NCBI GenBank assembly: GCA_028821235.1
Contig: JAPPGV010000035.1
Span: forward strand, 1 to 61,846
Direction of reading: 5' to 3'
Source: a bacterium
GTDB lineage: Bacteria > Actinomycetota > Acidimicrobiia > Spongiisociales > Spongiisociaceae
DNA length: 61,846 bases
A program made the position numbers and the translations under genes. This document shows positions 1-61,846 of this stretch, piece by piece. A model generated the notes under the pieces. That model searched no databases, was not told the DNA's origin, and worked only from the letters and a program-made list of their open reading frames with translations. How positions within the stretch are numbered: position 1 is the stretch's first letter; each line of letters begins with the position of its first letter.

Positions 1-54
1 CATAGTCCCAACATTCACATGCGGCTTATCCCGCACAAAACGCTCCTTACCCAT
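1..54 (-). CDS. tuf: Elongation factor Tu, N-terminal fragment (cut by window edge)
   Basis: The 18 visible codons read MGKERFVRDKPHVNVGTM, the start of EF-Tu just before the GHVDHGKT P-loop, which lies outside the window. EF-Tu is the GTPase that delivers aminoacyl-tRNA to the ribosome. A strong Shine-Dalgarno (GAGGAG) lies a few bases upstream of the ATG at 54. Three tRNA genes precede it on the same strand, which matches the tRNA-tuf operons known in several bacterial phyla. The match rests on only 18 residues, but they are distinctive. Confidence 0.85.
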   Translation of the reverse strand, partial: MGKERFVRDKPHVNVGTM

Positions 55-136
55 AACGATCCTCTCCTCGTGTAGCAGCTTGCTGGTACATACGTTCGGC
101 GGGCCGGCCATCCCGCGCAGGACAACCGACCGCTCG

Positions 137-210
137 TAGCGGCGGGCAGACTTGAACTGCCGACCTCTCGATTATGAGTCGAGCGCTCTTACCGACTGAG
201 CTACGCCGCC
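137..210 (-). tRNA. tRNA-Met (anticodon CAT)
   Basis: A 74-nt cloverleaf. The acceptor stem pairs GGCGGCG with CGCCGCT (one G-U), the T-arm is GGCAG-TTCAAGT-CTGCC, and the anticodon loop reads CTCATAA. The discriminator base is A and CCA is not encoded. The first pair is not the C1:A72 mismatch of initiators, so this is elongator tRNA-Met. A CAT-anticodon tRNA-Ile2 (lysidine-modified) cannot be fully excluded. It lies between tRNA-Thr and tuf in one transcription unit. Confidence 0.9.
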
Positions 211-248
211 TGGCCCTTAGGCAGGGCAGGCTGTTCACCTGCCTGCCG

Positions 249-322
249 AGCCCCCTTCCGGATTCGAACCGGAGACCTCCTCCTTACCATGGAGGCGCTC
301 TGGCCTACTGAGCTAAGGGGGC
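249..322 (-). tRNA. tRNA-Thr (anticodon GGT)
   Basis: A 74-nt cloverleaf with acceptor GCCCCCT/AGGGGGC, anticodon stem CCTCC/GGAGG and loop ATGGTAA, giving anticodon GGT. The T-loop is TTCGAAT, the discriminator base is T and CCA is not encoded. It is the middle tRNA of the Tyr-Thr-Met-tuf operon. Confidence 0.93.
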
Positions 323-355
323 CTGTTAGGGCGGACGACCAACCGTCCGCGCCGG

Positions 356-437
356 TGCCGGGAGAAGGATTCGAACCTCCGAAGGCATCGCCGGCAGATT
401 TACAGTCTGCTCCCTTTGGCCGCTCGGGCATCCCGGC
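356..437 (-). tRNA. tRNA-Tyr (anticodon GTA)
   Basis: An 82-nt class II tRNA with acceptor GCCGGGA/TCCCGGC, D-arm TGCCCGAGCGG, anticodon stem GCAGA/TCTGC around CTGTAAA (anticodon GTA), a long variable arm and a GTTCGAAT T-loop. The discriminator base is A and CCA is not encoded. It is the promoter-proximal gene of the tRNA-tuf operon. The 85 bp upstream (438-522) should hold the operon promoter, but I see no convincing -35/-10 pair there. Confidence 0.93.
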
Positions 438-522
438 ACGGGTGGCAGACGCCACCGGTTTCTGGCGCAAGAATGCTAGTCGCTCCGATCCGCCGCGGAA
501 ACAAGCACGCGGCGCCCGCCAA

Positions 523-1383
523 TCAGATCCGGTAGTACATGTTCTCGAGCCGGCGAACCCTCTCCTCGATGGGCGGATGGGTCGAGAACATCCGGCCGGC
601 TCCGGCCGGACGTCTCCGGCCGAACGCCTTGAGCGGGTCGGCGATGAAAAGCTGGCTGACTGCCGGATTCACGTCCATCGGTATCCGTCCCGATGCGCTT
701 CCGATCTTCTGCAAGGCCCGCGCCAGGCTGAGCGGCTGGCCCGTCATCTCGGCGCCCGAGCGATCGGCCTGGTACTCGCGAGCCCGCGAGATCGCCATCC
801 GGATCACCATGCCGGCCAGCGGCGCCAGGATCATTGCGGCCAGGGCCACCACCAGGCCGATCGCGTTGTTGTTGCGACGGCCTCCGCCCCCGAACCAGAA
901 GGCCATCCGGGCGAAGATGGACAGGGCGGCGGCGAGCATCGCGGCGATCGAAGAGATCAGGATGTCACGGTTGCGGACATGGGAGAGCTCGTGCGCGATT
1001 ACCCCTTCGAGTTCGTCATCCCGCATGATCTCGAGGATGCCCGTGGTGACGGCAACGGCGGCGTTCTTGGGATTGCGACCGGTGGCGAAGGCGTTGGGCT
1101 GGGCGGAATCGATCAGGTGGATAGAGGGCACGGGCATGTTCGACGAGGCGGCCAGGCGGCGCACCATGCCGTAGACCTTGGGCAGCTCCTTCTCGGTTAC
1201 GGGTCGGGCCCGGCTCATGGCGAGGGCCATCTTGGCGGAGAAGAAGTAGGCGCCGAGGTTGAGCAGGGCTGCGAACCCCAAACCGATGTATATGCCCTGG
1301 GAGCCGCCGAACAGCGCCCATCCGAGCATCCAGACGAGCGCGCTCATCAGGCTCAACAGCGCGACCGTCTTCAGGTTGTTCAT
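523..1383 (-). CDS. htpX: HtpX-type membrane zinc metalloprotease
   Basis: A 286-residue M48 protease that degrades damaged or misfolded membrane proteins. Visible: two hydrophobic N-terminal segments (about residues 7-48), the zinc motif HELSH (131-135), two more membrane segments (about 143-195) and AREYQAD (201-207), whose Glu is the third zinc ligand. The C-terminal FSTHPPIEERVRRL is typical of the family. The reading frame stays open 22 codons upstream, but MNNLKT at 1383 matches family N-termini and is used as the start. It is a single gene pointing toward the tRNA operon. The 133 bp upstream hold no other gene. Confidence 0.93.
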   Translation of the reverse strand: MNNLKTVALLSLMSALVWMLGWALFGGSQGIYIGLGFAALLNLGAYFFSAKMALAMSRARPVTEKELPKVYGMVRRLAASSNMPVPSIHLIDSAQPNAFATGRNPKNAAVAVTTGILEIMRDDELEGVIAHELSHVRNRDILISSIAAMLAAALSIFARMAFWFGGGGRRNNNAIGLVVALAAMILAPLAGMVIRMAISRAREYQADRSGAEMTGQPLSLARALQKIGSASGRIPMDVNPAVSQLFIADPLKAFGRRRPAGAGRMFSTHPPIEERVRRLENMYYRI

Positions 1384-1516
1384 GGTGATCGGATCATAAT
1401 GGTGCCAGGAGGGTACTGAAAAATGTCCAGTTGGCCAGGTGGCAGGCAATAAAACCCCAGGTCAAAGTGTCGTAAGCCAACCCTTCCCCGTCTCTTTCAG
1501 CACCCTCCCAGGACCG

Positions 1517-2590
1517 CTATCGGGTGGCCACCAGGACCCGGAAGTCGCCGAAACCCCGGGGGTGCAGCAGGGTGTCGATCTCGTTCACCCTCGACCGGAG
1601 ACGGAGCCGCTCGATCGGATCGCCGCCCCGCGCCTCCGCCAGTTCCCGCCGGCGTAGTTCCTCCCTCCTGGCGCCCAACCCCAGCTCGGACAGGAACTCG
1701 TCCTGGCGGCACAACCTCGTATGCATTCCCCGGTCGGTGGCGACTCTGGCCAGAGCCGAGAAGTCGACGTCGGCGGTTATGTCCATCGAGCCCGGTTCGT
1801 CGAGCGGATGCCGGGAGAGGTGATGGGCGCGGTAGGTACGCAGCGTCCCACCCCTACGCCGGCGGGGCAGGAGTCCTTCCGAAGTGTCCCCGTAGTCGAT
1901 GACCACGACCGCGCCGGCCTCGAGCAGATCGATCATCCGACCCATCCAGTCGCTGGCCGCCGGCTGGCACTCCACCACCCCACCGGCGGGCACATCTGCG
2001 GCATGCGCCTCCAGCCAGGCCAGCACATCGGGACGGGCGGGCGCCTCCACCAGCACCAGATCGGCGCCTTCTGACCAGACCCGGCGCTCCGACCAGCCCC
2101 CGTCCTCCGCCCGTACCGCAATTGCCACGGGAAGGTTGTCCACGACCTCGTTGGCGATGACCACTCCCCGGAAGCGATCCGGTTCCCGGCGGTCCGGCAC
2201 CACCTCGACAACCGGGAGCGCCTGGCGGAGTGCCTGCCGGGCCGCGGGAGAGGCCTCCAGCGCCACGGTTCGAGGCGTCCAGTCCAGCGCACCCAGCAGC
2301 GGAGACAGCAGGGTGCCCGACCCCGCGCCCACCTCCAGCAGGGTGAACCCGGCCGGGCGGCCCAGCCGCCGGAACTCCTGGCCCACGAAGCGGGCGAGCG
2401 TGGCCCCGAACTCGCCGCTCGTCTCGGGGCTGGTCAGGAAGTCCCCCTCGGCCCGGGACCGCAGCGGCCCCGAAGCGAAGTACCCGCCGTCGGGGTCGTA
2501 GAGCGCCATCTCCATGAAGCGGTCGAACGGGATCGGCCCCTCACGGTGGATCAGGCGGCGGATCCGCTCCTCGAGCCCGCTCCGCTTCAT
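1517..2590 (-). CDS. MidA/NDUFAF7-family SAM-dependent methyltransferase
   Basis: A 357-residue protein of the DUF185 family. Mitochondrial relatives methylate an arginine of a complex I subunit and are needed for complex I assembly; bacterial roles are less clear. Visible: the family start with IPFDRFMEMALYDPDGGYF (about 20-38), DFLTSPETS (50-58) and SAM motif I LLEVGAGSGTLL (84-95). A complex I operon lies in the same window at 48697-59130, but no direct link is shown. A minus-strand promoter-like TATAAT lies 37 bp upstream of the ATG. Confidence 0.88.
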   Translation of the reverse strand: MKRSGLEERIRRLIHREGPIPFDRFMEMALYDPDGGYFASGPLRSRAEGDFLTSPETSGEFGATLARFVGQEFRRLGRPAGFTLLEVGAGSGTLLSPLLGALDWTPRTVALEASPAARQALRQALPVVEVVPDRREPDRFRGVVIANEVVDNLPVAIAVRAEDGGWSERRVWSEGADLVLVEAPARPDVLAWLEAHAADVPAGGVVECQPAASDWMGRMIDLLEAGAVVVIDYGDTSEGLLPRRRRGGTLRTYRAHHLSRHPLDEPGSMDITADVDFSALARVATDRGMHTRLCRQDEFLSELGLGARREELRRRELAEARGGDPIERLRLRSRVNEIDTLLHPRGFGDFRVLVATR

Positions 2591-2605
2591 AACGAGCCCT
2601 CAGCG

Positions 2606-2661
2606 GTAGTTGCTAGTTAACATAGTATTATAGTGTCTAGAGACTAGCAATTGGAAACTAC
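2606..2661 (-). promoter_or_regulatory. AT-rich promoter/palindrome upstream of the MidA-type gene
   Basis: In GC-rich surroundings this 56-bp AT-rich patch holds a minus-strand TATAAT (2627-2632) and an interrupted palindrome. TTGCTAGT (2610-2617) pairs with ACTAGCAA (2643-2650), and GTAGTT with AACTAC further out. It could combine a -10 element for the gene starting at 2590 with a terminator or operator after the phosphorylase gene ending at 2658. No well-spaced -35 is obvious. Confidence 0.4.
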
Positions 2662-3482
2662 AAACTAGGCAACAGGGCGTCGAAGAGCGCCCGGAGATCT
2701 CCGGCTGCCCGGCCGGCCGTCTCGATGACCTCCTCGCCGGTGATCTTGCGGCCGGCCAACCCGGCGGCCCGGTTGGTACACAGCGAAATTCCCAGCACTT
2801 CCGCGCCCATGTGGCGAGCGGCGATGGCTTCCGGCACGGTGGACATCCCGATCAGGTCGGCGCCCAAAGTGATGGCCATCCTGATCTCGGCCGGGGTCTC
2901 GAACATCGGCCCGCGCCACCACATGTAGACACCTTCATGCATTGAGATCCCCACCGAGGAGGCGGCGGCGACGGCTTTCCGGCGCAGCGACGGCGAGTAC
3001 ACGTCGGTCATGTCGGGGAACCGGGTTCCGAGGCGTTCATCGTTGTCGCCGCGCAAGGGGCCGAGACCGGTCGGGTTGATGTGGTCGGTCAGGAGTACGA
3101 GATCGCCGGGATCGATGCCGGGCGTGCATCCACCGGAGGCGTTGGTTAGGACCACCTTGCGGGCGCCGGCCATGATGGCCGCTCGCACCGGAAAGACGAT
3201 CTCGGTCGGGCTGTAGCCCTCGAAGTGATGGACCCGGCCCGAGTAGAGCAACACCCGGTTGCCGCCCATCTCGAGGGAGTAGGCCGTGCCGGCGTGCCCG
3301 GGTGCAGATGGTTGCGGGAAGCCAGGTATCTCCGAGTACGGGACCGCCACCGCCCCGTCGAGGGTGTCGGGATAGCCGCCGAGACCCGAGCCCAGCACGG
3401 CCACCACATCGTGGGCGTCCCGCCCGGTGAGCCGGTTGAGGACCTCCGCCGCCTCCGTGAGACGCTGGTACAGATCGCCCAT
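2658..3482 (-). CDS. Purine nucleoside phosphorylase (trimeric PNP/MTAP family)
   Basis: A 274-residue enzyme that splits purine nucleosides with phosphate into base and (deoxy)ribose-1-phosphate. Visible: VLGSGLGGYPDTL (phosphate-binding loop), GRVHHFEGYSP, VLTNASGGC, and MSTVPEAIAARHMGAEVLGIS, all characteristic of the trimeric PNP/MTA-phosphorylase family. The frame opens at 3533, inside the upstream gene. ATG 3482 is preceded by GAGGTGG at good spacing and is used. With the next gene upstream it forms a phosphorylase pair at the end of the nucleoside operon. It could act on inosine, guanosine or 5'-modified inosines; motifs alone do not settle which. Confidence 0.9.
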   Translation of the reverse strand: MGDLYQRLTEAAEVLNRLTGRDAHDVVAVLGSGLGGYPDTLDGAVAVPYSEIPGFPQPSAPGHAGTAYSLEMGGNRVLLYSGRVHHFEGYSPTEIVFPVRAAIMAGARKVVLTNASGGCTPGIDPGDLVLLTDHINPTGLGPLRGDNDERLGTRFPDMTDVYSPSLRRKAVAAASSVGISMHEGVYMWWRGPMFETPAEIRMAITLGADLIGMSTVPEAIAARHMGAEVLGISLCTNRAAGLAGRKITGEEVIETAGRAAGDLRALFDALLPSL

Positions 3483-3513
3483 TACCACCTCGTATCCGCT
3501 GCCGGACGGCCGG

Positions 3514-4239
3514 TCAGCCGTCGATGAGGGCATCCAGTCCGATGTCGATCATCGCCTCCACCGCGTCATAGACCACCTGGCGGTGCGGATCGTAACCACC
3601 CTCCTCCCTGTGTAGGGGATTGCCGTCCGCCACCAGCACCGCCCCGGTGGTCACCGAGTTGAGCGAGCCATTGACGAACAGGGCGGCACACTCCATCTCG
3701 ACCGCGATGGCGCCCGCCCGGTGCCAGAACTCCAGGTCGCCTCCGAGAACCTCGCCCGGATAGAACAGCGAGTGGGTGAGCACCACGCCCTCGTGGGAGT
3801 GGTGCTCGGTGGATGCCACCGCCCGGCGGATCGCGGTGACCACGTCTACCGAAGCGAGCGCCGGGAAGGGCGCGGGGACCATGGCGTCGGTGACACCGTC
3901 GGCGCGGATGGCGCCGGTGACGATCACGAGATCGCCGTCCTCGACCTCGACGGCGAGACCCCCGCAGGTTCCGGTCCGGATGATCCGGCGGACGCCGGCG
4001 CGGCTCAACTCCTCGAACACGATGACCGCTCCCGGCGATCCCACGCCGTGCGAAGCCACGGCCACGTCGACGCCTCGATGGGTCCCTCCGTAGGTCACGT
4101 ACTCCCGGAAGCTGCCCAGCAGGCGACGGCCCTCGAGGCGCCGGGAGGCCAGCTCCGCCCGGGCGGGATCGCCCATCACCAGCACCCGCTCGGGCACCTC
4201 ATCCGGATCCACCCGAAGGATCGGGGTCAGCTCAGCCAT
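3514..4239 (-). CDS. Uridine phosphorylase/DeoD-type nucleoside phosphorylase
   Basis: A 241-residue hexameric-type (NP-I family) nucleoside phosphorylase. Visible: VMGDPARAEL (phosphate-binding region, about 20-29), SHGVGSPGAVIVFEEL, IIRTGTCGGL, and AVEMECAALFV, whose MEC/MEN motif contacts the ribose. The family includes uridine phosphorylase, DeoD and MTA/SAH-type enzymes. It lies 31 bp upstream of the trimeric PNP and 28 bp downstream of the aldolase-SDR gene, on the same strand. Two phosphorylases of different folds side by side suggest complementary purine and pyrimidine, or 5'-modified, nucleoside specificity. Confidence 0.87.
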   Translation of the reverse strand: MAELTPILRVDPDEVPERVLVMGDPARAELASRRLEGRRLLGSFREYVTYGGTHRGVDVAVASHGVGSPGAVIVFEELSRAGVRRIIRTGTCGGLAVEVEDGDLVIVTGAIRADGVTDAMVPAPFPALASVDVVTAIRRAVASTEHHSHEGVVLTHSLFYPGEVLGGDLEFWHRAGAIAVEMECAALFVNGSLNSVTTGAVLVADGNPLHREEGGYDPHRQVVYDAVEAMIDIGLDALIDG

Positions 4240-4267
4240 CCAAACACCTCCTCGACCGGCAGCCTAT

Positions 4268-6241
4268 TCAGACCACCCGTTCGTTGCCGCCGTCCACGGG
4301 GACCTGCGCTCCCGTGGTCACCGCGAACACATCCCCGCACAGCTCGGTCACCACCCTGGCGACCGCGGCAGACGTCACCTCGGCGGACAGCAGGTTCCGG
4401 GTCCGGTACTCGGCCTCGCTGAGCCCGTAGGCAGCGGCCCGCTCGGCGATCAGACCCTCGTCCCAGAGTCCGGTGTCGAACACCCCGTCCGGGTGGACCA
4501 GGTTGACCCGGATCCCGTCATCCGCCCACTCGAGAGCCGCCACCCGGGCCAGCTGGGTGACGGCCGCCTTCGACGCGGAGTAGGCAGCCGCGCCGCGGCC
4601 GGGAGCGGCGACGTTCTTGGATGCGATCACAACCACCCGGCCTCCCACCGGGGAACAGGCCAGGAAGGGATGGACCGCGGCGAGGAGGGTGGCCACGGCG
4701 TCCGCGTTGACGGACAGGGTCGCCCGCCACCGGTCCTCGTCGAGCTCGCCGACCGGCTGGGCCTTGCCGAACACCCCGGCCGCCGGCACCACGATGTCGA
4801 TGCCTCCGAACCGCTGCACCCCCGCATCGATCGCCGCCTGCTGGGCGGCGCCGTCGGTGACGTCCACCGCCACGCCCAGCCAGGCCGGGCCATTGAAGGC
4901 GCGCACCACCGCTCCGTCACGGTCCAGACCGACCACCGCACAGCCCCTCGACAGCAGGGCCGCAGCGCAGGCCCGGCCGATGCCCGAAGCGGCTCCGGTC
5001 ACCACCGCCACCATGCCGGCGAACTCCGGAGGCCTGCCCGCCCGGCGCAGTTTGGCCTGCTCCAGATCCCAGTACTCGCAGTCGAACAGATGGCCCGCCT
5101 CCAGCGCCACGTACCCGCCCAGATGGTCCTCGGCGCGTTCTAGAACGGGCATGGTGTGCTGGTAGATGTCGGCAGCGATCCCGGAGGCCTTGGCGGTCTC
5201 GCCCACGGTCAGAAGACCCAACTCCCTGTCCACCACCACCCGCGGCGCCGGATCGAGCATGGTCAACTCGGTCCGGGCGCGGTGCCGGTTCTCCTCGAAG
5301 TAGCGGCAGTACCTGTCCACGTAGGCGTCCACATCGGTGCCCACCATGGGAAACCGCTTGGTCCGGATGACGTGGTCGGGAGTGAGCGGGCCCCGGTTCG
5401 CCAGGCTCTCCAGGTCGGACCGGCCCACGAAGCGGGACGCCGCGGCGTTCGTATGGCGGGTCATGATCATCGGCTTGCCTGCCGCAGCCGAGATCTGGTT
5501 GCGGAGCCGGGCCAGCGCTACCGGCGCTGCCGGAGGGAGACCCGCCTCGTCTTGGGAAGGCGCCAGCGGGGCGCGGGCGTCGAGCCACTCCTCGGCCCTG
5601 GTGATCAGCTCGATATGGCGGCCGTATGCCTCCTTCGTGGTATCCCCGAAGGTGAACAGGCCATGGTTGAGGAGAACCATTCCGGTGGCGCCCTCGTGCG
5701 GCTGATCGCGCCAGATCTCCACCACCAGCCGGGCCAGGTCGAAGCCGGGCATGACGTAGGGCACCACCAGCACGTCGCCTCCGAATACCTCCCGGATCCG
5801 CCCCTCCCCGTCGGCCAGGTTGGTGAGGGTGACGATCACGTCCGCATGGCTGTGCTGGACGGCCCGGTAGGGCAGGAAGGCGTGCAGCAGGGTCTCGACC
5901 GAAGGTTGCGGGGCGGCCGGGTCGAGCCGGGCGGCGGACAGCTCCCGCATCATGTCCGGGTCGGAGAGCCAGTCGAGCGACAGCAGGTCCTGGAGCCGGT
6001 CGACGGGCAGGGGTGTGAAGCCCGGCGCTTCGATGGTGGCCAGGTCCCACCCCGAGCCCTTCACGTAGAGAGCGTCGATGGTGCGTCCGGTTATGTCATG
6101 AAAGGGCGCCTTGACGGATGTGTTGCCGCCGCCGTGCAGCACGAGGAAGGGGTCGCTCCCCAGCAGGCGGGATCCGTAGACACACTCGCCCAGCGGCCCC
6201 TCGAATGCCGCCGCCTCAGCGTCGTCCCACCTGTCATCCAT
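4268..6241 (-). CDS. Bifunctional class II aldolase / short-chain dehydrogenase
   Basis: A 657-residue fusion. The N-terminal half is a zinc-dependent class II aldolase/adducin domain: HGGGNTSVK (about 36-44), VKGSGWDL, QHSHADVI with metal-binding His residues, and LLNHGLFTFGD. The C-terminal quarter is an SDR with the TGAASGIG nucleotide loop and catalytic YSASK. Relatives are called rhamnulose-1-phosphate aldolase/dehydrogenases, releasing DHAP and an aldehyde that the SDR domain may oxidise or reduce. No rhamnose genes are nearby. Next to an MTA-type deaminase, phosphorylases and an MtnA-type isomerase, cleavage of a 5-substituted ribulose-1-phosphate is the more likely job here (inference). 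Confidence 0.85.
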   Translation of the reverse strand: MDDRWDDAEAAAFEGPLGECVYGSRLLGSDPFLVLHGGGNTSVKAPFHDITGRTIDALYVKGSGWDLATIEAPGFTPLPVDRLQDLLSLDWLSDPDMMRELSAARLDPAAPQPSVETLLHAFLPYRAVQHSHADVIVTLTNLADGEGRIREVFGGDVLVVPYVMPGFDLARLVVEIWRDQPHEGATGMVLLNHGLFTFGDTTKEAYGRHIELITRAEEWLDARAPLAPSQDEAGLPPAAPVALARLRNQISAAAGKPMIMTRHTNAAASRFVGRSDLESLANRGPLTPDHVIRTKRFPMVGTDVDAYVDRYCRYFEENRHRARTELTMLDPAPRVVVDRELGLLTVGETAKASGIAADIYQHTMPVLERAEDHLGGYVALEAGHLFDCEYWDLEQAKLRRAGRPPEFAGMVAVVTGAASGIGRACAAALLSRGCAVVGLDRDGAVVRAFNGPAWLGVAVDVTDGAAQQAAIDAGVQRFGGIDIVVPAAGVFGKAQPVGELDEDRWRATLSVNADAVATLLAAVHPFLACSPVGGRVVVIASKNVAAPGRGAAAYSASKAAVTQLARVAALEWADDGIRVNLVHPDGVFDTGLWDEGLIAERAAAYGLSEAEYRTRNLLSAEVTSAAVARVVTELCGDVFAVTTGAQVPVDGGNERVV

Positions 6242-6301
6242 CAGAATCTCCCAAGCCGTGCCGGGGCAAGACTAGAGACCAGAACCGGTGGCCGGTCAGG
6301 A

Positions 6302-6604
6302 TCAGGCGATGCGGGTCATCCGGGTGACCACCACCGACTCGGTATGGTCCGCAATGGCGGCCAGGCCATCGGCGATGTGGGGTTCGTCGAGGTGCGCGTC
6401 GAGGTCGGCTTCGCTACGCCAGAGGGCGACGAAGCAGAAGAGCCCGGGTTCGCTGCCGACCTCGTGGAGCCGGTAAACGAGGCAACCCTCTTCCTCGCGG
6501 GTGGGCGCGACCATCGCGATGAGCGCGTCCCGTACGGTCTCCTCCGATCCGGGAACGGCCCGCACCCGGGCTACGGCTGTGAGAGCGCCCGCCATGGATT
6601 TCAA
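6302..6604 (-). CDS. Antibiotic biosynthesis monooxygenase (ABM) domain protein
   Basis: A 100-residue single-domain ferredoxin-like protein of the ABM/YgiN type. Such proteins are small dimeric oxygenases or aldehyde/quinol-handling enzymes, often of unknown substrate. Visible: VARVRAVPGSEETVRDAL, then EEEGCLVYRLHEV, FCFVALWRSEADLDAHLDEPHI. The TTG at 6604 has a fair Shine-Dalgarno (GGAAGG) 9 nt upstream and is used; an ATG three codons in (6595) is an alternative. It sits between the SDRs and the aldolase fusion. A role in detoxifying a reactive product of the pathway is possible but unproven. Confidence 0.8.
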   Translation of the reverse strand: MKSMAGALTAVARVRAVPGSEETVRDALIAMVAPTREEEGCLVYRLHEVGSEPGLFCFVALWRSEADLDAHLDEPHIADGLAAIADHTESVVVTRMTRIA

Positions 6605-6647
6605 CTGTACCGCCCTTCCCGCCTCGGGAACAGGAGTGAGTCAGGGT

Positions 6648-7430
6648 TCAGTACCAGGTGTCGCCGCCGTCCACGTTGATGGCCTGGCCCCGGATTATGT
6701 GCGCCGCGTCCGACAGCAGGAAGGCGATCACCCGGCCCACCTCCATCGGGGTGATGCGCCTGCCCAACTGCGCCGGCCCCATCGATCCCAGCAGCTCGTC
6801 GGACGGGATGTCGAGCCGGGGCGAGAGCCACTCGGCCACCCCGGCCAGCATGGGGGTGTCGACCCCGCCCGGGCAGACCGCGTTGACGTTGATGCCGTGC
6901 TCGGCCCACTCCATGGACAGGGACCGGGTGAGGCCGAGGACCGCCGACTTGGAGGCGTTGTAGGCGGCCATGTTGCGGTAACCCACCTTGCCGCAGTTGG
7001 ACGCCACGTTGACGATGCTGCCCCCGCCCGAGGCCTTGAGCCGCTTCCCGACAGCCTGGGCGACCAGGAACGACCCGGTGACGTTGATCTCGAGCTGGTG
7101 GTTCCAGTCGGGACCGGTGGCCTCCCAGGCCTCGTCGAGCGTCACCACCCCGGCGTTGTTGACCGCGCCGTCGATGCGGCCGAAGTGCTGCACCGTGCTC
7201 TCCACCGCCGACTCGACCTCGTCCGCATCGGACACGTCGGCCCGGAAGGCGGCGGACGATGTCCCGGTCGACCCGACCCTGCGGGCCGTCGCTCGGGCGC
7301 CGTCCAGGTCAACGTCCACCAGCGCCACCATCCCGCCGGCCTCGACGATGGCTCGGGCGATCCCCTCCCCGATCCCGCCGGCCGCCCCGGTCACCAGGTA
7401 GGCCCGGCCCTCGAGGCTGGTCGCGTTCAC
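6648..7430 (-). CDS. Short-chain dehydrogenase/reductase (first of a pair)
   Basis: A 260-residue classical SDR: TGAAGGIG nucleotide-binding loop near the N-terminus, acidic DVD after beta-2 suggesting NAD(H), NNAG, an active-site Ser region (IVNVASN), catalytic YNASK, and a C-terminal INVDGGDTW. GTG 7430 is the start, preceded by GAGG 8 nt upstream. It follows a second SDR by only 10 bp. Substrate cannot be read from sequence; an alcohol/aldehyde or polyol tied to the nucleoside-sugar pathway is the contextual guess. Confidence 0.87.
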   Translation of the reverse strand: MNATSLEGRAYLVTGAAGGIGEGIARAIVEAGGMVALVDVDLDGARATARRVGSTGTSSAAFRADVSDADEVESAVESTVQHFGRIDGAVNNAGVVTLDEAWEATGPDWNHQLEINVTGSFLVAQAVGKRLKASGGGSIVNVASNCGKVGYRNMAAYNASKSAVLGLTRSLSMEWAEHGINVNAVCPGGVDTPMLAGVAEWLSPRLDIPSDELLGSMGPAQLGRRITPMEVGRVIAFLLSDAAHIIRGQAINVDGGDTWY

Positions 7431-7440
7431 GGGAACGACC

Positions 7441-8244
7441 TCACCAGGTGGGATTGGCCATCACGCCGCCGTCCACCACCAGCTCCGCACCGGTGATCCA
7501 CCGGGCCAGGTCGGAGCAGAGGAACACGCAGGCGTCCCCGATGTCCTCGCGGGTGCCGAGGCGCCCCAGCGGGCAGGCCTTCTCCCAGCGCCCTACCCCA
7601 TCCGGCCAGGCATCTTCGATGCCGGGACGGGAGATCAGGCCGGGAGAGACCACGTTGACCCGGACCCCGGCGCCGCCGTAGGTCTGGGCCGCGGCCCGTG
7701 CTTGCATGATCATCCCGGCCTTGGAAACCGAGTAGTGCCCGTGCCCGGGCGCCGGGTAGCTCCCCTCTATGGAGGCGATATGGACGATCGACCCTCCCGA
7801 TTCCTGGGCGGCCATCGCGGCCGCCGCGGCCTGGGTCAGCCGGTGGGTGGCAGTGAGGTTGGTGGCGATCATCTCCGACCATTCGCTATCGGTCAGTTCG
7901 GCGAAGCCGGCCACCGTCTGGATAGCGGCGTTGTTGACCAGGCCGTCCAGCCGGCCGTAACGCTCCAGAGCCGTGTCGACGAGGAGGCGCGGCGCGCCGG
8001 AGTCGGTCAGGTCGGCGGTCACCACCAGCCCGGGCCGTCCGGAGCGGCCGGTGATGGGCTCGGCCGGCGAGGACCGCGTGTGGGAGACCACCGTGGCGCC
8101 GGCCGCGGCCATCCTCGCGGCGATACCGGCCCCGATGTTGCCCCCGGCGCCGGTCACGGCCACCACCCGGCCGTCCAGGGAGATCAGCTCGTCCGGCGCC
8201 CCCAGGGGGCCCGACGCCGGCGCGCCGGAGCTACTCCCTGGCAT
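7441..8244 (-). CDS. Short-chain dehydrogenase/reductase (second of a pair)
   Basis: A 267-residue SDR with TGAGGNIG, NNAA, IVHIASIEG, catalytic YSVSK and a C-terminal LVVDGG. The N-terminus has about 25 extra residues rich in Gly, Ser, Ala and Pro before the Rossmann fold, so the true start may be further in. The chosen ATG 8244 overlaps the upstream cupin gene by 14 nt and lacks a clear Shine-Dalgarno. It is only distantly similar to the neighbouring SDR, so the pair need not be a recent duplication. Confidence 0.83.
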   Translation of the reverse strand: MPGSSSGAPASGPLGAPDELISLDGRVVAVTGAGGNIGAGIAARMAAAGATVVSHTRSSPAEPITGRSGRPGLVVTADLTDSGAPRLLVDTALERYGRLDGLVNNAAIQTVAGFAELTDSEWSEMIATNLTATHRLTQAAAAAMAAQESGGSIVHIASIEGSYPAPGHGHYSVSKAGMIMQARAAAQTYGGAGVRVNVVSPGLISRPGIEDAWPDGVGRWEKACPLGRLGTREDIGDACVFLCSDLARWITGAELVVDGGVMANPTW

Positions 8245-8677
8245 AACGGGCGATGAGGTCGGCTGCGTCCGGGTAGAGGCCGACCAACTCGGAGTAGGTA
8301 CCCAACTCGAATCCCTCCTCGTGGTAGGGCGGCGCCATGGTAGTTCCCACCAGCGACCAGTCTCCGGTCGTTCCGGCGCCCATCCACACTCCTCCGGGAA
8401 CCGCCACGAAGGGGCGCTCCCCCGCCGCCAGGTCGTCGCCGAGCAGCAGCCGTCTGGCCCCGCCGTCCGGTTCGAGTAACAGCATCTCCACCGGATGGCC
8501 TGCGTAGTGGTGCCAGAGCTCCGGCCCGTCCAGTCGATGCAAGGCCGAGAAGTCGTCCGGCTGCATCAGGTAGTAGATGGCGGTGCCGTTCTGGTCCCGC
8601 CAGGTCTGGGCCCACATTCCCCCCTCGGACGGCAACGGCGCCAGACCCAGCAACTCGGCCACTTCGGCGCCGGTCAC
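8231..8677 (-). CDS. Cupin, DUF985 family
   Basis: A 148-residue single cupin of the DUF985 (YML079w-like) type. Visible: the N-terminal helix GAEVAELLGL, IYYLMQPDDFSALHRLDGPELWHHYAG, LLLGDD, FVAVPGGVWMGA, and WSLVGTTMAPPYHEEGFELG near the end. The fold suggests a small-molecule isomerase, epimerase or sugar-binding role, but the family has no settled function. GTG 8677 starts 11 nt after the deaminase stop, and the end overlaps the SDR start, indicating translational coupling within the operon. Confidence 0.82.
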   Translation of the reverse strand: MTGAEVAELLGLAPLPSEGGMWAQTWRDQNGTAIYYLMQPDDFSALHRLDGPELWHHYAGHPVEMLLLEPDGGARRLLLGDDLAAGERPFVAVPGGVWMGAGTTGDWSLVGTTMAPPYHEEGFELGTYSELVGLYPDAADLIARYARE

Positions 8678-8687
8678 ACGACACTTC

Positions 8688-9995
8688 TCACTTGGCCAGC
8701 CACCGGGCGCGCTCGGTCACCTCCGCCGTCACCTTGTCAACGTCCACGGTAAGCACCCGGCCCTCGCTGACCACCTGCTCCCCGCCCACCCAGACCGAGC
8801 GGACTGCCCGGGGCGACCCCGACCACACCAGGCGCGACACCGGGTCGTCCTCGTCCGTCACGACCGGATGCAGAGCCGACTCTGACGGTGACAGCTGCAC
8901 CATGTCGGCCCGGGAACCCGGCTCGAGCCGGCCCAGGTCGGAGCGCCCGATGGCGTCGGCGGCCCCGGCCGTGGTCATGTGGAGCGCCTCGTGGGGTGGC
9001 ATGAAGGCTGCGTCCCCCCGGTGGATCCGGGCCAGCCGGATGGCGGTGCGCATCTCCTCGAACAGGTCGAGCCGGTGATGAGAGGCCGGACCGTCGGTGG
9101 CGATCCCCACCTTGATCCCGGCCCGGATCATCTCTTCGACCCTGGCCAGGCCCGAGCCGTGCTTGGAGTTGGAACAAGGGCAATGGGCCGCCCCCACTCC
9201 GTGGCGGCCGAATATCTCCATGTCCTCGTCCGACAGCCACACGCAGTGGGCGGCCAGCACCCTTGCCTCCAGCATGCCCAGCGACTCCAGGTAGGCGGGC
9301 GCCGACAGGCCACCGGACAGCTCCCGCACCGCCGCGTCCTCCCACTCCTGCTCAGCCACGTGGATGTGAACCAGCATGTCCTGCTCGCGGGCGATCCCGA
9401 TCACCATCTCCAGGCACTCCCGTGACACCGACCAGGCGGCGTGAGGACCCAGGCCCACTTCGATCAGCTCGTTTGATGCCCACCGGTCCCGGGTGGCGAC
9501 CATCTCCTCCAACTGCTGCTGCCAGGTGCCCATCAGGTCGAGCTGGGCGTCCTCGATGATCGGAGCCGCCACCACGCACCGGAGGCCCGCCTCGGCAGCC
9601 CCCTGAGCGACCGACTCCCCGAAGAAGTACATCTCGGATGAGGTGGTGACGCCGTTGGAGAGGAGCTCGGCTGCGCCCATCAGCATCCCCACCCTCACGT
9701 CATCGGGGGTCAGGCGCCCCTCCCGGGGCCACATGACCTCGTGGAGCCACCGATCCACCGGCAGCCCCTCTCCGGCGCCGCGCAGCAGGATCATCGGGGT
9801 ATGGGCGTGGAGGTTGACGAGTCCGGGCATCAGGATGCCGTCGATCCGGTGTACCGGCGCCCCGGCCTGGTCGGGCGCCTCCGAAGCGGGGCCGGCCCAG
9901 ACCACCCGTCCCCCCTCCACGTCCACCACCCCTTGCGAGATGGGGGTCCGCCCCTCGGACATGGTTATCAGCAGATCGGCTTGGTAGCGGTCCAT
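8688..9995 (-). CDS. Amidohydrolase, MTA/SAH (5'-deoxyadenosine) deaminase-like
   Basis: A 435-residue metal-dependent amidohydrolase of the TrzN/SsnA/MtaD group. Visible: NLHAHTP with the paired metal-binding His at 63 and 65, HIHVAEQEWED (about 208-218), LAAHCVWLSDEDM, and TDGPASHHRLDLFEEM, whose Asp is the catalytic metal ligand. Family members deaminate S-adenosylhomocysteine, 5'-methylthioadenosine, 5'-deoxyadenosine or triazines. It is the first gene of the minus arm, 47 bp from the divergent mtnA-like gene. That pairing supports deamination of a 5'-modified adenosine to the inosine form before phosphorolysis. Guanine or cytosine deaminase activity is less likely. Confidence 0.85.
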   Translation of the reverse strand: MDRYQADLLITMSEGRTPISQGVVDVEGGRVVWAGPASEAPDQAGAPVHRIDGILMPGLVNLHAHTPMILLRGAGEGLPVDRWLHEVMWPREGRLTPDDVRVGMLMGAAELLSNGVTTSSEMYFFGESVAQGAAEAGLRCVVAAPIIEDAQLDLMGTWQQQLEEMVATRDRWASNELIEVGLGPHAAWSVSRECLEMVIGIAREQDMLVHIHVAEQEWEDAAVRELSGGLSAPAYLESLGMLEARVLAAHCVWLSDEDMEIFGRHGVGAAHCPCSNSKHGSGLARVEEMIRAGIKVGIATDGPASHHRLDLFEEMRTAIRLARIHRGDAAFMPPHEALHMTTAGAADAIGRSDLGRLEPGSRADMVQLSPSESALHPVVTDEDDPVSRLVWSGSPRAVRSVWVGGEQVVSEGRVLTVDVDKVTAEVTERARWLAK

Positions 9996-10042
9996 CTACT
10001 CGCCCCCGGTCAGGTGGAAGTGGCCCATGTAGCATAAAGGTC

Positions 10043-11095
10043 ATGCAGCAACTCGGTGACCGTCCGCTCGACTGGATAGACGGCGGCGTCTCGATGGTCG
10101 ATCAGACCAGGCTTCCCGACCATTACGAGGTGATGCGGATCGAAACAGTCCCCGACATGGTGGCCGCCATCCGCCGCCTGTCCGTACGGGGCGCCCCCGC
10201 CATCGGCGTGGCCGGAGCCCTCGGGGTGGCGCTGGCCATCCGGGCCCACGGGACGTCCGGACCCGACTTCGACCGGGCGATCCTCTCCCTTCGGGAAGCC
10301 CGACCCACCGCGGTGAACCTGGCCCGCATGGTGGACAGGGTGGCCCCCCTCGCCGCGCAGGGCCTGGACCGTGTGCTGGCCGAGGCGCTCGCCATCCGGG
10401 ACGAGGAGATCGCCGCATCCGTGTCCATGGGAGAGTACGGGGCCGATCTCGTGACCGGGCTGGTCACCGAGCGGGCAGCATCCCGGGCGATGACGATCTG
10501 CAACACCGGGGGGTTGGCGACCATCGAGCGCGGTACCGCACTGGCGGTGATACAGACCTTGCACGAGCGGGGCACGCTCGCGGAGGCTCTGGCGCTCGAG
10601 ACCCGGCCGCTCCTCCAGGGCGCCCGCCTCACCGCCTGGGAGTTGGCCCGCATGGGCGCTCCCCACCGGATCCTGGTCGACTCGGCCGCCAACTTCATGC
10701 TGGCCCGGCGTCAAGCCGACGTGGTGCTCACCGGCGCCGACCGGATCGCCGCCAACGGGGACACGGCCAACAAGATCGGAACCTTCTCCCTGGCTCTCGG
10801 CGCCCGGTACGCCGGGGTCCCCTTCATCGTGGTCGCCCCGGAGTCGACCGTGGACATGGACACTCCCGGGGGTGACGCCATCCCCATCGAGGACCGGGAC
10901 GCCGGAGAGGTGGTGTCCGTCCGGGATCGTGCTACCGCTCCTGCGAATACCGACGCCGCCAACCCCGCCTTCGACATCACGCCGCACGCCCTGATCACCG
11001 CGATCGTGACCGATCGGCGGGTGGTCAGGATTGATCGAGGTGATAGCCTCCGGTCGGTGCCGCTCGGGGAGCTTCGCCGACCGGCCACTGAGTAG
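10043..11095 (+). CDS. mtnA: S-methyl-5-thioribose-1-phosphate isomerase (MtnA-like)
   Basis: A 350-residue member of the MtnA/eIF2B-alpha family that converts an aldose-1-phosphate to a ketose-1-phosphate without ring nucleotides. Visible: RGAPAIGVAGALG (about 50-62), CNTGGLATIERGTA carrying the catalytic Cys, and TGADRIAANGDTANKIGT with the catalytic Asp. Length and motifs fit MtnA, but DrdI-type 5-deoxyribose-1-phosphate isomerases are close relatives. No other methionine-salvage genes (mtnB, C, D, E) are in the window, so the ketose product probably goes to the aldolase fusion at 4268-6241. Confidence 0.9.
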   Translation: MQQLGDRPLDWIDGGVSMVDQTRLPDHYEVMRIETVPDMVAAIRRLSVRGAPAIGVAGALGVALAIRAHGTSGPDFDRAILSLREARPTAVNLARMVDRVAPLAAQGLDRVLAEALAIRDEEIAASVSMGEYGADLVTGLVTERAASRAMTICNTGGLATIERGTALAVIQTLHERGTLAEALALETRPLLQGARLTAWELARMGAPHRILVDSAANFMLARRQADVVLTGADRIAANGDTANKIGTFSLALGARYAGVPFIVVAPESTVDMDTPGGDAIPIEDRDAGEVVSVRDRATAPANTDAANPAFDITPHALITAIVTDRRVVRIDRGDSLRSVPLGELRRPATE

Positions 11096-11150
11096 TCATC
11101 ACCGTGACAGACACACCAGCGGAACGTCCGCTCTGAGGGAGGAGAAACCC

Positions 11151-12263
11151 ATGTCCAGACCCCTGAAGATCCTGGTGCTCATTCTGGCACTGGCCGTAGT
11201 GGGGGCCGCCTGCGGGGATTCCGGCGACGACGCGCCCGCCACCACGGCCGCGCCCGCCACCACAGCCGCGCCCGCCACCACAGCCGCGCCGGCCACCACA
11301 GCCGCGCCGACCACCACGATGGCGCCCGAGGACCCGATCAGCCTGATCTACGTGACCCCCAACCCGATGGGCGTCAACAGCTTCCTGATCCTGGGCGAGG
11401 TCGGCACCAGGCGGGCAGCCGAGCGCCACGGCGGTACCTGGAAAACCTTCGAGTCGATTGACGACACCACCAGGCGGGCCAACATAGAGGCAGCCATCGA
11501 CGAGGCTCCGGACGTGATCGTGCTCACCACCTTCACGCTGACGGAGATGGCGGACGAGTACTCCAAGGCCAACCCGGACCAGCAGTTCATCCTCATCGAC
11601 TCCTGCCCGGACGAACCGGCCCCCAACCTCCACTGCGGTGTGTTCCGCGAGCACGAGGGCGCCTACCTGCTAGGCGTTATGGCCGGCCACCTGTCGGAGG
11701 CGAAGAAGATCGGCTCCGTAGTGGCTCTCGACATCCCCTTCTTCAAGCGCTGGTGGGAGAGCTTCTGGGTCGGCGCCCAGTCGGTGGATCCCTCGATCGA
11801 GAACTCGGCGGTGTTCATCGCCGGCGACAACCCGTTCTCCGACCCGGCCCGGGCCAAGGAACTGGCCCTCTCGCTGGCCGCGCAAGGACTGGACCACATC
11901 TTCGCCGTGGGCGCCGGTTCCAACGGCGGTGTGTTCGAAGCGGCGGCGGAAGCCGGATTCGTGTCCTACGGCGTGGACATAAACCAGTGTCCGGAAGCCC
12001 CCGGGTACATAGTCGACAACAACATGAAGCTCGTGGACGCGGTGGTCGACCAGCTCATCGAACAGGTGCTGGCCGGTACTGCCGGGCCGATGGTCGCCTT
12101 CGGTCTGGCCGAGGGTGGCACCGGCGTGATGGCCCTCCACCCCGACCTTGCCACCAGCGAGTGCCTGATTGCCGATCATCCGGACATCGTCGCGGAGGTT
12201 GAGAAGGTCGCTGCGGGGATCATCGACGGCTCGATCGTCGTAACCGATCCGCTGTTCGGCTGA
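11151..12263 (+). CDS. BMP-family nucleoside-binding lipoprotein of ABC importer
   Basis: A 370-residue periplasmic-binding lipoprotein of the basic membrane protein (PnrA/TmpC/BmpA) family, which captures purine nucleosides. It has a hydrophobic signal peptide with lipobox VGAAC (Cys 21), a Thr/Ala/Pro linker (about 28-58) and the binding fold from ISLIYVTPNPMG. VIVLTTF, GVFREHEGAYLLGVMAGHLS and FAVGAGSNGGVFEAA are family signatures. ATG 11151 follows GAGGGAGGAG; the frame is open further upstream but lacks signals. It is the first gene of the transporter operon and directly follows mtnA. Confidence 0.92.
   Translation: MSRPLKILVLILALAVVGAACGDSGDDAPATTAAPATTAAPATTAAPATTAAPTTTMAPEDPISLIYVTPNPMGVNSFLILGEVGTRRAAERHGGTWKTFESIDDTTRRANIEAAIDEAPDVIVLTTFTLTEMADEYSKANPDQQFILIDSCPDEPAPNLHCGVFREHEGAYLLGVMAGHLSEAKKIGSVVALDIPFFKRWWESFWVGAQSVDPSIENSAVFIAGDNPFSDPARAKELALSLAAQGLDHIFAVGAGSNGGVFEAAAEAGFVSYGVDINQCPEAPGYIVDNNMKLVDAVVDQLIEQVLAGTAGPMVAFGLAEGGTGVMALHPDLATSECLIADHPDIVAEVEKVAAGIIDGSIVVTDPLFG
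11232..11321 (+). repeat. 18-bp tandem repeat in lipoprotein linker
   Basis: Five near-identical 18-bp units (consensus GCGCCCGCCACCACAGCC) encode AAPATT-type hexapeptides that tether the binding domain to the membrane lipid anchor. The repeat stays in frame and can change length without damage. Confidence 0.85.
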
Positions 12264-12292
12264 TCGAAACCGGGTCCTGACCGCCAACTGAA

Positions 12293-13808
<1,516 letters not shown>

Positions 13809-13816
<8 letters not shown>

Positions 13817-14921
13817 GCAGGCGCAGGGCGCCCCGGTCGGCCTCGGCTCGAAGATAGGGAACGTGGCGGGGCATCCCGCCCTGTTCTCGCTGGTCTTCGC
13901 CTTCGCCCTGGGCTGGGCGATCGTCTGGCTGACCGGCGGGGATCCCTGGTTCGCCTACCGGGAGATGTTCGACGGCGCGGTCACGGGCTCGGGGTTGCGC
14001 AACACCCTGGCGCGGTCCATACCGATCGTCGGGATGGCGCTGGCCGTGTCGGTGGCGTTCCGCTCGGGCGTCATCAACCTGGGCGGCGAGGGCCAGATGG
14101 TGGTGGGCGGCCTCGCCGGGACCGTCGTGGCCATCTACATGCCGGGACCGGGCCAAGTGGTCATCCCGGTGGCCATGGTGATCGGCGGTCTGGCCGGGGC
14201 CCTCTGGGCCATGCTTCCCGCCCTGGGACAGACCCGGCTGCGACTTCCCATCCTTATCACCAGCCTGCTGCTCAACTACGTGGCCCGCGCCATGACCGGC
14301 TACCTGGTGCGGTTCCGGCTGCTGGACGACAGCGTGACCCTCACCTCCACCGAGCAGGTTCCCGACACCGCCCGCATGCCCAAGATGCCCATATTCGGTG
14401 GAGTGAGCTACTCGCTTCTGCTGGTGGTGATCCTGGTCATCGTCATCTGGGTGGTCTACGGACGCAGCGTCTCGGGCTACGAAACCCGAATGGCCGGCCT
14501 CAACGGGCGCTTCGCCCGCTACGGCGGCATCCAGGTGGAGCGCCAGACGGTCTACGTGATGGCGGTGGCCGGCGCCATCGGCGGCGTGATCGGCACCCAC
14601 ATGATCCTGGGAGATGCCTACCGCTACATCGACGGAGAGCTGGTGCTGAGCGGGCTGGCCTGGACCGGACTCCTGGTGGCCCTCCTGGCCAACAACCATC
14701 CACTCCTGATCCTGGCGGCCGGCCTGCTCTTCTCCGGCCTCCAGATCGGAGGCCTGGCCATGCAGCGCAACGCCGAAGTCTCCTGGCGCCTCGCCCAGGT
14801 ACTCCAGGCCCTGGTGATCGTGGCGGTGGCCAGCCGGCTCACCTTCACCTGGTTCAAGCGAAGAACCGGCCGGGACGTATCCGTCGGCGAGGTCGAGCCG
14901 GCCGGAGTCGGAGAGGTCTAG
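13809..14921 (+). CDS. Nucleoside ABC transporter permease 1
   Basis: A 370-residue inner-membrane permease (BPD_transp_2/LivH-like superfamily, NupP/YufP type). It shows about eight to ten hydrophobic segments and the conserved stretch FRSGVINLGGEGQMVVGGLAG (about 78-98) diagnostic of this group. GTG 13809 overlaps the ATPase gene end. The gene ends directly at the start of the second permease, so the two are translationally coupled. Confidence 0.92.
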
Positions 14922-15839
14922 ATGTTCGACCAGCTCTTCGACGCCGCCCTCTTCGACTCGGTGGTCCGAGCCATGATCCCCATCCTGCTGGCCGCGCTCG
15001 GAGGAATGATCTGCGAGCGGGCGGGGGTCTTCCAGATCGCCATGGAGGGGATGATGCTGTCCGGTGCCTTCGCGGCGGTGGCCGGCTCCTACCTGGCTGT
15101 CTACAGCGGCCTCGGAGTGGTGTTCGCGGTGGGCGCCGGGGTGCTGATATCGCTCATGCTGGCCTTCGGTGCGGTGAGCAGGCGCGGCGACCCCATCGTG
15201 CTCGGCATCGCCCTGAACCTGATGGCCATCGGGCTGACCGGTTTCCTCCTCCCACAGATATTCGGGGTGCGGGGGGTGTTCCAGCACGAACGCATCGACG
15301 GATTGGAACGGCTGGCCATCCCCGGACTGTCCGACATCCCCTGGATAGGGCCGGTCCTGTTCAACCAGACCATCCTGGCGTACGTGGCCTTCCTGCTGGT
15401 GCCTTTCCTCTGGCTCGTCCTGTTCCGCACTCCGATCGGGCTGCGGTTGCGCGGGGTCGGTGAGCGTCCGCTGGCGGCCGAGTCCCTCGGGGTGAGCCCC
15501 ATCGCCTACAAGTACGGTGCGGTGATCGCCTCCGGCGTGCTGTCGGGCCTGGCCGGCGCCCAGCTGGCGCTCGGGAACGTGGTGCAGTTCGCCGAGAACA
15601 TGTCGAGCGGAAGGGGCTGGGTGGCGGTGGTGGCGGTCATGCTGGGCCGGGCCCATCCGTTCGCGGTGCTCGGCGCCAGCCTGCTGTTCGCCTTCGCCGA
15701 GGGGCTCGGGTTCCGACTCCAGGGCAACGGGCTCCCCGTCCAGATCACGGATGCCCTGCCGTTCCTGGTGACCCTGATCGCCCTGATCGCCGCCCGCAAG
15801 CGTTTCGCCCGGCTCCTGGACCTCACCACCGGCGGCTAG
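14922..15839 (+). CDS. Nucleoside ABC transporter permease 2
   Basis: A 305-residue permease of the NupQ/YufQ type. ICERAGVFQIAMEGMMLSGAF (about 27-47) is the equivalent of the EGQM motif of permease 1. Further hydrophobic segments cover most of the chain, with LGVSPIAYKYGAVIASGVLSGLAG near the middle. It is the last gene of the importer operon, ending 19 bp before the convergent LysR gene. Confidence 0.92.
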   Translation: MFDQLFDAALFDSVVRAMIPILLAALGGMICERAGVFQIAMEGMMLSGAFAAVAGSYLAVYSGLGVVFAVGAGVLISLMLAFGAVSRRGDPIVLGIALNLMAIGLTGFLLPQIFGVRGVFQHERIDGLERLAIPGLSDIPWIGPVLFNQTILAYVAFLLVPFLWLVLFRTPIGLRLRGVGERPLAAESLGVSPIAYKYGAVIASGVLSGLAGAQLALGNVVQFAENMSSGRGWVAVVAVMLGRAHPFAVLGASLLFAFAEGLGFRLQGNGLPVQITDALPFLVTLIALIAARKRFARLLDLTTGG

Positions 15840-15858
15840 CCGGGGGCCTTTCGCCGAA

Positions 15859-16758
15859 TCAGGGTGTTCCGGTGGGGTCGCCTCTCTTGACCAGTTCGAT
15901 TAGGCGGGCGGCACGTGGATCGAGATCCTCGTCCGACCTCCACACCGCCTCGATCTGCCGCAGAGCCACCAGCGGTCCTTCCGTCAGGTCCAAGTCCTCC
16001 CCAGCCGTCGCCACCTGCCGGGGTAGCACCGTCCGGGCGTAGCCGAGAACCGCCATCTGGCGGAGCACAGTTGGGTGAGCCGATTCGAGAGCCACCTCAG
16101 GATGGATGCCCAACTGCGCCAACCCCTGGTCGATGAGCAGCCGGGTGCGAGAGGCGGGCGGGTAGAGCGCCCAGCCCGCCGGGGTGGCTACGTCCGAGCC
16201 TGAGTCGGACGAGCCGGCCATGTCATCCCGCCAGGAGTAGACATGCATCCTCTCGGTGGCGATGGCCTCCGAGTTGTAGCGGGAACCGGCCGGGCCGACC
16301 ACCAGCGCCAGGTCCACCTGGTATCGATCCAGCATGGACAGCAGCTCCTCCGACTCGGCAACCACCAACTGGAGATCGATCCCGGGCTGCTCCCCTTGCA
16401 AACGGGACAGGCCGGATGGAAGGGTGTAGAGGCCGACAGTGTCGATCAGCCCTACCCGGAGCAAGCCGACCTCTCCCCGCTGCCAGCTGTCCAGCCATCG
16501 GATCAGATCCCCGGTCTGGCCGATCACGCGATCCGCATAGCGCACCACCCGCTGCCCGGCCTCGGTGAGCACTCGCCTCCTCCCGTCCTTCCTGAACAGG
16601 GGCACCCCCAACCGTCGGGAGAGCTCGGCCAATGAATGGGAGAGGGCGGGCTGGCTGACGCCCAGCTCCCAGGCTGCCTCGGTAAACGTTCCGTGGCGCT
16701 CCACCGCCTGGAGATAACGCAGGCTCCGGAAGTTCAAGGCCGGCAAATCCATAACCAT
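15859..16758 (-). CDS. LysR-family transcriptional regulator
   Basis: A 299-residue LTTR. The N-terminal winged helix-turn-helix is clear: [20 protein letters not shown], then [20 protein letters not shown] and [15 protein letters not shown]. It is followed by a periplasmic-binding-like effector domain. It is divergent from ino1, with starts 86 bp apart, and convergent with the nucleoside importer. LysR proteins usually control the divergent neighbour, so ino1 is one candidate target; the nucleoside genes are another. The effector is unknown. Confidence 0.9.
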
Positions 16759-16844
16759 TATCTATGGATTATAGGAGCCTCGTCTATTTGACTGAATCAA
16801 TCCACGCGCCAGACTCAGCGGAGATCCGAGTCGAGAGGGTACGT

Positions 16845-17912
16845 GTGAGCAGGATACGGGTAGCGATCGTAGGGGTGGGGAACTGCGCCTCCTCACTGGT
16901 ACAGGGGGTCGAGTTCTACCGCGATGCCGCCGCGGACGAGACCATTCCGGGCCTGATGCATCCGGTGCTGGGCGACTACGCCATCGACGACATCCAGTTC
17001 GTGGCCGCATTCGACGTGGATGCCACCAAGGTGGGCCAGGACCTGTCCAAGGCGATCTTGGCCGGCGAGAACAACACCACGGCCTTCGCCGAGGTCCCCT
17101 ATCTGGACGTGACGGTGCAACGCGGGCCGACCCTGGACGGGATCGGCGCCTACCTGAACGGCGTGGTGGAGGAGTCGGCGGCGGCCGAGGTAGATGTGGC
17201 GGAGGAACTCCGCAAGACGCGCGCCGACGTGGTGGTCTCCTACCTACCGGTCGGATCGCAGCAGGCCACCGAGTTCTATGCCCGCCAAGCCCTGGAGGCC
17301 GGCTGCGCCTTCGTCAACTGCATCCCCGTGTTCATCGCACGCACCGAGGAGTGGGCAGACCGCTTCCGCCGGGCCGGACTGCCCATCGTGGGCGACGACA
17401 TCAAGTCGCAGGTCGGCGCCACCATCCTGCACCGCACCCTCGTCAACCTCTTCCAGGACCGGGGGGTGAAGGTGGACCGGACCTACCAGCTCAACTTCGG
17501 CGGGAACACCGACTTCCTGAACATGCTGGAGCGGAGCCGCCTCGTCTCCAAGAAGGAGTCCAAGACCAAGGCGGTCACCAGCCAGTTGGAGACCCGCATG
17601 CCCGTGGAAGACATCCATGTCGGCCCCTCGGATCACGTGCCCTGGCTCACCGACCGCAAGTGGGCGCACATCCGCCTCGAGGGGACCGCCTTCGGGAACA
17701 CTCCCCTCAATGCCGAGGTGAAGCTGGAAGTCTGGGACAGCCCCAACTCGGCCGGGGTGGTCATCGACGCGCTGCGGTGCGCCAAGATCGGTCTGGACCG
17801 GGGTATCGCCGGGCCGCTCTACGAGGCCAGCGCCTACTTCATGAAGTCACCACCCCGCCAGATGCGGGACGAGGTCGCCCGCGAGGCCCTCGAGGCGTTC
17901 ATCGACGGATAA
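16845..17912 (+). CDS. ino1: Inositol-3-phosphate synthase
   Basis: A 355-residue NAD-dependent enzyme that cyclises glucose-6-phosphate to inositol-3-phosphate, first step toward phosphatidylinositol and mycothiol in actinobacteria. Visible: [17 protein letters not shown] at the very start (NAD loop), [32 protein letters not shown] and [11 protein letters not shown], all typical of the actinobacterial form. The frame extends to an ATG at 16764. GTG 16845 has GAGAGGG at ideal spacing and fits the family start, so it is preferred. Confidence 0.93.
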
Positions 17913-17917
17913 GGTCG

Positions 17918-17953
17918 CCGGGGAGAGAGCATCCTCCTCGCTCTTCTCCCCGG
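17918..17953. terminator. Hairpin between convergent genes
   Basis: CCGGGGAGAGAGC (17918-17930) pairs with GCTCTTCTCCCCGG (17940-17953) across a 9-nt loop with one mismatch. It lies 6 bp after the ino1 stop and 11 bp before the stop of the convergent molybdoenzyme gene. There is no long T tract, so a bidirectional terminator or mRNA-end stabiliser is inferred from stem strength and position. Confidence 0.65.
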
Positions 17954-17963
17954 TCTGCTCGAT

Positions 17964-20291
17964 CTACCGTTCTCCCAGGGCGACGATCTCAGGTGGGTCG
18001 AAGGCGTGATGGGCCGGAGGCGCTCCCGGCCATAGTTCCACCCGGACCAGGCAGGTCTGGGCGGTGGGCCCCTGCGCCAGGCTCGAGCTTCCGACATCGG
18101 CGGTGAGTACGTTGGGATTGCCGTGCAGGCAGGTGCCATCCAGGTCGGGCCCGACGCCCGGCGAGTACCAGGCCCCCGTGGCCAGCTGGACCACCCGGCG
18201 CCGGATCCGGTCGGTGATCGTCACCCCGGCCAGGCAGGCGCCCCGGTCGTTGAAGACGCGGACCACGTCGCCGTCCTCGATACCCCGCCGGGCGGCGTCA
18301 TCGGGATGCATCCGTAGCCGTTCGAGACCGGCGACCTTCGCGCCACGGCTGTTCGACCCGTGGTCCAGCTGGCTGTGGAGCCGGGTGGAGGGCTGGTTGG
18401 AGATCAGGTGCAAGTCGGCCTCGCCGATCGCTTCGCCCAGCCATTCGCCCGGAGGCATCCAGGCCGGATGCGGCGGGCAGTCGTCGTATCCGAAACCGGA
18501 GATGCGCTCGGAGTAGAGCTCGATCCGGCCCGACGGGGTACGGAGCGGATACCGGTCGGGGTCCTCTCGGAACTCCTCCAGCATCACCCGCTTCGGCTCC
18601 CCGCCCCCCAGCCCGCGGTCGATGAACCCGGCCTGCCAGAACTCCTCGAAGGCGGGGCTCCCCGGTTCGCTCCGCCGGTACTGCTCGTACATGAACCGAA
18701 CCCAACCGTCGGCAGTGCGACCCTCCGAGAAGGTATCTCCCGTGCCGAGGCGGGAGGCCAGGGCGCCGAGAATGTCATGGTCGTCCCTGGCGCCACCCAC
18801 CGGCTCGATGACCTTCTTCATGGCGAAGAAATACGGATCGCTGGGCTTGCCGCCGATGTCATTTCTCTCCAGGGCGGTGGTGGTGGGCAGCACGATGTCG
18901 GCGTACCTGGCGGTGGCCGTCCAGAAGGGCTCATGAACGATCACCGTCTCGGGACGCTGCCAGGCCCCGCGCAGGCGGTTCAGGTCCTGGTGATGGTGGA
19001 AGGGGTTGCCGCCCGCCCAGTAGACCAGGCGGATGTGCGGGTAGGTGCGGGTTGCGCCGTCGTACTCGTACTCCTTGCCCGGCCCGGCCAGCATGTCGGC
19101 GATCCTTGCTACCGGGATGAAGGAGTCGATGACCGGCCGCCCCGGCTTCAGACGGGGCAGCCACGCCTTGTCGAACCCGTTTCCGAGGGCCGCCACCGCC
19201 CCGTACCCGATGCCGAAACCGCCTCCGGGAAGGCCGATCTGCCCGATGGCGGCGGCGAGGGCGACGGCCGCCCAGATGGCGTGCTCGCCATGGTGAGCCC
19301 GTTGCAAGGACCAGCTGGCGTTGATCATGGTGCGCCCCGTTACCAACGCGCAGGCCAGCGACCTGATCCGCTCGGGCGGGACGGTGGTGATCGGTCCGGC
19401 CCATTCCGGATCCTTGGGGACCCCGTCGGTGTCACCGGTGATATAGGCGGCCAGGGTCTCCCAGCCCACGCAGTACCGCCCGACGAAGTCGCGATCGTAG
19501 GAGTCATCCTCGATCAGGGTGTGGATGAGGGCCAGCATCAACGCGACGTCGGTACCCGGCCGGATCGGGACCCACTCCGGATCCACATAGTCCGCGACAT
19601 CGTCATCGATGGGTGACACGTTCACGAAGCGGGCGCCCCGCTCGGCACACGTCCGCAACCAGCCGCTCACCTCGTGGCGTCCCACACCCCCGTAGTCCAC
19701 CTGGCTGTTCTTCACCGGAATGCCCCCGAACGCCACCATCAGGTCGGTCTCAGCGGCGATCACATCCCACGAGGTGTGGACCTTCTCTAGGGCCCACCAG
19801 CGGCTTCCTACCACGTGGGGAAGGATGACCTCGGCCGCCGCCAGGCTGTAGGTGTTGACGGAGCCGGTGTAGCCGCCGATCGAGTTCATGAAGCGGTGAA
19901 GCTGGCTCTGGGCATGGTGGAAGCGCCCGGCGCTGGCCCAGCCGTAGGAACCGGCGTAGATGGCCTGGTTGCCGTACTCAATCCGGACCCGGTCGAGCTC
20001 GGCGGCTACCAGGTCGAGGGCATGATCCCAGCCGACCTCCACGAAGCGCTCCCTGCCGCGGCGGTGGGTAGCGGCTCCCGGACCGGCCTCCATCCAGCTC
20101 TCCCTGACCGACGGCATACCGACGCGGCATCGCCCGATGTCGGCCAGGGAGTCCCCGATGGGGGACGGATCGGGATCGTGCCGGAACGGCCGCACCGCCT
20201 TGATGGCGCCGCCCGAGGCTTCGACCTCGTAGGCGCCCCAGTGCGTCAGCGTCAGGCTCGAGGCGCCGCTATCCGATTCGGGTGTGATCAT
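17964..20291 (-). CDS. Molybdopterin oxidoreductase, BisC/TorA/DMSO-reductase-like
   Basis: A 775-residue enzyme of the DMSO reductase family that binds a bis-MGD molybdenum cofactor. It lacks the N-terminal Cys cluster for [4Fe-4S], as in the TorA/DorA/BisC branch. Visible: DIGRCRVGMPSVRESW, YAGSYGWASAGRFHHAQSQ (the Ser of SAGR is the expected Mo ligand, about residue 120), NTYSLAAAEVILPHV, YWAGGNPFHHHQDLNRL and the C-terminal HLISNQPSTRLHSQLDHG cofactor domain. No Tat signal is seen from ATG 20291, so a cytoplasmic methionine- or biotin-sulfoxide-type reductase is more likely than a periplasmic TMAO reductase. The frame stays open upstream, but that extension resembles nothing. Confidence 0.88.
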   Translation of the reverse strand: MITPESDSGASSLTLTHWGAYEVEASGGAIKAVRPFRHDPDPSPIGDSLADIGRCRVGMPSVRESWMEAGPGAATHRRGRERFVEVGWDHALDLVAAELDRVRIEYGNQAIYAGSYGWASAGRFHHAQSQLHRFMNSIGGYTGSVNTYSLAAAEVILPHVVGSRWWALEKVHTSWDVIAAETDLMVAFGGIPVKNSQVDYGGVGRHEVSGWLRTCAERGARFVNVSPIDDDVADYVDPEWVPIRPGTDVALMLALIHTLIEDDSYDRDFVGRYCVGWETLAAYITGDTDGVPKDPEWAGPITTVPPERIRSLACALVTGRTMINASWSLQRAHHGEHAIWAAVALAAAIGQIGLPGGGFGIGYGAVAALGNGFDKAWLPRLKPGRPVIDSFIPVARIADMLAGPGKEYEYDGATRTYPHIRLVYWAGGNPFHHHQDLNRLRGAWQRPETVIVHEPFWTATARYADIVLPTTTALERNDIGGKPSDPYFFAMKKVIEPVGGARDDHDILGALASRLGTGDTFSEGRTADGWVRFMYEQYRRSEPGSPAFEEFWQAGFIDRGLGGGEPKRVMLEEFREDPDRYPLRTPSGRIELYSERISGFGYDDCPPHPAWMPPGEWLGEAIGEADLHLISNQPSTRLHSQLDHGSNSRGAKVAGLERLRMHPDDAARRGIEDGDVVRVFNDRGACLAGVTITDRIRRRVVQLATGAWYSPGVGPDLDGTCLHGNPNVLTADVGSSSLAQGPTAQTCLVRVELWPGAPPAHHAFDPPEIVALGER

Positions 20292-20541
20292 GACCCCTGG
20301 GATTGTACGAGCCGCGAGGCCATGAGCTGCCGGGAATCCCCACTGGTAGGGATGCTTCCCGACACCCGTCATAACGCCAGCCTCGTCCAAGAGCAATCTG
20401 AGTATGGGAAACTGGTTCGTGATCGCGAACCCTCCACCAGCGTAAGAGCCACCGCACCACAGGGGAGGCAGCCACGATTCGGTAGACTCTTCTGGCGTGT
20501 AATTCGGAAAACCATCCGGGGTGCGGTTGGTAGGAGAGCCC

Positions 20542-20745
20542 ATGAAACTGTCGGTTATCGTCCATCGAGCTGAAGAGGGTGGATACTGGGCAGAAGTGCC
20601 GGCCATACCAGGATGCGCCACCCAGGGGGACTCCTTCGAAGAGTTGCTATCCAACATCTACGAAGCGGTCGAAGGCTGCCTCTCGGTGGCGATGGACAAC
20701 GGTGCAGTTCCGGACGGGGGCAGGATTATCGAAATAGCCGTATGA
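20542..20745 (+). CDS. hicB: HicB-family antitoxin
   Basis: A 67-residue HicB-like protein: MKLSVIVHRAEEGGYWAEVPAIPGCATQGDSFEE is the classic partial RNase H fold, followed by LLSNIYEAVEGCL. Short HicB proteins neutralise HicA and may repress the operon. The ATG at 20542 follows GGTAGGAGAG. The stop overlaps the hicA start as ATGA. The order is antitoxin first. Confidence 0.9.
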   Translation: MKLSVIVHRAEEGGYWAEVPAIPGCATQGDSFEELLSNIYEAVEGCLSVAMDNGAVPDGGRIIEIAV

Positions 20746-20948
20746 AGGCAGTCAGCGGCAAGCGCCTATGTCGGCTGCTGGAGGTACGCGGCTGGCAACT
20801 TGCCCGTATAAGGGGCAGTCACCACATCTATACCAAGCGCGGCTCCGATGCCCGCATCTCTGTACCGGTCCACCGAAACACCACTCTCAAGCGCGGTCTG
20901 CAAAGACACCTCATGAAGCTGGCCGGTATTGAAGAGACGGATTTGTAG
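20742..20948 (+). CDS. hicA: HicA-family mRNA-binding toxin
   Basis: A 68-residue toxin with the double-stranded-RNA-binding-like fold of the HicA/YcfA family. It starts KAVSGKRLCRLLEVRGWQL, and the catalytic His lies in IRGSHHIYTKRG. VPVHRNTTLKRGLQRHLMKLAGI closes the fold. HicA cleaves mRNA and tmRNA when freed from HicB. It starts inside the hicB stop (ATGA, 20742-20745), so the two are translationally coupled. Confidence 0.9.
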   Translation: MKAVSGKRLCRLLEVRGWQLARIRGSHHIYTKRGSDARISVPVHRNTTLKRGLQRHLMKLAGIEETDL

Positions 20949-21032
20949 CCGGCGCGCCAACACCCGCAGGGTGGCAAGCCCGACTCTCACTAGCCTTGGT
21001 CAGCGGACCACGACCCCTGAACGGATACGGCC

Positions 21033-21821
21033 ATGGGAACCTTCGACAAGTCGGCTATCGACAAGGACGCGCGGCAGTACGCCACCCGCATCCGCCGTGG
21101 GGACGTGGGCCGCTACGTGCTCCTGCCGGGGGATCCGGCCCGGGTCGATCGGATCGCGACCCATCTCTACGATGTCGAACCGGTGGCGGACAGCCGGGAG
21201 TTCCGGACGATCACCGGCAGGTACCGGGGCATCGAGGTCAGCGCCATGTCCACCGGTGTCGGGTGCCCGTCCGCCTCCATCGCCGCCGAGGAGCTGGTGA
21301 ACGCCGGTGCCACCCACCTGATCAGGGTGGGCAGCACCGCAGGTATCCAGCCCGGAATCAGGACGGGAGACATCGTCATCAACACCGGGGTGCTCCGCAA
21401 CGACGGCACCTCTCGAGCCTACGTACCGGACACCTATCCGGCCATCGCCGACCACTTCCTGGTGCACGCTCTCATCGGGGCGGCGCAAGAGCGGCGGCGG
21501 GAGGCGGGTTTCGGGTTGCACATCGGCCTCGGCGCCTGCGACGACGCCTTCTACGCGGAGACGCCCGAGTGGATCGAGCGCCATGCGAGGCTCGGTCTGC
21601 TGAACATCGAGATGGAGAGCTCCGCCATCCTCACGGTGGCCCAGCTCCGCGGGGTCCATGCGGCGATGGTGTGCGGCGTGTCCGGGAGCCTGGTGGAGGC
21701 CGACTTCGACTACGACCGGGGGGAACACGGCAACCAGCGTCTCGTGGAGGCCTGGGAGAACGCTATCGCGATCGCGCTGGAGGCGATCGTCAGGCACGAC
21801 ACGGAGCATTCCGCTCCCTAG
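21033..21821 (+). CDS. Uridine phosphorylase-like nucleoside phosphorylase
   Basis: A 262-residue NP-I family phosphorylase. Visible: VLLPGDPARVDRIA (about 28-41), STGVGCPSASIAAEELVNAGAT, IRVGSTAGIQPGIRTGDIVI and LLNIEMESSAILTVAQLRG, matching uridine phosphorylase better than DeoD. It lies 6 bp upstream of an adenosine deaminase gene in the same direction. It is the third nucleoside phosphorylase in the window and is separate from the two at 2658-4239. Confidence 0.88.
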   Translation: MGTFDKSAIDKDARQYATRIRRGDVGRYVLLPGDPARVDRIATHLYDVEPVADSREFRTITGRYRGIEVSAMSTGVGCPSASIAAEELVNAGATHLIRVGSTAGIQPGIRTGDIVINTGVLRNDGTSRAYVPDTYPAIADHFLVHALIGAAQERRREAGFGLHIGLGACDDAFYAETPEWIERHARLGLLNIEMESSAILTVAQLRGVHAAMVCGVSGSLVEADFDYDRGEHGNQRLVEAWENAIAIALEAIVRHDTEHSAP

Positions 21822-21827
21822 GCGGGC

Positions 21828-22943
21828 GTGAGGTTGAGCGACCGAACGGCCTCCCCCGAGCTGGACCGCTTGATCGCGGGGATGCCAAAGGCCGAGCTGC
21901 ACATCCACCTCGAGGGGTCCGTCCAACCGGCCACGGCTGTCGAGTTGGCCCGGCGCCACGACCTCGTCCACACCCTGCCCACCACCGATCCGGACCGGCT
22001 TGCCGACTGGTTCGAGTTCACGGACTTCGCGGACTTCATCCGGGTGATCACGGCCGTCCAGAACCTGATCAGGACGCCCGATGACTTCGCGCTGGTCGCC
22101 TACCAGGCGGGCGCCGCCATGGCGGAACAGAACATCCGCTACAGCGAGCTGACGGTCTCCCCCTACAACCACACGCACATCTTCGACAAGGGATTGACAA
22201 TCGACGCGATCCTCACCGGCCTGGAAGAGGGGCGGAGCAGAGCCAGGGCGGACTTCGGAGTCGAGATGCGTTGGGTGTTCGACATCGCCCGGAACTTCTG
22301 TTTCTCCGGCCCGGGAGGCGTCTACGACCCCCATCCGGCCGACACCACGCTCCGTTACGCACTCCAGGGCCAGGAGAACGGTGTGGTGGCCCTGGGAATC
22401 GGAGGCAACGAAGAGGGGCGCCCGCCGGAACCCTTCGCGCATGCCTTCCGCGAGGCCGGACGGCAGGGCCTCGGGAGGGTCCCGCACGCCGGAGAGTCGC
22501 TGGCGCCCTGGGCTGCCGGTCACGTTCGTGGATCGATCGAAGCGCTCGGCGCGGATCGCATCGGTCACGGCATCGGGGTGATCAAGGACCCCCACCTCCT
22601 CGCCATGTTGCTGGACCGCGCCATACCTCTCGAGGTATGTCCCACCAGCAACCTGAGAACCCGGGTCTGCGAGCGTCTCGCTCTCCACCCCTTCCCGCAC
22701 CTCGACGGGATGGGCTTGACGGTCACGCTCAACAGCGACGACCCGCCTATGTTCGGGAACACCCTGAACGACGAGTACCGGCTGCTGTCCACCGGATTCG
22801 GCTACGGACCGGCGGACCTGGCCCGGATCGCTCGCAACGCCTTCACGGCCGCCCTGTGCGAGCCCGCTCTACGCCGGTCGTTTCTCGATGAGTTCGACGC
22901 GTGGACCCGCACGCACGGCTTGGAGGCAACCTCCAAGCGCTGA
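21828..22943 (+). CDS. add: Adenosine deaminase
   Basis: A 371-residue zinc hydrolase converting (deoxy)adenosine to (deoxy)inosine. Visible: KAELHIHLEGS (about 24-34, zinc His pair), RVPHAGES (catalytic region, usually GHAGE), DRIGHGIG, VCPTSNLRT and LNSDDPPMFGN with the catalytic Asp pair. GTG 21828 is the start. With the phosphorylase just upstream it forms a two-gene nucleoside catabolism unit. The Pro in place of the usual residue before HAGE is a minor variation. Confidence 0.9.
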   Translation: MRLSDRTASPELDRLIAGMPKAELHIHLEGSVQPATAVELARRHDLVHTLPTTDPDRLADWFEFTDFADFIRVITAVQNLIRTPDDFALVAYQAGAAMAEQNIRYSELTVSPYNHTHIFDKGLTIDAILTGLEEGRSRARADFGVEMRWVFDIARNFCFSGPGGVYDPHPADTTLRYALQGQENGVVALGIGGNEEGRPPEPFAHAFREAGRQGLGRVPHAGESLAPWAAGHVRGSIEALGADRIGHGIGVIKDPHLLAMLLDRAIPLEVCPTSNLRTRVCERLALHPFPHLDGMGLTVTLNSDDPPMFGNTLNDEYRLLSTGFGYGPADLARIARNAFTAALCEPALRRSFLDEFDAWTRTHGLEATSKR

Positions 22944-22964
22944 CGATGCTCCGCGTGACCCCTC

Positions 22965-24158
22965 TCAGGACACGCGGTCGTTGAGGAGACGGGAGGTGTC
23001 CCGGGCTATCAGGGACTCCTCGTCGGTGGGGATCACCCATATGTCAAGGGATCCGGTGTCGGCGGAGATACGCCTCTCCCCCTCGCCACGGTTGCGGGCG
23101 GGATCCACGACCAGGCCCAGCGTCTCCACACCGCTCAGGATGCGACTACGGACCTCATGGCTGTTCTCCCCGATGCCGCCGGAGAAGACCACCCCGTCGC
23201 ATGGCGCGACCTGTACCAGGAAGGCGCCCAGATACCGGCGGACCCGGTGGGCGAAGGCCTCCACGGCCAGGGCGGCGGCTCGATCGCCGGCACGGGCGCG
23301 GTGGGCAACCCGGCGGAAGTCGGACGATATCCTGCTCAGGCCGAGCAAGCCCCCCTCTGTCTGCAGACCTCGCCGGACTTCGGAGACGGGCAACCCCGCC
23401 TCCAGTAGGTGGAACACCACCGCCGGATCGATGTCGCCGCTCCGAGTGCCCATCACCAATCCCTCCAAAGGCGTCATGCCCATGGAAGTGTCCACCGCCT
23501 TCCCGTCCCGGATCGCGCATGACGAGGCGCCGGCGCCGAGATGGAGGGTCACCAGGTTGGGCCGGGGGTTCTCCAGCAACCGGGCGGCTCGCTCCGCCAG
23601 GTACCGGTGGCTGATGCCGTGGAACCCGTACCGCCTCACCCCGAAGTCCCGCCACCAACGCTCGGGGACCGCGTACCGGTAGGCGTGCGGGGGAAGCGTG
23701 GAGAAGAAGGCGGTGTCGAACACGGCCACCCCCAGGGCTCCCGGCAGGAGCTCGCGGGCGGCCCGGACACCCGCCAGGTTGGCCGGGTTGTGGAGCGGGG
23801 CCAATGCGCCCAGGGACTCGACCTCCTCGATGACCGCGCGGTCGATCACCACGGACTCGGAGAAACGGTCACCTCCATGCACAACCCGGTGGCCCACCCC
23901 GACGATCTCGGACGGGTCGCCGATCGGCGGTGGTGACCCCCACCCGGCCAGGGCCTTGACGATCGCGGCTACCCCCTGCCGGTAGTCCCCGACCTCTATC
24001 TCTGCTTCGAACTCCTGGTCGCCTGCGGCGTGGAGGTGTCTCGGCCGTTCCCCTCCTATACCGTCGATGATCCCGCCCGCGAGCAGGTTCTCCGCCCCCG
24101 GCCCGTACAGCTTGTACTTGATCGACGAGCTGCCGCAGTTGATGACCAGTACGAGCAC
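22965..24158 (-). CDS. ackA: Acetate kinase
   Basis: A 397-residue ASKHA kinase interconverting acetyl phosphate + ADP and acetate + ATP. Visible: LVINCGSSSIKYKLY (2-17), GHRVVHGGDRFSE, FDTAFFSTLPPHAYRYAVP, RRYGFHGISHRYLAERA, LHLGAGASSCAIRDGKAVDTSMGMTPLEGLVMGTRSGD and the C-terminal VFSGGIGENS. No phosphotransacetylase (pta) is adjacent. It follows the UGSC selenoprotein gene by 29 bp on the same strand, which suggests that the acetyl phosphate it uses may come from that system (inference). Confidence 0.95.
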   Translation of the reverse strand: MLVLVINCGSSSIKYKLYGPGAENLLAGGIIDGIGGERPRHLHAAGDQEFEAEIEVGDYRQGVAAIVKALAGWGSPPPIGDPSEIVGVGHRVVHGGDRFSESVVIDRAVIEEVESLGALAPLHNPANLAGVRAARELLPGALGVAVFDTAFFSTLPPHAYRYAVPERWWRDFGVRRYGFHGISHRYLAERAARLLENPRPNLVTLHLGAGASSCAIRDGKAVDTSMGMTPLEGLVMGTRSGDIDPAVVFHLLEAGLPVSEVRRGLQTEGGLLGLSRISSDFRRVAHRARAGDRAAALAVEAFAHRVRRYLGAFLVQVAPCDGVVFSGGIGENSHEVRSRILSGVETLGLVVDPARNRGEGERRISADTGSLDIWVIPTDEESLIARDTSRLLNDRVS

Positions 24159-24187
24159 CTGATCCCTTTGCGGGTGCTCCGGGGCTA

Positions 24188-24709
24188 CTAGCGTTGCCCG
24201 GCCGTCAACGCGGCGAGGATGGCGGGAAAGGCCGCTTCGGCGAGAGCCCGCATCTCCTCGTCGGTACGCTGCTGGATCGGATGGTCGGTGAGCACCCGGC
24301 GGGGGTGCATGCCAAGGGCCTTGCCTTGTGCGTCGACCGCCTGCGCGAAGCGGTCAGAGGCCACGAACACGCCCGGCACGCCCAGGTCTTCCAGATCGAC
24401 TATGTCGTGCACACTGCACGACGCGCAGGAGCCTCAGTCGGCCAGGGCTTCGATCACCGCCCCGCATTCGGCGGCGATCTGGCGGCGCAGGTCGAGCGGC
24501 GCCGGCTTCGAGAAAGTGGGCTTGCGGTAATGGCGCACCGCCACCCCCATCTCGGTCAGCAACTCGTCCAGCCTCCTGATGAACACGTCACCACGAGGCT
24601 TGGAGATATCCAGCAGGCCGACCGTTCCGGTCGCGATGTCGGCGGGACGAGGGCTGATGGGCCGCTCCCCGGTGGTTCTCTCGCTGGTCGGATCCAACAG
24701 TGTCGTCAT
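24188..24709 (-). CDS. UGSC-family selenoprotein (in-frame TGA = Sec)
   Basis: A 173-residue protein if TGA at 24434-24436 is read as selenocysteine; otherwise two unexplained short frames remain. Residues 1-91 lead to ALAD, then U92-G-S-C-A-S-C-S-V-H-D-I, then 70 more residues with the same coding character. The UGSC motif names a selenoprotein family first noted in ocean metagenomes, where some members have Cys in place of Sec. A perfect 8-bp hairpin begins 11 nt after the TGA, as expected for a bacterial SECIS. It starts 10 bp after the thioredoxin-like gene and ends 29 bp before ackA. A UxxC plus CxxC pair suggests redox chemistry; the substrate is unknown. Confidence 0.88.
24404..24422 (-). 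promoter_or_regulatory. Bacterial SECIS-like hairpin after the Sec codon
   Basis: In the mRNA, GTCGTGCA and TGCACGAC form a perfect 8-bp stem closed by a GTG loop. It begins 11 nt after the UGA, putting the loop about 20-22 nt downstream, within the spacing usual for SelB-recognised SECIS elements. It lies wholly inside the coding sequence, as bacterial SECIS elements do. Confidence 0.8.
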
Positions 24710-24718
24710 GAAGCACCT

Positions 24719-26161
24719 CTAATGGTCGATCGCCACGGTGGTTATCTCCGAGCCGGCCCTGCCACCGACCCAGCCCGAGATTATCGCCGAGAATCCTCCC
24801 GCGTCCCCGCCCGCATGGACGAACCACAGACCTTCGGGGCCGAACTTCGGAATCTCCTCCCGCCGGTCCGCCAGCCAGGGCGGCATGCCCTCGGCTGCCC
24901 CGCCCGCCCCGGCCACCATCTCCGAGGTCGGGAGCGTGAGCAGCGAGTGGATCTCCTCGCCCAGACGGACCTTCGTCCAACCCGCCCGCCGAAAGAGCCG
25001 GGCATGTTCGGGGGAGACTACGACGATCGCTTCGGACATTCCCGCCAGCTTCGGGTGCGCGACCATCCGCAGCTGCAGCGCCAGGGTCCTGGCGAGCGAC
25101 TCGGGAGTGCGGGACTTCTGGTCGACCACCTCGAGCGGTCCGTGGGCGGCGAAGAGCGTAACCGTGGACTCCTCGGGCGAGAAGCCCCGTTCGACCGCCA
25201 GAGACTCCCAGGGAGAGCCTTCCTCGTCCTCCGGGAAACAGAACGCGAGCTTGCTCGGGCTGCCGAAGGTCGCCTGATCGACTCCACCGGGACGGGCGCC
25301 GCCGACGTTGCGGACCACCAGGTTGAGAGCCCGCCCGATGGTGAGGTTGGCCCGGTTGCCCTGGCCGAGCACGTTGACTCCCGGGTTCATCCCGATCTGC
25401 CTCCGCACCGGCCCGTTGACGATCAGCACCGGCCCTGAGAAATAGGTGGTGGCCGACACCCCGTGGATGTTGAAACCGCGCCCGGCCGCCGCCTTCACCG
25501 CGGCCAGCACCACCGGCAGGTATTCGGGCCGGCAGCCGGCCATCACCGCGTTGATAGCCACCTTCTCCACCGTGCACTCGGCCAGATCGGGTGGGAGGGT
25601 GCATAGCACCTGGGCGGGAGGAAGATCGGTGCCCTCCAGCATCCGCGCCACCCGCTCTTCGGTCGGAGGAACGACCGGAAGGCCGTCCGTCCATCCCCGG
25701 GCGAAGGCGGCCTCCACGGGATCCTCGGCAGTCCCGAGTTCGATGCGCTGCGACAACATGGGATAGGGCGAATGGCGCCGGAGAAGCCTCTGGTAGTTGT
25801 CGGGCAGCATCGTGTCCGAGCCGCATCCAGGCCGCTGTTCCGGAAGTCCGGCCCCCAGGCCGGTCGCTCCGGTCACGCGTTCCCATCCGGAGCGGTACCA
25901 CCCGGCCTGCTCGTCGGCCACCTCACCGTCCTCTATCCGGTACACGGTGGGGGTCGTCTCGGTATCGAGACGCCACGAGATGTCCAACTCCCCGTCGTGG
26001 ACCACCTCGAAACCCTCGGGAAAGCGGGCTTGATCCTGGGAGACGATCACCACGCCGTCCTCCCGCCCGGCGAGTTCAGCCAGCACGGGTACCACCAGAT
26101 GGCAGGTCTCGCAGTCATCCTTGACCACCACCAGCAATCCGTCAGCGATGGGCAGGCTCAT
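24719..26161 (-). CDS. Thioredoxin-domain partner of the UGSC selenoprotein
   Basis: A 480-residue protein. Residues 1 to about 95 look like a thioredoxin fold: LLVVVKDDCETCHLVVPVLAELAG carries CxxC (CETC), followed by VVIVSQD and TTPTVYRIEDG with the cis-Pro-like TP. The remaining part is a larger domain I cannot name; it contains GWTDGLPVVPPTEERV, ECTVEKVAINAVMAGC, SGPVLIVNGPVRRQIGMN and an EAIVVVSPEHARLF segment. ATG 26161 follows GGAGAGGA; the frame is open another 30 codons upstream without support. It is the first gene of a trx-UGSC-ackA unit, and its CxxC is the likely electron donor to the Sec protein (inference). Confidence 0.72.
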   Translation of the reverse strand: MSLPIADGLLVVVKDDCETCHLVVPVLAELAGREDGVVIVSQDQARFPEGFEVVHDGELDISWRLDTETTPTVYRIEDGEVADEQAGWYRSGWERVTGATGLGAGLPEQRPGCGSDTMLPDNYQRLLRRHSPYPMLSQRIELGTAEDPVEAAFARGWTDGLPVVPPTEERVARMLEGTDLPPAQVLCTLPPDLAECTVEKVAINAVMAGCRPEYLPVVLAAVKAAAGRGFNIHGVSATTYFSGPVLIVNGPVRRQIGMNPGVNVLGQGNRANLTIGRALNLVVRNVGGARPGGVDQATFGSPSKLAFCFPEDEEGSPWESLAVERGFSPEESTVTLFAAHGPLEVVDQKSRTPESLARTLALQLRMVAHPKLAGMSEAIVVVSPEHARLFRRAGWTKVRLGEEIHSLLTLPTSEMVAGAGGAAEGMPPWLADRREEIPKFGPEGLWFVHAGGDAGGFSAIISGWVGGRAGSEITTVAIDH

Positions 26162-26321
26162 GGCTTGCAGGTCCTCTCCGGTGTCACGATTCCAAGATAG
26201 CCATCGAACCTTCTTCTCGGCGAGCCTCGGGGGCCTGGTTAGCCTTGACACGCGCGCTCCCGTTCGGAAGGACCAGCGTTGTGGCGAAGGTATCGGTGTT
26301 CACGAAGGAGCCGGTTCCCTC

Positions 26322-27464
26322 ATGTCGATGAAGCGAGTCGTTGCGCTGCTTGGTGTGCTGGCCCTGACGCTCGTCGCTTGCACAGGCGACGAAGCAACTA
26401 CGACACCGGCGGAGACCGCCGCCACGTCCGCGGGAGAGGTGGCGACAACGGTCGCGGAGGTGACCGTGGCAACACCGCCCACCGGAGGCACCCTGGCCCG
26501 GGTTCAGAACCGCGGCGCCTTGCGTTGCGGGGTTGGCGACAGCGCGATCGGTTTCGCGGAGCCCCAAGAGGACGGCTCGTACAACGGCTTTGACGCCGAC
26601 TTCTGCCGTGCGGTAGCCGCCGCGATATTCGGCGACGCCGACGCCGTGGAGTTCGTCGGCACCACCTCCGCCGAGCGGTTCACCGTGCTGGCCGCCGGCG
26701 GGGTCGACGTGCTGTTCCGTACCACCACCTGGACCCAGAGCAGGGACACGGAACTGGGCGGCGACTTCGGCCCCACCACCTTTTACGACGGCCAGCGGAT
26801 CATGGGCAAGGCCGAACTCGGGTTCACCGATGCATCGACGGTGGCTGACGTGGACGGCGCCCGGGTCTGCGCCAACGCCGGTACGACAACCGAGAAGAAC
26901 ATCACCGAAGGCGCCCGGGTTGCCGGCGCCGAGATCGAGCTGGTGACCACCGAAGGAACTCCCGAGGCGATGGAACTGTTCCGCGGAGGTTCGTGCGACC
27001 TCATCACCTCTGACGGGTCACGGCTGTTCGGTGAGCGCTTCTCGGCCGTAGCGAACGGGGAGATCAGCGAGGGCGAATGGATCATCTTCCCGAGATCCCC
27101 GATCTCGAAGGAACCCCTCGGTCCCATGTACCGCCAGAACGACAGCCAGTGGGCGGACATCATCAACTGGACGGTGTACGCGCTGGTGATCGCCGACGAG
27201 AAGGGCATCACCTCCGCCAACATCGACGAGATGGTGGCCGACCCGCCCGATCCGGAGGCGGGCCGCCTGCTCGGCGTGGGCGAGGACGAGCTGCAGACCA
27301 AGATGGGTCTTCCGGCCGACGCCTTCGCGCAGGCCATCCGCGCGGTGGGCAACTACGACGAGATCCATGTGCGGAACCTGGGGCCTCTGGGCATCACCCG
27401 AGCCGGTTCGATCAATGCCCGGTGGACCGAGGGCGGCCTGATCTACGCACCGCCCGCCCGCTGA
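26322..27464 (+). CDS. Amino-acid ABC transporter binding lipoprotein (AapJ-like)
   Basis: A 380-residue solute-binding lipoprotein. Signal peptide MSMKRVVALLGVLALTLVAC with lipobox LVAC, then a Thr/Ala linker. The mature part begins GTLARVQNRGALRCGVGDS and continues NGFDADFCRAVAAAIFGD, as in general L-amino-acid binding proteins (AapJ/BztA). ATG 26322 follows GAAGGAG 11 nt upstream. No permease or ATPase follows, so it relies on components encoded elsewhere. It is divergent from the thioredoxin-UGSC-ackA unit, with starts 160 bp apart. Confidence 0.87.
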   Translation: MSMKRVVALLGVLALTLVACTGDEATTTPAETAATSAGEVATTVAEVTVATPPTGGTLARVQNRGALRCGVGDSAIGFAEPQEDGSYNGFDADFCRAVAAAIFGDADAVEFVGTTSAERFTVLAAGGVDVLFRTTTWTQSRDTELGGDFGPTTFYDGQRIMGKAELGFTDASTVADVDGARVCANAGTTTEKNITEGARVAGAEIELVTTEGTPEAMELFRGGSCDLITSDGSRLFGERFSAVANGEISEGEWIIFPRSPISKEPLGPMYRQNDSQWADIINWTVYALVIADEKGITSANIDEMVADPPDPEAGRLLGVGEDELQTKMGLPADAFAQAIRAVGNYDEIHVRNLGPLGITRAGSINARWTEGGLIYAPPAR

Positions 27465-27699
27465 CCGGGAGACCTCGACACCCCTGACGGATAGACCGTC
27501 CGGCACACGACCAAGGCTCCTGATCCCGCCGGCCGCGTTCAACGGGCCGGAGGGCTTGCGTCGGTCTGCGCGGCGAGCACTTGAACTCTCCTGAGCAGGC
27601 CGCAGGATCTGACAGGAGCTCCCTGCCCATTGACACGGATATGCCACACGGCTACGGTCATCCCGACCAATGACAACCCGCCTGGGAAGGTCATTATTA

Positions 27700-27960
27700 A
27701 TGGGTAATACCGAAGCACGGCTTATAAATCTCGTCAACAGCAACATCGAGGTAGACGGCCAAGCCCTTGACATTCCGAGTGACCCGAAAGTCAGCCTTGT
27801 GAACGCCGGCGTATCGTCGATGGACATCATTGCTCTGGCCAAGCTTGTCTCCCGGGAGTTCAACGTCGAGTTCACCGTTGAGGAGTGTGTCTCGCTCAGG
27901 ACGCTGAAAGAGGTCGTTGACTTCCTCGACAGCAAGGCGGCCTCGGCCACAAGTTCGTAG
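27700..27960 (+). CDS. Acyl/peptidyl carrier protein (stand-alone)
   Basis: An 86-residue four-helix carrier protein. The phosphopantetheine Ser lies in LVNAGVSSMDIIALAKLV, with SSM replacing the usual DSL. It continues EFNVEFTVEECVSLRTLKEVVDFLDS. ATG 27700 follows GGGAAGG at 9 nt; an upstream ATG (27670) lacks a site. The surrounding DNA is more AT-rich than its neighbours (TTATTAATGGG). No synthase or ligase is adjacent, so this is probably not the housekeeping AcpP. The missing Asp before the Ser suggests a specialised or degenerate carrier. Confidence 0.82.
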   Translation: MGNTEARLINLVNSNIEVDGQALDIPSDPKVSLVNAGVSSMDIIALAKLVSREFNVEFTVEECVSLRTLKEVVDFLDSKAASATSS

Positions 27961-28060
27961 TCCTCGCTCTTGTCGGGCCAGGACGCCCCTGAAGACGCCT
28001 GGGTCGCAGCCCTAGGGGTGATCTGTAGCCTCTGGACGAGGGTTGACCGGGGAGTAAACG

Positions 28061-28870
28061 ATCAAGCGGCCCGACAACGAGCTCTATACCCACGGGTACC
28101 ACGAGGCCATCGTCAGCACCTTTGCGCAGCGCACGGCCGAGGAGTGCGCCGCATTCCTGCTGCCCCACCTGCGTGCCGGGACAGTGGTGCTCGACATGGG
28201 TTCGGGGCCGGGGACGATAACCGCCGGGCTGGCTCGACGGGCAGGGCGCGTGATCGGCTTGGACGCCTCCGAGGAGATGGTGGAGGCGGGTCGCAGCCTG
28301 GTGACGGACCAAGGGATCGACAACGCCACCTTCCGGCTCGGTTCGGCCTATGACCTTCCCTGGGGGGACGGCTACTTCGACGTGGTCTACTCCCACCAGC
28401 TGCTCCAGCATCTGGCCGAACCCGTCCGGGCCCTGCGAGAGGCCCGGAGGGTCCTCAAGCCCGGAGGCCTGCTTGCGGTACGCGAGGCCGACTACGGGAC
28501 GATGGTCCACTCCCCCATAGATCCGACTCTCACACGGTGGCGCGAGCTGTATCACCAGGTGACCTCGGCCAACGGGGGCGAGGCCGACGCCGGGCGCTTC
28601 CTGCTGTCCTGGGTCATGAGGGCGGGGTTCGCCGATCCTGTCGTCACGACGCGGACCACGACCTACGCCACGCCTGACGAGCGCATCGCCTGGGGCGGTC
28701 TCTGGGAGGTGCGGATCGTCGAGAGCGACTTCGCCGAACACGCAACCAGGAACGGGTTGGCGACCCGCTCCGAACTGGTCGAGATATCCGCCGCCTTCCG
28801 GCGCTGGACCGGCCGACCGGACGCCTTCTGGGCCTTCCTCCACGCGGAAGTGCTGGCGGTCAACCCGTGA
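28061..28870 (+). CDS. Class I SAM-dependent methyltransferase, apparent ATC start
   Basis: A 269-residue Rossmann methyltransferase of the ubiE-like type: LYTHGYHEAIV near the start, motif I VVLDMGSGPGTI (about 42-53), VIGLDASEEMVEAG, DLPWGDGYFDVVYSHQLLQHL and EARRVLKPGGLLAVRE. Family members begin near the THGHH segment, which here lies upstream of any ATG, GTG or TTG. The only well-placed signal is GGGGAG, six bases before ATC at 28061, right after an in-frame TAA (28055). The first standard start in frame is GTG 28184, which would delete a conserved 41-residue N-terminus. The substrate is unknown. Confidence 0.8.
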   Translation: MKRPDNELYTHGYHEAIVSTFAQRTAEECAAFLLPHLRAGTVVLDMGSGPGTITAGLARRAGRVIGLDASEEMVEAGRSLVTDQGIDNATFRLGSAYDLPWGDGYFDVVYSHQLLQHLAEPVRALREARRVLKPGGLLAVREADYGTMVHSPIDPTLTRWRELYHQVTSANGGEADAGRFLLSWVMRAGFADPVVTTRTTTYATPDERIAWGGLWEVRIVESDFAEHATRNGLATRSELVEISAAFRRWTGRPDAFWAFLHAEVLAVNP

Positions 28871-28902
28871 TCATCCTCGAGTAGGGCGGGATCGGGACTC
28901 TC

Positions 28903-29265
28903 CTACCCCGTATCGCCGCGGAGTTCTCGCTCGAGGTGGTCAAGGAACCCGGCCGGATCCTTGCGCAGGGAGGCGATCAACTTCCTGTCCGCGGCCACGC
29001 GCCAGGTTCCCTCATCCCCCACCAGCACGGCCGGTAGGGACCCGGCCGCGGCTAGCTGTAACTCCGTGGCCATGTCCCGGTGGATCAACTCGATCGGCAC
29101 GGCGCTCGCCCGGCAGGCTTCGCGCCATGATCGCTTGCCGAAGGCGTTCCAACCGTGGGTCAGTTCGCACAATCCGCAGTCGCTCCTGCCCAGGACCTTG
29201 TCCACGGAGTAACGCAGCTCACCCGACATCCCGCCGTCCGCGTTGTAGATTCCGACGACCCTCAC
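28903..29265 (-). CDS. Uncharacterised protein with CxxC motif
   Basis: A 120-residue protein that I recognise only as a conserved-looking hypothetical. It starts VRVVGIYNADGGMSGELRY, contains GRSDCGLCELTHG (CxxC about residues 28-31) and later PAVLVGDEGTWRVAADRKLIASL, which ends like a thioredoxin-fold edge. GTG 29265 follows AGAGGTG at 5 nt; the frame is open 26 codons further but without a site. It is convergent with the methyltransferase. A redox or metal-binding role is possible from the Cys pair. Confidence 0.68.
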   Translation of the reverse strand: MRVVGIYNADGGMSGELRYSVDKVLGRSDCGLCELTHGWNAFGKRSWREACRASAVPIELIHRDMATELQLAAAGSLPAVLVGDEGTWRVAADRKLIASLRKDPAGFLDHLERELRGDTG

Positions 29266-29479
29266 TTGGCACCTCTTGAAGACGCAAGTCTTGAACCTGC
29301 CCTGTCCTCGAAACGATAGGCGCCGCCATGGCCATGAGTTCAACGCCTGGCCAATCCGCTCGACAACTTCGAGGCGCGACCGGGCCTCCCGGCATAGAAT
29401 CGCGACATGGCCGGCAGGGGATCCGCGTCGCTTTGCTGACCGTCAGCGTCCGTGAGTCAGCAACGTGAAGGAGGAGAGG

Positions 29480-30310
29480 ATGGACCCGAAATGGCCCGGT
29501 GGCAAGGCTGTGGCCGCCTTCTTCTCGTTCGACCTCGACGGCGAGTCGTGGCTGCTCTCCGTTGACCGGCGCAACGCCGACCTCCCGATCACCATGTCAC
29601 AGGCCGCGTACGGCCCCAAGGTCGGCGTCTACCGCATCCTCGACGTCCTGGCCGAACTCGAAGTCCCGTCCACCTTCTTCGTACCCACGTGGGTGGCCGA
29701 GCGCTATCCGGGTGCGGTTGAAGCGATCCTCTCAGGTGGACACGAACTCGGCTTGCACGGCCACATGCACGAGCGTCCGGACCTCCTGTCCGAGGAGGAG
29801 GAGATCGAGGTAGTGGAACTCAGCATCCGGATCCTCACGGAGATGTCGGGCCGAGCGCCCATCGGCCACCGCGCGCCGGTGGCCGAGATCAGCCCGGCAA
29901 CCAACCGCATCCTCGCCGAGAGGGGCGTCGAGTACACGTCGAACTACATGGACTCGGTCATTCCGTACTTCCACGACATCGACGGCCTCTCGCTTCTCGA
30001 ACTTCCGATGCACTGGGCAGCCGACGACTGGGGATTCGCGATGGTCTCACCCAATGCCTACCCCGCACCGCACGTCAATCCGGTCACGACCAATGACCAC
30101 GTCGTTTCCGTGTGGTCGTGCGAACTCGAAGGGATCCGGGAGGTAGGTGGGCTGTTCACCCTCGTCAACCACCCCCAGGTCACAGGCCGTCCATACCGGA
30201 TCGACACGTTGCGGCGGACCATCACGCTCGCCCACGAGATGGACGCATGGATCGCAAACGGGGAGGAGATCAACGCTCATTGGAGGTCACTGCCAGCACC
30301 GGGGCAATAG
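29480..30310 (+). CDS. Polysaccharide deacetylase-family hydrolase (PuuE/NodB fold)
   Basis: A 276-residue metal-dependent deacetylase-fold enzyme. Visible: FFSFDLDGES (about 13-22, catalytic and metal Asp), VPSTFFVPTWVAERYP, GHELGLHGHMHERPD (metal His pair) and PIGHRAPVAEIS. No signal peptide is visible, so it is probably cytoplasmic, closer to PuuE-like amidases than to secreted cell-wall deacetylases. ATG 29480 follows AGGAGGAGAGG. It is a single gene; the natural substrate is unknown. Confidence 0.85.
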   Translation: MDPKWPGGKAVAAFFSFDLDGESWLLSVDRRNADLPITMSQAAYGPKVGVYRILDVLAELEVPSTFFVPTWVAERYPGAVEAILSGGHELGLHGHMHERPDLLSEEEEIEVVELSIRILTEMSGRAPIGHRAPVAEISPATNRILAERGVEYTSNYMDSVIPYFHDIDGLSLLELPMHWAADDWGFAMVSPNAYPAPHVNPVTTNDHVVSVWSCELEGIREVGGLFTLVNHPQVTGRPYRIDTLRRTITLAHEMDAWIANGEEINAHWRSLPAPGQ

Positions 30311-30427
30311 CAACCGCCTTCCCCTTCCGATCTCTTGTGAGTCGACGCTGCCCCGCGCCGGCGACCGGCTCCAGCAGGAACGTGGAGAGCCTTACGGATG
30401 CGAGTCCGGCCGCGCCGCCGGGTCTTG

Positions 30428-32194
30428 TCAGAACGCCCAGAGGCGGGGGATGAAGATGACGGACAGGATCCAGAAGAGAATGTTGAGCGGCATCCCGGCG
30501 CGCAGGAAGTCGGTGTACTTGTACCCCCCTGGGTTGTAGATCATGGTGTTGGTCTGGTAGCCGACCGGCGTGGAGAACCCGGTGGAGGCGGCAAACGTGA
30601 TGGCCATCAGCAACGGCTGGGGATCCACTCCGATCTGCTCCGCGGTGGAGATGGCGATCGGAGCAAGTAGCACCGCCGCCGCGGCGTTGCTCATCGTCTC
30701 GGTCATGAGGGCAGCCAGCAGGTAGATGGCCGCAAGGACGGCCACCGGTCCCATGTCACCCACCAATCCGACTGCGAACTCGGCCATGACGCCGGCGACT
30801 CCGCTGGTGTTCATGGCGATTCCCAAGGGGAGCACCCCGGCCAGAAGGAAGATGACCTGCCAGTTGATGGCGTGGTAGACCTCCTCCGGGCGGAGAATGC
30901 GGGTCATCACCAGGGCGACGCAGCCGAGCAGGGCGGCGGCCAGGATCGGCAGGACATCGAAGGCGGCCAGACCCACGACCGCCACCAGTATCCCGATGGC
31001 CAGCGGGGCCTTACGACGCAGGACCGAGCCGGGTACTTCGTTGAGGACGATGAAGTCGCTGCTGTCGCGCATGTCCCGGATCGCCGCTTCCTGCGCCTGT
31101 ACCAGCAAGGAGTCGCCCACGTCGAGCTTGATCGATCTGAGCTTGTCGTTGATGGTCTCGCCCTTGCGCTGCATCGCCAGCACCAGCGCCCGGTAGCGGC
31201 TCCGGAAGTCCAAGTCCTTGAGTGTGCGCCCTATCAGCTCCGAATCAGGCGCCACCAGGACTTGGACGAGGCGCAGGTCCTCGGTCTGGAGGGTCTCGTC
31301 GCGCAACGTGAAGTCAGCGTCTATCCGCAGCCCCATCGTGCCGCGGAGGCGGATCAGGTCCGGCAGGGAACAGTGCACGAGCAGCACGTCCTCGGGCTGG
31401 ATGACCCGGCGAAGGGGAGCCCATCCTTCCTCGCCCGCATCGAGGACCCGCAAGACCGTTATGTCGTGGTCCTCGCCCAGCTTGCTGTCGAGCACCGAGC
31501 GGCCCACCAGCGGGGAATTGTGCCGGACCCTCAACTCTGTCACGTACTCGCCCAGGTGATACGCGTCCGCCAGCTCCTTCACCTGGCGGTCGGGCAACAG
31601 CCACCGTCCGAAGATCAGGAAGTAGGCAACTCCCGCCACGAAGAGGATGAGCCCCATCCGGGTGAACTCGAACATCCTGAACGACCCGTATCCGGCCTGC
31701 TCGGAGATCGAGCTGACCAGGAGATTGGTGGAGGTGCCGATCAGGGTGCACACCCCGCCGAACTGGGAGGCGTAGGAGAGGGGTATCAGGAGCTTGGACG
31801 CCGACAGCCGCCGGCGGTTGGCGAGGAGGGTCACCAGGGGTATGAACACCGCCACCGCAGCCGTGTTGTTCACGAAGGCCGACATGATGGTGATCGTCAC
31901 CATGATGACCACCAGAGCCGTGTAGTGGTTCCGGCTGAACCGCACCATCAGCCGTCCCACCGCTGCGGTTGCGCCCGTCTTCTGCACCCCGGCGCCCAGG
32001 ACGAACATGCAGGCCACGGTCAGGGTCGCCGGGTTGCTGAAGCCGGAGAAGCCCTCCTGGAGCGTCACCAGACCGAGCACCAGCAGCACTCCCAGGCCCA
32101 GCATGGCCACGATGTCCAGGGGGTACTTCTCGGAGATGAACAGCGCCACGATCCCGACGAGAATCACCACCACCAAGATGCCCTCGACGGTCAT
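30428..32194 (-). CDS. SLC13-family transporter with two RCK_C domains
   Basis: A 588-residue membrane carrier of the divalent anion:sodium symporter type (dicarboxylate, sulfate or similar). N-terminal membrane segments end in SAFVNNTAAVAVFIPLV, a typical SLC13 substrate motif, and GTSTNLL follows. Residues about 210-370 hold two cytosolic RCK_C (TrkA-C) domains, then a second membrane half with VIFLLAGVLPLGIAMN and NAAAAVLLAPIAIS. Its ATG overlaps the stop of the PIN toxin gene (ATGA), so it may be co-transcribed with vapBC45. Confidence 0.88.
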   Translation of the reverse strand: MTVEGILVVVILVGIVALFISEKYPLDIVAMLGLGVLLVLGLVTLQEGFSGFSNPATLTVACMFVLGAGVQKTGATAAVGRLMVRFSRNHYTALVVIMVTITIMSAFVNNTAAVAVFIPLVTLLANRRRLSASKLLIPLSYASQFGGVCTLIGTSTNLLVSSISEQAGYGSFRMFEFTRMGLILFVAGVAYFLIFGRWLLPDRQVKELADAYHLGEYVTELRVRHNSPLVGRSVLDSKLGEDHDITVLRVLDAGEEGWAPLRRVIQPEDVLLVHCSLPDLIRLRGTMGLRIDADFTLRDETLQTEDLRLVQVLVAPDSELIGRTLKDLDFRSRYRALVLAMQRKGETINDKLRSIKLDVGDSLLVQAQEAAIRDMRDSSDFIVLNEVPGSVLRRKAPLAIGILVAVVGLAAFDVLPILAAALLGCVALVMTRILRPEEVYHAINWQVIFLLAGVLPLGIAMNTSGVAGVMAEFAVGLVGDMGPVAVLAAIYLLAALMTETMSNAAAAVLLAPIAISTAEQIGVDPQPLLMAITFAASTGFSTPVGYQTNTMIYNPGGYKYTDFLRAGMPLNILFWILSVIFIPRLWAF

Positions 32195-32634
32195 GTCAGC
32201 CCATCACTGAAAACGGTGGGAGGATGTGGAATCGGCATCTTTCTGATCTGGGTCTTGTGCACGGCATAGAGAAACGGACCTGGATGGTCGCACGCCTTAA
32301 CGATACGAGGAAGGTTCCGAAGAAAGCGACGCACCATCTCCTCAGCAGCAACGTTCTGGTTGGCAAGGTAGAAACACCGTACTTGGTTGCCTATGATCGC
32401 TTCACGTTGGTCTCGGAGCCGGCCGATGCGCTTGTCCTTGGTGAAGACAATCCAACCGTTCGAGCCGGCGAGCTCGAGCCACTCGGCATCACGAATCTTC
32501 TGATCTCTCGGCCTGCCATAGTGCTCGCTTAGCGTCACCAGGCGCAAACCGAACTTACGGAGGAGTCGCGGCACCTTTATGGGGCCGAGGCTTCGATCGA
32601 GAAAGAGCTTAGGCAGCCCTTCGGGATGCGACAC
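32191..32634 (-). CDS. PIN-like ribonuclease toxin (VapC45-type)
   Basis: A 147-residue PIN-like protein: KLFLDRSLGPIKVPRLLRKFG (acidic residue after beta-1), DAEWLELAGSNGWIVFTKDKRI and a C-terminal VRRFLRNLPRIVKAC. This matches the PIN-like family of VapC45 toxins. GTG 32634 overlaps the upstream antitoxin gene by 26 nt. The active acidic residues appear present (Asp in FLDRS, Asp in IRDAEW, Asp in TKDKR). Confidence 0.75.
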   Translation of the reverse strand: MSHPEGLPKLFLDRSLGPIKVPRLLRKFGLRLVTLSEHYGRPRDQKIRDAEWLELAGSNGWIVFTKDKRIGRLRDQREAIIGNQVRCFYLANQNVAAEEMVRRFLRNLPRIVKACDHPGPFLYAVHKTQIRKMPIPHPPTVFSDGLT

Positions 32635-33328
32635 GTACAGCGTCCTCTATCTGATCCGTAGGAATACCGAACTCTTCCCTGAGTTCCGCGACTGACTCGC
32701 CGGCAAGGAACCGGCCAACCAGATCCTCGACCCGGTATCCGCCCGTTACGAAGATGGGTGCCCCAGATGATCGGGTGGGGTCCACCACGACCTGCGCGTG
32801 GCGATACGCGGGTACTCGAAAAAGTTCCACATAGCCGTCCTCGGAATACTGGAAGCCTTGTAGATACTCCTCGATCGCTTCTGTGAAGACACACTGACGG
32901 TTGCGGATGACCACCAACCGTCGCGCGGCGCGACCTGCCTCTTCATCAGGATGGCGCTCCGAGAAGTCGTACAACAACTCGGCCCCATCCGTATACAGCC
33001 TCTTGTGCGCAAGGGCGTGGCGCAGGCCCAGCCCTTCCTGTAGCTTCTTCAAGGCGGGCCTGATTCGTTGCATGGGTACACCGCTCCCTCGGACAGCAGC
33101 CAGCACCGTTGCCTCGGTCAGCCCGACGAACGGGATCAGTGGCTGGTTCCGCCGCGGCTCACCCACGCTGGTGATTATCGGACTGCCCCGCACTTCGGGA
33201 CGGCCTGGGGGTCGCCTCACGTAGCCTCGCGCCCATGTGGTCAGCGTGGTAGGAGGAACCTTCACGATGTCGGCCGCCTCGGTAATGGTGTAAAGCGGGT
33301 CGACGAACCTGGCGTAATCGATGGTCAT
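32609..33328 (-). CDS. DUF433 antitoxin (VapB45-type) with MerR-like N-terminus
   Basis: A 239-residue protein. The N-terminus YTITEAADIVKVPPTTLTTWARGY is a MerR-like helix-turn-helix. The C-terminus (about 170-235) is a DUF433 domain: GAPIFVTGGYRVEDLVGRFLAGESVAELREEFGIPTDQIEDAVR. This architecture is that of VapB45 antitoxins, which pair with a PIN-like VapC45 as here. The two genes overlap. It is likely autoregulated. Confidence 0.78.
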   Translation of the reverse strand: MTIDYARFVDPLYTITEAADIVKVPPTTLTTWARGYVRRPPGRPEVRGSPIITSVGEPRRNQPLIPFVGLTEATVLAAVRGSGVPMQRIRPALKKLQEGLGLRHALAHKRLYTDGAELLYDFSERHPDEEAGRAARRLVVIRNRQCVFTEAIEEYLQGFQYSEDGYVELFRVPAYRHAQVVVDPTRSSGAPIFVTGGYRVEDLVGRFLAGESVAELREEFGIPTDQIEDAVRVASRRAA

Positions 33329-33409
33329 GGTCGGCTCCTCCTGCCTTATCCCTCATTCAAGCACTGAAGGAGCAACTATCACGGCACCGGCGCCCCGGAT
33401 GCGCGCGCA

Positions 33410-33435
33410 TCAGATGCCGGTGGTCACAACCTTGG
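33410..33435 (-). repeat. Left att-like repeat: copy of nuoN 3' end
   Basis: A 26-bp sequence matching 48697-48722 at 24 of 26 positions. On the minus strand it encodes KVVTTGI-stop, identical to the NuoN C-terminus, with the two differences being synonymous. Weaker similarity continues about 10 bp further. It has the form of a remnant left when an element integrates at the 3' end of a gene. Confidence 0.8.
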
Positions 33436-33464
33436 GCCTATGTCGGCACCCTCGGGAGTGGGGA

Positions 33465-33504
33465 ACGTGCATCATCCTTTATGCGGCACGTGCATCGTCC
33501 TTTA
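33465..33504. repeat. Two 17-bp direct repeats upstream of brxE
   Basis: ACGTGCATCATCCTTTA (33465-33481) and ACGTGCATCGTCCTTTA (33488-33504) differ at one position and are 23 bp apart centre to centre, about two helical turns. This suggests an operator for a dimeric regulator controlling the BREX genes. No regulator gene is present in the island. Confidence 0.55.
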
Positions 33505-33665
33505 TCATGCCTAGGGGACCTGGGTTGTGCCGAACTCGGGGCAATGAGTCAACCGCTTCGATAGGGAGTCGATGGCGGCAATCTGCAATAATCTGATGTG
33601 CTGCTGAGGGGTTTGGGATAACCGGGAGATCTACCGCCAACGGCGTCGGTCGTACAGTTCGGCTC

Positions 33666-34175
33666 GTGCTCGGTGTGGCGCGCCTTGGCGAGGCTGATAT
33701 GAGAGGCTGGTGGAACTGCCACGGCCTTGACGAGGTGGGCTCCTTCGTTTTGGAGCGCATGCTGCCTCGTACCTGGCGGTCGGCTGCGCTGGAACTCGAC
33801 GTCCTGTCTGCTCGCCGGAGGCACGAGGACGCTCTTGCAGAGCGCAAGTCGGCGTTGCACCTCTTTTCCGATGAGCTACCTTTCCGCCGGTGGGCGACGG
33901 CCTGGCTTTCGGAACAGAAAACCGCCGACGGCGTGGACGAGCTTCTGGTTGAACTGGGCGAATGGAATGCCGACACGGCCATGAGCCGAATCCGCGACTG
34001 GACTGATGAGCCTGCGCATGGGGAGGTTCTGGCCGGCGGTCTGCGGCTGGGGAGAGTGAGGATGCCCAACCACCATGACATGGAGGCTCTCGAAAGCATC
34101 GCCCGCCGCCTCGGAGCCGCCTATCTCGATCTCGACGAGTCGTTCCGAGCGCCCTATCTCGACTTGGCGGCTTGA
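33666..34175 (+). CDS. brxE: BREX protein BrxE
   Basis: A 169-residue protein resembling BrxE, the small first gene of BREX types 5 and 6. Visible: ARLGEADMRGWWNCHGLDEVGSFVLERMLPRT (about 5-36) and a following AALELDVLSARRRHE segment. Its function is unknown. GTG 33666 is the only standard start near the conserved region but has no good Shine-Dalgarno, so the true start is uncertain. It ends 4 bp before brxA. Confidence 0.72.
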   Translation: MLGVARLGEADMRGWWNCHGLDEVGSFVLERMLPRTWRSAALELDVLSARRRHEDALAERKSALHLFSDELPFRRWATAWLSEQKTADGVDELLVELGEWNADTAMSRIRDWTDEPAHGEVLAGGLRLGRVRMPNHHDMEALESIARRLGAAYLDLDESFRAPYLDLAA

Positions 34176-34179
34176 CGGG

Positions 34180-34950
34180 ATGGGCAAGGAATACACCTCG
34201 CGCCTGCTGAAGGGGGGCGCAGTTCTGGAAGACACCCTACGAGTGGTCGAGTTGTGGGTTCCTGGGTTATCGCCCGATGAGAACCTTCACCGAATCTCGT
34301 CTGAGAACCTGTTGGGCAAGCCTTCGAGAGCCAGGATCGACGACCTTCTCTACTGGGTGATTCAGAGGCGCTATGTAGAACCAGGCTCACACCTCCTCCC
34401 GGCGCTGAAAGGCCTGGTCCCGGATAGGCGGGCCTTCACGGAGGCCTGCTACTACGAAACGTCGCGGGACGATGACCTGTTGGCTGCGTTCGCGGAGGGA
34501 CCGATTTGGGAACGGTGGAGACAAGGTCGACTGTCGGTCGAGATTCACGACGCGCTTGGCTGGCTCGGCGAACTGGCAAAGTCCGGCAAGGTACCCGAGT
34601 GGAGCGAAAGCGTCCGATCGCGGTCCGCCCAAGGGTTGCTCTCAACCCTGAGAGACTTCGGGATTCTGACGGGCGCAACCGGCGGCAGGCGGAAGGAGAT
34701 CGCACCCCCCGCGATGACACCACGCGGTTTCGCCTATGTCCTCTGGCGGGAACACGAGCAGGGTGCCTCGTCGCACGCGCTGGCGACCAGCCGAGTCTGG
34801 CGCCGTTGGCTGCTCAACGAGGAGATGGTGGAGGATCTCTTCGTTCGCGCCGCCCTCCTCGGCGTCCTGCGGTTTTCACGAGCGGGGTCCTCAGTGCGCG
34901 TCGACTGGCTGGTTGAGCGGCTGGAGGAGGTCACTGGTGCCGCTGCGTGA
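34180..34950 (+). CDS. brxA: BREX protein BrxA (DUF1819)
   Basis: A 256-residue BrxA: GKEYTSRLLKGGAVLEDTLRVVELW at the start, then DDLLYWVIQRRYVEPG and ACYYETSRDDDLLAAFAEGPIWERWRQG typical of DUF1819. BrxA is a NusB-like, DNA-binding accessory protein of BREX. ATG 34180 sits at the family N-terminus; the frame is open upstream into brxE. Its end overlaps brxB by 14 nt. Confidence 0.87.
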   Translation: MGKEYTSRLLKGGAVLEDTLRVVELWVPGLSPDENLHRISSENLLGKPSRARIDDLLYWVIQRRYVEPGSHLLPALKGLVPDRRAFTEACYYETSRDDDLLAAFAEGPIWERWRQGRLSVEIHDALGWLGELAKSGKVPEWSESVRSRSAQGLLSTLRDFGILTGATGGRRKEIAPPAMTPRGFAYVLWREHEQGASSHALATSRVWRRWLLNEEMVEDLFVRAALLGVLRFSRAGSSVRVDWLVERLEEVTGAAA

Positions 34951-35530
34951 GGAACTGCTCGCGATTGGGGAGCGCATCGTCACCCATTTCGCTACTGGTG
35001 GCGAGCCCCCGTTCATTCTCTACCAGTACCTGCCCACCGAGGAGTGGAAGGTTCGGCGCGACCTGGGGGACCTGCGGCGATGGCTCGAGGCGACCCCTCG
35101 TAGTATCAACTGCGCGGCGATTTCGCTGGCGGACCTGTTCTGGCAAGCTCTCGAAGAATCCGGATACCTTGAGGAGTTGATCGCACACGAACGCGAGGCG
35201 ACTGAGGCATCTAACTCGTCGGCGTTGCGGGAGGTGGATACAGCGGTTGGGGAAATACTCCGCGAGCCGCCCACCCTTCCGGATCGTGTCATCGGCGAGG
35301 TAGCCGACTGTGGCGACCGGACCGCGGTGTTTTTGTACCGGGCGGGGGCGCTTTACCCCGCCTATCGAACCTCAACCCTGCTCGACGACCTACGAGGGCG
35401 CCTCGTCCGTCCGGTCACGCTTCTCTATCCGGGCCGTCTGTCCGGTGAGTACGGCCTGCGCTTCATGGGCCGTAACGAACCCGCCTACGGGTACCGGGCG
35501 TTGATCGTGCCCAGGGAGGCATCTGTATGA
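34937..35530 (+). CDS. brxB: BREX protein BrxB (DUF1788)
   Basis: A 197-residue BrxB. It starts PLREELLAIGERIVTHF and contains PPFILYQYLPTEEWKVRRDLGDLRRWL and a C-terminal RPVTLLYPGRLSGEYGLRFMG, the usual DUF1788 ending. GTG 34937 follows GGAGGAGG at 6 nt and overlaps brxA. The stop overlaps the brxC start (ATGA). BrxB is required for defence and is thought to be a structural component. Confidence 0.88.
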   Translation: MPLREELLAIGERIVTHFATGGEPPFILYQYLPTEEWKVRRDLGDLRRWLEATPRSINCAAISLADLFWQALEESGYLEELIAHEREATEASNSSALREVDTAVGEILREPPTLPDRVIGEVADCGDRTAVFLYRAGALYPAYRTSTLLDDLRGRLVRPVTLLYPGRLSGEYGLRFMGRNEPAYGYRALIVPREASV

Positions 35531-38500
35531 AGATCAAAGAGTTATTCCGGCGTGACATCCATCGGGTCATCGAGGAGGTAATCAAAGTCGATGTGGGTGA
35601 TGAGAACATCATCGCCGGCGAACTCGACGAGTATGTAGCCACCAGGCACATCCTTGAGGAACTGGAAACCGTGCTCGACGCTTACCAGGAATCGATTAAC
35701 AATCCCAATGAGACCTGCACAGTTTGGGTCTCGGGATTCTTCGGCTCGGGAAAGTCGAGTTGGGCGAAGGTTCTCGGCTACCTGCTCTGGAATCCGATCG
35801 TGATGGGTGAATCTGCCTCCGACCGGTTCTTCGGACGGACATCCGCCCCCCGCGTGCGAGCATTGCTCAACACGATCCACGCCCAAGCGCCCACACAGAC
35901 GGTTCTGCTGAATCTGGCGACCGGATCCAATGTCGTGGCCAGGGAGGGTGAGTCGGTCGTCCTACCGGTCTACCGGGCTTTGCTGGACCGGCTCGACTAC
36001 TCCCGTAACTTCAAGATCGCCGAACTGGAGTACACCATAGAGGGCGATGGGAAACTTGAGGACTTCGAGAGCGCCTTTGCGTCGATCATCGGGAAACCAT
36101 GGAAGGAGCGCCGCTTCACCGCGCTTGCCACGTGGGACGCCATGCGGGCAGTGGATGCCGTCTACGGGAACGGTCGTGGGATTCCCAGGTGGGCCCGCGA
36201 GTTCGAGGCGCCCGACATCGACGCTGATTGGTTCGCCGCACGCGCTCTCGATCTGCTGGAGCGGCGCGGGGGCGAGGCGCGGCGGCTCGCCTTCGTCGTA
36301 GACGAGGCCGGCCAGTACATCGCCCGCTCGGTGCAGCGGATGCTGGACCTGCAGGGGCTCGCCGAGGCGTTCCAGAAGCGGCGCGGAAGCCTTTGGCTCG
36401 TTGTGACATCTCAGGAGACGCTCAACGACGTAGTCGACAGTCTGGAGGCAAAGCAGGTCGAGCTGGCACGGGCACAGGCGAGGTTCCCGCTACGGGTGGA
36501 CCTTTTGCCCTCCGACATCGACGAGGTAACCGGTAGGCGGGTGCTCGACAAGACCGACGAGGCGCAACGGTCCGTGCGCGAAGCCATCAGGCCGCACCGC
36601 AACCAGCTGATCCGCAACGTCCGCCTGTCCTCTCCGACCCGCTCCGCCGTGCCCTCCGAGGACGAGTTGGTCCGTCTCTACCCCCTTCTCCCTCACCAGA
36701 TTCAGCTCCTCATCGACGCGGTGTCGGTACGGCGCACTCATGGAGGCGCCTCTCCCACCGTCGGCGGCTCGAACCGCACCCTCATCAAGCACGCCCAGCA
36801 ACTCATCGCCCATCCCAGACATGGGCTCGGTAGCTGCGAGGTCGGAACCCTTGTCACCCTCGACCGATCCTTCGAGCTGCTCGAGGAACTGATCCCCACC
36901 TCATGGCGATCCGAGGTCGCTCAGGTGGCCGACCGGTACGGCAGCGACAGCAATGAAGCTCGGGTGATGAAGGTCGCCGCCTTGTGCGTCGAGATTCCCG
37001 CTCTGCCACTGTCAGCGGAGAACATCGCCGCTCTGCTCCATTCCGAGATCGCGGGCGAGAATCAACAGGACAGAATCAATGCCGCTCTTGCCCGCCTGGT
37101 CACCGATGATCGCCTGCGCGAGACAAACGACGGTTACAAGCTGCAATCACCCGAGCAGAAGGACTGGGAGAAAGACCGGCGAGGAATCGATCTGACGCCA
37201 GGAGCATCGGTACGTCTCCGGCGCGAGATGCTCAAACAGGCCTTGCGCGGCCTTACCGTTACTCGAGGCCGAACCTTCAGAGTCGAGGTCACGGTTGAAA
37301 GCGAGAAGGTCGTGCCCGGGGAACTTCCGCTACACATTGCCGAGGCGGACGACGCGGAACGTAACGATCTGCGGGCGGAGTCACGTGAGTCTGCCAATCA
37401 GGAGGTCGTGTATTGGGTCTACGTACTGGCGTCGGAGACATGGGAGGCGCTGTTGGATCTGCATCGGAGCCGTGTCATGATCGAGCGGCGGGACACACCC
37501 AACAAACCAACGGCCGATGTCGGACTCCTGGCCGAGGAACGCGAGCGCGAACGTCGGTATGAGGCGACAGCCATGCAACGGTTGACCCGTGACCTGACAT
37601 CCGGCAGGGTGATCTTCCGTGGACGCATCGAGGACATCGACGGCACCCGCCTGCGCTCAACGGTACAACGCCTTCTCGGCGAACGGTTGGATGAGATCTA
37701 TCCCCAACTGCATCAGTTCACCGCCAACATGAAGAGTAAGGATGTGATCCAACTACTCCGCACGACCGACCTCGCCACGTTGCCAGAGGACCTCCGAGAG
37801 GAGGGCATCGGCTTGGTGGAAGTCACTCCCGATGGATACGTGCTGGTAACCAATCGAGGCCCGCTCGATGCCCTCGTCAGCGAAGTAAGCAAGCGAGCTT
37901 CATACGGTTATGAAGCCACCGGCGCCTACCTGGAGACTCACTTTGCCAAACCGCCCTTCGGGGCACAGGTCGAAGTCGTACAAGCACTGTGCGCAGCCGC
38001 CTTACGGACCGGTATGGTCGAGACCATCCATCAGGGGCAACTCATCGTCAACGCCAGCGACCGACGCCTCGACCAAATGTTCGGAACCCTGCCCCGGTTC
38101 AGAGCTGCTGCCTTCCGTCCCCCGACGCACACCGACGTCCCGATCGACTTGCGGGTCGATCTTGCCAAGAGGCTCGAACACTACGGGCAATACCTTTCCG
38201 GTCCCTCCACCGAAGTACTTGCCGATTCAGTTCGCGACACCTTTGGCCCCCACCGGGAAGTAACGGTCCGGGTCATCGCTTCTTTGACGGGCCTTGGCAT
38301 AGCCATACCCCGATCAGTTACTCGCGCGCAAGGGATCATCGGGCGGCTCATCAGCGGCGACGATGTCGAGGTGGTCACCACGGCCCACAGTACTTGGGCG
38401 GATCTAACAGACGGGAGCGCAGCCGTCGCCAGCTTGAGCGACTTGCTGGATAACTCAACCGACGATCTCCGAGCCGCTCAGCGAGAGGCAAGCCGCTCTC

Positions 38501-39012
38501 CCGGCGGCCTGCCCACCGCGTTCGTGCAGGAGCACGCGGAACTAGTCGACCTTCTTGCCGCCGGTGACCTCGTCGATCACACCCCCCGGATTTTGGCCCT
38601 CACACGGCGCCTCGCCGAACGACGGCAGGCAGCCGCACAGGAAGCAGCAGATCGTCTCAACGAAGTCATCGATGAGACCAGGGCGAACCTGAGACGAGAG
38701 TTCAAAGACGTGGCCGACGGCGCGGTTGCCGAAACGTTACGGCCTATCGAGCAACTCATCCCACCCGATGACTTGACTTCGGCGGACGCCTACGAACTGG
38801 AAGTACGTATCGACAGCGCACGCGCAAGGGCTAGGGAGGCTACGCATCACCTTGAGGATCTACGAGCGAGCGGGCAACTCGCCTGGGTCCGTGTGGGCGA
38901 CCTCATCGCGGAGCCCATTACCGCCGAGGACCAGATCGACCCCATCCTCGATCGCATCCGCCAGGCCATTGCTGCGGAGTTGGCAGAAGGTAAGCAAGTC
39001 CGCCTCCAATGA
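35527..39012 (+). CDS. brxC: BREX protein BrxC, P-loop ATPase
   Basis: An 1161-residue BrxC/PglY-type ATPase. It starts MKIKELFRRDIHRVIEEVIKVD and has Walker A FFGSGKSSWAKVLGYLL (about 71-88) and a Walker B-like RRLAFVVDEAGQYI (about 252-265). A long C-terminal region with helical segments follows. BrxC is a core BREX factor with an AAA-like ATPase. Length is normal and no lesion is seen. The stop overlaps the pglX start (ATGA). Confidence 0.92.
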   Translation: MKIKELFRRDIHRVIEEVIKVDVGDENIIAGELDEYVATRHILEELETVLDAYQESINNPNETCTVWVSGFFGSGKSSWAKVLGYLLWNPIVMGESASDRFFGRTSAPRVRALLNTIHAQAPTQTVLLNLATGSNVVAREGESVVLPVYRALLDRLDYSRNFKIAELEYTIEGDGKLEDFESAFASIIGKPWKERRFTALATWDAMRAVDAVYGNGRGIPRWAREFEAPDIDADWFAARALDLLERRGGEARRLAFVVDEAGQYIARSVQRMLDLQGLAEAFQKRRGSLWLVVTSQETLNDVVDSLEAKQVELARAQARFPLRVDLLPSDIDEVTGRRVLDKTDEAQRSVREAIRPHRNQLIRNVRLSSPTRSAVPSEDELVRLYPLLPHQIQLLIDAVSVRRTHGGASPTVGGSNRTLIKHAQQLIAHPRHGLGSCEVGTLVTLDRSFELLEELIPTSWRSEVAQVADRYGSDSNEARVMKVAALCVEIPALPLSAENIAALLHSEIAGENQQDRINAALARLVTDDRLRETNDGYKLQSPEQKDWEKDRRGIDLTPGASVRLRREMLKQALRGLTVTRGRTFRVEVTVESEKVVPGELPLHIAEADDAERNDLRAESRESANQEVVYWVYVLASETWEALLDLHRSRVMIERRDTPNKPTADVGLLAEERERERRYEATAMQRLTRDLTSGRVIFRGRIEDIDGTRLRSTVQRLLGERLDEIYPQLHQFTANMKSKDVIQLLRTTDLATLPEDLREEGIGLVEVTPDGYVLVTNRGPLDALVSEVSKRASYGYEATGAYLETHFAKPPFGAQVEVVQALCAAALRTGMVETIHQGQLIVNASDRRLDQMFGTLPRFRAAAFRPPTHTDVPIDLRVDLAKRLEHYGQYLSGPSTEVLADSVRDTFGPHREVTVRVIASLTGLGIAIPRSVTRAQGIIGRLISGDDVEVVTTAHSTWADLTDGSAAVASLSDLLDNSTDDLRAAQREASRSPGGLPTAFVQEHAELVDLLAAGDLVDHTPRILALTRRLAERRQAAAQEAADRLNEVIDETRANLRREFKDVADGAVAETLRPIEQLIPPDDLTSADAYELEVRIDSARARAREATHHLEDLRASGQLAWVRVGDLIAEPITAEDQIDPILDRIRQAIAAELAEGKQVRLQ

Positions 39013-40292
39013 CCGACGCCCTCGACACCGATCAGCGCAGCAAGCTCGGACGCTTGATCGGTCGCGGGCGTGCGCTGCTGGAGCGCGATCTGGCCACCCA
39101 AGCTTCGGGTCGATTCGGCATCGACGGCGATGGCACCGTAGCCGCGGAGTCGACTTTGCAACTTGACGAAGCAGGCCTTGCTTCTCGTCGCGAAATAGTG
39201 GAGGTCGTAGAGCATCTCCGTAGCGAGGGTCACTCCGCCCCGGACGCGGTCGCCCGACTTCTCCGAGAAGCCGTATTCACCCACCTCAACCGTCTCGTAG
39301 CCATCCGGATCGCGGAAGCTCTCGATTTGCTTCCAGAGTCACTGGCCCGGGGCGACCGATCACTGGGATACCGAAACACCCGGGAATTGGCACCCCTGCT
39401 CACGGCGGACGACACGAACGGGTACTGGACCTATCTGCAGCTGTGCGGTGATGAACTGGCGCCCGATGTACCCAACCTCTTCGATCCGCGCAACCCCCTG
39501 CTCGCACTCGCGCCGAGCCCGATCGCGGTGGGACACCTCGTGGGACTCTTCTCCGATCCCGCCAATGCCAGCCTGTGGACGGCGTCGGACTGTCTGGGAT
39601 GGACTTACCAGTTCTTCAACACCGCAGACGAGCGTCGCGCCATGCGCGATGCGTCACCGGCGCCTCGAAACAGTCGCGAACTAGCCGTCCGCAATCAGTT
39701 CTTCACCCCGCGCTACGTAGTCGACTTCCTCGTCCAGAACAGCTTGGGTCGACGTCTACTCGACGCCGATCCGAACTCGGCCCTGATCGACGATCTACCT
39801 CTGCTTGTAGACCCGCCCACCGAACAAGAGCAACCAATCAAACTCGAAGATGTCAAGGTACTCGATCCGGCATGCGGATCCGGCCACTTCCTCCTCGCCG
39901 CCTACGACCTGCTCGAACGCGCCTGGCAACACTCGGGTGAATCACCCTCCGACGCGGCACCGCACATCGTCCGATCCCTCTGGGGAATCGAGATCGACCC
40001 CCGATGCACACAGGTCGCCTCTGCCGCCCTCTTGTTCCGCGCCCCGGCGCTCTCGACCGACCGGGTCGCTCCCAAGGCCCAACATCGTTTGCGCCAGGTC
40101 CGTCCCCGCCACCGCGACAGGTATGGACTCCATGTTGGAACACCTCACACCAACTCAGCAGACCTTGATGAAGGCCCTTACCGAAGCCCTCCACGATGCC
40201 CCCGTTCTCGGACCGTTATTACGCATCGAGGACCGCATCGAAGGCGAAATCCGTGCCGCAATTGCCGGTACACCACAAGAAGGACTCGCTGA
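39009..40292 (+). CDS. pglX: BREX methyltransferase PglX, N-terminal part (frameshifted)
   Basis: The first of three pieces of an N6-adenine DNA methyltransferase. It opens with ATG overlapping brxC and contains QFFTPRYVVDFLVQNSLGRRLL and SAM motif I VLDPACGSGHFLLAAYDLLERA (about 284-305). Homology-like sequence ends at ALLFRA (about 40043). The rest of this frame (to 40292) is out of register. Dropping one C from the CCCC run at 40042-40045 restores FRARRSRP...LPRPNIVCA, the family continuation. Confidence 0.85.
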   Translation: MTDALDTDQRSKLGRLIGRGRALLERDLATQASGRFGIDGDGTVAAESTLQLDEAGLASRREIVEVVEHLRSEGHSAPDAVARLLREAVFTHLNRLVAIRIAEALDLLPESLARGDRSLGYRNTRELAPLLTADDTNGYWTYLQLCGDELAPDVPNLFDPRNPLLALAPSPIAVGHLVGLFSDPANASLWTASDCLGWTYQFFNTADERRAMRDASPAPRNSRELAVRNQFFTPRYVVDFLVQNSLGRRLLDADPNSALIDDLPLLVDPPTEQEQPIKLEDVKVLDPACGSGHFLLAAYDLLERAWQHSGESPSDAAPHIVRSLWGIEIDPRCTQVASAALLFRAPALSTDRVAPKAQHRLRQVRPRHRDRYGLHVGTPHTNSADLDEGPYRSPPRCPRSRTVITHRGPHRRRNPCRNCRYTTRRTR

Positions 40293-41637
40293 GGCGATTG
40301 AGCCGGCGGTGATCCTGAGACACACGGAAGAGCTCGTCACGAACCTCCAGAGCCTCGCAGACGCCACCACTGCTTCCCCGGCAGAGCGCCTTCTAGCCGC
40401 CGAAGCCGACGACGCAGTGCGTTTCGTTATGGCATTGCTTTGTCGTTACGACGCCGTACTCCAGAACCCACCCTTCGGAGAGCCGGTGCCATCTACAAAG
40501 CCCTACCTCAAGGCCAGTTACCCGTGGATCCCCACCAAGGACTACAACCTGCTCGCCGCCTTCGTTGGCCGTGGTCTGGAACTGTGCCAACCTGGTGTCG
40601 GATACGTAGGGGCAATCACGTCACGGGCTGGGATGTTCCTTAAGACCTTCCAGGCGTGGCGAAAAGACGTAGTCCTCGGCTATGACCTCGTCACCGTCGC
40701 GGACCTCGGCTACGGGGTTATGGAAGGGGCACAGGTTGAGGCTGCCGCCTACGTCCTCGGTAATTCAACCGCAGCACTTGGCCAGAAAGCAACCTTCATC
40801 CGCCTCCTAAAGGATACCGACAAGCCCGCCGGGCTCGTAGCCGCTATCGAGATCCGACGACGGCAAGAGGAGGACGACAGGATATTCCGGATGCCGCCGC
40901 ACGATCTCCACACCGTCCCGGGATCACCCATTGCCTATTGGATGAGTCCGGCCATCCGGCGTCTCTTCACGGATCACCCAGCCCTTGAGGGTATGGCAGG
41001 AGATGTCCGTCAAGGACTGGCAACAGGGGATAACTTTCGATTTGTACGTGCCTTCTGGGAAGTAAACCCGTCCCAAATCGCCCGTACACGAGAGGAGTCC
41101 AAGTCTGGTAAACGCTGGGCTCCCTTTGCCAAGGGAGGTGAGTACAGTCCCTTCTGGGCTGATATTCACCTCGTAGTCGACTACGGCAAGGACGGCCATG
41201 CCCTAAGAAACTACAAGGGCTCGCGCGTTCAGAGTACCCAGTTCTACTTCCGACGCGGCCTCACGTGGCCCGAGAGGACCACTAGCGGTTTCGGGCCCAG
41301 AATCCTTCCAGTTGGTACCGTTTTTTCCCACGTTGGTCATGGAATATTCCCAACAGTCGATAGAGGTGCCATGCTTGGATTCCTGATGAGTCGGTTAACA
41401 AATGTGCTCCTCGCTGCCTCACTTGGATCGGCGGAGAGTACACGGTCAGGAAGTCCTGCAAAGCGCTACTCCGTTGGGTCCGTTCAACGCCTCCCTTGGT
41501 TACCAGAACTCGATAAAGATACGCAGTTATCTCGATTGGCCCTTGAGGTCGCTGATCTTCGACGATATGAAGATTCTTCTGATGAGACCTCCAGGCTCTT
41601 CAAAGCTCCGTCTATCATGAACGAACTCCTAATATGA
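40045..41637 (+). CDS. pglX: BREX methyltransferase PglX, middle part
   Basis: This frame carries the catalytic NPPFG motif (about 40465-40480), AFVGRGLELCQPGVGYVGAITSRAGMFL and a target-recognition-like region ending MNELLI. The residues LPRPNIVCARSVPA near its start join onto the N-terminal piece once the frameshift is removed. A start for separate expression could be ATG 40123 (MDSMLEHL). It ends at TGA 41635-41637, and the same frame continues directly with the C-terminal part. Confidence 0.82.
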   Translation, partial: RRSRPTGSLPRPNIVCARSVPATATGMDSMLEHLTPTQQTLMKALTEALHDAPVLGPLLRIEDRIEGEIRAAIAGTPQEGLAEAIEPAVILRHTEELVTNLQSLADATTASPAERLLAAEADDAVRFVMALLCRYDAVLQNPPFGEPVPSTKPYLKASYPWIPTKDYNLLAAFVGRGLELCQPGVGYVGAITSRAGMFLKTFQAWRKDVVLGYDLVTVADLGYGVMEGAQVEAAAYVLGNSTAALGQKATFIRLLKDTDKPAGLVAAIEIRRRQEEDDRIFRMPPHDLHTVPGSPIAYWMSPAIRRLFTDHPALEGMAGDVRQGLATGDNFRFVRAFWEVNPSQIARTREESKSGKRWAPFAKGGEYSPFWADIHLVVDYGKDGHALRNYKGSRVQSTQFYFRRGLTWPERTTSGFGPRILPVGTVFSHVGHGIFPTVDRGAMLGFLMSRLTNVLLAASLGSAESTRSGSPAKRYSVGSVQRLPWLPELDKDTQLSRLALEVADLRRYEDSSDETSRLFKAPSIMNELLI

Positions 41638-42864
41638 TTGACGATTCCAGAGGCGGTAGCCGAGAAGGTGAATCGTGATGGTGATCGCCATCTTCGCATT
41701 ATAGAACTTACCGAGAAGATTGAACAACGCCTCCATGAGGTGGCCGCATTGGACGATGAAGCAAACGCTTATCTGAACGTGGAAGTCGGGCCACACCCCG
41801 CTTCCTATCGGCCGGGTCCCCTTGATGAAGGCAAGCTTCACCGTCTGCTCGAGGATCCGATCCACAAGGTCATCAGAGAGTTCATTGACAGACGCGGTGG
41901 GTCGCGTGCTATTGCCAACCTGACATTCTTCGCCGATCGGCGGCTCGAGGTCATTGCCCACGGTTTGGAACGCCCTCCGAGCCAGATCGAGTCATACCGT
42001 CGGGAGACTGGCATCCTGCCGTCCGGCGAGCTGCCAAGATCAGCCGCGGCCTTGTTGAGCTATCTGGTTGGTGCAGCGGCGGGTCGGTGGGACATGCGCT
42101 TGGCGGGTGTCAGGATGCCATCGTTGGGTGATCTGTTCGACCCCGTGCCCATCTACCCACCCGGGATGCTCATGGACGGAGGCCTGCCCGCCCGGTCGAC
42201 TCCACCCGGCTACGAGGTGGACGTCCCGCCTGGACAACTACTGTTCGATCAGCCGGGTCATCCATGGGATATCGTTGAACGTGTCCTAGCCGTAGCCGCA
42301 CTGCTGGTCAGCGATGCCGAACGGCTCGTAGTTGATGTAATGAAGCATCTCAAGGGCAAGGACCTGCGGGATCACCTCCGCAAGCACTTCTTCAACGACC
42401 ATCTCAAGCGCTACACGAAGTCGCGTCGGAAAGCACCGATCTACTGGCCGCTCTACGTGCCCTCCGGCGGATGGGGCGTCTGTGTATACGCTCCCTCACT
42501 CGGCCGGGAGACACTATACGCTATCGAAGCGGCCGCAACCGCGCGCCTCAACGCTGCCGAGGTCGAGATCTCCCGGCTGCGCCGCGACCAGCAGGACGGA
42601 GTAGGAGGCCGTTCCCCAATACAACTCGCGGCTGTGCTCGATGCGGAGCAAGGCTTGGCCGAGGAGTTGCGCGTATTCAGAAACGAGGCAGAACGGGTAG
42701 CTCGGCTCGGGTGGGTTCCGGACTTGGACGATGGCATCGTGCTGTGTGCCGCACCACTTGCCGGCCTCTTCCCGGCCTGGAAGGAAGCCGCGAAGGAGCG
42801 AGCGAACATCAAGGCGGGAAAGTACCCGTGGGCCTCCGTGACGAACTGGGCGGATGAGCTATGA
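41638..42864 (+). CDS. pglX: BREX methyltransferase PglX, C-terminal part
   Basis: A 408-codon stretch in the same frame as the middle part, separated from it only by TGA 41635-41637. A TTG follows the TGA at once, but has no Shine-Dalgarno. The helical DGDRHLRIIELTEKIEQRLHEV leads into a PglX-like tail: KDLRDHLRKHFFNDHLKRYTKSRRKAPIYW, then LNAAEVEISRLRRDQ. Together the three pieces span 3856 nt, close to one ordinary PglX of about 1200 residues or slightly longer. The end overlaps pglZ (ATGA). Confidence 0.8.
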   Translation: MTIPEAVAEKVNRDGDRHLRIIELTEKIEQRLHEVAALDDEANAYLNVEVGPHPASYRPGPLDEGKLHRLLEDPIHKVIREFIDRRGGSRAIANLTFFADRRLEVIAHGLERPPSQIESYRRETGILPSGELPRSAAALLSYLVGAAAGRWDMRLAGVRMPSLGDLFDPVPIYPPGMLMDGGLPARSTPPGYEVDVPPGQLLFDQPGHPWDIVERVLAVAALLVSDAERLVVDVMKHLKGKDLRDHLRKHFFNDHLKRYTKSRRKAPIYWPLYVPSGGWGVCVYAPSLGRETLYAIEAAATARLNAAEVEISRLRRDQQDGVGGRSPIQLAAVLDAEQGLAEELRVFRNEAERVARLGWVPDLDDGIVLCAAPLAGLFPAWKEAAKERANIKAGKYPWASVTNWADEL

Positions 42865-45344
42865 CGACTCTGAGAGCGGCCCTCACGAAGCAGTTGGCTC
42901 AAAAGGTCCAGCGTTACGGGTTAGTGATCTGGGAAGATCGGGGAGGCGAGTACAAGGACGTTGCCTCCTCGGTAGCGCCGGAGGATGTTCTCTTCGAGCC
43001 GTTCAACGGCAGTTGGTACGATCTCAGACGAAGAGTCGAGAGCGCGGTTTCCGGTGACCGGCCGCCCCGTCTGGTCGTGTACACCCCCGCTCCCATCAAA
43101 GACGATGACCCCCTCGCGGAAGTACGCGACGCGGCGGGAAAGTTCACCCGAAGGCTGTCAACCCTGGTTCGCCAATCTCTGAGGGGCACACTCTCCCCGG
43201 CCAGGATCACAGCAATATCCGAACAGGCTCGGACACTCCGAGAGGCCGAGATGGCCGCTGAGGGGCCGGGAGAGACCGATGTACGTCTGACCCGAGTAAT
43301 GGGAACGCTCACGCCGCTCGAACTTCTCGTCAATGTCCTCACCGGCGCCTCTGACGATGATCTCAGTAACGCCGGTCTGTGGGATGCGGTCGTAGCCATG
43401 GCGAACCAAACGGTGGGCGCCGATGTCGCCGGGGTGTCGGACGAACTCCGGCATGACATATTCCAGCACCTGCTCCTGGCCGACATCTCTCGGGTGATCG
43501 GGGGACCGCTACCGGACACTCTCCAGACGGCGTCCAGCTCCCTCTCAGCGTCCCAACGCCGGAGTACGCAGGACCTTTTGGAACGGTTACGCGGAGCAAC
43601 CGGAGGTCTAGCCGCTCATCGGCGTCTCGCGACGGCTGCCGATACCCGCCTCGCGCTCGCCGACAGCCTCCAATGGCGGCCCGGCCTCGAGGATGCCGTC
43701 GGCACACCGGCCCTAGAGAAGGTCCTCCTTGGGCGATCAATCCGTTTTATACAGGAAACCGACTATGGCAAGGCTCTCGAAATCGCCGAGCGCCGTCTTG
43801 AGGTGAGCCCCTGGGTGTCGGACCCGAACTCAGGATGGGGAGGCCGATGGCGCACTGTCCAAGCCATCTCCCGCCTACACGCAGAACTCGCCAAGGCCAA
43901 TCCGCCATTAGAAGTGGGACCGTGCGAGATGCTGGCTTGGTATGTGGAACAAGGATGGCTGGTCGACAGAGCGCACCGCCGACTGGAGTTGGCCCGTTCC
44001 GAACTCCGGAGGTTCGGGGACTTGGAGGACACTCTCAATGCAGCTCGAATCGCCTACGAGACGTGGCTCGATCATCTCCTCGATCGCTTCGTCTCCTCCG
44101 TGACCGATAAAGCCCTCGAAACGGACGGTCTGATCCGCCAAGGTGAGGTTCACGACCGCTTTGTCGCCGAGGGTCAGGGACGTACCGCCTACGTCTGGGT
44201 CGATGCGCTCCGCTACGAACTGGGCATGGAACTCGCTGACGCCCTAGGCCACATCACCAAGAATGTAACCATCCACGCTGCGGTCGCGGCCGCACCCACG
44301 ATCACCCAGGTGGGTATGGCCAACCTGCTACCAGGTGCCGCATCAGACCTGGGACTCGAACTGGAGGGAAACCGCTTACGTGTGAGTATCGGCGGGACAC
44401 GGGTCAACTCGGTTCGCCAAAGACGCGAATTGCTGCGTGCGCGGCATGGGAGCGTGGCCGACCTTGATCTCAACGATGCCTCGCAAAAGGGCGAGAAGGC
44501 ACTCGGTAACGCGATAGAAGGTGCCGACCTCATCCTGGTTAGATCACAAGAAGTCGACTCGGCAGGCGAGTCAGGTCTTTTGTCGGTGGCCTGGTCACAT
44601 TTCCAGACCGTGATAGGCCTCCTAGCCAACGTGATCGCGCGGCTCGCCCAGTGTGGTGTCGAGCGTGTCATCATCAGCGCTGATCACGGCTTCATCGCGC
44701 TCAGCCAGAGCCTCGGCGCCCAACGCACGGTTGACCCTCCCGCGGGAGGAGTCGGAATCACCAAGAGACGGGTCTTCGTCGGTCGGGGCGCCAACCCACG
44801 CCAGGCCACTGCGCGCGTGCCCATCGCTTCATGCGGCATACCAGGAGACCTCGACCTCATAGTGCCCCGAGGCTTGGCTGTGTTCCGGGCTGGCGGAGCC
44901 CGCCAGTTCTTCCACGGAGGGCTCTCGCCTCAGGAACTAATCGTTCCTGTCATCGTCGTCGAGTCAAGGCGGGCGCCCGAACCGCAGAAGCTGAAGGTTG
45001 GCATCACCGTGGCCGGAGGCCGCATAACCACCGGAATCTTTGCCGCCACCATTTCCTTCGATGGGGACCTTTTCACAAACGAAGTGAGGGTACGGGTCTT
45101 CGCCGGATCGGGTGGTGGCCCACCGGTCGCACGGGTCGTCTCGGGAGACGGTTACGATCCTGACACCGGAACGGTGACGGTCGGCACCGGCCGGTCGAGC
45201 GTCCTCACCTTCCTGGTCATCGAGAACCTCGGCGCCAACACCGAGGTGAATCTGCAGGTACTCGACGCCCGAACCGGCCTGAAGCTCGCATCGGCGACGG
45301 CGCCCGTCGCGTCTCCGGTGGTGGTAGAGGACGAACTTGACTAA
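42861..45344 (+). CDS. pglZ: BREX protein PglZ, alkaline phosphatase superfamily
   Basis: An 827-residue PglZ. The metal-binding core is visible as TAYVWVDALRYELGMELADAL (about 441-461) and ERVIISADHGFIALS (about 599-613), with a later GGLSPQELIVPVIVV. The N-terminal half is helical and the C-terminus is a beta-rich domain. PglZ is the signature gene of BREX. Its ATG lies in the stop of the last pglX piece, and its end overlaps brxL by 8 nt. Confidence 0.92.
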   Translation: MTTLRAALTKQLAQKVQRYGLVIWEDRGGEYKDVASSVAPEDVLFEPFNGSWYDLRRRVESAVSGDRPPRLVVYTPAPIKDDDPLAEVRDAAGKFTRRLSTLVRQSLRGTLSPARITAISEQARTLREAEMAAEGPGETDVRLTRVMGTLTPLELLVNVLTGASDDDLSNAGLWDAVVAMANQTVGADVAGVSDELRHDIFQHLLLADISRVIGGPLPDTLQTASSSLSASQRRSTQDLLERLRGATGGLAAHRRLATAADTRLALADSLQWRPGLEDAVGTPALEKVLLGRSIRFIQETDYGKALEIAERRLEVSPWVSDPNSGWGGRWRTVQAISRLHAELAKANPPLEVGPCEMLAWYVEQGWLVDRAHRRLELARSELRRFGDLEDTLNAARIAYETWLDHLLDRFVSSVTDKALETDGLIRQGEVHDRFVAEGQGRTAYVWVDALRYELGMELADALGHITKNVTIHAAVAAAPTITQVGMANLLPGAASDLGLELEGNRLRVSIGGTRVNSVRQRRELLRARHGSVADLDLNDASQKGEKALGNAIEGADLILVRSQEVDSAGESGLLSVAWSHFQTVIGLLANVIARLAQCGVERVIISADHGFIALSQSLGAQRTVDPPAGGVGITKRRVFVGRGANPRQATARVPIASCGIPGDLDLIVPRGLAVFRAGGARQFFHGGLSPQELIVPVIVVESRRAPEPQKLKVGITVAGGRITTGIFAATISFDGDLFTNEVRVRVFAGSGGGPPVARVVSGDGYDPDTGTVTVGTGRSSVLTFLVIENLGANTEVNLQVLDARTGLKLASATAPVASPVVVEDELD

Positions 45345-47376
45345 CGCACTGATGCAACTCGATCAACTCGACAAGCTCGCCAACGAGACCTTCGCCGGTC
45401 GTGTCGTACGCAAGGATTTGGTCCGCCAGGTGAAGGTCGGCGCGAACGTGCCCGTCTACGTGCTGGAGTTTCTACTCGGAAAGTACTGCGCTTCCGATGA
45501 TCCGTTCGCCATCGAGACCGGGCTGATGGTTGTGAACCAGACCCTGAAGGACAACTTCATCCGACCCGACGAATCCGAACTCGCCAAGGCACGGGTCAAG
45601 CAGAAGGGCCAGTACAGACTCATCGACAAGGTGGATGTCCGCCTTCTCGCCAGCGAGGACAAGTTCTGGGCCCACCTCCAGAACTTCAACGACAAGTTCG
45701 TCCACATTCCCGAAAACCTCGTCTACCAGTACGACCGATTGCTCCAGGGCGGAGCATGGTGCCAACTGGATCTCGTGTACAACGCCCTTGATGAGGAAGT
45801 TCAGAAACGGCCCTTCTACATTCGCGGGCTGAAGCCAATCCAGGTTGCCGCATTCGACGCGGACCAGTTCATCGAAGGGCGACGCCGGTTCAGCCGGGCA
45901 GCCTGGCTCGACCTCGTGATGCGCACGATCGGCCTCGAACCCCGAGAGTACGACCAGCGTGGGAAACTCCTATCCATATGCCGCCTGCTCCCAATGGCGG
46001 AACGGAACTTCAATTTGATCGAACTCGGACCGTGGGGAACCGGTAAGAGCTTCGTCTATCGGGAATCGAACCCCAACGCCATCCTTATCTCTGGAGGCAA
46101 GGTCACCGTCGCCCAACTCTTCGTGAACCTGTCAACGGGCCGGGTCGGCCTGCTGGGCACCTGGGATACCGTCGCCTTCGACGAGGTGGCCGGGCTGAAG
46201 ATGTCCGATGGCACCGTCATCAACATGCTCAAGGACTACATGGAGTCCGGCTCCTTCGCCCGCGGGAAGGAAGAGGTACCCGCCGAAGCGTCGATCGTGC
46301 TTGTCGGGAACACCAGCCGCCCTCACAGCGATCTGGTCCGGGCGGCCCATCTGTTCGCCGACCTGCCACCGACGATGATCGACGTCGCCTTCCTCGACCG
46401 GCTCCACTATTACCTACCGGGTTGGGAGACCCCTAAGCTCGAATCCCGCCTCTTCACAGATCACTTCGGGTTCGTATCCGACTACTTCGCCGAAGCACTC
46501 CGCCAGTTGCGCAAGCAGAGCTTCGTCCGGGCCATCGACAACGAGTTCGCTCTAGGTAGCCACCTGTCAGCCCGAGACGAGAAGGCCGTCCGAAAGACCG
46601 TCTCCGGCCTGCTCAAGATCCTCCACCCCCACGGCGAATGGACCCACGCCGAACTGCGCGAGTACTTGGAGTTCGCGCTAGAGGGGCGACGTCGGGTCAA
46701 GGAACAACTGAAAAAGCTGGCGCCACACGACTACGCGAAAACCGCGTTTAGCTACGTCGAGCGCGACACAGGCCACGAGTACTGGGTCGACGTCGCCGAG
46801 CAGCCAGACGACTTGGGCACCCAGTTCGATTTCGAGTCTGGAACAGCCGCCGAAGCCTCGGCTGCCTGGGGCAAGGTCCCGACTGCGGTCTCGACCGAAG
46901 AACTCATTAGCCAGGGTGAGTCCAAGCACGTCGAGTTCAAGCAAACCGGACGCATCAACCTCCACACCAAGCAGCGGGATCCTGTCATCGAGCAGATGGT
47001 CGTCAAGTCGATCGCCGGCTTCATGAACGCTGAAGGCGGCACCCTCCTCATCGGTGTCACCGACTCTGGTGAAGTATTCGGAATCGACAAAGATCTCAAG
47101 ACACTAGGCAGCAAGCAGAATCCGGACGGTTTCGCTCTCTGGCTGAACGGTCTGTTGGACAACCTTCTCGGCCCCATAGCCGCTGCCGCCGTGAAGTTCC
47201 AATTCGACAGCTACCCAGAAGGAACAGTCTGCCGCGTGGGTGTGGCTCCGGGTACCTCCCCGACCTTCACAAAGGGCAAGAAAGGAGAAGCCAACTTCTA
47301 CGTCCGTCTAAACAATGCGACACGTCTACTAAACACCGCCGACGCTATTGAATACGTCCACATCCGTTGGCAGTAG
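45337..47376 (+). CDS. brxL: BrxL-like AAA+ protein with C-terminal AlbA_2 domain
   Basis: A 679-residue protein. Residues 1 to about 500 match BrxL: LDKLANETFAGRVVRKDLVRQVKVGANVPVYVLEFLLG, Walker A ELGPWGTGKSFVYRE (about 229-243), Walker B-like TVAFDEVAGL (about 277) and ARDEKAVRKTVSGLLKILHPHGEW. The usual C-terminal Lon-like protease domain is absent. In its place (about 525-679) is an AlbA_2/Schlafen-like domain: GESKHVEFKQTGR, VVKSIAGFMNAEGGTLLIGV, GEVFGIDKDL. TTG 45337 follows AGAGGA at 6 nt. In BREX type 1, BrxL is an ATP-dependent DNA-binding effector; this variant suggests DNA- or RNA-directed action without proteolysis. Confidence 0.85.
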   Translation: MTNALMQLDQLDKLANETFAGRVVRKDLVRQVKVGANVPVYVLEFLLGKYCASDDPFAIETGLMVVNQTLKDNFIRPDESELAKARVKQKGQYRLIDKVDVRLLASEDKFWAHLQNFNDKFVHIPENLVYQYDRLLQGGAWCQLDLVYNALDEEVQKRPFYIRGLKPIQVAAFDADQFIEGRRRFSRAAWLDLVMRTIGLEPREYDQRGKLLSICRLLPMAERNFNLIELGPWGTGKSFVYRESNPNAILISGGKVTVAQLFVNLSTGRVGLLGTWDTVAFDEVAGLKMSDGTVINMLKDYMESGSFARGKEEVPAEASIVLVGNTSRPHSDLVRAAHLFADLPPTMIDVAFLDRLHYYLPGWETPKLESRLFTDHFGFVSDYFAEALRQLRKQSFVRAIDNEFALGSHLSARDEKAVRKTVSGLLKILHPHGEWTHAELREYLEFALEGRRRVKEQLKKLAPHDYAKTAFSYVERDTGHEYWVDVAEQPDDLGTQFDFESGTAAEASAAWGKVPTAVSTEELISQGESKHVEFKQTGRINLHTKQRDPVIEQMVVKSIAGFMNAEGGTLLIGVTDSGEVFGIDKDLKTLGSKQNPDGFALWLNGLLDNLLGPIAAAAVKFQFDSYPEGTVCRVGVAPGTSPTFTKGKKGEANFYVRLNNATRLLNTADAIEYVHIRWQ

Positions 47377-47439
47377 CAACACGAGATTGTCTCCTCGACA
47401 GGTGGCAAGTACTGAGCCACGGAGGGGCTCAGTCGTGAG

Positions 47440-48604
47440 TCAGTTACCCTCAGGACCCTCCTCCGAGGCGCTCCGTGGTGTATCGCCTTGTTCCGTAGCC
47501 TGGACTGTGTCCTGCTCACTACCGGATGTGAAGGCCTCCGGTTGGCTCGCATAGATCTCGGCATATTTTAAGTTATCGAGTATCTTTTCCAGAGTTTCTC
47601 TGTCATCGATGGCCTCATTTAGATCACGGTCTAACGACAGTTCCTTTTCTATACTGTTTGTCCTGAGACCACCATTTCGTAAGGTTTAGGTGGCTATCAA
47701 TATGCCTATTCATGGTAGCTACAATTGCATTCGCCATGCCTTCGTCAGCTCTTCTCAAGGCAGTTTGAAGTTCAGCGAACGCAGAAGGATGAATCCGGCT
47801 AACCTTCATCAACAGATTGTGGGCGAGCTGGAGTTCCGCTTCATGTCCTTGGTTTCCGGTGCCTGTAGACGCCATCCGCGAACCTGTACCCTGAAGTATG
47901 ATCCCAAGTTTCTCCACCAGTGCAGCTGGATCTCCAAGTCGTGGCAGAAGCGTAGGTGCGCCAGCGACAATCGGGTCGACGAGTGCCCACCGATCAAGGC
48001 GAGTTACGGTCTGACCGGTGCCGAGCTGGTCATCGGTATCGGCGAGAATCGATATCGGTACGCTGTTGGGAATGGCAAGGTTAGGATTAATATGAACAAG
48101 CCTTGGCAACAGCTTCCTGAGTTGCTGGATTTCTTCGGTGGAGAGAGGGTGGCGTGTAGATTGGTTATCAAGGTACAAGTAGCTTTCTGTGTTGTCGGTT
48201 AGGAAGATGCGGAACGAAGAGCAGCTAGTAATTTCAGCATTGCCGATTATTCCAATGATCGAATCCTCTTCATCCTGTGTGACCTTATCGAAGTGAAGGC
48301 CGAAGTGAGGCACTTTCATTTCTTCAGATACAGTAAAGTATGACGAGTAACGACAGAAGTCGGAAGGCTTCGGCCTTCTCGTACCCATTGCACATTCAAT
48401 CGCCTGGAGAAGCTGACTCTTACCAGACTCATTGGCCCCGACTATGCAGGTCAACTCAGGGTCGATATCAAGCCTAATGTACGGATAAAAGCGGCCGTCC
48501 TCGGTCGTGTCCCAAGGATACGCAACAGCCTGAGAGTGGTTCGCCCGGAGATAGTCGAAGTTGAATGCGCGAAAGAACCTGATATATACGGTACGGAGTT
48601 TCAT
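47440..48604 (-). pseudogene. Decayed AAA_15/OLD-like ATPase gene
   Basis: ATG 48604 opens a 326-codon frame ending at TGA 47624. It starts MKLRTVYIRFFRAFNFDYL with Walker A IVGANESGKSQLLQAIECA (about 54-72), and breaks right after LTKWWSQDK. Family members continue from that motif into Walker B and a toprim or nuclease domain, which are missing. A second frame, +1 shifted, runs about 70 codons (KELSLDRDLNEAIDDRETLEKIL) to TGA 47440 and looks like a normal protein tail. An internal deletion joining the head to the tail out of frame explains both. Confidence 0.65.
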
Positions 48605-48696
48605 CGTTTAGGAGTCCTCTGTAGGCAGAAGGCTGGTGGAGTCTATCAGAGATCAGACGGCGACCCGTGCAGCTCCGCCCATAGCGCCTCCTCATG

Positions 48697-48722
48697 TCAA
48701 ATGCCGGTGGTCACCACCTTGG
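48697..48722 (-). repeat. Right att-like repeat: nuoN 3' end
   Basis: The last 26 bp of nuoN, starting exactly at the stop codon (48697-48699). They match 33410-33435 in direct orientation with two synonymous differences. Confidence 0.8.
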
Positions 48723-50196
48723 CCAGGTCGGCGAAGACTCCGGCGAACTCGAACGGGAGGATGCCGGCCACCACCACGAAGATCGCCGAGATGCCCAGGG
48801 CGAGGGCAAGTGAGCCGCTCAGCGGGTTGGCGGCCGTGGCCGTGTGGGTGGCGCCTTCGGGCACGTGATCCATCCACATGGTCTTGGCGATCCGGGCGTA
48901 GTAGACCAGCGCGATCACCGCGTTGACCGCCGCGATCACCGCCAGGGTGGTCGCCCAGGCGTTGCCGGGGCGCAGGATGGCGAGGAACATGGCGAACTTG
49001 GCGTACCAGCCGGCCAGGGGCGGGATGCCGGCCAGCGAGAAGAAGAACATGGCGCCCAGCACGGCGAGGCGGGGGGCGTAGCGCCACATCCCGGCCCAGT
49101 CGTCGATCATGGTGCTGCCGGTCCGGCGGGCGCCTGCTATCACCACCCCGAAGGCGCCCAGGTTCATGAAGGCGTAGATGATCACGTAGACGATGGTCGC
49201 CGACGCCGCCTCCTGGATCACCGCCGGATCGTTGCTCACCGCCGCGGCCGCGAACGGCACCAGGATGAAGCCCCCCTGGGCGATCGAGGAGTAGGCCAGC
49301 ATGCGCACCACGTTGTCCTGGCGCAGCGCGGTCAGGTTGCCCAGCGTCATCGACAGCGCCGCCAGCACCCACAGCGCCGGACCCCAAATCTCGGTCACCG
49401 ACGGCAGCGCCTTGTAGCAGAGCAGCAACAGCCCGACGAAGCCGGCCGCCTTCGATCCGACGGACAGGTAGGCGGTGACGGGCATGGGGGCGCCCTCGTA
49501 GGTGTCCGGCGCCCAGAAATGGAAGGGCACCGCCGTCACCTTGAAGCCGAAGCCCACCAGGGTGAAGAGCACCGCCAGCCGGAAGGCCCCGCTGTCGAGC
49601 AGGTCGGCCCCGGCCTCCCGGATGCCCTCGTAGGTGACCGAGCCGGTCAGCCCGTAGAGGAACGACATGCCGTACAGCAGGATGGCGGTGGACAGCACGC
49701 CGAGAATGAAGAACTTCAATGACGCCTCGTTGGACTTGGCGTCGCCCTTGCGCCATCCGGCCAGCAGGAACAGGGGCCCGGTGACCAGCTCGAGGCCCAC
49801 GAACAGGGTGATCAGGTCCCGGGACGACGCCATCACCAGCGAGCCCAGGATCGAGGTGAGCATCAGCAGGTAGTACTCGCCCTGGTAGTAGCGGTCGCTC
49901 TCGATGTAGGACACCGACATCAGCAGCACCAGGTAGCCGCCCACGATGAACACCGCCTTGAGGACCAGGGCGAACCCGTCCACCACGTAGAGCCCCCCCA
50001 GCATCGACCTGGTCTCGGGACCGTCGCCGAATGCCAGCGTCAGGAGCGGCACCGCCGCCAGCGCCAGGCCCAGTACCCCGGCGAAGGCGGTCCAGTACTT
50101 GCGGGGACGCGGCAGCGCCACATCCAGCCCCAGCACCACCAGGATGGTGGCGGCTACGACCAGCTCAGGCGCGAGCGCGTGGTAGTCGAGGTCCAT
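48697..50196 (-). CDS. nuoN: NADH-quinone oxidoreductase subunit N
   Basis: A 499-residue antiporter-like proton-pumping subunit of complex I with about 14 membrane segments. Visible: LFVGLELVTGPLFLLAGWRKGDAKSNEASLKFFILGVLSTA, SVGSKAAGFVGLLLL and the lysine-bearing helices of the family. It is the last gene of the nuo operon, 3 bp after nuoM. Its final 26 bp form the right att-like repeat of the BREX island, and the coding sequence is intact. Confidence 0.95.
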   Translation of the reverse strand: MDLDYHALAPELVVAATILVVLGLDVALPRPRKYWTAFAGVLGLALAAVPLLTLAFGDGPETRSMLGGLYVVDGFALVLKAVFIVGGYLVLLMSVSYIESDRYYQGEYYLLMLTSILGSLVMASSRDLITLFVGLELVTGPLFLLAGWRKGDAKSNEASLKFFILGVLSTAILLYGMSFLYGLTGSVTYEGIREAGADLLDSGAFRLAVLFTLVGFGFKVTAVPFHFWAPDTYEGAPMPVTAYLSVGSKAAGFVGLLLLCYKALPSVTEIWGPALWVLAALSMTLGNLTALRQDNVVRMLAYSSIAQGGFILVPFAAAAVSNDPAVIQEAASATIVYVIIYAFMNLGAFGVVIAGARRTGSTMIDDWAGMWRYAPRLAVLGAMFFFSLAGIPPLAGWYAKFAMFLAILRPGNAWATTLAVIAAVNAVIALVYYARIAKTMWMDHVPEGATHTATAANPLSGSLALALGISAIFVVVAGILPFEFAGVFADLAKVVTTGI

Positions 50197-50199
50197 CCA

Positions 50200-51783
50200 T
50201 CAGCCTCCGAAGGCGGTCCGGGCCAGGTTCACCACCGCGTCGGTGGTGGCCCCCAAGACGATCCGCGGGTAGACGCCGATGGCCACGATGGCCACGATCA
50301 GCGGCGCCCAGGCCAGCCACTCGGTGGGCTCCACGTCATGGAACTCGTGCTCGGACCACTCGGCCTTGGGCTCGCCGAGGTTGACCCGCTGGAGCATCCA
50401 CAGCATGTACCCGGCGGTGAGGACGGTCCCGACGGCGCCGATCACCATGTAGGTCTGGAACTGGCTGAGGCTGAGCCCGGCCAGGGGACGGTAGGCGCCC
50501 AGGAGCGACATGAACTCGCCCCAGAACCCGGCCAGGCCGGGCAGTCCCAGCGAGGCCATGGCGGTGAAGGCGAAGATGCCGCCCATCCAGGGCATGAGCT
50601 TCTGGTTGCCGCCCAGGCGGGCGATCTCGCGGGTGTGGTAACGGTGATGCATCGAGCCGGCCAGGAAGAAGAGCAGGCCGGTGATCAGGCCGTGGGCGAC
50701 CATGCCGATCAGCGAGGCGTTGAAGCCCACATCGGTCATGGTGGCGATGCCGAGCATGACGAAGCCCATGTGCCCCACCGAGGAGAAGGCGATCAGGCGC
50801 TTCACGTCGGTCTGGGCCAGGCAGGCCAGGGAGCCGTAGATGATGCCGATCACCGCCAGCAGGCCGATGAAGGGCGCCCACTCCCGGGCCATGTCGGGGA
50901 GGATCGGGATGCTGATCCGCAGGAAGGCGTAGGAACCGAGCTTCAGCAGGATCGCCGCCAGGAGCACCGAGCCGACCGTCGGCGCGGCCGTGTGGGCGTC
51001 GGGGAGCCAGGTGTGGAAGGGCCACATGGGCACCTTCACGGCGAAGCCCAGGAACATCGCCCCGAACACCAGGAAGGCGAACGTGCCGCTCCCGAAGGCG
51101 TTCCGCGACCCGAGCTCGATCAGGGTCGGGATGTCGAACGTGTTGTCCCCGAGGAAGTCGCCGGACCGGAAGTAGAGGGCGAGGAAACCGAGCAGCATGA
51201 AGGCCGAGCCGAACAGGGTGAAGAGGAAGAACTTGATGGCCGCGTACAGCCGCATCGTCACCGTCCGGCCCAGCACCGGGATGCGGCGCTTGGCGCTGTC
51301 CCCCCAGATCCCGATCATGAAGTACATGGGCAGCAGGACCAGCTCGAAGAAGATGAAGAAGAGCACCAGGTCGAGCGCCACGAACGTTCCGTTCATGCCG
51401 GTGGCCAGGAGCAGGATCAGGGCCAGGAAGCCCCGGACGTTGCGGGGCTCCTCCCAGTGGTCCCACGAGTAGATGACAGCCAGCACGGTCACCACCGCGG
51501 AGAGGACCAGGAGCGGCAGGCTGATGCCGTCCACCCCGATGTGGTACCGGGCGCCTATGGCCGGGATCCAGCTCTGGGAGACCTCGAACTGGAACTTCTC
51601 CGACCCTCCGTAGTTGAAGTTGGCGGCCACCGCAACGGCCAGCACCGCGGTCAGGCCGGTGGTCAGCAGGGCCACCCACTTCTGGGCGTCCTCCCGGGCC
51701 TTCGGCACGGCGAACAGGGCTAGCGCGCCCGCAGCGGGCAGGAACACGATGAGGCTGAGCCCCGCGGATTCGAACCAGTCCAT
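50200..51783 (-). CDS. nuoM: NADH-quinone oxidoreductase subunit M
   Basis: A 527-residue proton-pumping subunit. Visible: FFELVLLPMYFMIGIWG with the conserved Glu, KFFLFTLFGSAFMLLGFLALYF, MWPFHTWLPDAHTAAPTVGSVLLAAILLKLG and GHMGFVMLG. It has about 14 membrane segments. It lies between nuoL and nuoN on the same strand. Confidence 0.95.
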   Translation of the reverse strand: MDWFESAGLSLIVFLPAAGALALFAVPKAREDAQKWVALLTTGLTAVLAVAVAANFNYGGSEKFQFEVSQSWIPAIGARYHIGVDGISLPLLVLSAVVTVLAVIYSWDHWEEPRNVRGFLALILLLATGMNGTFVALDLVLFFIFFELVLLPMYFMIGIWGDSAKRRIPVLGRTVTMRLYAAIKFFLFTLFGSAFMLLGFLALYFRSGDFLGDNTFDIPTLIELGSRNAFGSGTFAFLVFGAMFLGFAVKVPMWPFHTWLPDAHTAAPTVGSVLLAAILLKLGSYAFLRISIPILPDMAREWAPFIGLLAVIGIIYGSLACLAQTDVKRLIAFSSVGHMGFVMLGIATMTDVGFNASLIGMVAHGLITGLLFFLAGSMHHRYHTREIARLGGNQKLMPWMGGIFAFTAMASLGLPGLAGFWGEFMSLLGAYRPLAGLSLSQFQTYMVIGAVGTVLTAGYMLWMLQRVNLGEPKAEWSEHEFHDVEPTEWLAWAPLIVAIVAIGVYPRIVLGATTDAVVNLARTAFGG

Positions 51784-51833
51784 GTCGCTCGTCCTTCCTC
51801 TGTCTTCTCTCGGGTTCCTTGTCGGATGCGCTT

Positions 51834-53900
51834 CTAGGTGACCAGCACGAAGGCCACTACCAGCAGCAGGGCGCCCACCACGAAGGCGCCCGCGTATTGC
51901 TGCACCTTGCCGCTCTGGAGGAGCCGCAGCTTCCCGCCGGCACCTCTCGTTCCGCCTGCGGCGGCGTTGAGCAACAGGTCGATGCCCTGCTGGTCCAAGC
52001 GGCCGTAGACCAGCCCTCCCAGCCAGGCGGTGACCGCGCCGGCGCCGTTGATGACCGCATCGATGACGTAGCCGTTCACCCAGTCGATCGCCCGGGCCAG
52101 GGGACCCTTGATCGGGTTGACCACGCCCTTCATGTAGAGGTCGTCGATGTAGTACTTGTTGTGGAGGAGCGGGTACAGCACGGGGATCCGGAGCCGGTCC
52201 CTCGCCTGCTGGGTCTCAGCGTCCGGAGCGAACAGCCTCCATCCGAGGGCTATGCCGGCCACCGCCGCGATCAGACCGTAGGCGGCCAGCTCCCATTCGA
52301 TGGCCTTGGGGTGGTAGTCCCCCATCGGGACGATGCGGGCGCCCACCCAATCCGTGAAGTTCCGGATCGGGCCCCATGACACCCCGGGGATGTTGAGCAG
52401 GCCGGCGATGACGCTGGGAACCGCCAGGGCCACCAGCGGGGCGGTCATGACCGGCGGGGACTCGTGGGGATGGCCGTGGCCCTTGTAGGTGCCGAAGAAG
52501 GTCAGGGCAACGGCTCGGGTCATGTAGAAGGCGGTGACGAACGCCCCCAGGATCGCCACCCACATGAAGGCGGTGTACCCTTCGTGGCCGAGGGTGGCCA
52601 GGATCTCGTCCTTGGACCAGAAACCGGCCAGCGGGATCACGCCGGCCAGCGACAGTGATCCCACTACGAACGTCCAGAAGGTGACCGGCATCTCCTTGCG
52701 CAGGCCACCCATGTCGCTCATGTTGTTGGAGTGGACGGCATGGATGACCGACCCGGCTCCGAGGAACAGCAATGCCTTGAAGAAGGCGTGGGTGAACAGG
52801 TGGAACAGGCCTGCCGTGTACCCGCCGGCCGCCACCGCCGCCATCATGTATCCGAGCTGGGAGACGGTGGAGTAGGCCAGCACCCGCTTCAGGTCGTCGG
52901 CCACCAGCGCCAGGAAGCCGAGCACGAACAGGGTGATGACCGCGATCGTCACCATCCACGGCCGGGCCTCGGTGGCCATCTGGTGGTAGAGGGGGAAGGT
53001 CCGGGCCATGAGGTAGATGCCGGCGGTGACCATGGTGGCGGCGTGCATCAGGGCCGAGACCGGGGTGGGGCCCGCCATGGCGTCCGGCAGCCAGACATGC
53101 AGCGGGAACTGGGCCGACTTGCCCATGGCCCCGAAGAAGAGCAGCAGCGCGCCGGCCACCGCTACCCCTCCCAGCAGGTCGCTGTGGGCATCGGCCGCTG
53201 CGCTGAGCGCCGAGAAGCGGAACGTGCCCAACGCCGGCACCAGGAGGATCGTCCCGAGGATCAGGCCTACATCGGCCACCTTGTTGGTCAGGAAGGCCTT
53301 GACCGCCGCGTCGCTGTTCTCCTTCTCCTCCCAGTAGTGGCCGATCAGCAGGTAGCTGGCCAGACCGACCCCCTCCCAGCCGATGATCAGCTGGATCAGG
53401 TTGGGCGCTCCCACCAGCACCAGCATCGAGCCGGCGAACAGCGATAGGGAGGCGAAGAACCACGGCACCCGGATGTCGCCCTTCATGTAGCCGTGGGCGT
53501 AGACGAAGACCAGGAAGCCCACGAAGGCCACCACCCAATACATCATGATCGACAGGCCGTCCACCACGAACCCCAGCTCGAACGACAGGTTGCGATCGGT
53601 GATCCCGAGGGTGCCGATCTCCGCGATGGTGAGGTTCACCTCGCGGTAGATGCCTCCGGTCATGTTCTGGACGAACAGCACGCTGGCCCACAGCAGGTTG
53701 ACCCCCATGGCGCCGATGGCCAGCTCGGCGCCGAGGCTCTTCATGCGCTTGCCCACCAGGATGATGGCCAGGAAGGCCGCGAAGGGCAACACCAGCATGA
53801 TCCAGGCGGTCTCGGCGAAGAAACCGCCGGACGACAAGTCGCCGGCTCCGCCGTCCCCGGCGGCCAGGATCAGGGGTGCCGAGGCCACCGCGCTCACCAT
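51834..53900 (-). CDS. nuoL: NADH-quinone oxidoreductase subunit L
   Basis: A 688-residue proton-pumping subunit, the most distal in the arm. Visible: FFASLSLFAGSMLVLVGAPNLIQLIIGWEGVGLASYLLIG, SAQFPLHVWLPDAMAGPTPVSALMHAATMVTAG and TVSQLGYMMAA. The C-terminal region (from about residue 560) holds the lateral-helix segment typical of NuoL. ATG 53900 overlaps nuoK by 7 nt. Confidence 0.95.
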   Translation of the reverse strand: MVSAVASAPLILAAGDGGAGDLSSGGFFAETAWIMLVLPFAAFLAIILVGKRMKSLGAELAIGAMGVNLLWASVLFVQNMTGGIYREVNLTIAEIGTLGITDRNLSFELGFVVDGLSIMMYWVVAFVGFLVFVYAHGYMKGDIRVPWFFASLSLFAGSMLVLVGAPNLIQLIIGWEGVGLASYLLIGHYWEEKENSDAAVKAFLTNKVADVGLILGTILLVPALGTFRFSALSAAADAHSDLLGGVAVAGALLLFFGAMGKSAQFPLHVWLPDAMAGPTPVSALMHAATMVTAGIYLMARTFPLYHQMATEARPWMVTIAVITLFVLGFLALVADDLKRVLAYSTVSQLGYMMAAVAAGGYTAGLFHLFTHAFFKALLFLGAGSVIHAVHSNNMSDMGGLRKEMPVTFWTFVVGSLSLAGVIPLAGFWSKDEILATLGHEGYTAFMWVAILGAFVTAFYMTRAVALTFFGTYKGHGHPHESPPVMTAPLVALAVPSVIAGLLNIPGVSWGPIRNFTDWVGARIVPMGDYHPKAIEWELAAYGLIAAVAGIALGWRLFAPDAETQQARDRLRIPVLYPLLHNKYYIDDLYMKGVVNPIKGPLARAIDWVNGYVIDAVINGAGAVTAWLGGLVYGRLDQQGIDLLLNAAAGGTRGAGGKLRLLQSGKVQQYAGAFVVGALLLVVAFVLVT

Positions 53901-54199
53901 CGCATCAGGTCCAGTTGGTCGATGTTGCCCGAGGCGCGGTTACGGAACACCAGGAGGATGATGGCCAGGCCGATCCCGACCTCGGCGGCGGCGATGGTGA
54001 TGACGAAGATGGCGAAGATCTGGCCGTGGGCGGCAGCCGTGTTCCAGAACGCCTCGAACGCGATCAGGTTGATGTTCACCGCAGCCAGCATGAGCTCGAC
54101 CGCCAGCAGGACCGTCACGGCGTTGCGGCGCGACAGCAGGCCGTACACCCCGATCGAGAACAGGAGCGCCCCCAGGACCAGGAACTGGGTCAGGACCAT
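53894..54199 (-). CDS. nuoK: NADH-quinone oxidoreductase subunit K
   Basis: A 101-residue subunit with three membrane helices: FLVLGALLFSIGVYGLLSRRNAVTVLLAVELMLAAVNINLIAF, where both conserved membrane Glu residues (VELML, and AAAEVGIGLA) are present. It overlaps the nuoL start and follows nuoJ by 22 bp. Confidence 0.95.
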   Translation of the reverse strand: MVLTQFLVLGALLFSIGVYGLLSRRNAVTVLLAVELMLAAVNINLIAFEAFWNTAAAHGQIFAIFVITIAAAEVGIGLAIILLVFRNRASGNIDQLDLMRW

Positions 54200-54221
54200 G
54201 CCGGGCTCCGGCGGATCGGGG

Positions 54222-54788
54222 TCATACCCGGGCTCCCTCCTCCTCCTCGGCGGGGGTGAGGTCCTTGCGGGCCAGGGTGATCCCGCCGATGAGGGCCGCC
54301 AGCAGGACGAAGCCGACCGCCTCGAACGGGATCAGGTAGCGGTTGATGAACCCCTCGCCCAGGATCCCGGTGGCGGTGGCCCGGCCCACCGCGGGGAGCG
54401 GCTCGCTGAAGCCGCCCATCTGAGTGGCGACGGCGTTGATGAGCCAGAAGGTCACCGCGAACACCCCGAGCGCGGCGACCGCAGCGGGCCAGCGGGTGTC
54501 GTGGCTGAGGTTGGTCTCCCGCCCGATCGGAGCTCGGGTGATCATGATGCCGAACAGGAAGAGCACCACCACCGCACCGATGTAGACCAGGACCAGCACC
54601 CAGGCCACGAACTCGGCCGACAGCAGGATGAACAGCCCGGCCGAGGCGGCCAGGGCCAGGACCAGGAACAGGGCGGCGTGGACCACGTTCCGGCTGGTCA
54701 CGACCCGGAGCGCCGCTATCACCATTGGGATCGCCATGGCCAGGAAGGCCCAGTTGACGGGTTCGGCGATCCACTCGGAAAAGGTCAT
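54222..54788 (-). CDS. nuoJ: NADH-quinone oxidoreductase subunit J
   Basis: A 188-residue membrane subunit with five helices. VLVYIGAVVVLFLFGIMIT holds the conserved pi-bulge Tyr/Gly region involved in conformational coupling. SRNVVHAALFLVLALAASAGLFILL is also typical. It follows nuoI by 43 bp. The C-terminus is acidic (EEEEGARV). Confidence 0.94.
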   Translation of the reverse strand: MTFSEWIAEPVNWAFLAMAIPMVIAALRVVTSRNVVHAALFLVLALAASAGLFILLSAEFVAWVLVLVYIGAVVVLFLFGIMITRAPIGRETNLSHDTRWPAAVAALGVFAVTFWLINAVATQMGGFSEPLPAVGRATATGILGEGFINRYLIPFEAVGFVLLAALIGGITLARKDLTPAEEEEGARV

Positions 54789-54831
54789 CCGACCCGTCCT
54801 GCCGGTCGGCGACCACGGACCGGCGCCGCGG

Positions 54832-55353
54832 TCACGATTGGGCCCCCAGGCCCTTGGGCACCGTCTCCATCCAGTCCTGGAGACGATCCATGTCGTGCAT
54901 CATCGGCCCCATGTCGTACTCCGAGTACTCGTACTCGGGAGTCCAGAACAGGGCGTCGAAGGGGCAGACCTCCACGCAGATACCGCAGTACATGCAGAGG
55001 GCGTAGTCGATGTCGAAGCGGTCCAGGGTGGCCCGGGCCCGAGGCCTCGCGCCAGGACGGGTCGGAGGCTTGATCTCCTTGTGGCCCTCGATGTAGATAC
55101 ACCAGTCGGGGCATTGGCGGGCGCACAGCATGCACACCGTGCAGGCCTCCTGATCGAGGGCGATAACCCCCCGCGCCCGCGGAACGGGGGTCTCCTTGAC
55201 CTTGGGATAGTTGACGGTGGACCGCAGGCCCACCCGCCCGCCGGACAGGTTGAATGCCCAGGTCCGGAGCATGGTGGTGAAGGTGACCCGCAGGCCGGAC
55301 AGCATGCCGAGTTTGGGCAGCTTGGTGAGGGAGGGCAGCCGGGGGAGTTTCAT
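54832..55353 (-). CDS. nuoI: NADH-quinone oxidoreductase subunit I
   Basis: A 173-residue ferredoxin-like subunit with two [4Fe-4S] motifs, CTVCMLCARQCPDWCI and CMYCGICVEVCPFDAL (clusters N6a and N6b). Electrons pass through it toward the quinone site. It ends FDALFWTPEYEYSEYD plus a short tail. It starts directly after the nuoH stop. Confidence 0.95.
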   Translation of the reverse strand: MKLPRLPSLTKLPKLGMLSGLRVTFTTMLRTWAFNLSGGRVGLRSTVNYPKVKETPVPRARGVIALDQEACTVCMLCARQCPDWCIYIEGHKEIKPPTRPGARPRARATLDRFDIDYALCMYCGICVEVCPFDALFWTPEYEYSEYDMGPMMHDMDRLQDWMETVPKGLGAQS

Positions 55354-56349
55354 CTATAGCACCACCTTCAGTACCGCGGTCGCGATGATGTTCACGATCG
55401 CAATCGGAATCAACCACTTCCAGGCCAGGGTCTGGAGCTGGTCCTCTCTCAGCCTCGGAAGGGTCCACCTCAGCCAGATCATCAGGAAGATCAGGATCCC
55501 GACCTTGGCGAACAGGATGATCGGCGACAGCAGGGTCTCAGGGTTGATGCCCCAAAAGCCGTAGCCACCCAGGAACAGGGTGGCGGCGATCACCGACATC
55601 GAGAACATGTTGGCGAACTCGGCCAGGAAGAAGAACAGGAAGCGGAACCCCGAGTACTCGGTGACGTAGCCCATCACCAACTCCGATTCGGCGATCGGCA
55701 TGTCGAACGGGAGGCGGGTCAGCTCGGCGAGGGTGGCGATCATGAAGATCGCGAAGCCGATGAACTGGGTCAGGAGGAAAGGCCAGCCCTGGGCCACCTG
55801 CGCCGACACGATGCCTTGCATCGACATAGTTCCGGCCTGGATCACCACCCCGACCGTGGCGAGCACCAGCGGCAGCTCGTAGGCGATCAGCTGGCCGGCG
55901 GCCCGGAGCCCGCCGATCATCGAGTACTTGTTGGCCGATGACCATCCGGCCATGAGCACGCCGATGGTGCTGACCGACGAGATGGCCAGGGCGTAGAAGA
56001 TCCCGACCTCCAGGTCGCGCACGATCCCGTACCTGGGCGAAGGGTGGACAGGCACGATCACCAGCAACGCCATCGTCCCCAGCATCACCAGGGCGGGCGC
56101 CCACTTGAAGACGGGGCGGTCCGCCTCCTCGGGGATGATGTCCTCCTTCTGGATGAACTTCACCCCGTCGGCGATGAGCTGGGCCCACCCGAACCGCCCG
56201 CCCGCGAAGTACGGGCCCACCCGGCTCTGCATATGGGCGGAGAGCTTCATCTCGGCATAGCCGATCACCATGCCGATCACCGGGACCACCGCCGCCGCTA
56301 CCGCCAGCTTGATGGCCAGCAGCCACCAGAAGGTCAGCTCCAGGCTCAT
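55354..56349 (-). CDS. nuoH: NADH-quinone oxidoreductase subunit H
   Basis: A 331-residue membrane subunit forming the quinone chamber with NuoB and NuoD. Visible: YAEMKLSAHMQSRVGPYFAGGRFGWAQLIADGVKFIQKEDIIPEEADR, SSANKYSMIGGLRAAGQLIAYELPL and AELTRLPFDMPIAESELVMGYVTEYSG. Its ATG overlaps the nuoD stop (ATGA), so nothing lies between nuoD and nuoH, where nuoEFG are usual. Confidence 0.96.
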   Translation of the reverse strand: MSLELTFWWLLAIKLAVAAAVVPVIGMVIGYAEMKLSAHMQSRVGPYFAGGRFGWAQLIADGVKFIQKEDIIPEEADRPVFKWAPALVMLGTMALLVIVPVHPSPRYGIVRDLEVGIFYALAISSVSTIGVLMAGWSSANKYSMIGGLRAAGQLIAYELPLVLATVGVVIQAGTMSMQGIVSAQVAQGWPFLLTQFIGFAIFMIATLAELTRLPFDMPIAESELVMGYVTEYSGFRFLFFFLAEFANMFSMSVIAATLFLGGYGFWGINPETLLSPIILFAKVGILIFLMIWLRWTLPRLREDQLQTLAWKWLIPIAIVNIIATAVLKVVL

Positions 56350-57530
56350 CGGTCGACGTCTCCGAGCACGAAGTCGAGCGACCCCATGATGGCGATGAAG
56401 TCGGGGACCAGGGCTTCCTCAAGGATCCAGGGCAGGATCGAGAGGTTGGAGAACGAGGCGGAGCGGATCTTGAGGCGGTAGGGACCCAGACCACCGAGGG
56501 ACACCAGGTGGTAGCCCATCTCGCCCTTCGGGTTCTCGGCCCGAACGTAGGTCTCGCCGGCCGGGACCTTGATGATGCGGGGCACCTTGGCCTGGAGCGG
56601 GCTCGACGGCAGGCCGTCGATGGCCTGGGTGATGATCCGGCACGACTGGCGGATCTCCTCGAGGCGCACCCACCACCGGTCCCAGCAGTCACCGTTGCGA
56701 CCCACCGGGACATCGAAGTCGAAGTCGGCGTAGGGCAGGTAGTCCGACACCTTTCTCAGGTCGAACCCGACACCCGAGGCCCGCAGGTTGGGCCCCGAGA
56801 CCCCGTAGGAGGCGGCGATGTCGGCGGGTAGGACCCCGACGTCCTTGGTGCGCGCCAGGAACACCTCGTTGCCCGCCACCAGGTTCTCGATCTCGTCGCA
56901 CGTGGCGAGCACCTTCGTCATTGCATCGCTGGTCTCGGCCAGGAAGCCGGAAGGTATGTCCATACCGGCCTTCTTGGTGACCGGGCCGGCTGCGTAGACG
57001 GGCTTGACCCCCCCGAGACGGTTGAAGTTGGGGTGGAAGCGGCCTCCGGTGACCGACTCCAGCAGGTCCAGCACCCTCTCCCGTTCCCGGAGGGCGAAGA
57101 AGAGCGGCGTGGCGGCGCCCAGTTCCAGCGGGTAGGAGGCCATGAACACCAGGTGGGAGGAGATCCGCGCCATCTCGGTCAGCACCAGCCTGATCCACTG
57201 CGCACGGGGCGGGGCCTCGACACCCATCAGGCGCTCGGCCGCCACCACGAACGGGACCTCGTTGGCGAACCCCGACACCCAGTCGATCCGGTTGATGATG
57301 GTGATGATCTGGGGGTAGGTGCGAACCTCCGACAGCTTCTCGTAGCCGCGGTGCATGTACCCGATGACCGGGCGGACGTTGGTGGCCCGCTCGCCGTCGA
57401 CCGTCGCGACGAGGCGCAGCACGCCGTGGGTGGAAGGATGCTGGGGACCGATGTTGAGGGTCATGCCCTCGGTCTCCAGCTCGACCGAGACGGCTGCCTC
57501 CGACAGGTGATGGGCGAAAGTTCCTTGCAT
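56346..57530 (-). CDS. nuoD: NADH-quinone oxidoreductase subunit D
   Basis: A 394-residue 49-kDa-type subunit carrying the quinone-site His and Tyr. Visible: LNIGPQHPSTHGVLRLVATVDGE, GYMHRGYEKLSEVRTYPQ, NRIDWVSGFANEVPFV and MGYHLVSLGGLGPYRLKIRS. ATG 57530 gives the normal start MQGTFAHHLS. The frame is open 73 codons upstream, but those codons lie in a repeat element. The leader, including any ribosome site, is supplied by that element; only a weak AGGCAG is seen. Confidence 0.93.
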   Translation of the reverse strand: MQGTFAHHLSEAAVSVELETEGMTLNIGPQHPSTHGVLRLVATVDGERATNVRPVIGYMHRGYEKLSEVRTYPQIITIINRIDWVSGFANEVPFVVAAERLMGVEAPPRAQWIRLVLTEMARISSHLVFMASYPLELGAATPLFFALRERERVLDLLESVTGGRFHPNFNRLGGVKPVYAAGPVTKKAGMDIPSGFLAETSDAMTKVLATCDEIENLVAGNEVFLARTKDVGVLPADIAASYGVSGPNLRASGVGFDLRKVSDYLPYADFDFDVPVGRNGDCWDRWWVRLEEIRQSCRIITQAIDGLPSSPLQAKVPRIIKVPAGETYVRAENPKGEMGYHLVSLGGLGPYRLKIRSASFSNLSILPWILEEALVPDFIAIMGSLDFVLGDVDR

Positions 57531-57697
57531 CAGTGGTCTGCCTGTGAAATGGCGCCGTGATATGTGCCGCCGGCGGCGTTCCTCGCAAGGCCCGCTGAGG
57601 AAGGCGTACCCGCAGCGGTACGTTGAGGAGGCGGAACGCAGCGAGGGGCGTCGCTGGCACGCAGAGCACGGCGGAGGTTTTGCAGGTAGACCACTAG
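57530..57697. mobile_element. 168-bp MITE-like inverted-repeat element, copy 1
   Basis: The ends CAGTGGTCTGCCTG and CAGGTAGACCACTAG are near-perfect inverted repeats. The roughly 60-bp core (TTCCTCGCAAGGCCCGCTGA and following bases) matches copy 2 (59290-59459) in reverse orientation with only scattered differences. It has no coding capacity. It sits exactly between nuoD and nuoC: its right end includes the nuoC stop TAG, and its left end abuts the nuoD ATG. Confidence 0.85.
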
Positions 57698-58293
57698 TTC
57701 CCGGGGTTCTCGGTTGACGGGCTGCCGTTCTCGGGCATGTCCTCGACATCGACCTTGCCGGGCCAGGGCTTCACCTCCCGGCTCAGCAACGGGAAGTCCT
57801 TGCGGAGCGGGTAGCCCTCGAAGGAGTCGGGCAGGTAGAGCTTGGTGAGGTCCGGATGGCCCACGAAGTCGATGCCGAACATCTCGGCGGCCTCCCGCTC
57901 GTGCCAGTTGGCGCCGGGATAGACATCGGCCACGCTCGCGATGGATGGTGAGTCGTGGTCGAGGTCGGTCGAGATTATGGCCAGGTTGCCGTCAGACAGG
58001 TCGGAGACCGCGCACAGCAACTCGTAGCGCTCCTCCACCGGTCCGTCGGGCTCATCCCCCACCGCCACCTCGTTCGTCCAATCGGTGGCGGACAGCCAGG
58101 ACAGGAACACCAGACCCAGGTCACCGGAGGTAACGGTCAGGGCCTCCTTCCAGGCCGAGGGCGCCACCCGCACCTTGACGGTCCCGTGGGCCACCTCGGC
58201 CCGGCCGCCCACCGCTGCGGCCACCCGGTCGGCGAACTCCTCGAGCGCGTCGGCTGCTTCGGAGACGGTGCTCTCAGACGGGCTGGCGGTCAC
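57694..58293 (-). CDS. nuoC: NADH-quinone oxidoreductase subunit C
   Basis: A 199-residue 30-kDa-type subunit. Visible: [77 protein letters not shown], which is the family signature. The last codon and stop (AAC TAG) coincide with the terminal repeat of a MITE-like element, so the extreme C-terminus may differ from the ancestral one. It overlaps nuoB by 20 nt. Confidence 0.94.
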
Positions 58294-58774
58294 GCTGCTT
58301 CCACTTGTCGCGCACGTCCTCGTCCTTGATCTTCTGCTGCAGCAGGACGATCCCGTCCATCAGGGCCTCCGGCCGGGGAGGGCAGCCGGGGACATAGACA
58401 TCCACCGGAATGATCTGATCCACCCCCTTGGTGACCGAGTAGGAATCCCAGTAGGGGCCCCCGCAGTTGGAACAGGAACCCATCGATATCACGTACTTGG
58501 GCTCGGGCATCTGCTCGTAGAGGCGCTTGATGGCCGGGGCCATCTTGTCGGTCACGGTTCCCGCCACCACCATGAGGTCGGCCTGCCGCGGCGAGGCGGG
58601 CAAGGGGATGATCCCGAAGCGCATGAAGTCGTAGCGTGGTCCGGAGGCGGCCATCATCTCGATGGCGCAGCAGGCCAGACCGAACTGGAACAGCCAGAGC
58701 GAGTAGCGGCGGGACCAGTTGAGCAACCAGGAAACCGGCTTCAGGCCCCCGAAGCGATCGGCGACTACTCCCAC
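58274..58774 (-). CDS. nuoB: NADH-quinone oxidoreductase subunit B
   Basis: A 166-residue subunit holding cluster N2. Cluster Cys residues are visible in [24 protein letters not shown] and [19 protein letters not shown] 58774 follows AAAGGGG and overlaps the nuoA stop by 10 nt; the frame is open far upstream in another-frame nuoA sequence, which is ignored. It passes electrons to quinone at the NuoD interface. Confidence 0.95.
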
Positions 58775-59130
58775 CGGAGCACCCCTTTGCGCACCGCGTA
58801 CAGGAGCCCTTCGAGGAGGGTCAGGATGAAGACGACGATGGCTATCACCCCTGGTAGGCCGAGGTCCTCGGACACCACCGCCCACGGGAAGATGAAGACC
58901 GCCTCCACGTCGAACACCACGAACAGCAGGCCGAAGATGTAGTAGCGGACGAAGGTCTGGTTCCAACCCTCCCCAACCGCGTCCACACCGCACTCGTATG
59001 TGGCGACCTTCTCTCGGGTGGGGTTGGAGGGCCGCACCAGGTAGGTGATCCCCAGGGTGAGGGCCACCAGCAGGACCCCGAATGCGGCGAATGCAGCCAC
59101 CGCGACGTAGTCCTGGAAGTATTCGCTCAC
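58765..59130 (-). CDS. nuoA: NADH-quinone oxidoreductase subunit A
   Basis: A 121-residue subunit with three membrane helices. Visible: [46 protein letters not shown], the family signature with the conserved Cys loop. It is the first gene of the nuo operon. The promoter should lie in 59131-59289, upstream of which the second MITE-like copy sits. Confidence 0.95.
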
Positions 59131-59289
59131 GGTCGTTCCACCCGTCGCCTTGGTCGCCCTGTTCCCGGCCGTTCGAGTCCGGCTCCGCCCCTCCTCAGCC
59201 GGTCGGTGCTGGGACCACGGTCACGGCGGCTCGAACCCTGGCGAGTATAGGGACCAACCCGAGACGGATTGAATTCACGCCACGCATGA

Positions 59290-59459
59290 CCTAGTGGTCT
59301 GTCTGCGAAACAACCGGGTGCTCTGGCGGCCATCGGCGCCCCGTCGCTTCGTTCCGCTTCCTCAACGTACCCTGCGGGTACGCCTTCGTCAGCGGGCCTT
59401 GCGAGGAACACCGCTGCCGACGCTATACCGCACCGCCATTACACAGACAGACCACTAGG
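59290..59459. mobile_element. 170-bp MITE-like inverted-repeat element, copy 2
   Basis: Perfect 16-bp terminal inverted repeats, CCTAGTGGTCTGTCTG (59290-59305) and its complement (59444-59459). The core matches copy 1 (57530-57697) in the opposite orientation and contains the palindrome GTACCCTGCGGGTAC. It has no open frame of its own and lies in the divergent intergenic region between nuoA and the phosphatase gene. Confidence 0.85.
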
Positions 59460-59530
59460 ACCAAATGCGGGGCCGAGCCGGGTCCGGCACGCCGTCGTCC
59501 GGGTGACCGGTGAACCGCTAGCGTTCGGGG

Positions 59531-60649
59531 GTGACCGAGACCGCCACGCTCCGGATCCCGGACTACTCGGGAGGATCCCTGCCCAACCTCGTCGCCGAGC
59601 TGGAATGGCGGCTGACCGGGTCGGCGCCCTTCGATCGGCTCCATCCCCACCTGTCCGACCGGATCCCCGATGCGGCCAGCTACGTGCTGATGATGATCGA
59701 CGGGCTCGGCGACCACCAGCTCGACCACCCACGGGCCTGGTCCCTGGCGACGGCCCGGCAGGGAACGCTGGACGCCCCCTTCCCGACCACCACCACGGTC
59801 AGCCTCGCCACCGTGGCGAGCGGGCTCCCTCCGAGCCGGCATGGCGTGATCGGGCACTTCATGCTGCTGGAAGGCCACCCTTATCCGGTCAACGTGCTCC
59901 GGTGGGTGGACAGCACCGGCCGTCCCGTCCCCGTCCGGCGCCACACCATTCCGAGCCCCAACCTGTGGGAGCGGCTGGCGGCCGCCGGCATCGAGCCCAT
60001 CACCGTGCAGTCACGCGGCTACTCGGGTACTCCCCTTACCCGCGTCCTGTACCGGGGCTGCCGCTTCGAAGGAGTCGACAGCATGTTCGATTTCGTCCAG
60101 GCGGTGCTTGACCTGGCCCGGATTCCCGGGCGCCTGGTGTTCGCCTACTTCCCTGACGTGGACATCTCGGCCCACGTCCACGGGTTCGGCAGCGAGGCCT
60201 ACGCAGATGCCCTCTCGCAGGCAGCCGACGCATGGGAGCGCCTCTCCGCCCTGCTTCCTCCCCGAGTCCGGATGGTGGGCACGGCGGATCACGGGCTGGT
60301 CACCATCGAGAAGCCCGGCAAGCACCGGATCCGGAGGCGTCACCATCCTGACCTGGTGCTTTACGGCGATCCTCGCTCGCTCTACGTCCGGGGCGCCGCC
60401 GATCGGATCGAGGCCCTGGGAGCCGAGGTACCGGCGACCTGGTACCCGGCGAGGCAGATGGAATCCTGGTGGGGGCCGCTCGGTGATCCGGCGGAGGATG
60501 CGGCCCGGCAGGCGAGGCCGGACGGCGCCTTCCTGGCCGGCACCGGCCGGGTGCTGCTTCCCGGCCACATGGACCGGCGCATGGTGGGATATCACGGCGG
60601 CCTGGACCCCCGCGAGGTCAGGATCCCCCTGCTGGTGGCCGCCGCCTAG
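59531..60649 (+). CDS. Alkaline phosphatase superfamily / type I phosphodiesterase
   Basis: A 372-residue enzyme of the nucleotide pyrophosphatase/phosphodiesterase group. Visible: YVLMMIDGLGDHQL (metal Asp), PFPTTTTVSLATVASGLPPSRHGVIGH with the nucleophile Thr, FAYFPDVDISAHVHG (metal Asp and His) and VGTADHGLV (metal Asp-His). No signal peptide is seen, so it is probably cytoplasmic. GTG 59531 follows a CGGGG stretch. Natural substrate unknown. Confidence 0.86.
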   Translation: MTETATLRIPDYSGGSLPNLVAELEWRLTGSAPFDRLHPHLSDRIPDAASYVLMMIDGLGDHQLDHPRAWSLATARQGTLDAPFPTTTTVSLATVASGLPPSRHGVIGHFMLLEGHPYPVNVLRWVDSTGRPVPVRRHTIPSPNLWERLAAAGIEPITVQSRGYSGTPLTRVLYRGCRFEGVDSMFDFVQAVLDLARIPGRLVFAYFPDVDISAHVHGFGSEAYADALSQAADAWERLSALLPPRVRMVGTADHGLVTIEKPGKHRIRRRHHPDLVLYGDPRSLYVRGAADRIEALGAEVPATWYPARQMESWWGPLGDPAEDAARQARPDGAFLAGTGRVLLPGHMDRRMVGYHGGLDPREVRIPLLVAAA

Positions 60650-60656
60650 GCGATCG

Positions 60657-61846
60657 CTACCGGGTGCAGATGGGCTCGAAGCGCATCCCTTGATCCGACA
60701 CCTGCCGGAGGGCCAGGTCCAGGCCCCGCACGGTGCGGGAACGGTCGCCGCCCCCGTCGTGCATGAGGATGACCCCGCCATCGACCGCGCCCGCCACGAT
60801 CCGTCCGGCGATCGTGTCCGGGGTCAGGTCGAGCCAGTCATTTGCGCTGGCGCTCCACATGATCACGTCCAGGCCGTGCTCCTCGGCTCTCTGCCGGGCA
60901 AGGTCGTCAAGCGCCCCGTAGGGAGGGCGCATGCAGGTGGTGGCGTTGGCGCCAAGGATCTCCTGGGTCCGCTCGAGAGTCCGGTCAATGGCCTCGCCGG
61001 ACAGCTTGGTCAGGTTCTCGTGGTTCCAGGTGTGGTTGGCCACCGTGTGGCCCTCGAGCAGGATCCTGTTGAACAGGTGAGGGAAGCGCTCGACCATCCT
61101 CCCGACCACGAAGAAGGTGGCTCGTGCCCCGTACCGCCGCAGCAGGTCGAGCACCTCGGCGGTGTGCACCGGATGGGGCCCGTCGTCGAAGGTCAGGTAG
61201 ATCACCGGACCGGAGGGCGGACCGAGGTCGAGGGAGCGGACCGTGGCGGTTATCTCGTAGTCGGCCGGCTGCTCGGCAGTCGAGACCACCTCCAGCAGCC
61301 GGGTCGCGCTCGCCGGAAGGACGAGAGATGCTCGTCTCGGCCGCTCTCCCGGCAGGCCGGCCACGTCCTCGCCCAGCCCGGCGTTCAGCCACACGCCGGC
61401 GGGCGCTCCGAGCGTGAACGTGTACTGGACGTCGGCCAGCGCATCGAACACGTATGCCCGGCGCTCACCCGGAGCGACCGTACCGGAGATGGTGATCAGG
61501 TTCACGCCGGGGGGGAACTCGATGGGCATGCCGGTCGGCGCCGGCGCCGGATCCTCGGGTTCGGTCGCGTCCACCGCCGCGGACGCGGGCGTGGCCTCGG
61601 TGTCGGGCCCGGATTCCTCGGGCGTGGCCTCGACGTCGGTGGCGGCCTCGGACTCCGCAGGCACCGCCGCGGCCTCGGTGACCGGCTCGGGCTCGACCAC
61701 CACCTCCAAGTCCTCGACGACCGGCTCGGGCACCGGCGGTTGCGCCTCCGCTTCGGTCGCCTCAGCGACGGCCGGAGCGGTCGTAACGGAAGCCGGAGCG
61801 GTCGTAACGGAAGCCGGAGCGGTCGTAACGGAAGCCGGAGCGGTCG
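60657..61846 (-). CDS. Secreted NodB-type polysaccharide deacetylase, partial
   Basis: At least 396 codons, cut at its 5' end by the window edge. The C-terminal domain (about 200 residues) has the full NodB set: IYLTFDDGPHPVHT, ANHTWNHENLTKLSG, CMRPPYGALDD and VILMHDGGGDRSRTV. Upstream of it is a beta-rich domain with ITISGTVAPGERRAYVF. Before that comes a long acidic Pro/Glu/Ala linker and TTAPASV repeats reaching the edge. This layout suggests an exported cell-wall or glycan deacetylase; the signal peptide would lie outside the window. Confidence 0.88.
   Translation of the reverse strand, partial: TAPASVTTAPASVTTAPASVTTAPAVAEATEAEAQPPVPEPVVEDLEVVVEPEPVTEAAAVPAESEAATDVEATPEESGPDTEATPASAAVDATEPEDPAPAPTGMPIEFPPGVNLITISGTVAPGERRAYVFDALADVQYTFTLGAPAGVWLNAGLGEDVAGLPGERPRRASLVLPASATRLLEVVSTAEQPADYEITATVRSLDLGPPSGPVIYLTFDDGPHPVHTAEVLDLLRRYGARATFFVVGRMVERFPHLFNRILLEGHTVANHTWNHENLTKLSGEAIDRTLERTQEILGANATTCMRPPYGALDDLARQRAEEHGLDVIMWSASANDWLDLTPDTIAGRIVAGAVDGGVILMHDGGGDRSRTVRGLDLALRQVSDQGMRFEPICTR
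61771..61846 (-). repeat. 21-bp tandem repeat in the deacetylase linker
   Basis: At least three and a half copies of GCCGGAGCGGTCGTAACGGAA (plus-strand reading) are nearly perfect and in frame, encoding the heptad TTAPASV. The array runs off the right edge, so its full length is unknown. Confidence 0.88.

Follow-up and report, generated by a model that had tools for sequence, protein, structure and literature searches.

A UGSC-family gene with a predicted selenocysteine codon, its conserved partner gene, and a relationship to the selenocysteine domain of GrdB and PrdB

GrdB and PrdB are the selenocysteine (Sec) subunits of the glycine/sarcosine/betaine and proline reductases, and the Sec of glycine and proline reductases serves a reductive cleavage that is coupled to thiols. 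In the literature that we searched, UGSC proteins have never been joined to the glycine reductase family beyond both being listed, and the name 'UGSC family' was not found. UGSC has been predicted as a selenoprotein family since 2008, and ranks among the commonest selenoprotein families of aquatic metagenomes (PMC2398784); it is also listed as a selenoprotein family elsewhere (PMC5029168, PMC9312934, PMC13188914). Because the family was already catalogued, the gene described here is less of a surprise than an earlier, sequence-only reading of this DNA had claimed. That reading also held selenoproteins to be uncommon in high-GC actinobacteria, which is wrong, as Actinobacteria are one of three selenoprotein-rich phyla (PMC1794560).

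The gene occupies positions 24188-24709 (minus strand, stop codon included) of the window, the whole stretch of 61,846 nucleotides that was analysed. With TGA taken as Sec (U), the frame running from 24709 down to 24188, on a strand that the sequence-only reading had left unstated, translates into 173 residues, the length given in that reading. Its only in-frame stop is the TGA at 24436-24434, codon 92, which would place Sec at residue 92 in the context ...VIEALAD-U-GSCASCSVHDIV..., with ALAD-U-GSCASCSVHD as the wider setting of the motif. The family motif, with Sec or Cys first, is present as D-TGA-GSC. In a Pfam scan PF24696 covers residues 4-169 (E 7.5e-43; 147.1 bits against a cut-off of 25), and in an NCBIfam scan NF041046 (UGSC_fam) reaches 147.9 bits, its cut-off being 125, so that the protein lies above the curated cut-offs over the full domain. 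Since a single family profile runs over both halves and across the TGA, the two short frames that the sequence-only reading had joined at ALAD-U-GSCASC are one gene rather than a chance junction, and its assignment to the UGSC family stands. The result confirms a gene of a type that standard gene callers truncate or split. Compared with the known family (PF24696; NF041046, 'UGSC family (seleno)protein'; PMC2398784), in which Sec is commoner than Cys, the Sec position and the UGSC motif are the same and nothing essential differs; here the partner begins with a thioredoxin domain and, within the genus, UGSC adjoins an acetate kinase gene.

Homologues agree at the Sec position. Bacterial genomes were scanned for UGSC relatives, and of more than 400 the best 80 were taken (57-95% identity), representing Acidimicrobiia, other Actinomycetota, and deltaproteobacterial and myxococcal MAGs. 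All of these best 80 have TGA at the Sec site (80/80), as do 81/81 aligned genes at the position corresponding to 24434-24436 (minus strand), and distant paralogues have Cys (TGC or TGT) at exactly this site; the question raised earlier, whether Cys or Sec occupies the position in homologues, is thereby answered with both. Seven further genomes of the genus have a full-length UGSC copy with one TGA apiece, an eighth copy is interrupted by a contig end, and the ninth genome gave no copy. More broadly, the gene was detected in 67 of 198 genomes of a class sample, often several times per genome, with one TGA in most matches and with TGC or TGT in those uninterrupted copies that were inspected.

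Directly after the TGA lies a putative bacterial SECIS element within the coding sequence, an 8-bp hairpin with a GTG loop (24404-24422, minus strand). The hairpin, GTCGTGCA-GTG-TGCACGAC, starts 11 nt 3' of the TGA, at 24422-24404, where the sequence-only reading had noticed it. Its folding energy is not above that of shuffles of GC-rich sequence (z -0.2), and its conservation is therefore used as evidence instead. Across the 81 aligned genes the synonymous positions of the hairpin codons are frozen: the serine at +7, inside the hairpin, is AGT in 81/81, a codon chosen for 11 of the 326 serines that ten genes of this window encode, and the serine at +2, outside the hairpin, is written with five codons. 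Covariation is also seen, in that one hairpin pair occurs as G-C, G-U, and A-U, and the pairing is lost in slid registers. At the codon corresponding to this hairpin serine, AGT is absent from the Cys paralogues. The gene thus has the conserved hairpin that is looked for in a selenoprotein gene, placed just 3' of its UGA and with G at the beginning of the loop.

The machinery for Sec insertion, for which the sequence-only reading had proposed a search, was recovered in part. The source genome, a draft in 162 contigs that was searched by family, contains a tRNA-Sec (77 bits, anticodon TCA) and a selD (L015, G000:C28:48646-49566) whose catalytic site, GGG-U-ASKL, contains an in-frame TGA; SelD is here itself a selenoprotein, as well as being required for making selenoproteins. 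The family search found neither selA nor selB in this draft. When the selA/selB locus of a close relative was used as query, however, its flanks matched as far as base 1 of contig C69 and, on the other side, base 10032, with which contig C155 ends, and the absence is for this reason best read as an assembly gap between these two contig ends; the 5.4 kb between the flanks in the relative comprises selA and most of selB. Mutually adjacent selA and selB genes are present in 9/9 genomes of the same genus. We therefore rejected the absence of selA and selB as a refutation of Sec decoding, the locus falling in a contig gap, and a more general lesson is that a draft genome without these genes may reflect such a gap. 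In other genomes selB is the gene immediately before the partner-UGSC pair and points the same way; six of these genomes (L118, L105, L108, L090, L094, L084) also have selA ahead of selB, giving a consecutive selA-selB-partner-UGSC series on one strand, so that in six loci the Sec machinery is linked to the UGSC-partner module.

Taking together the TGA in 80/80 (best 80 of more than 400 relatives), the Cys paralogues, the tRNA-Sec, and selD, we consider it very likely that the in-frame TGA is decoded as Sec, as had been proposed, and that UGSC and its partner form a module. A pseudogene or sequencing error, with a broken gene whose TGA stems from a misread or mutated Cys codon (TGC or TGT), might be suspected in a draft of 162 contigs, TGA being one base from either codon. 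This account is refuted by conservation across assemblies, the same TGA standing in 80/80 independently assembled relatives (the best 80 of more than 400), which span several phyla; it is further opposed by the frozen downstream hairpin and by Cys paralogues that lack AGT at the frozen serine codon, and we give it next to no chance. Each half of the gene is an open reading frame, which is what would be expected if the TGA were a genuine stop separating a 91-residue N-terminal protein from a 74-residue protein that starts at a GTG after it. Such termination is nevertheless highly improbable, as it would split the UxxC motif and the first start codon of the second frame comes after that motif, inside the conserved domain; moreover, the family profile and the AlphaFold2 (AF2) fold require both halves, the Cys paralogues are continuous, and the genome has a tRNA-Sec. 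A full-length product would likewise result if UGA were read as some other amino acid, through near-cognate read-through or an altered code. Against this, TGA is also an ordinary stop, one UGSC relative terminating in it, and the Cys of the paralogues at this site, the tRNA-Sec, and the TGA-containing selD leave the idea scarcely credible.

A further aspect of this protein is its relationship to the reductases mentioned above. The UGSC profile scored 39.7 against GrdB, compared with a maximum of 25.1 in 200 column shuffles, and UGSC together with its Cys paralogues gave an hhalign probability of 94% and a score of 57.3 against GrdB plus PrdB (shuffled GrdB, at most 19-25); in the printed UGSC-GrdB alignments, Sec stands opposite Sec. 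At the sequence level, homology of UGSC to the C-terminal Sec domain of GrdB/PrdB is thus shown by profile comparison. In common with GrdB/PrdB (PF07355), it has the Sec-bearing C-terminal domain, the U-x-x motif, and the downstream E..G[IV]P and HP motifs, and in GrdB homologues of related genomes the TGA is followed by GTGTR-GxT...IE..G[IV]P...HP.G. Unlike GrdB, UGSC is a free 173-residue protein without the N-terminal ~330 residues, and unlike that of GrdB/PrdB, its partner matches nothing in Pfam. The Pfam scan gave no PF07355 match for UGSC, in which the region N-terminal to Sec is missing, and none of GrdE/PrdA, GrdA, or GrdC/GrdD was among the genes examined beside UGSC. Judged from these alignments, UGSC belongs with the Sec domain of the GrdB/PrdB family, without being a GrdB.

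The AF2 model of UGSC (pLDDT 90.9) predicts five strand-helix units in an alternating alpha/beta arrangement without a thioredoxin beta-hairpin, and puts Sec92 where strand 3 ends and helix 3 starts. Matches of the model in the PDB (Foldseek/VIA) were to unspecific alternating alpha/beta folds, none of them decisive, and the PDB held no sequence relative of UGSC or GrdB. The homology to the GrdB/PrdB Sec domain, the alternating alpha/beta fold modelled by AlphaFold, and the conserved module with an unannotated partner are apparently new; neither the GrdB link nor the constant partner was found in the literature searched, although both may have been published elsewhere.

The same genome also encodes a GrdB-like selenoprotein (L062, G000:C151:19693-20727) with TGA in VGST-U-GTGTRSG; the Pfam GRDB model ends at its Sec codon, so that annotation would truncate it. 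In addition, short PrdB-like genes with TGA in V-P-[VG]-U-P-[VM]-C-H (L063-L068) are found in many genomes of the order and are likely further selenoproteins.

The partner gene (24719-26161, minus strand) stops 9 nt short of the start codon of UGSC and encodes a protein of 480 residues, P480, its start being inferred. Residues 1-100 have a thioredoxin fold (Z 9.6) in which a CxTC motif, here CETC, is invariant; they share both fold and CETC with thioredoxin-fold proteins, a topology absent from the predicted UGSC model. A domain of ~370 residues follows, and P480, this domain included, has no Pfam or NCBIfam match. Class I fumarase was considered for the C-terminal domain, and the matches, weak and of low TM, were not trusted. 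A P480 relative stands beside UGSC in 75 of the 80 loci (best 80 of more than 400), nearly always directly upstream, and three of the five loci without a partner are near contig ends. Distant Sec and Cys paralogues adjoin a relative of the C-terminal ~370 residues, the thioredoxin part being unmatched, and in one genome UGSC and a P480-type C-terminal domain form a single fused reading frame that continues through the TGA. The P480-type domain may be the 'Unknown_1' fusion domain reported with UGSC (PMC2398784). Two UGSC-partner fusion genes, each with the TGA inside, were seen within one locus (L159:2664-4325 and 9090-10754), where their neighbours are NMT1-type binding proteins, an ABC ATPase and permease, and an FAD oxidoreductase of the thioredoxin-reductase type.

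On the other side of UGSC, 29 nt downstream on the same strand, lies an acetate/propionate kinase gene (22965-24158, minus strand), which is kept only in the nearest relatives. An acetate kinase adjoins UGSC in 8 of the 80 loci (best 80 of more than 400), all from close relatives, and because it is limited to these eight closest loci, it was dropped as a general functional clue. A first clustering of the neighbouring genes suffered from shadow ORFs, the DNA being high in GC. Beside the paralogues are importers, amidohydrolases, a nitroreductase, and luciferase-like monooxygenases, which point weakly to the catabolism of imported compounds. Elsewhere in the window, a genus-conserved gene (28903-29343, minus strand) encodes a 146-residue protein with a CGLC motif; it has no match in Pfam or NCBIfam and is possibly thioredoxin-like.

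The Sec-based, thiol-coupled cleavage of glycine and proline reductases provides the closest working model for UGSC. The hairpin just 3' of the UGA very likely directs the ribosome, SelB, and Sec-tRNA-Sec to insert Sec at residue 92. In the model, UGSC would then serve as the catalytic subunit, carrying the Sec, of an enzyme with two parts, perhaps a physical complex, the ~370-residue domain of P480 being the other part. The selenolate of Sec92 may attack a small molecule held by P480, resulting in reductive cleavage, after which the invariant Cys95 could form a selenenyl-sulfide bond with Sec92; perhaps this bond is then reopened by the CETC thioredoxin domain of P480, supplied in turn by thioredoxin reductase. 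By analogy, we offer this thioredoxin-coupled Sec chemistry on small molecules tentatively, at slightly less than an even chance. It is tempting to speculate further that UGSC and P480/P370 constitute an unrecognised class of Sec/Cys-dependent, thioredoxin-coupled reductases related to the GrdB/PrdB Sec domain, a class that would have radiated in Acidimicrobiia into multiple paralogues within a genome, each for its own substrate, and whose substrate would be bound by a new partner instead of the pyruvoyl-based one, a suggestion about which we are almost evenly divided, with doubt a little ahead. With the GrdB/PrdB link and the constant partner, what was an orphan motif becomes a two-component reductase that can be put to the test.

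Two other functions deserve consideration. As proposed in 2008, UGSC might be a general thiol-disulfide, thioredoxin-like redox protein rather than a substrate-cleaving subunit; the UxxC motif and the thioredoxin domain on the partner would suit this role, and a Trx-like fold was suggested for the family (PMC2398784). The AF2 model (pLDDT 91), with five strand-helix units and no thioredoxin beta-hairpin, and the profile homology to GrdB/PrdB argue otherwise, and the occurrence of several paralogues in a genome, all accompanied by large conserved partners, fits substrate-specific enzymes better, so that we regard this role as unlikely, albeit a genuine contender. Alternatively, UGSC and P480 might act in the manner of glycine reductase, generating acetyl or propionyl phosphate from which the adjacent kinase would form ATP, an idea that draws on the closeness of the kinase on the same strand and on the homology of UGSC to GrdB. 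The restriction of the kinase to eight close loci among the best 80, and the absence of GrdC/GrdD and PrdA beside UGSC at the loci seen, make this improbable as an account of the enzyme. For the substrate-cleaving reductase that we favour, the adjacent acetate kinase could provide a connection with acetyl or propionyl phosphate in this genus and its nearest kin only.

Finally, the window contains two copies of an element of ~166 bp (59293-59458 and 57532-57695) on opposite strands, 83% alike, with terminal inverted repeats AGTGGTCTGTCTG/CAGACAGACCACT. The element is MITE-like and has about 40 more matches elsewhere in the genome; in a relative, the matching locus has a copy close to its selB end.
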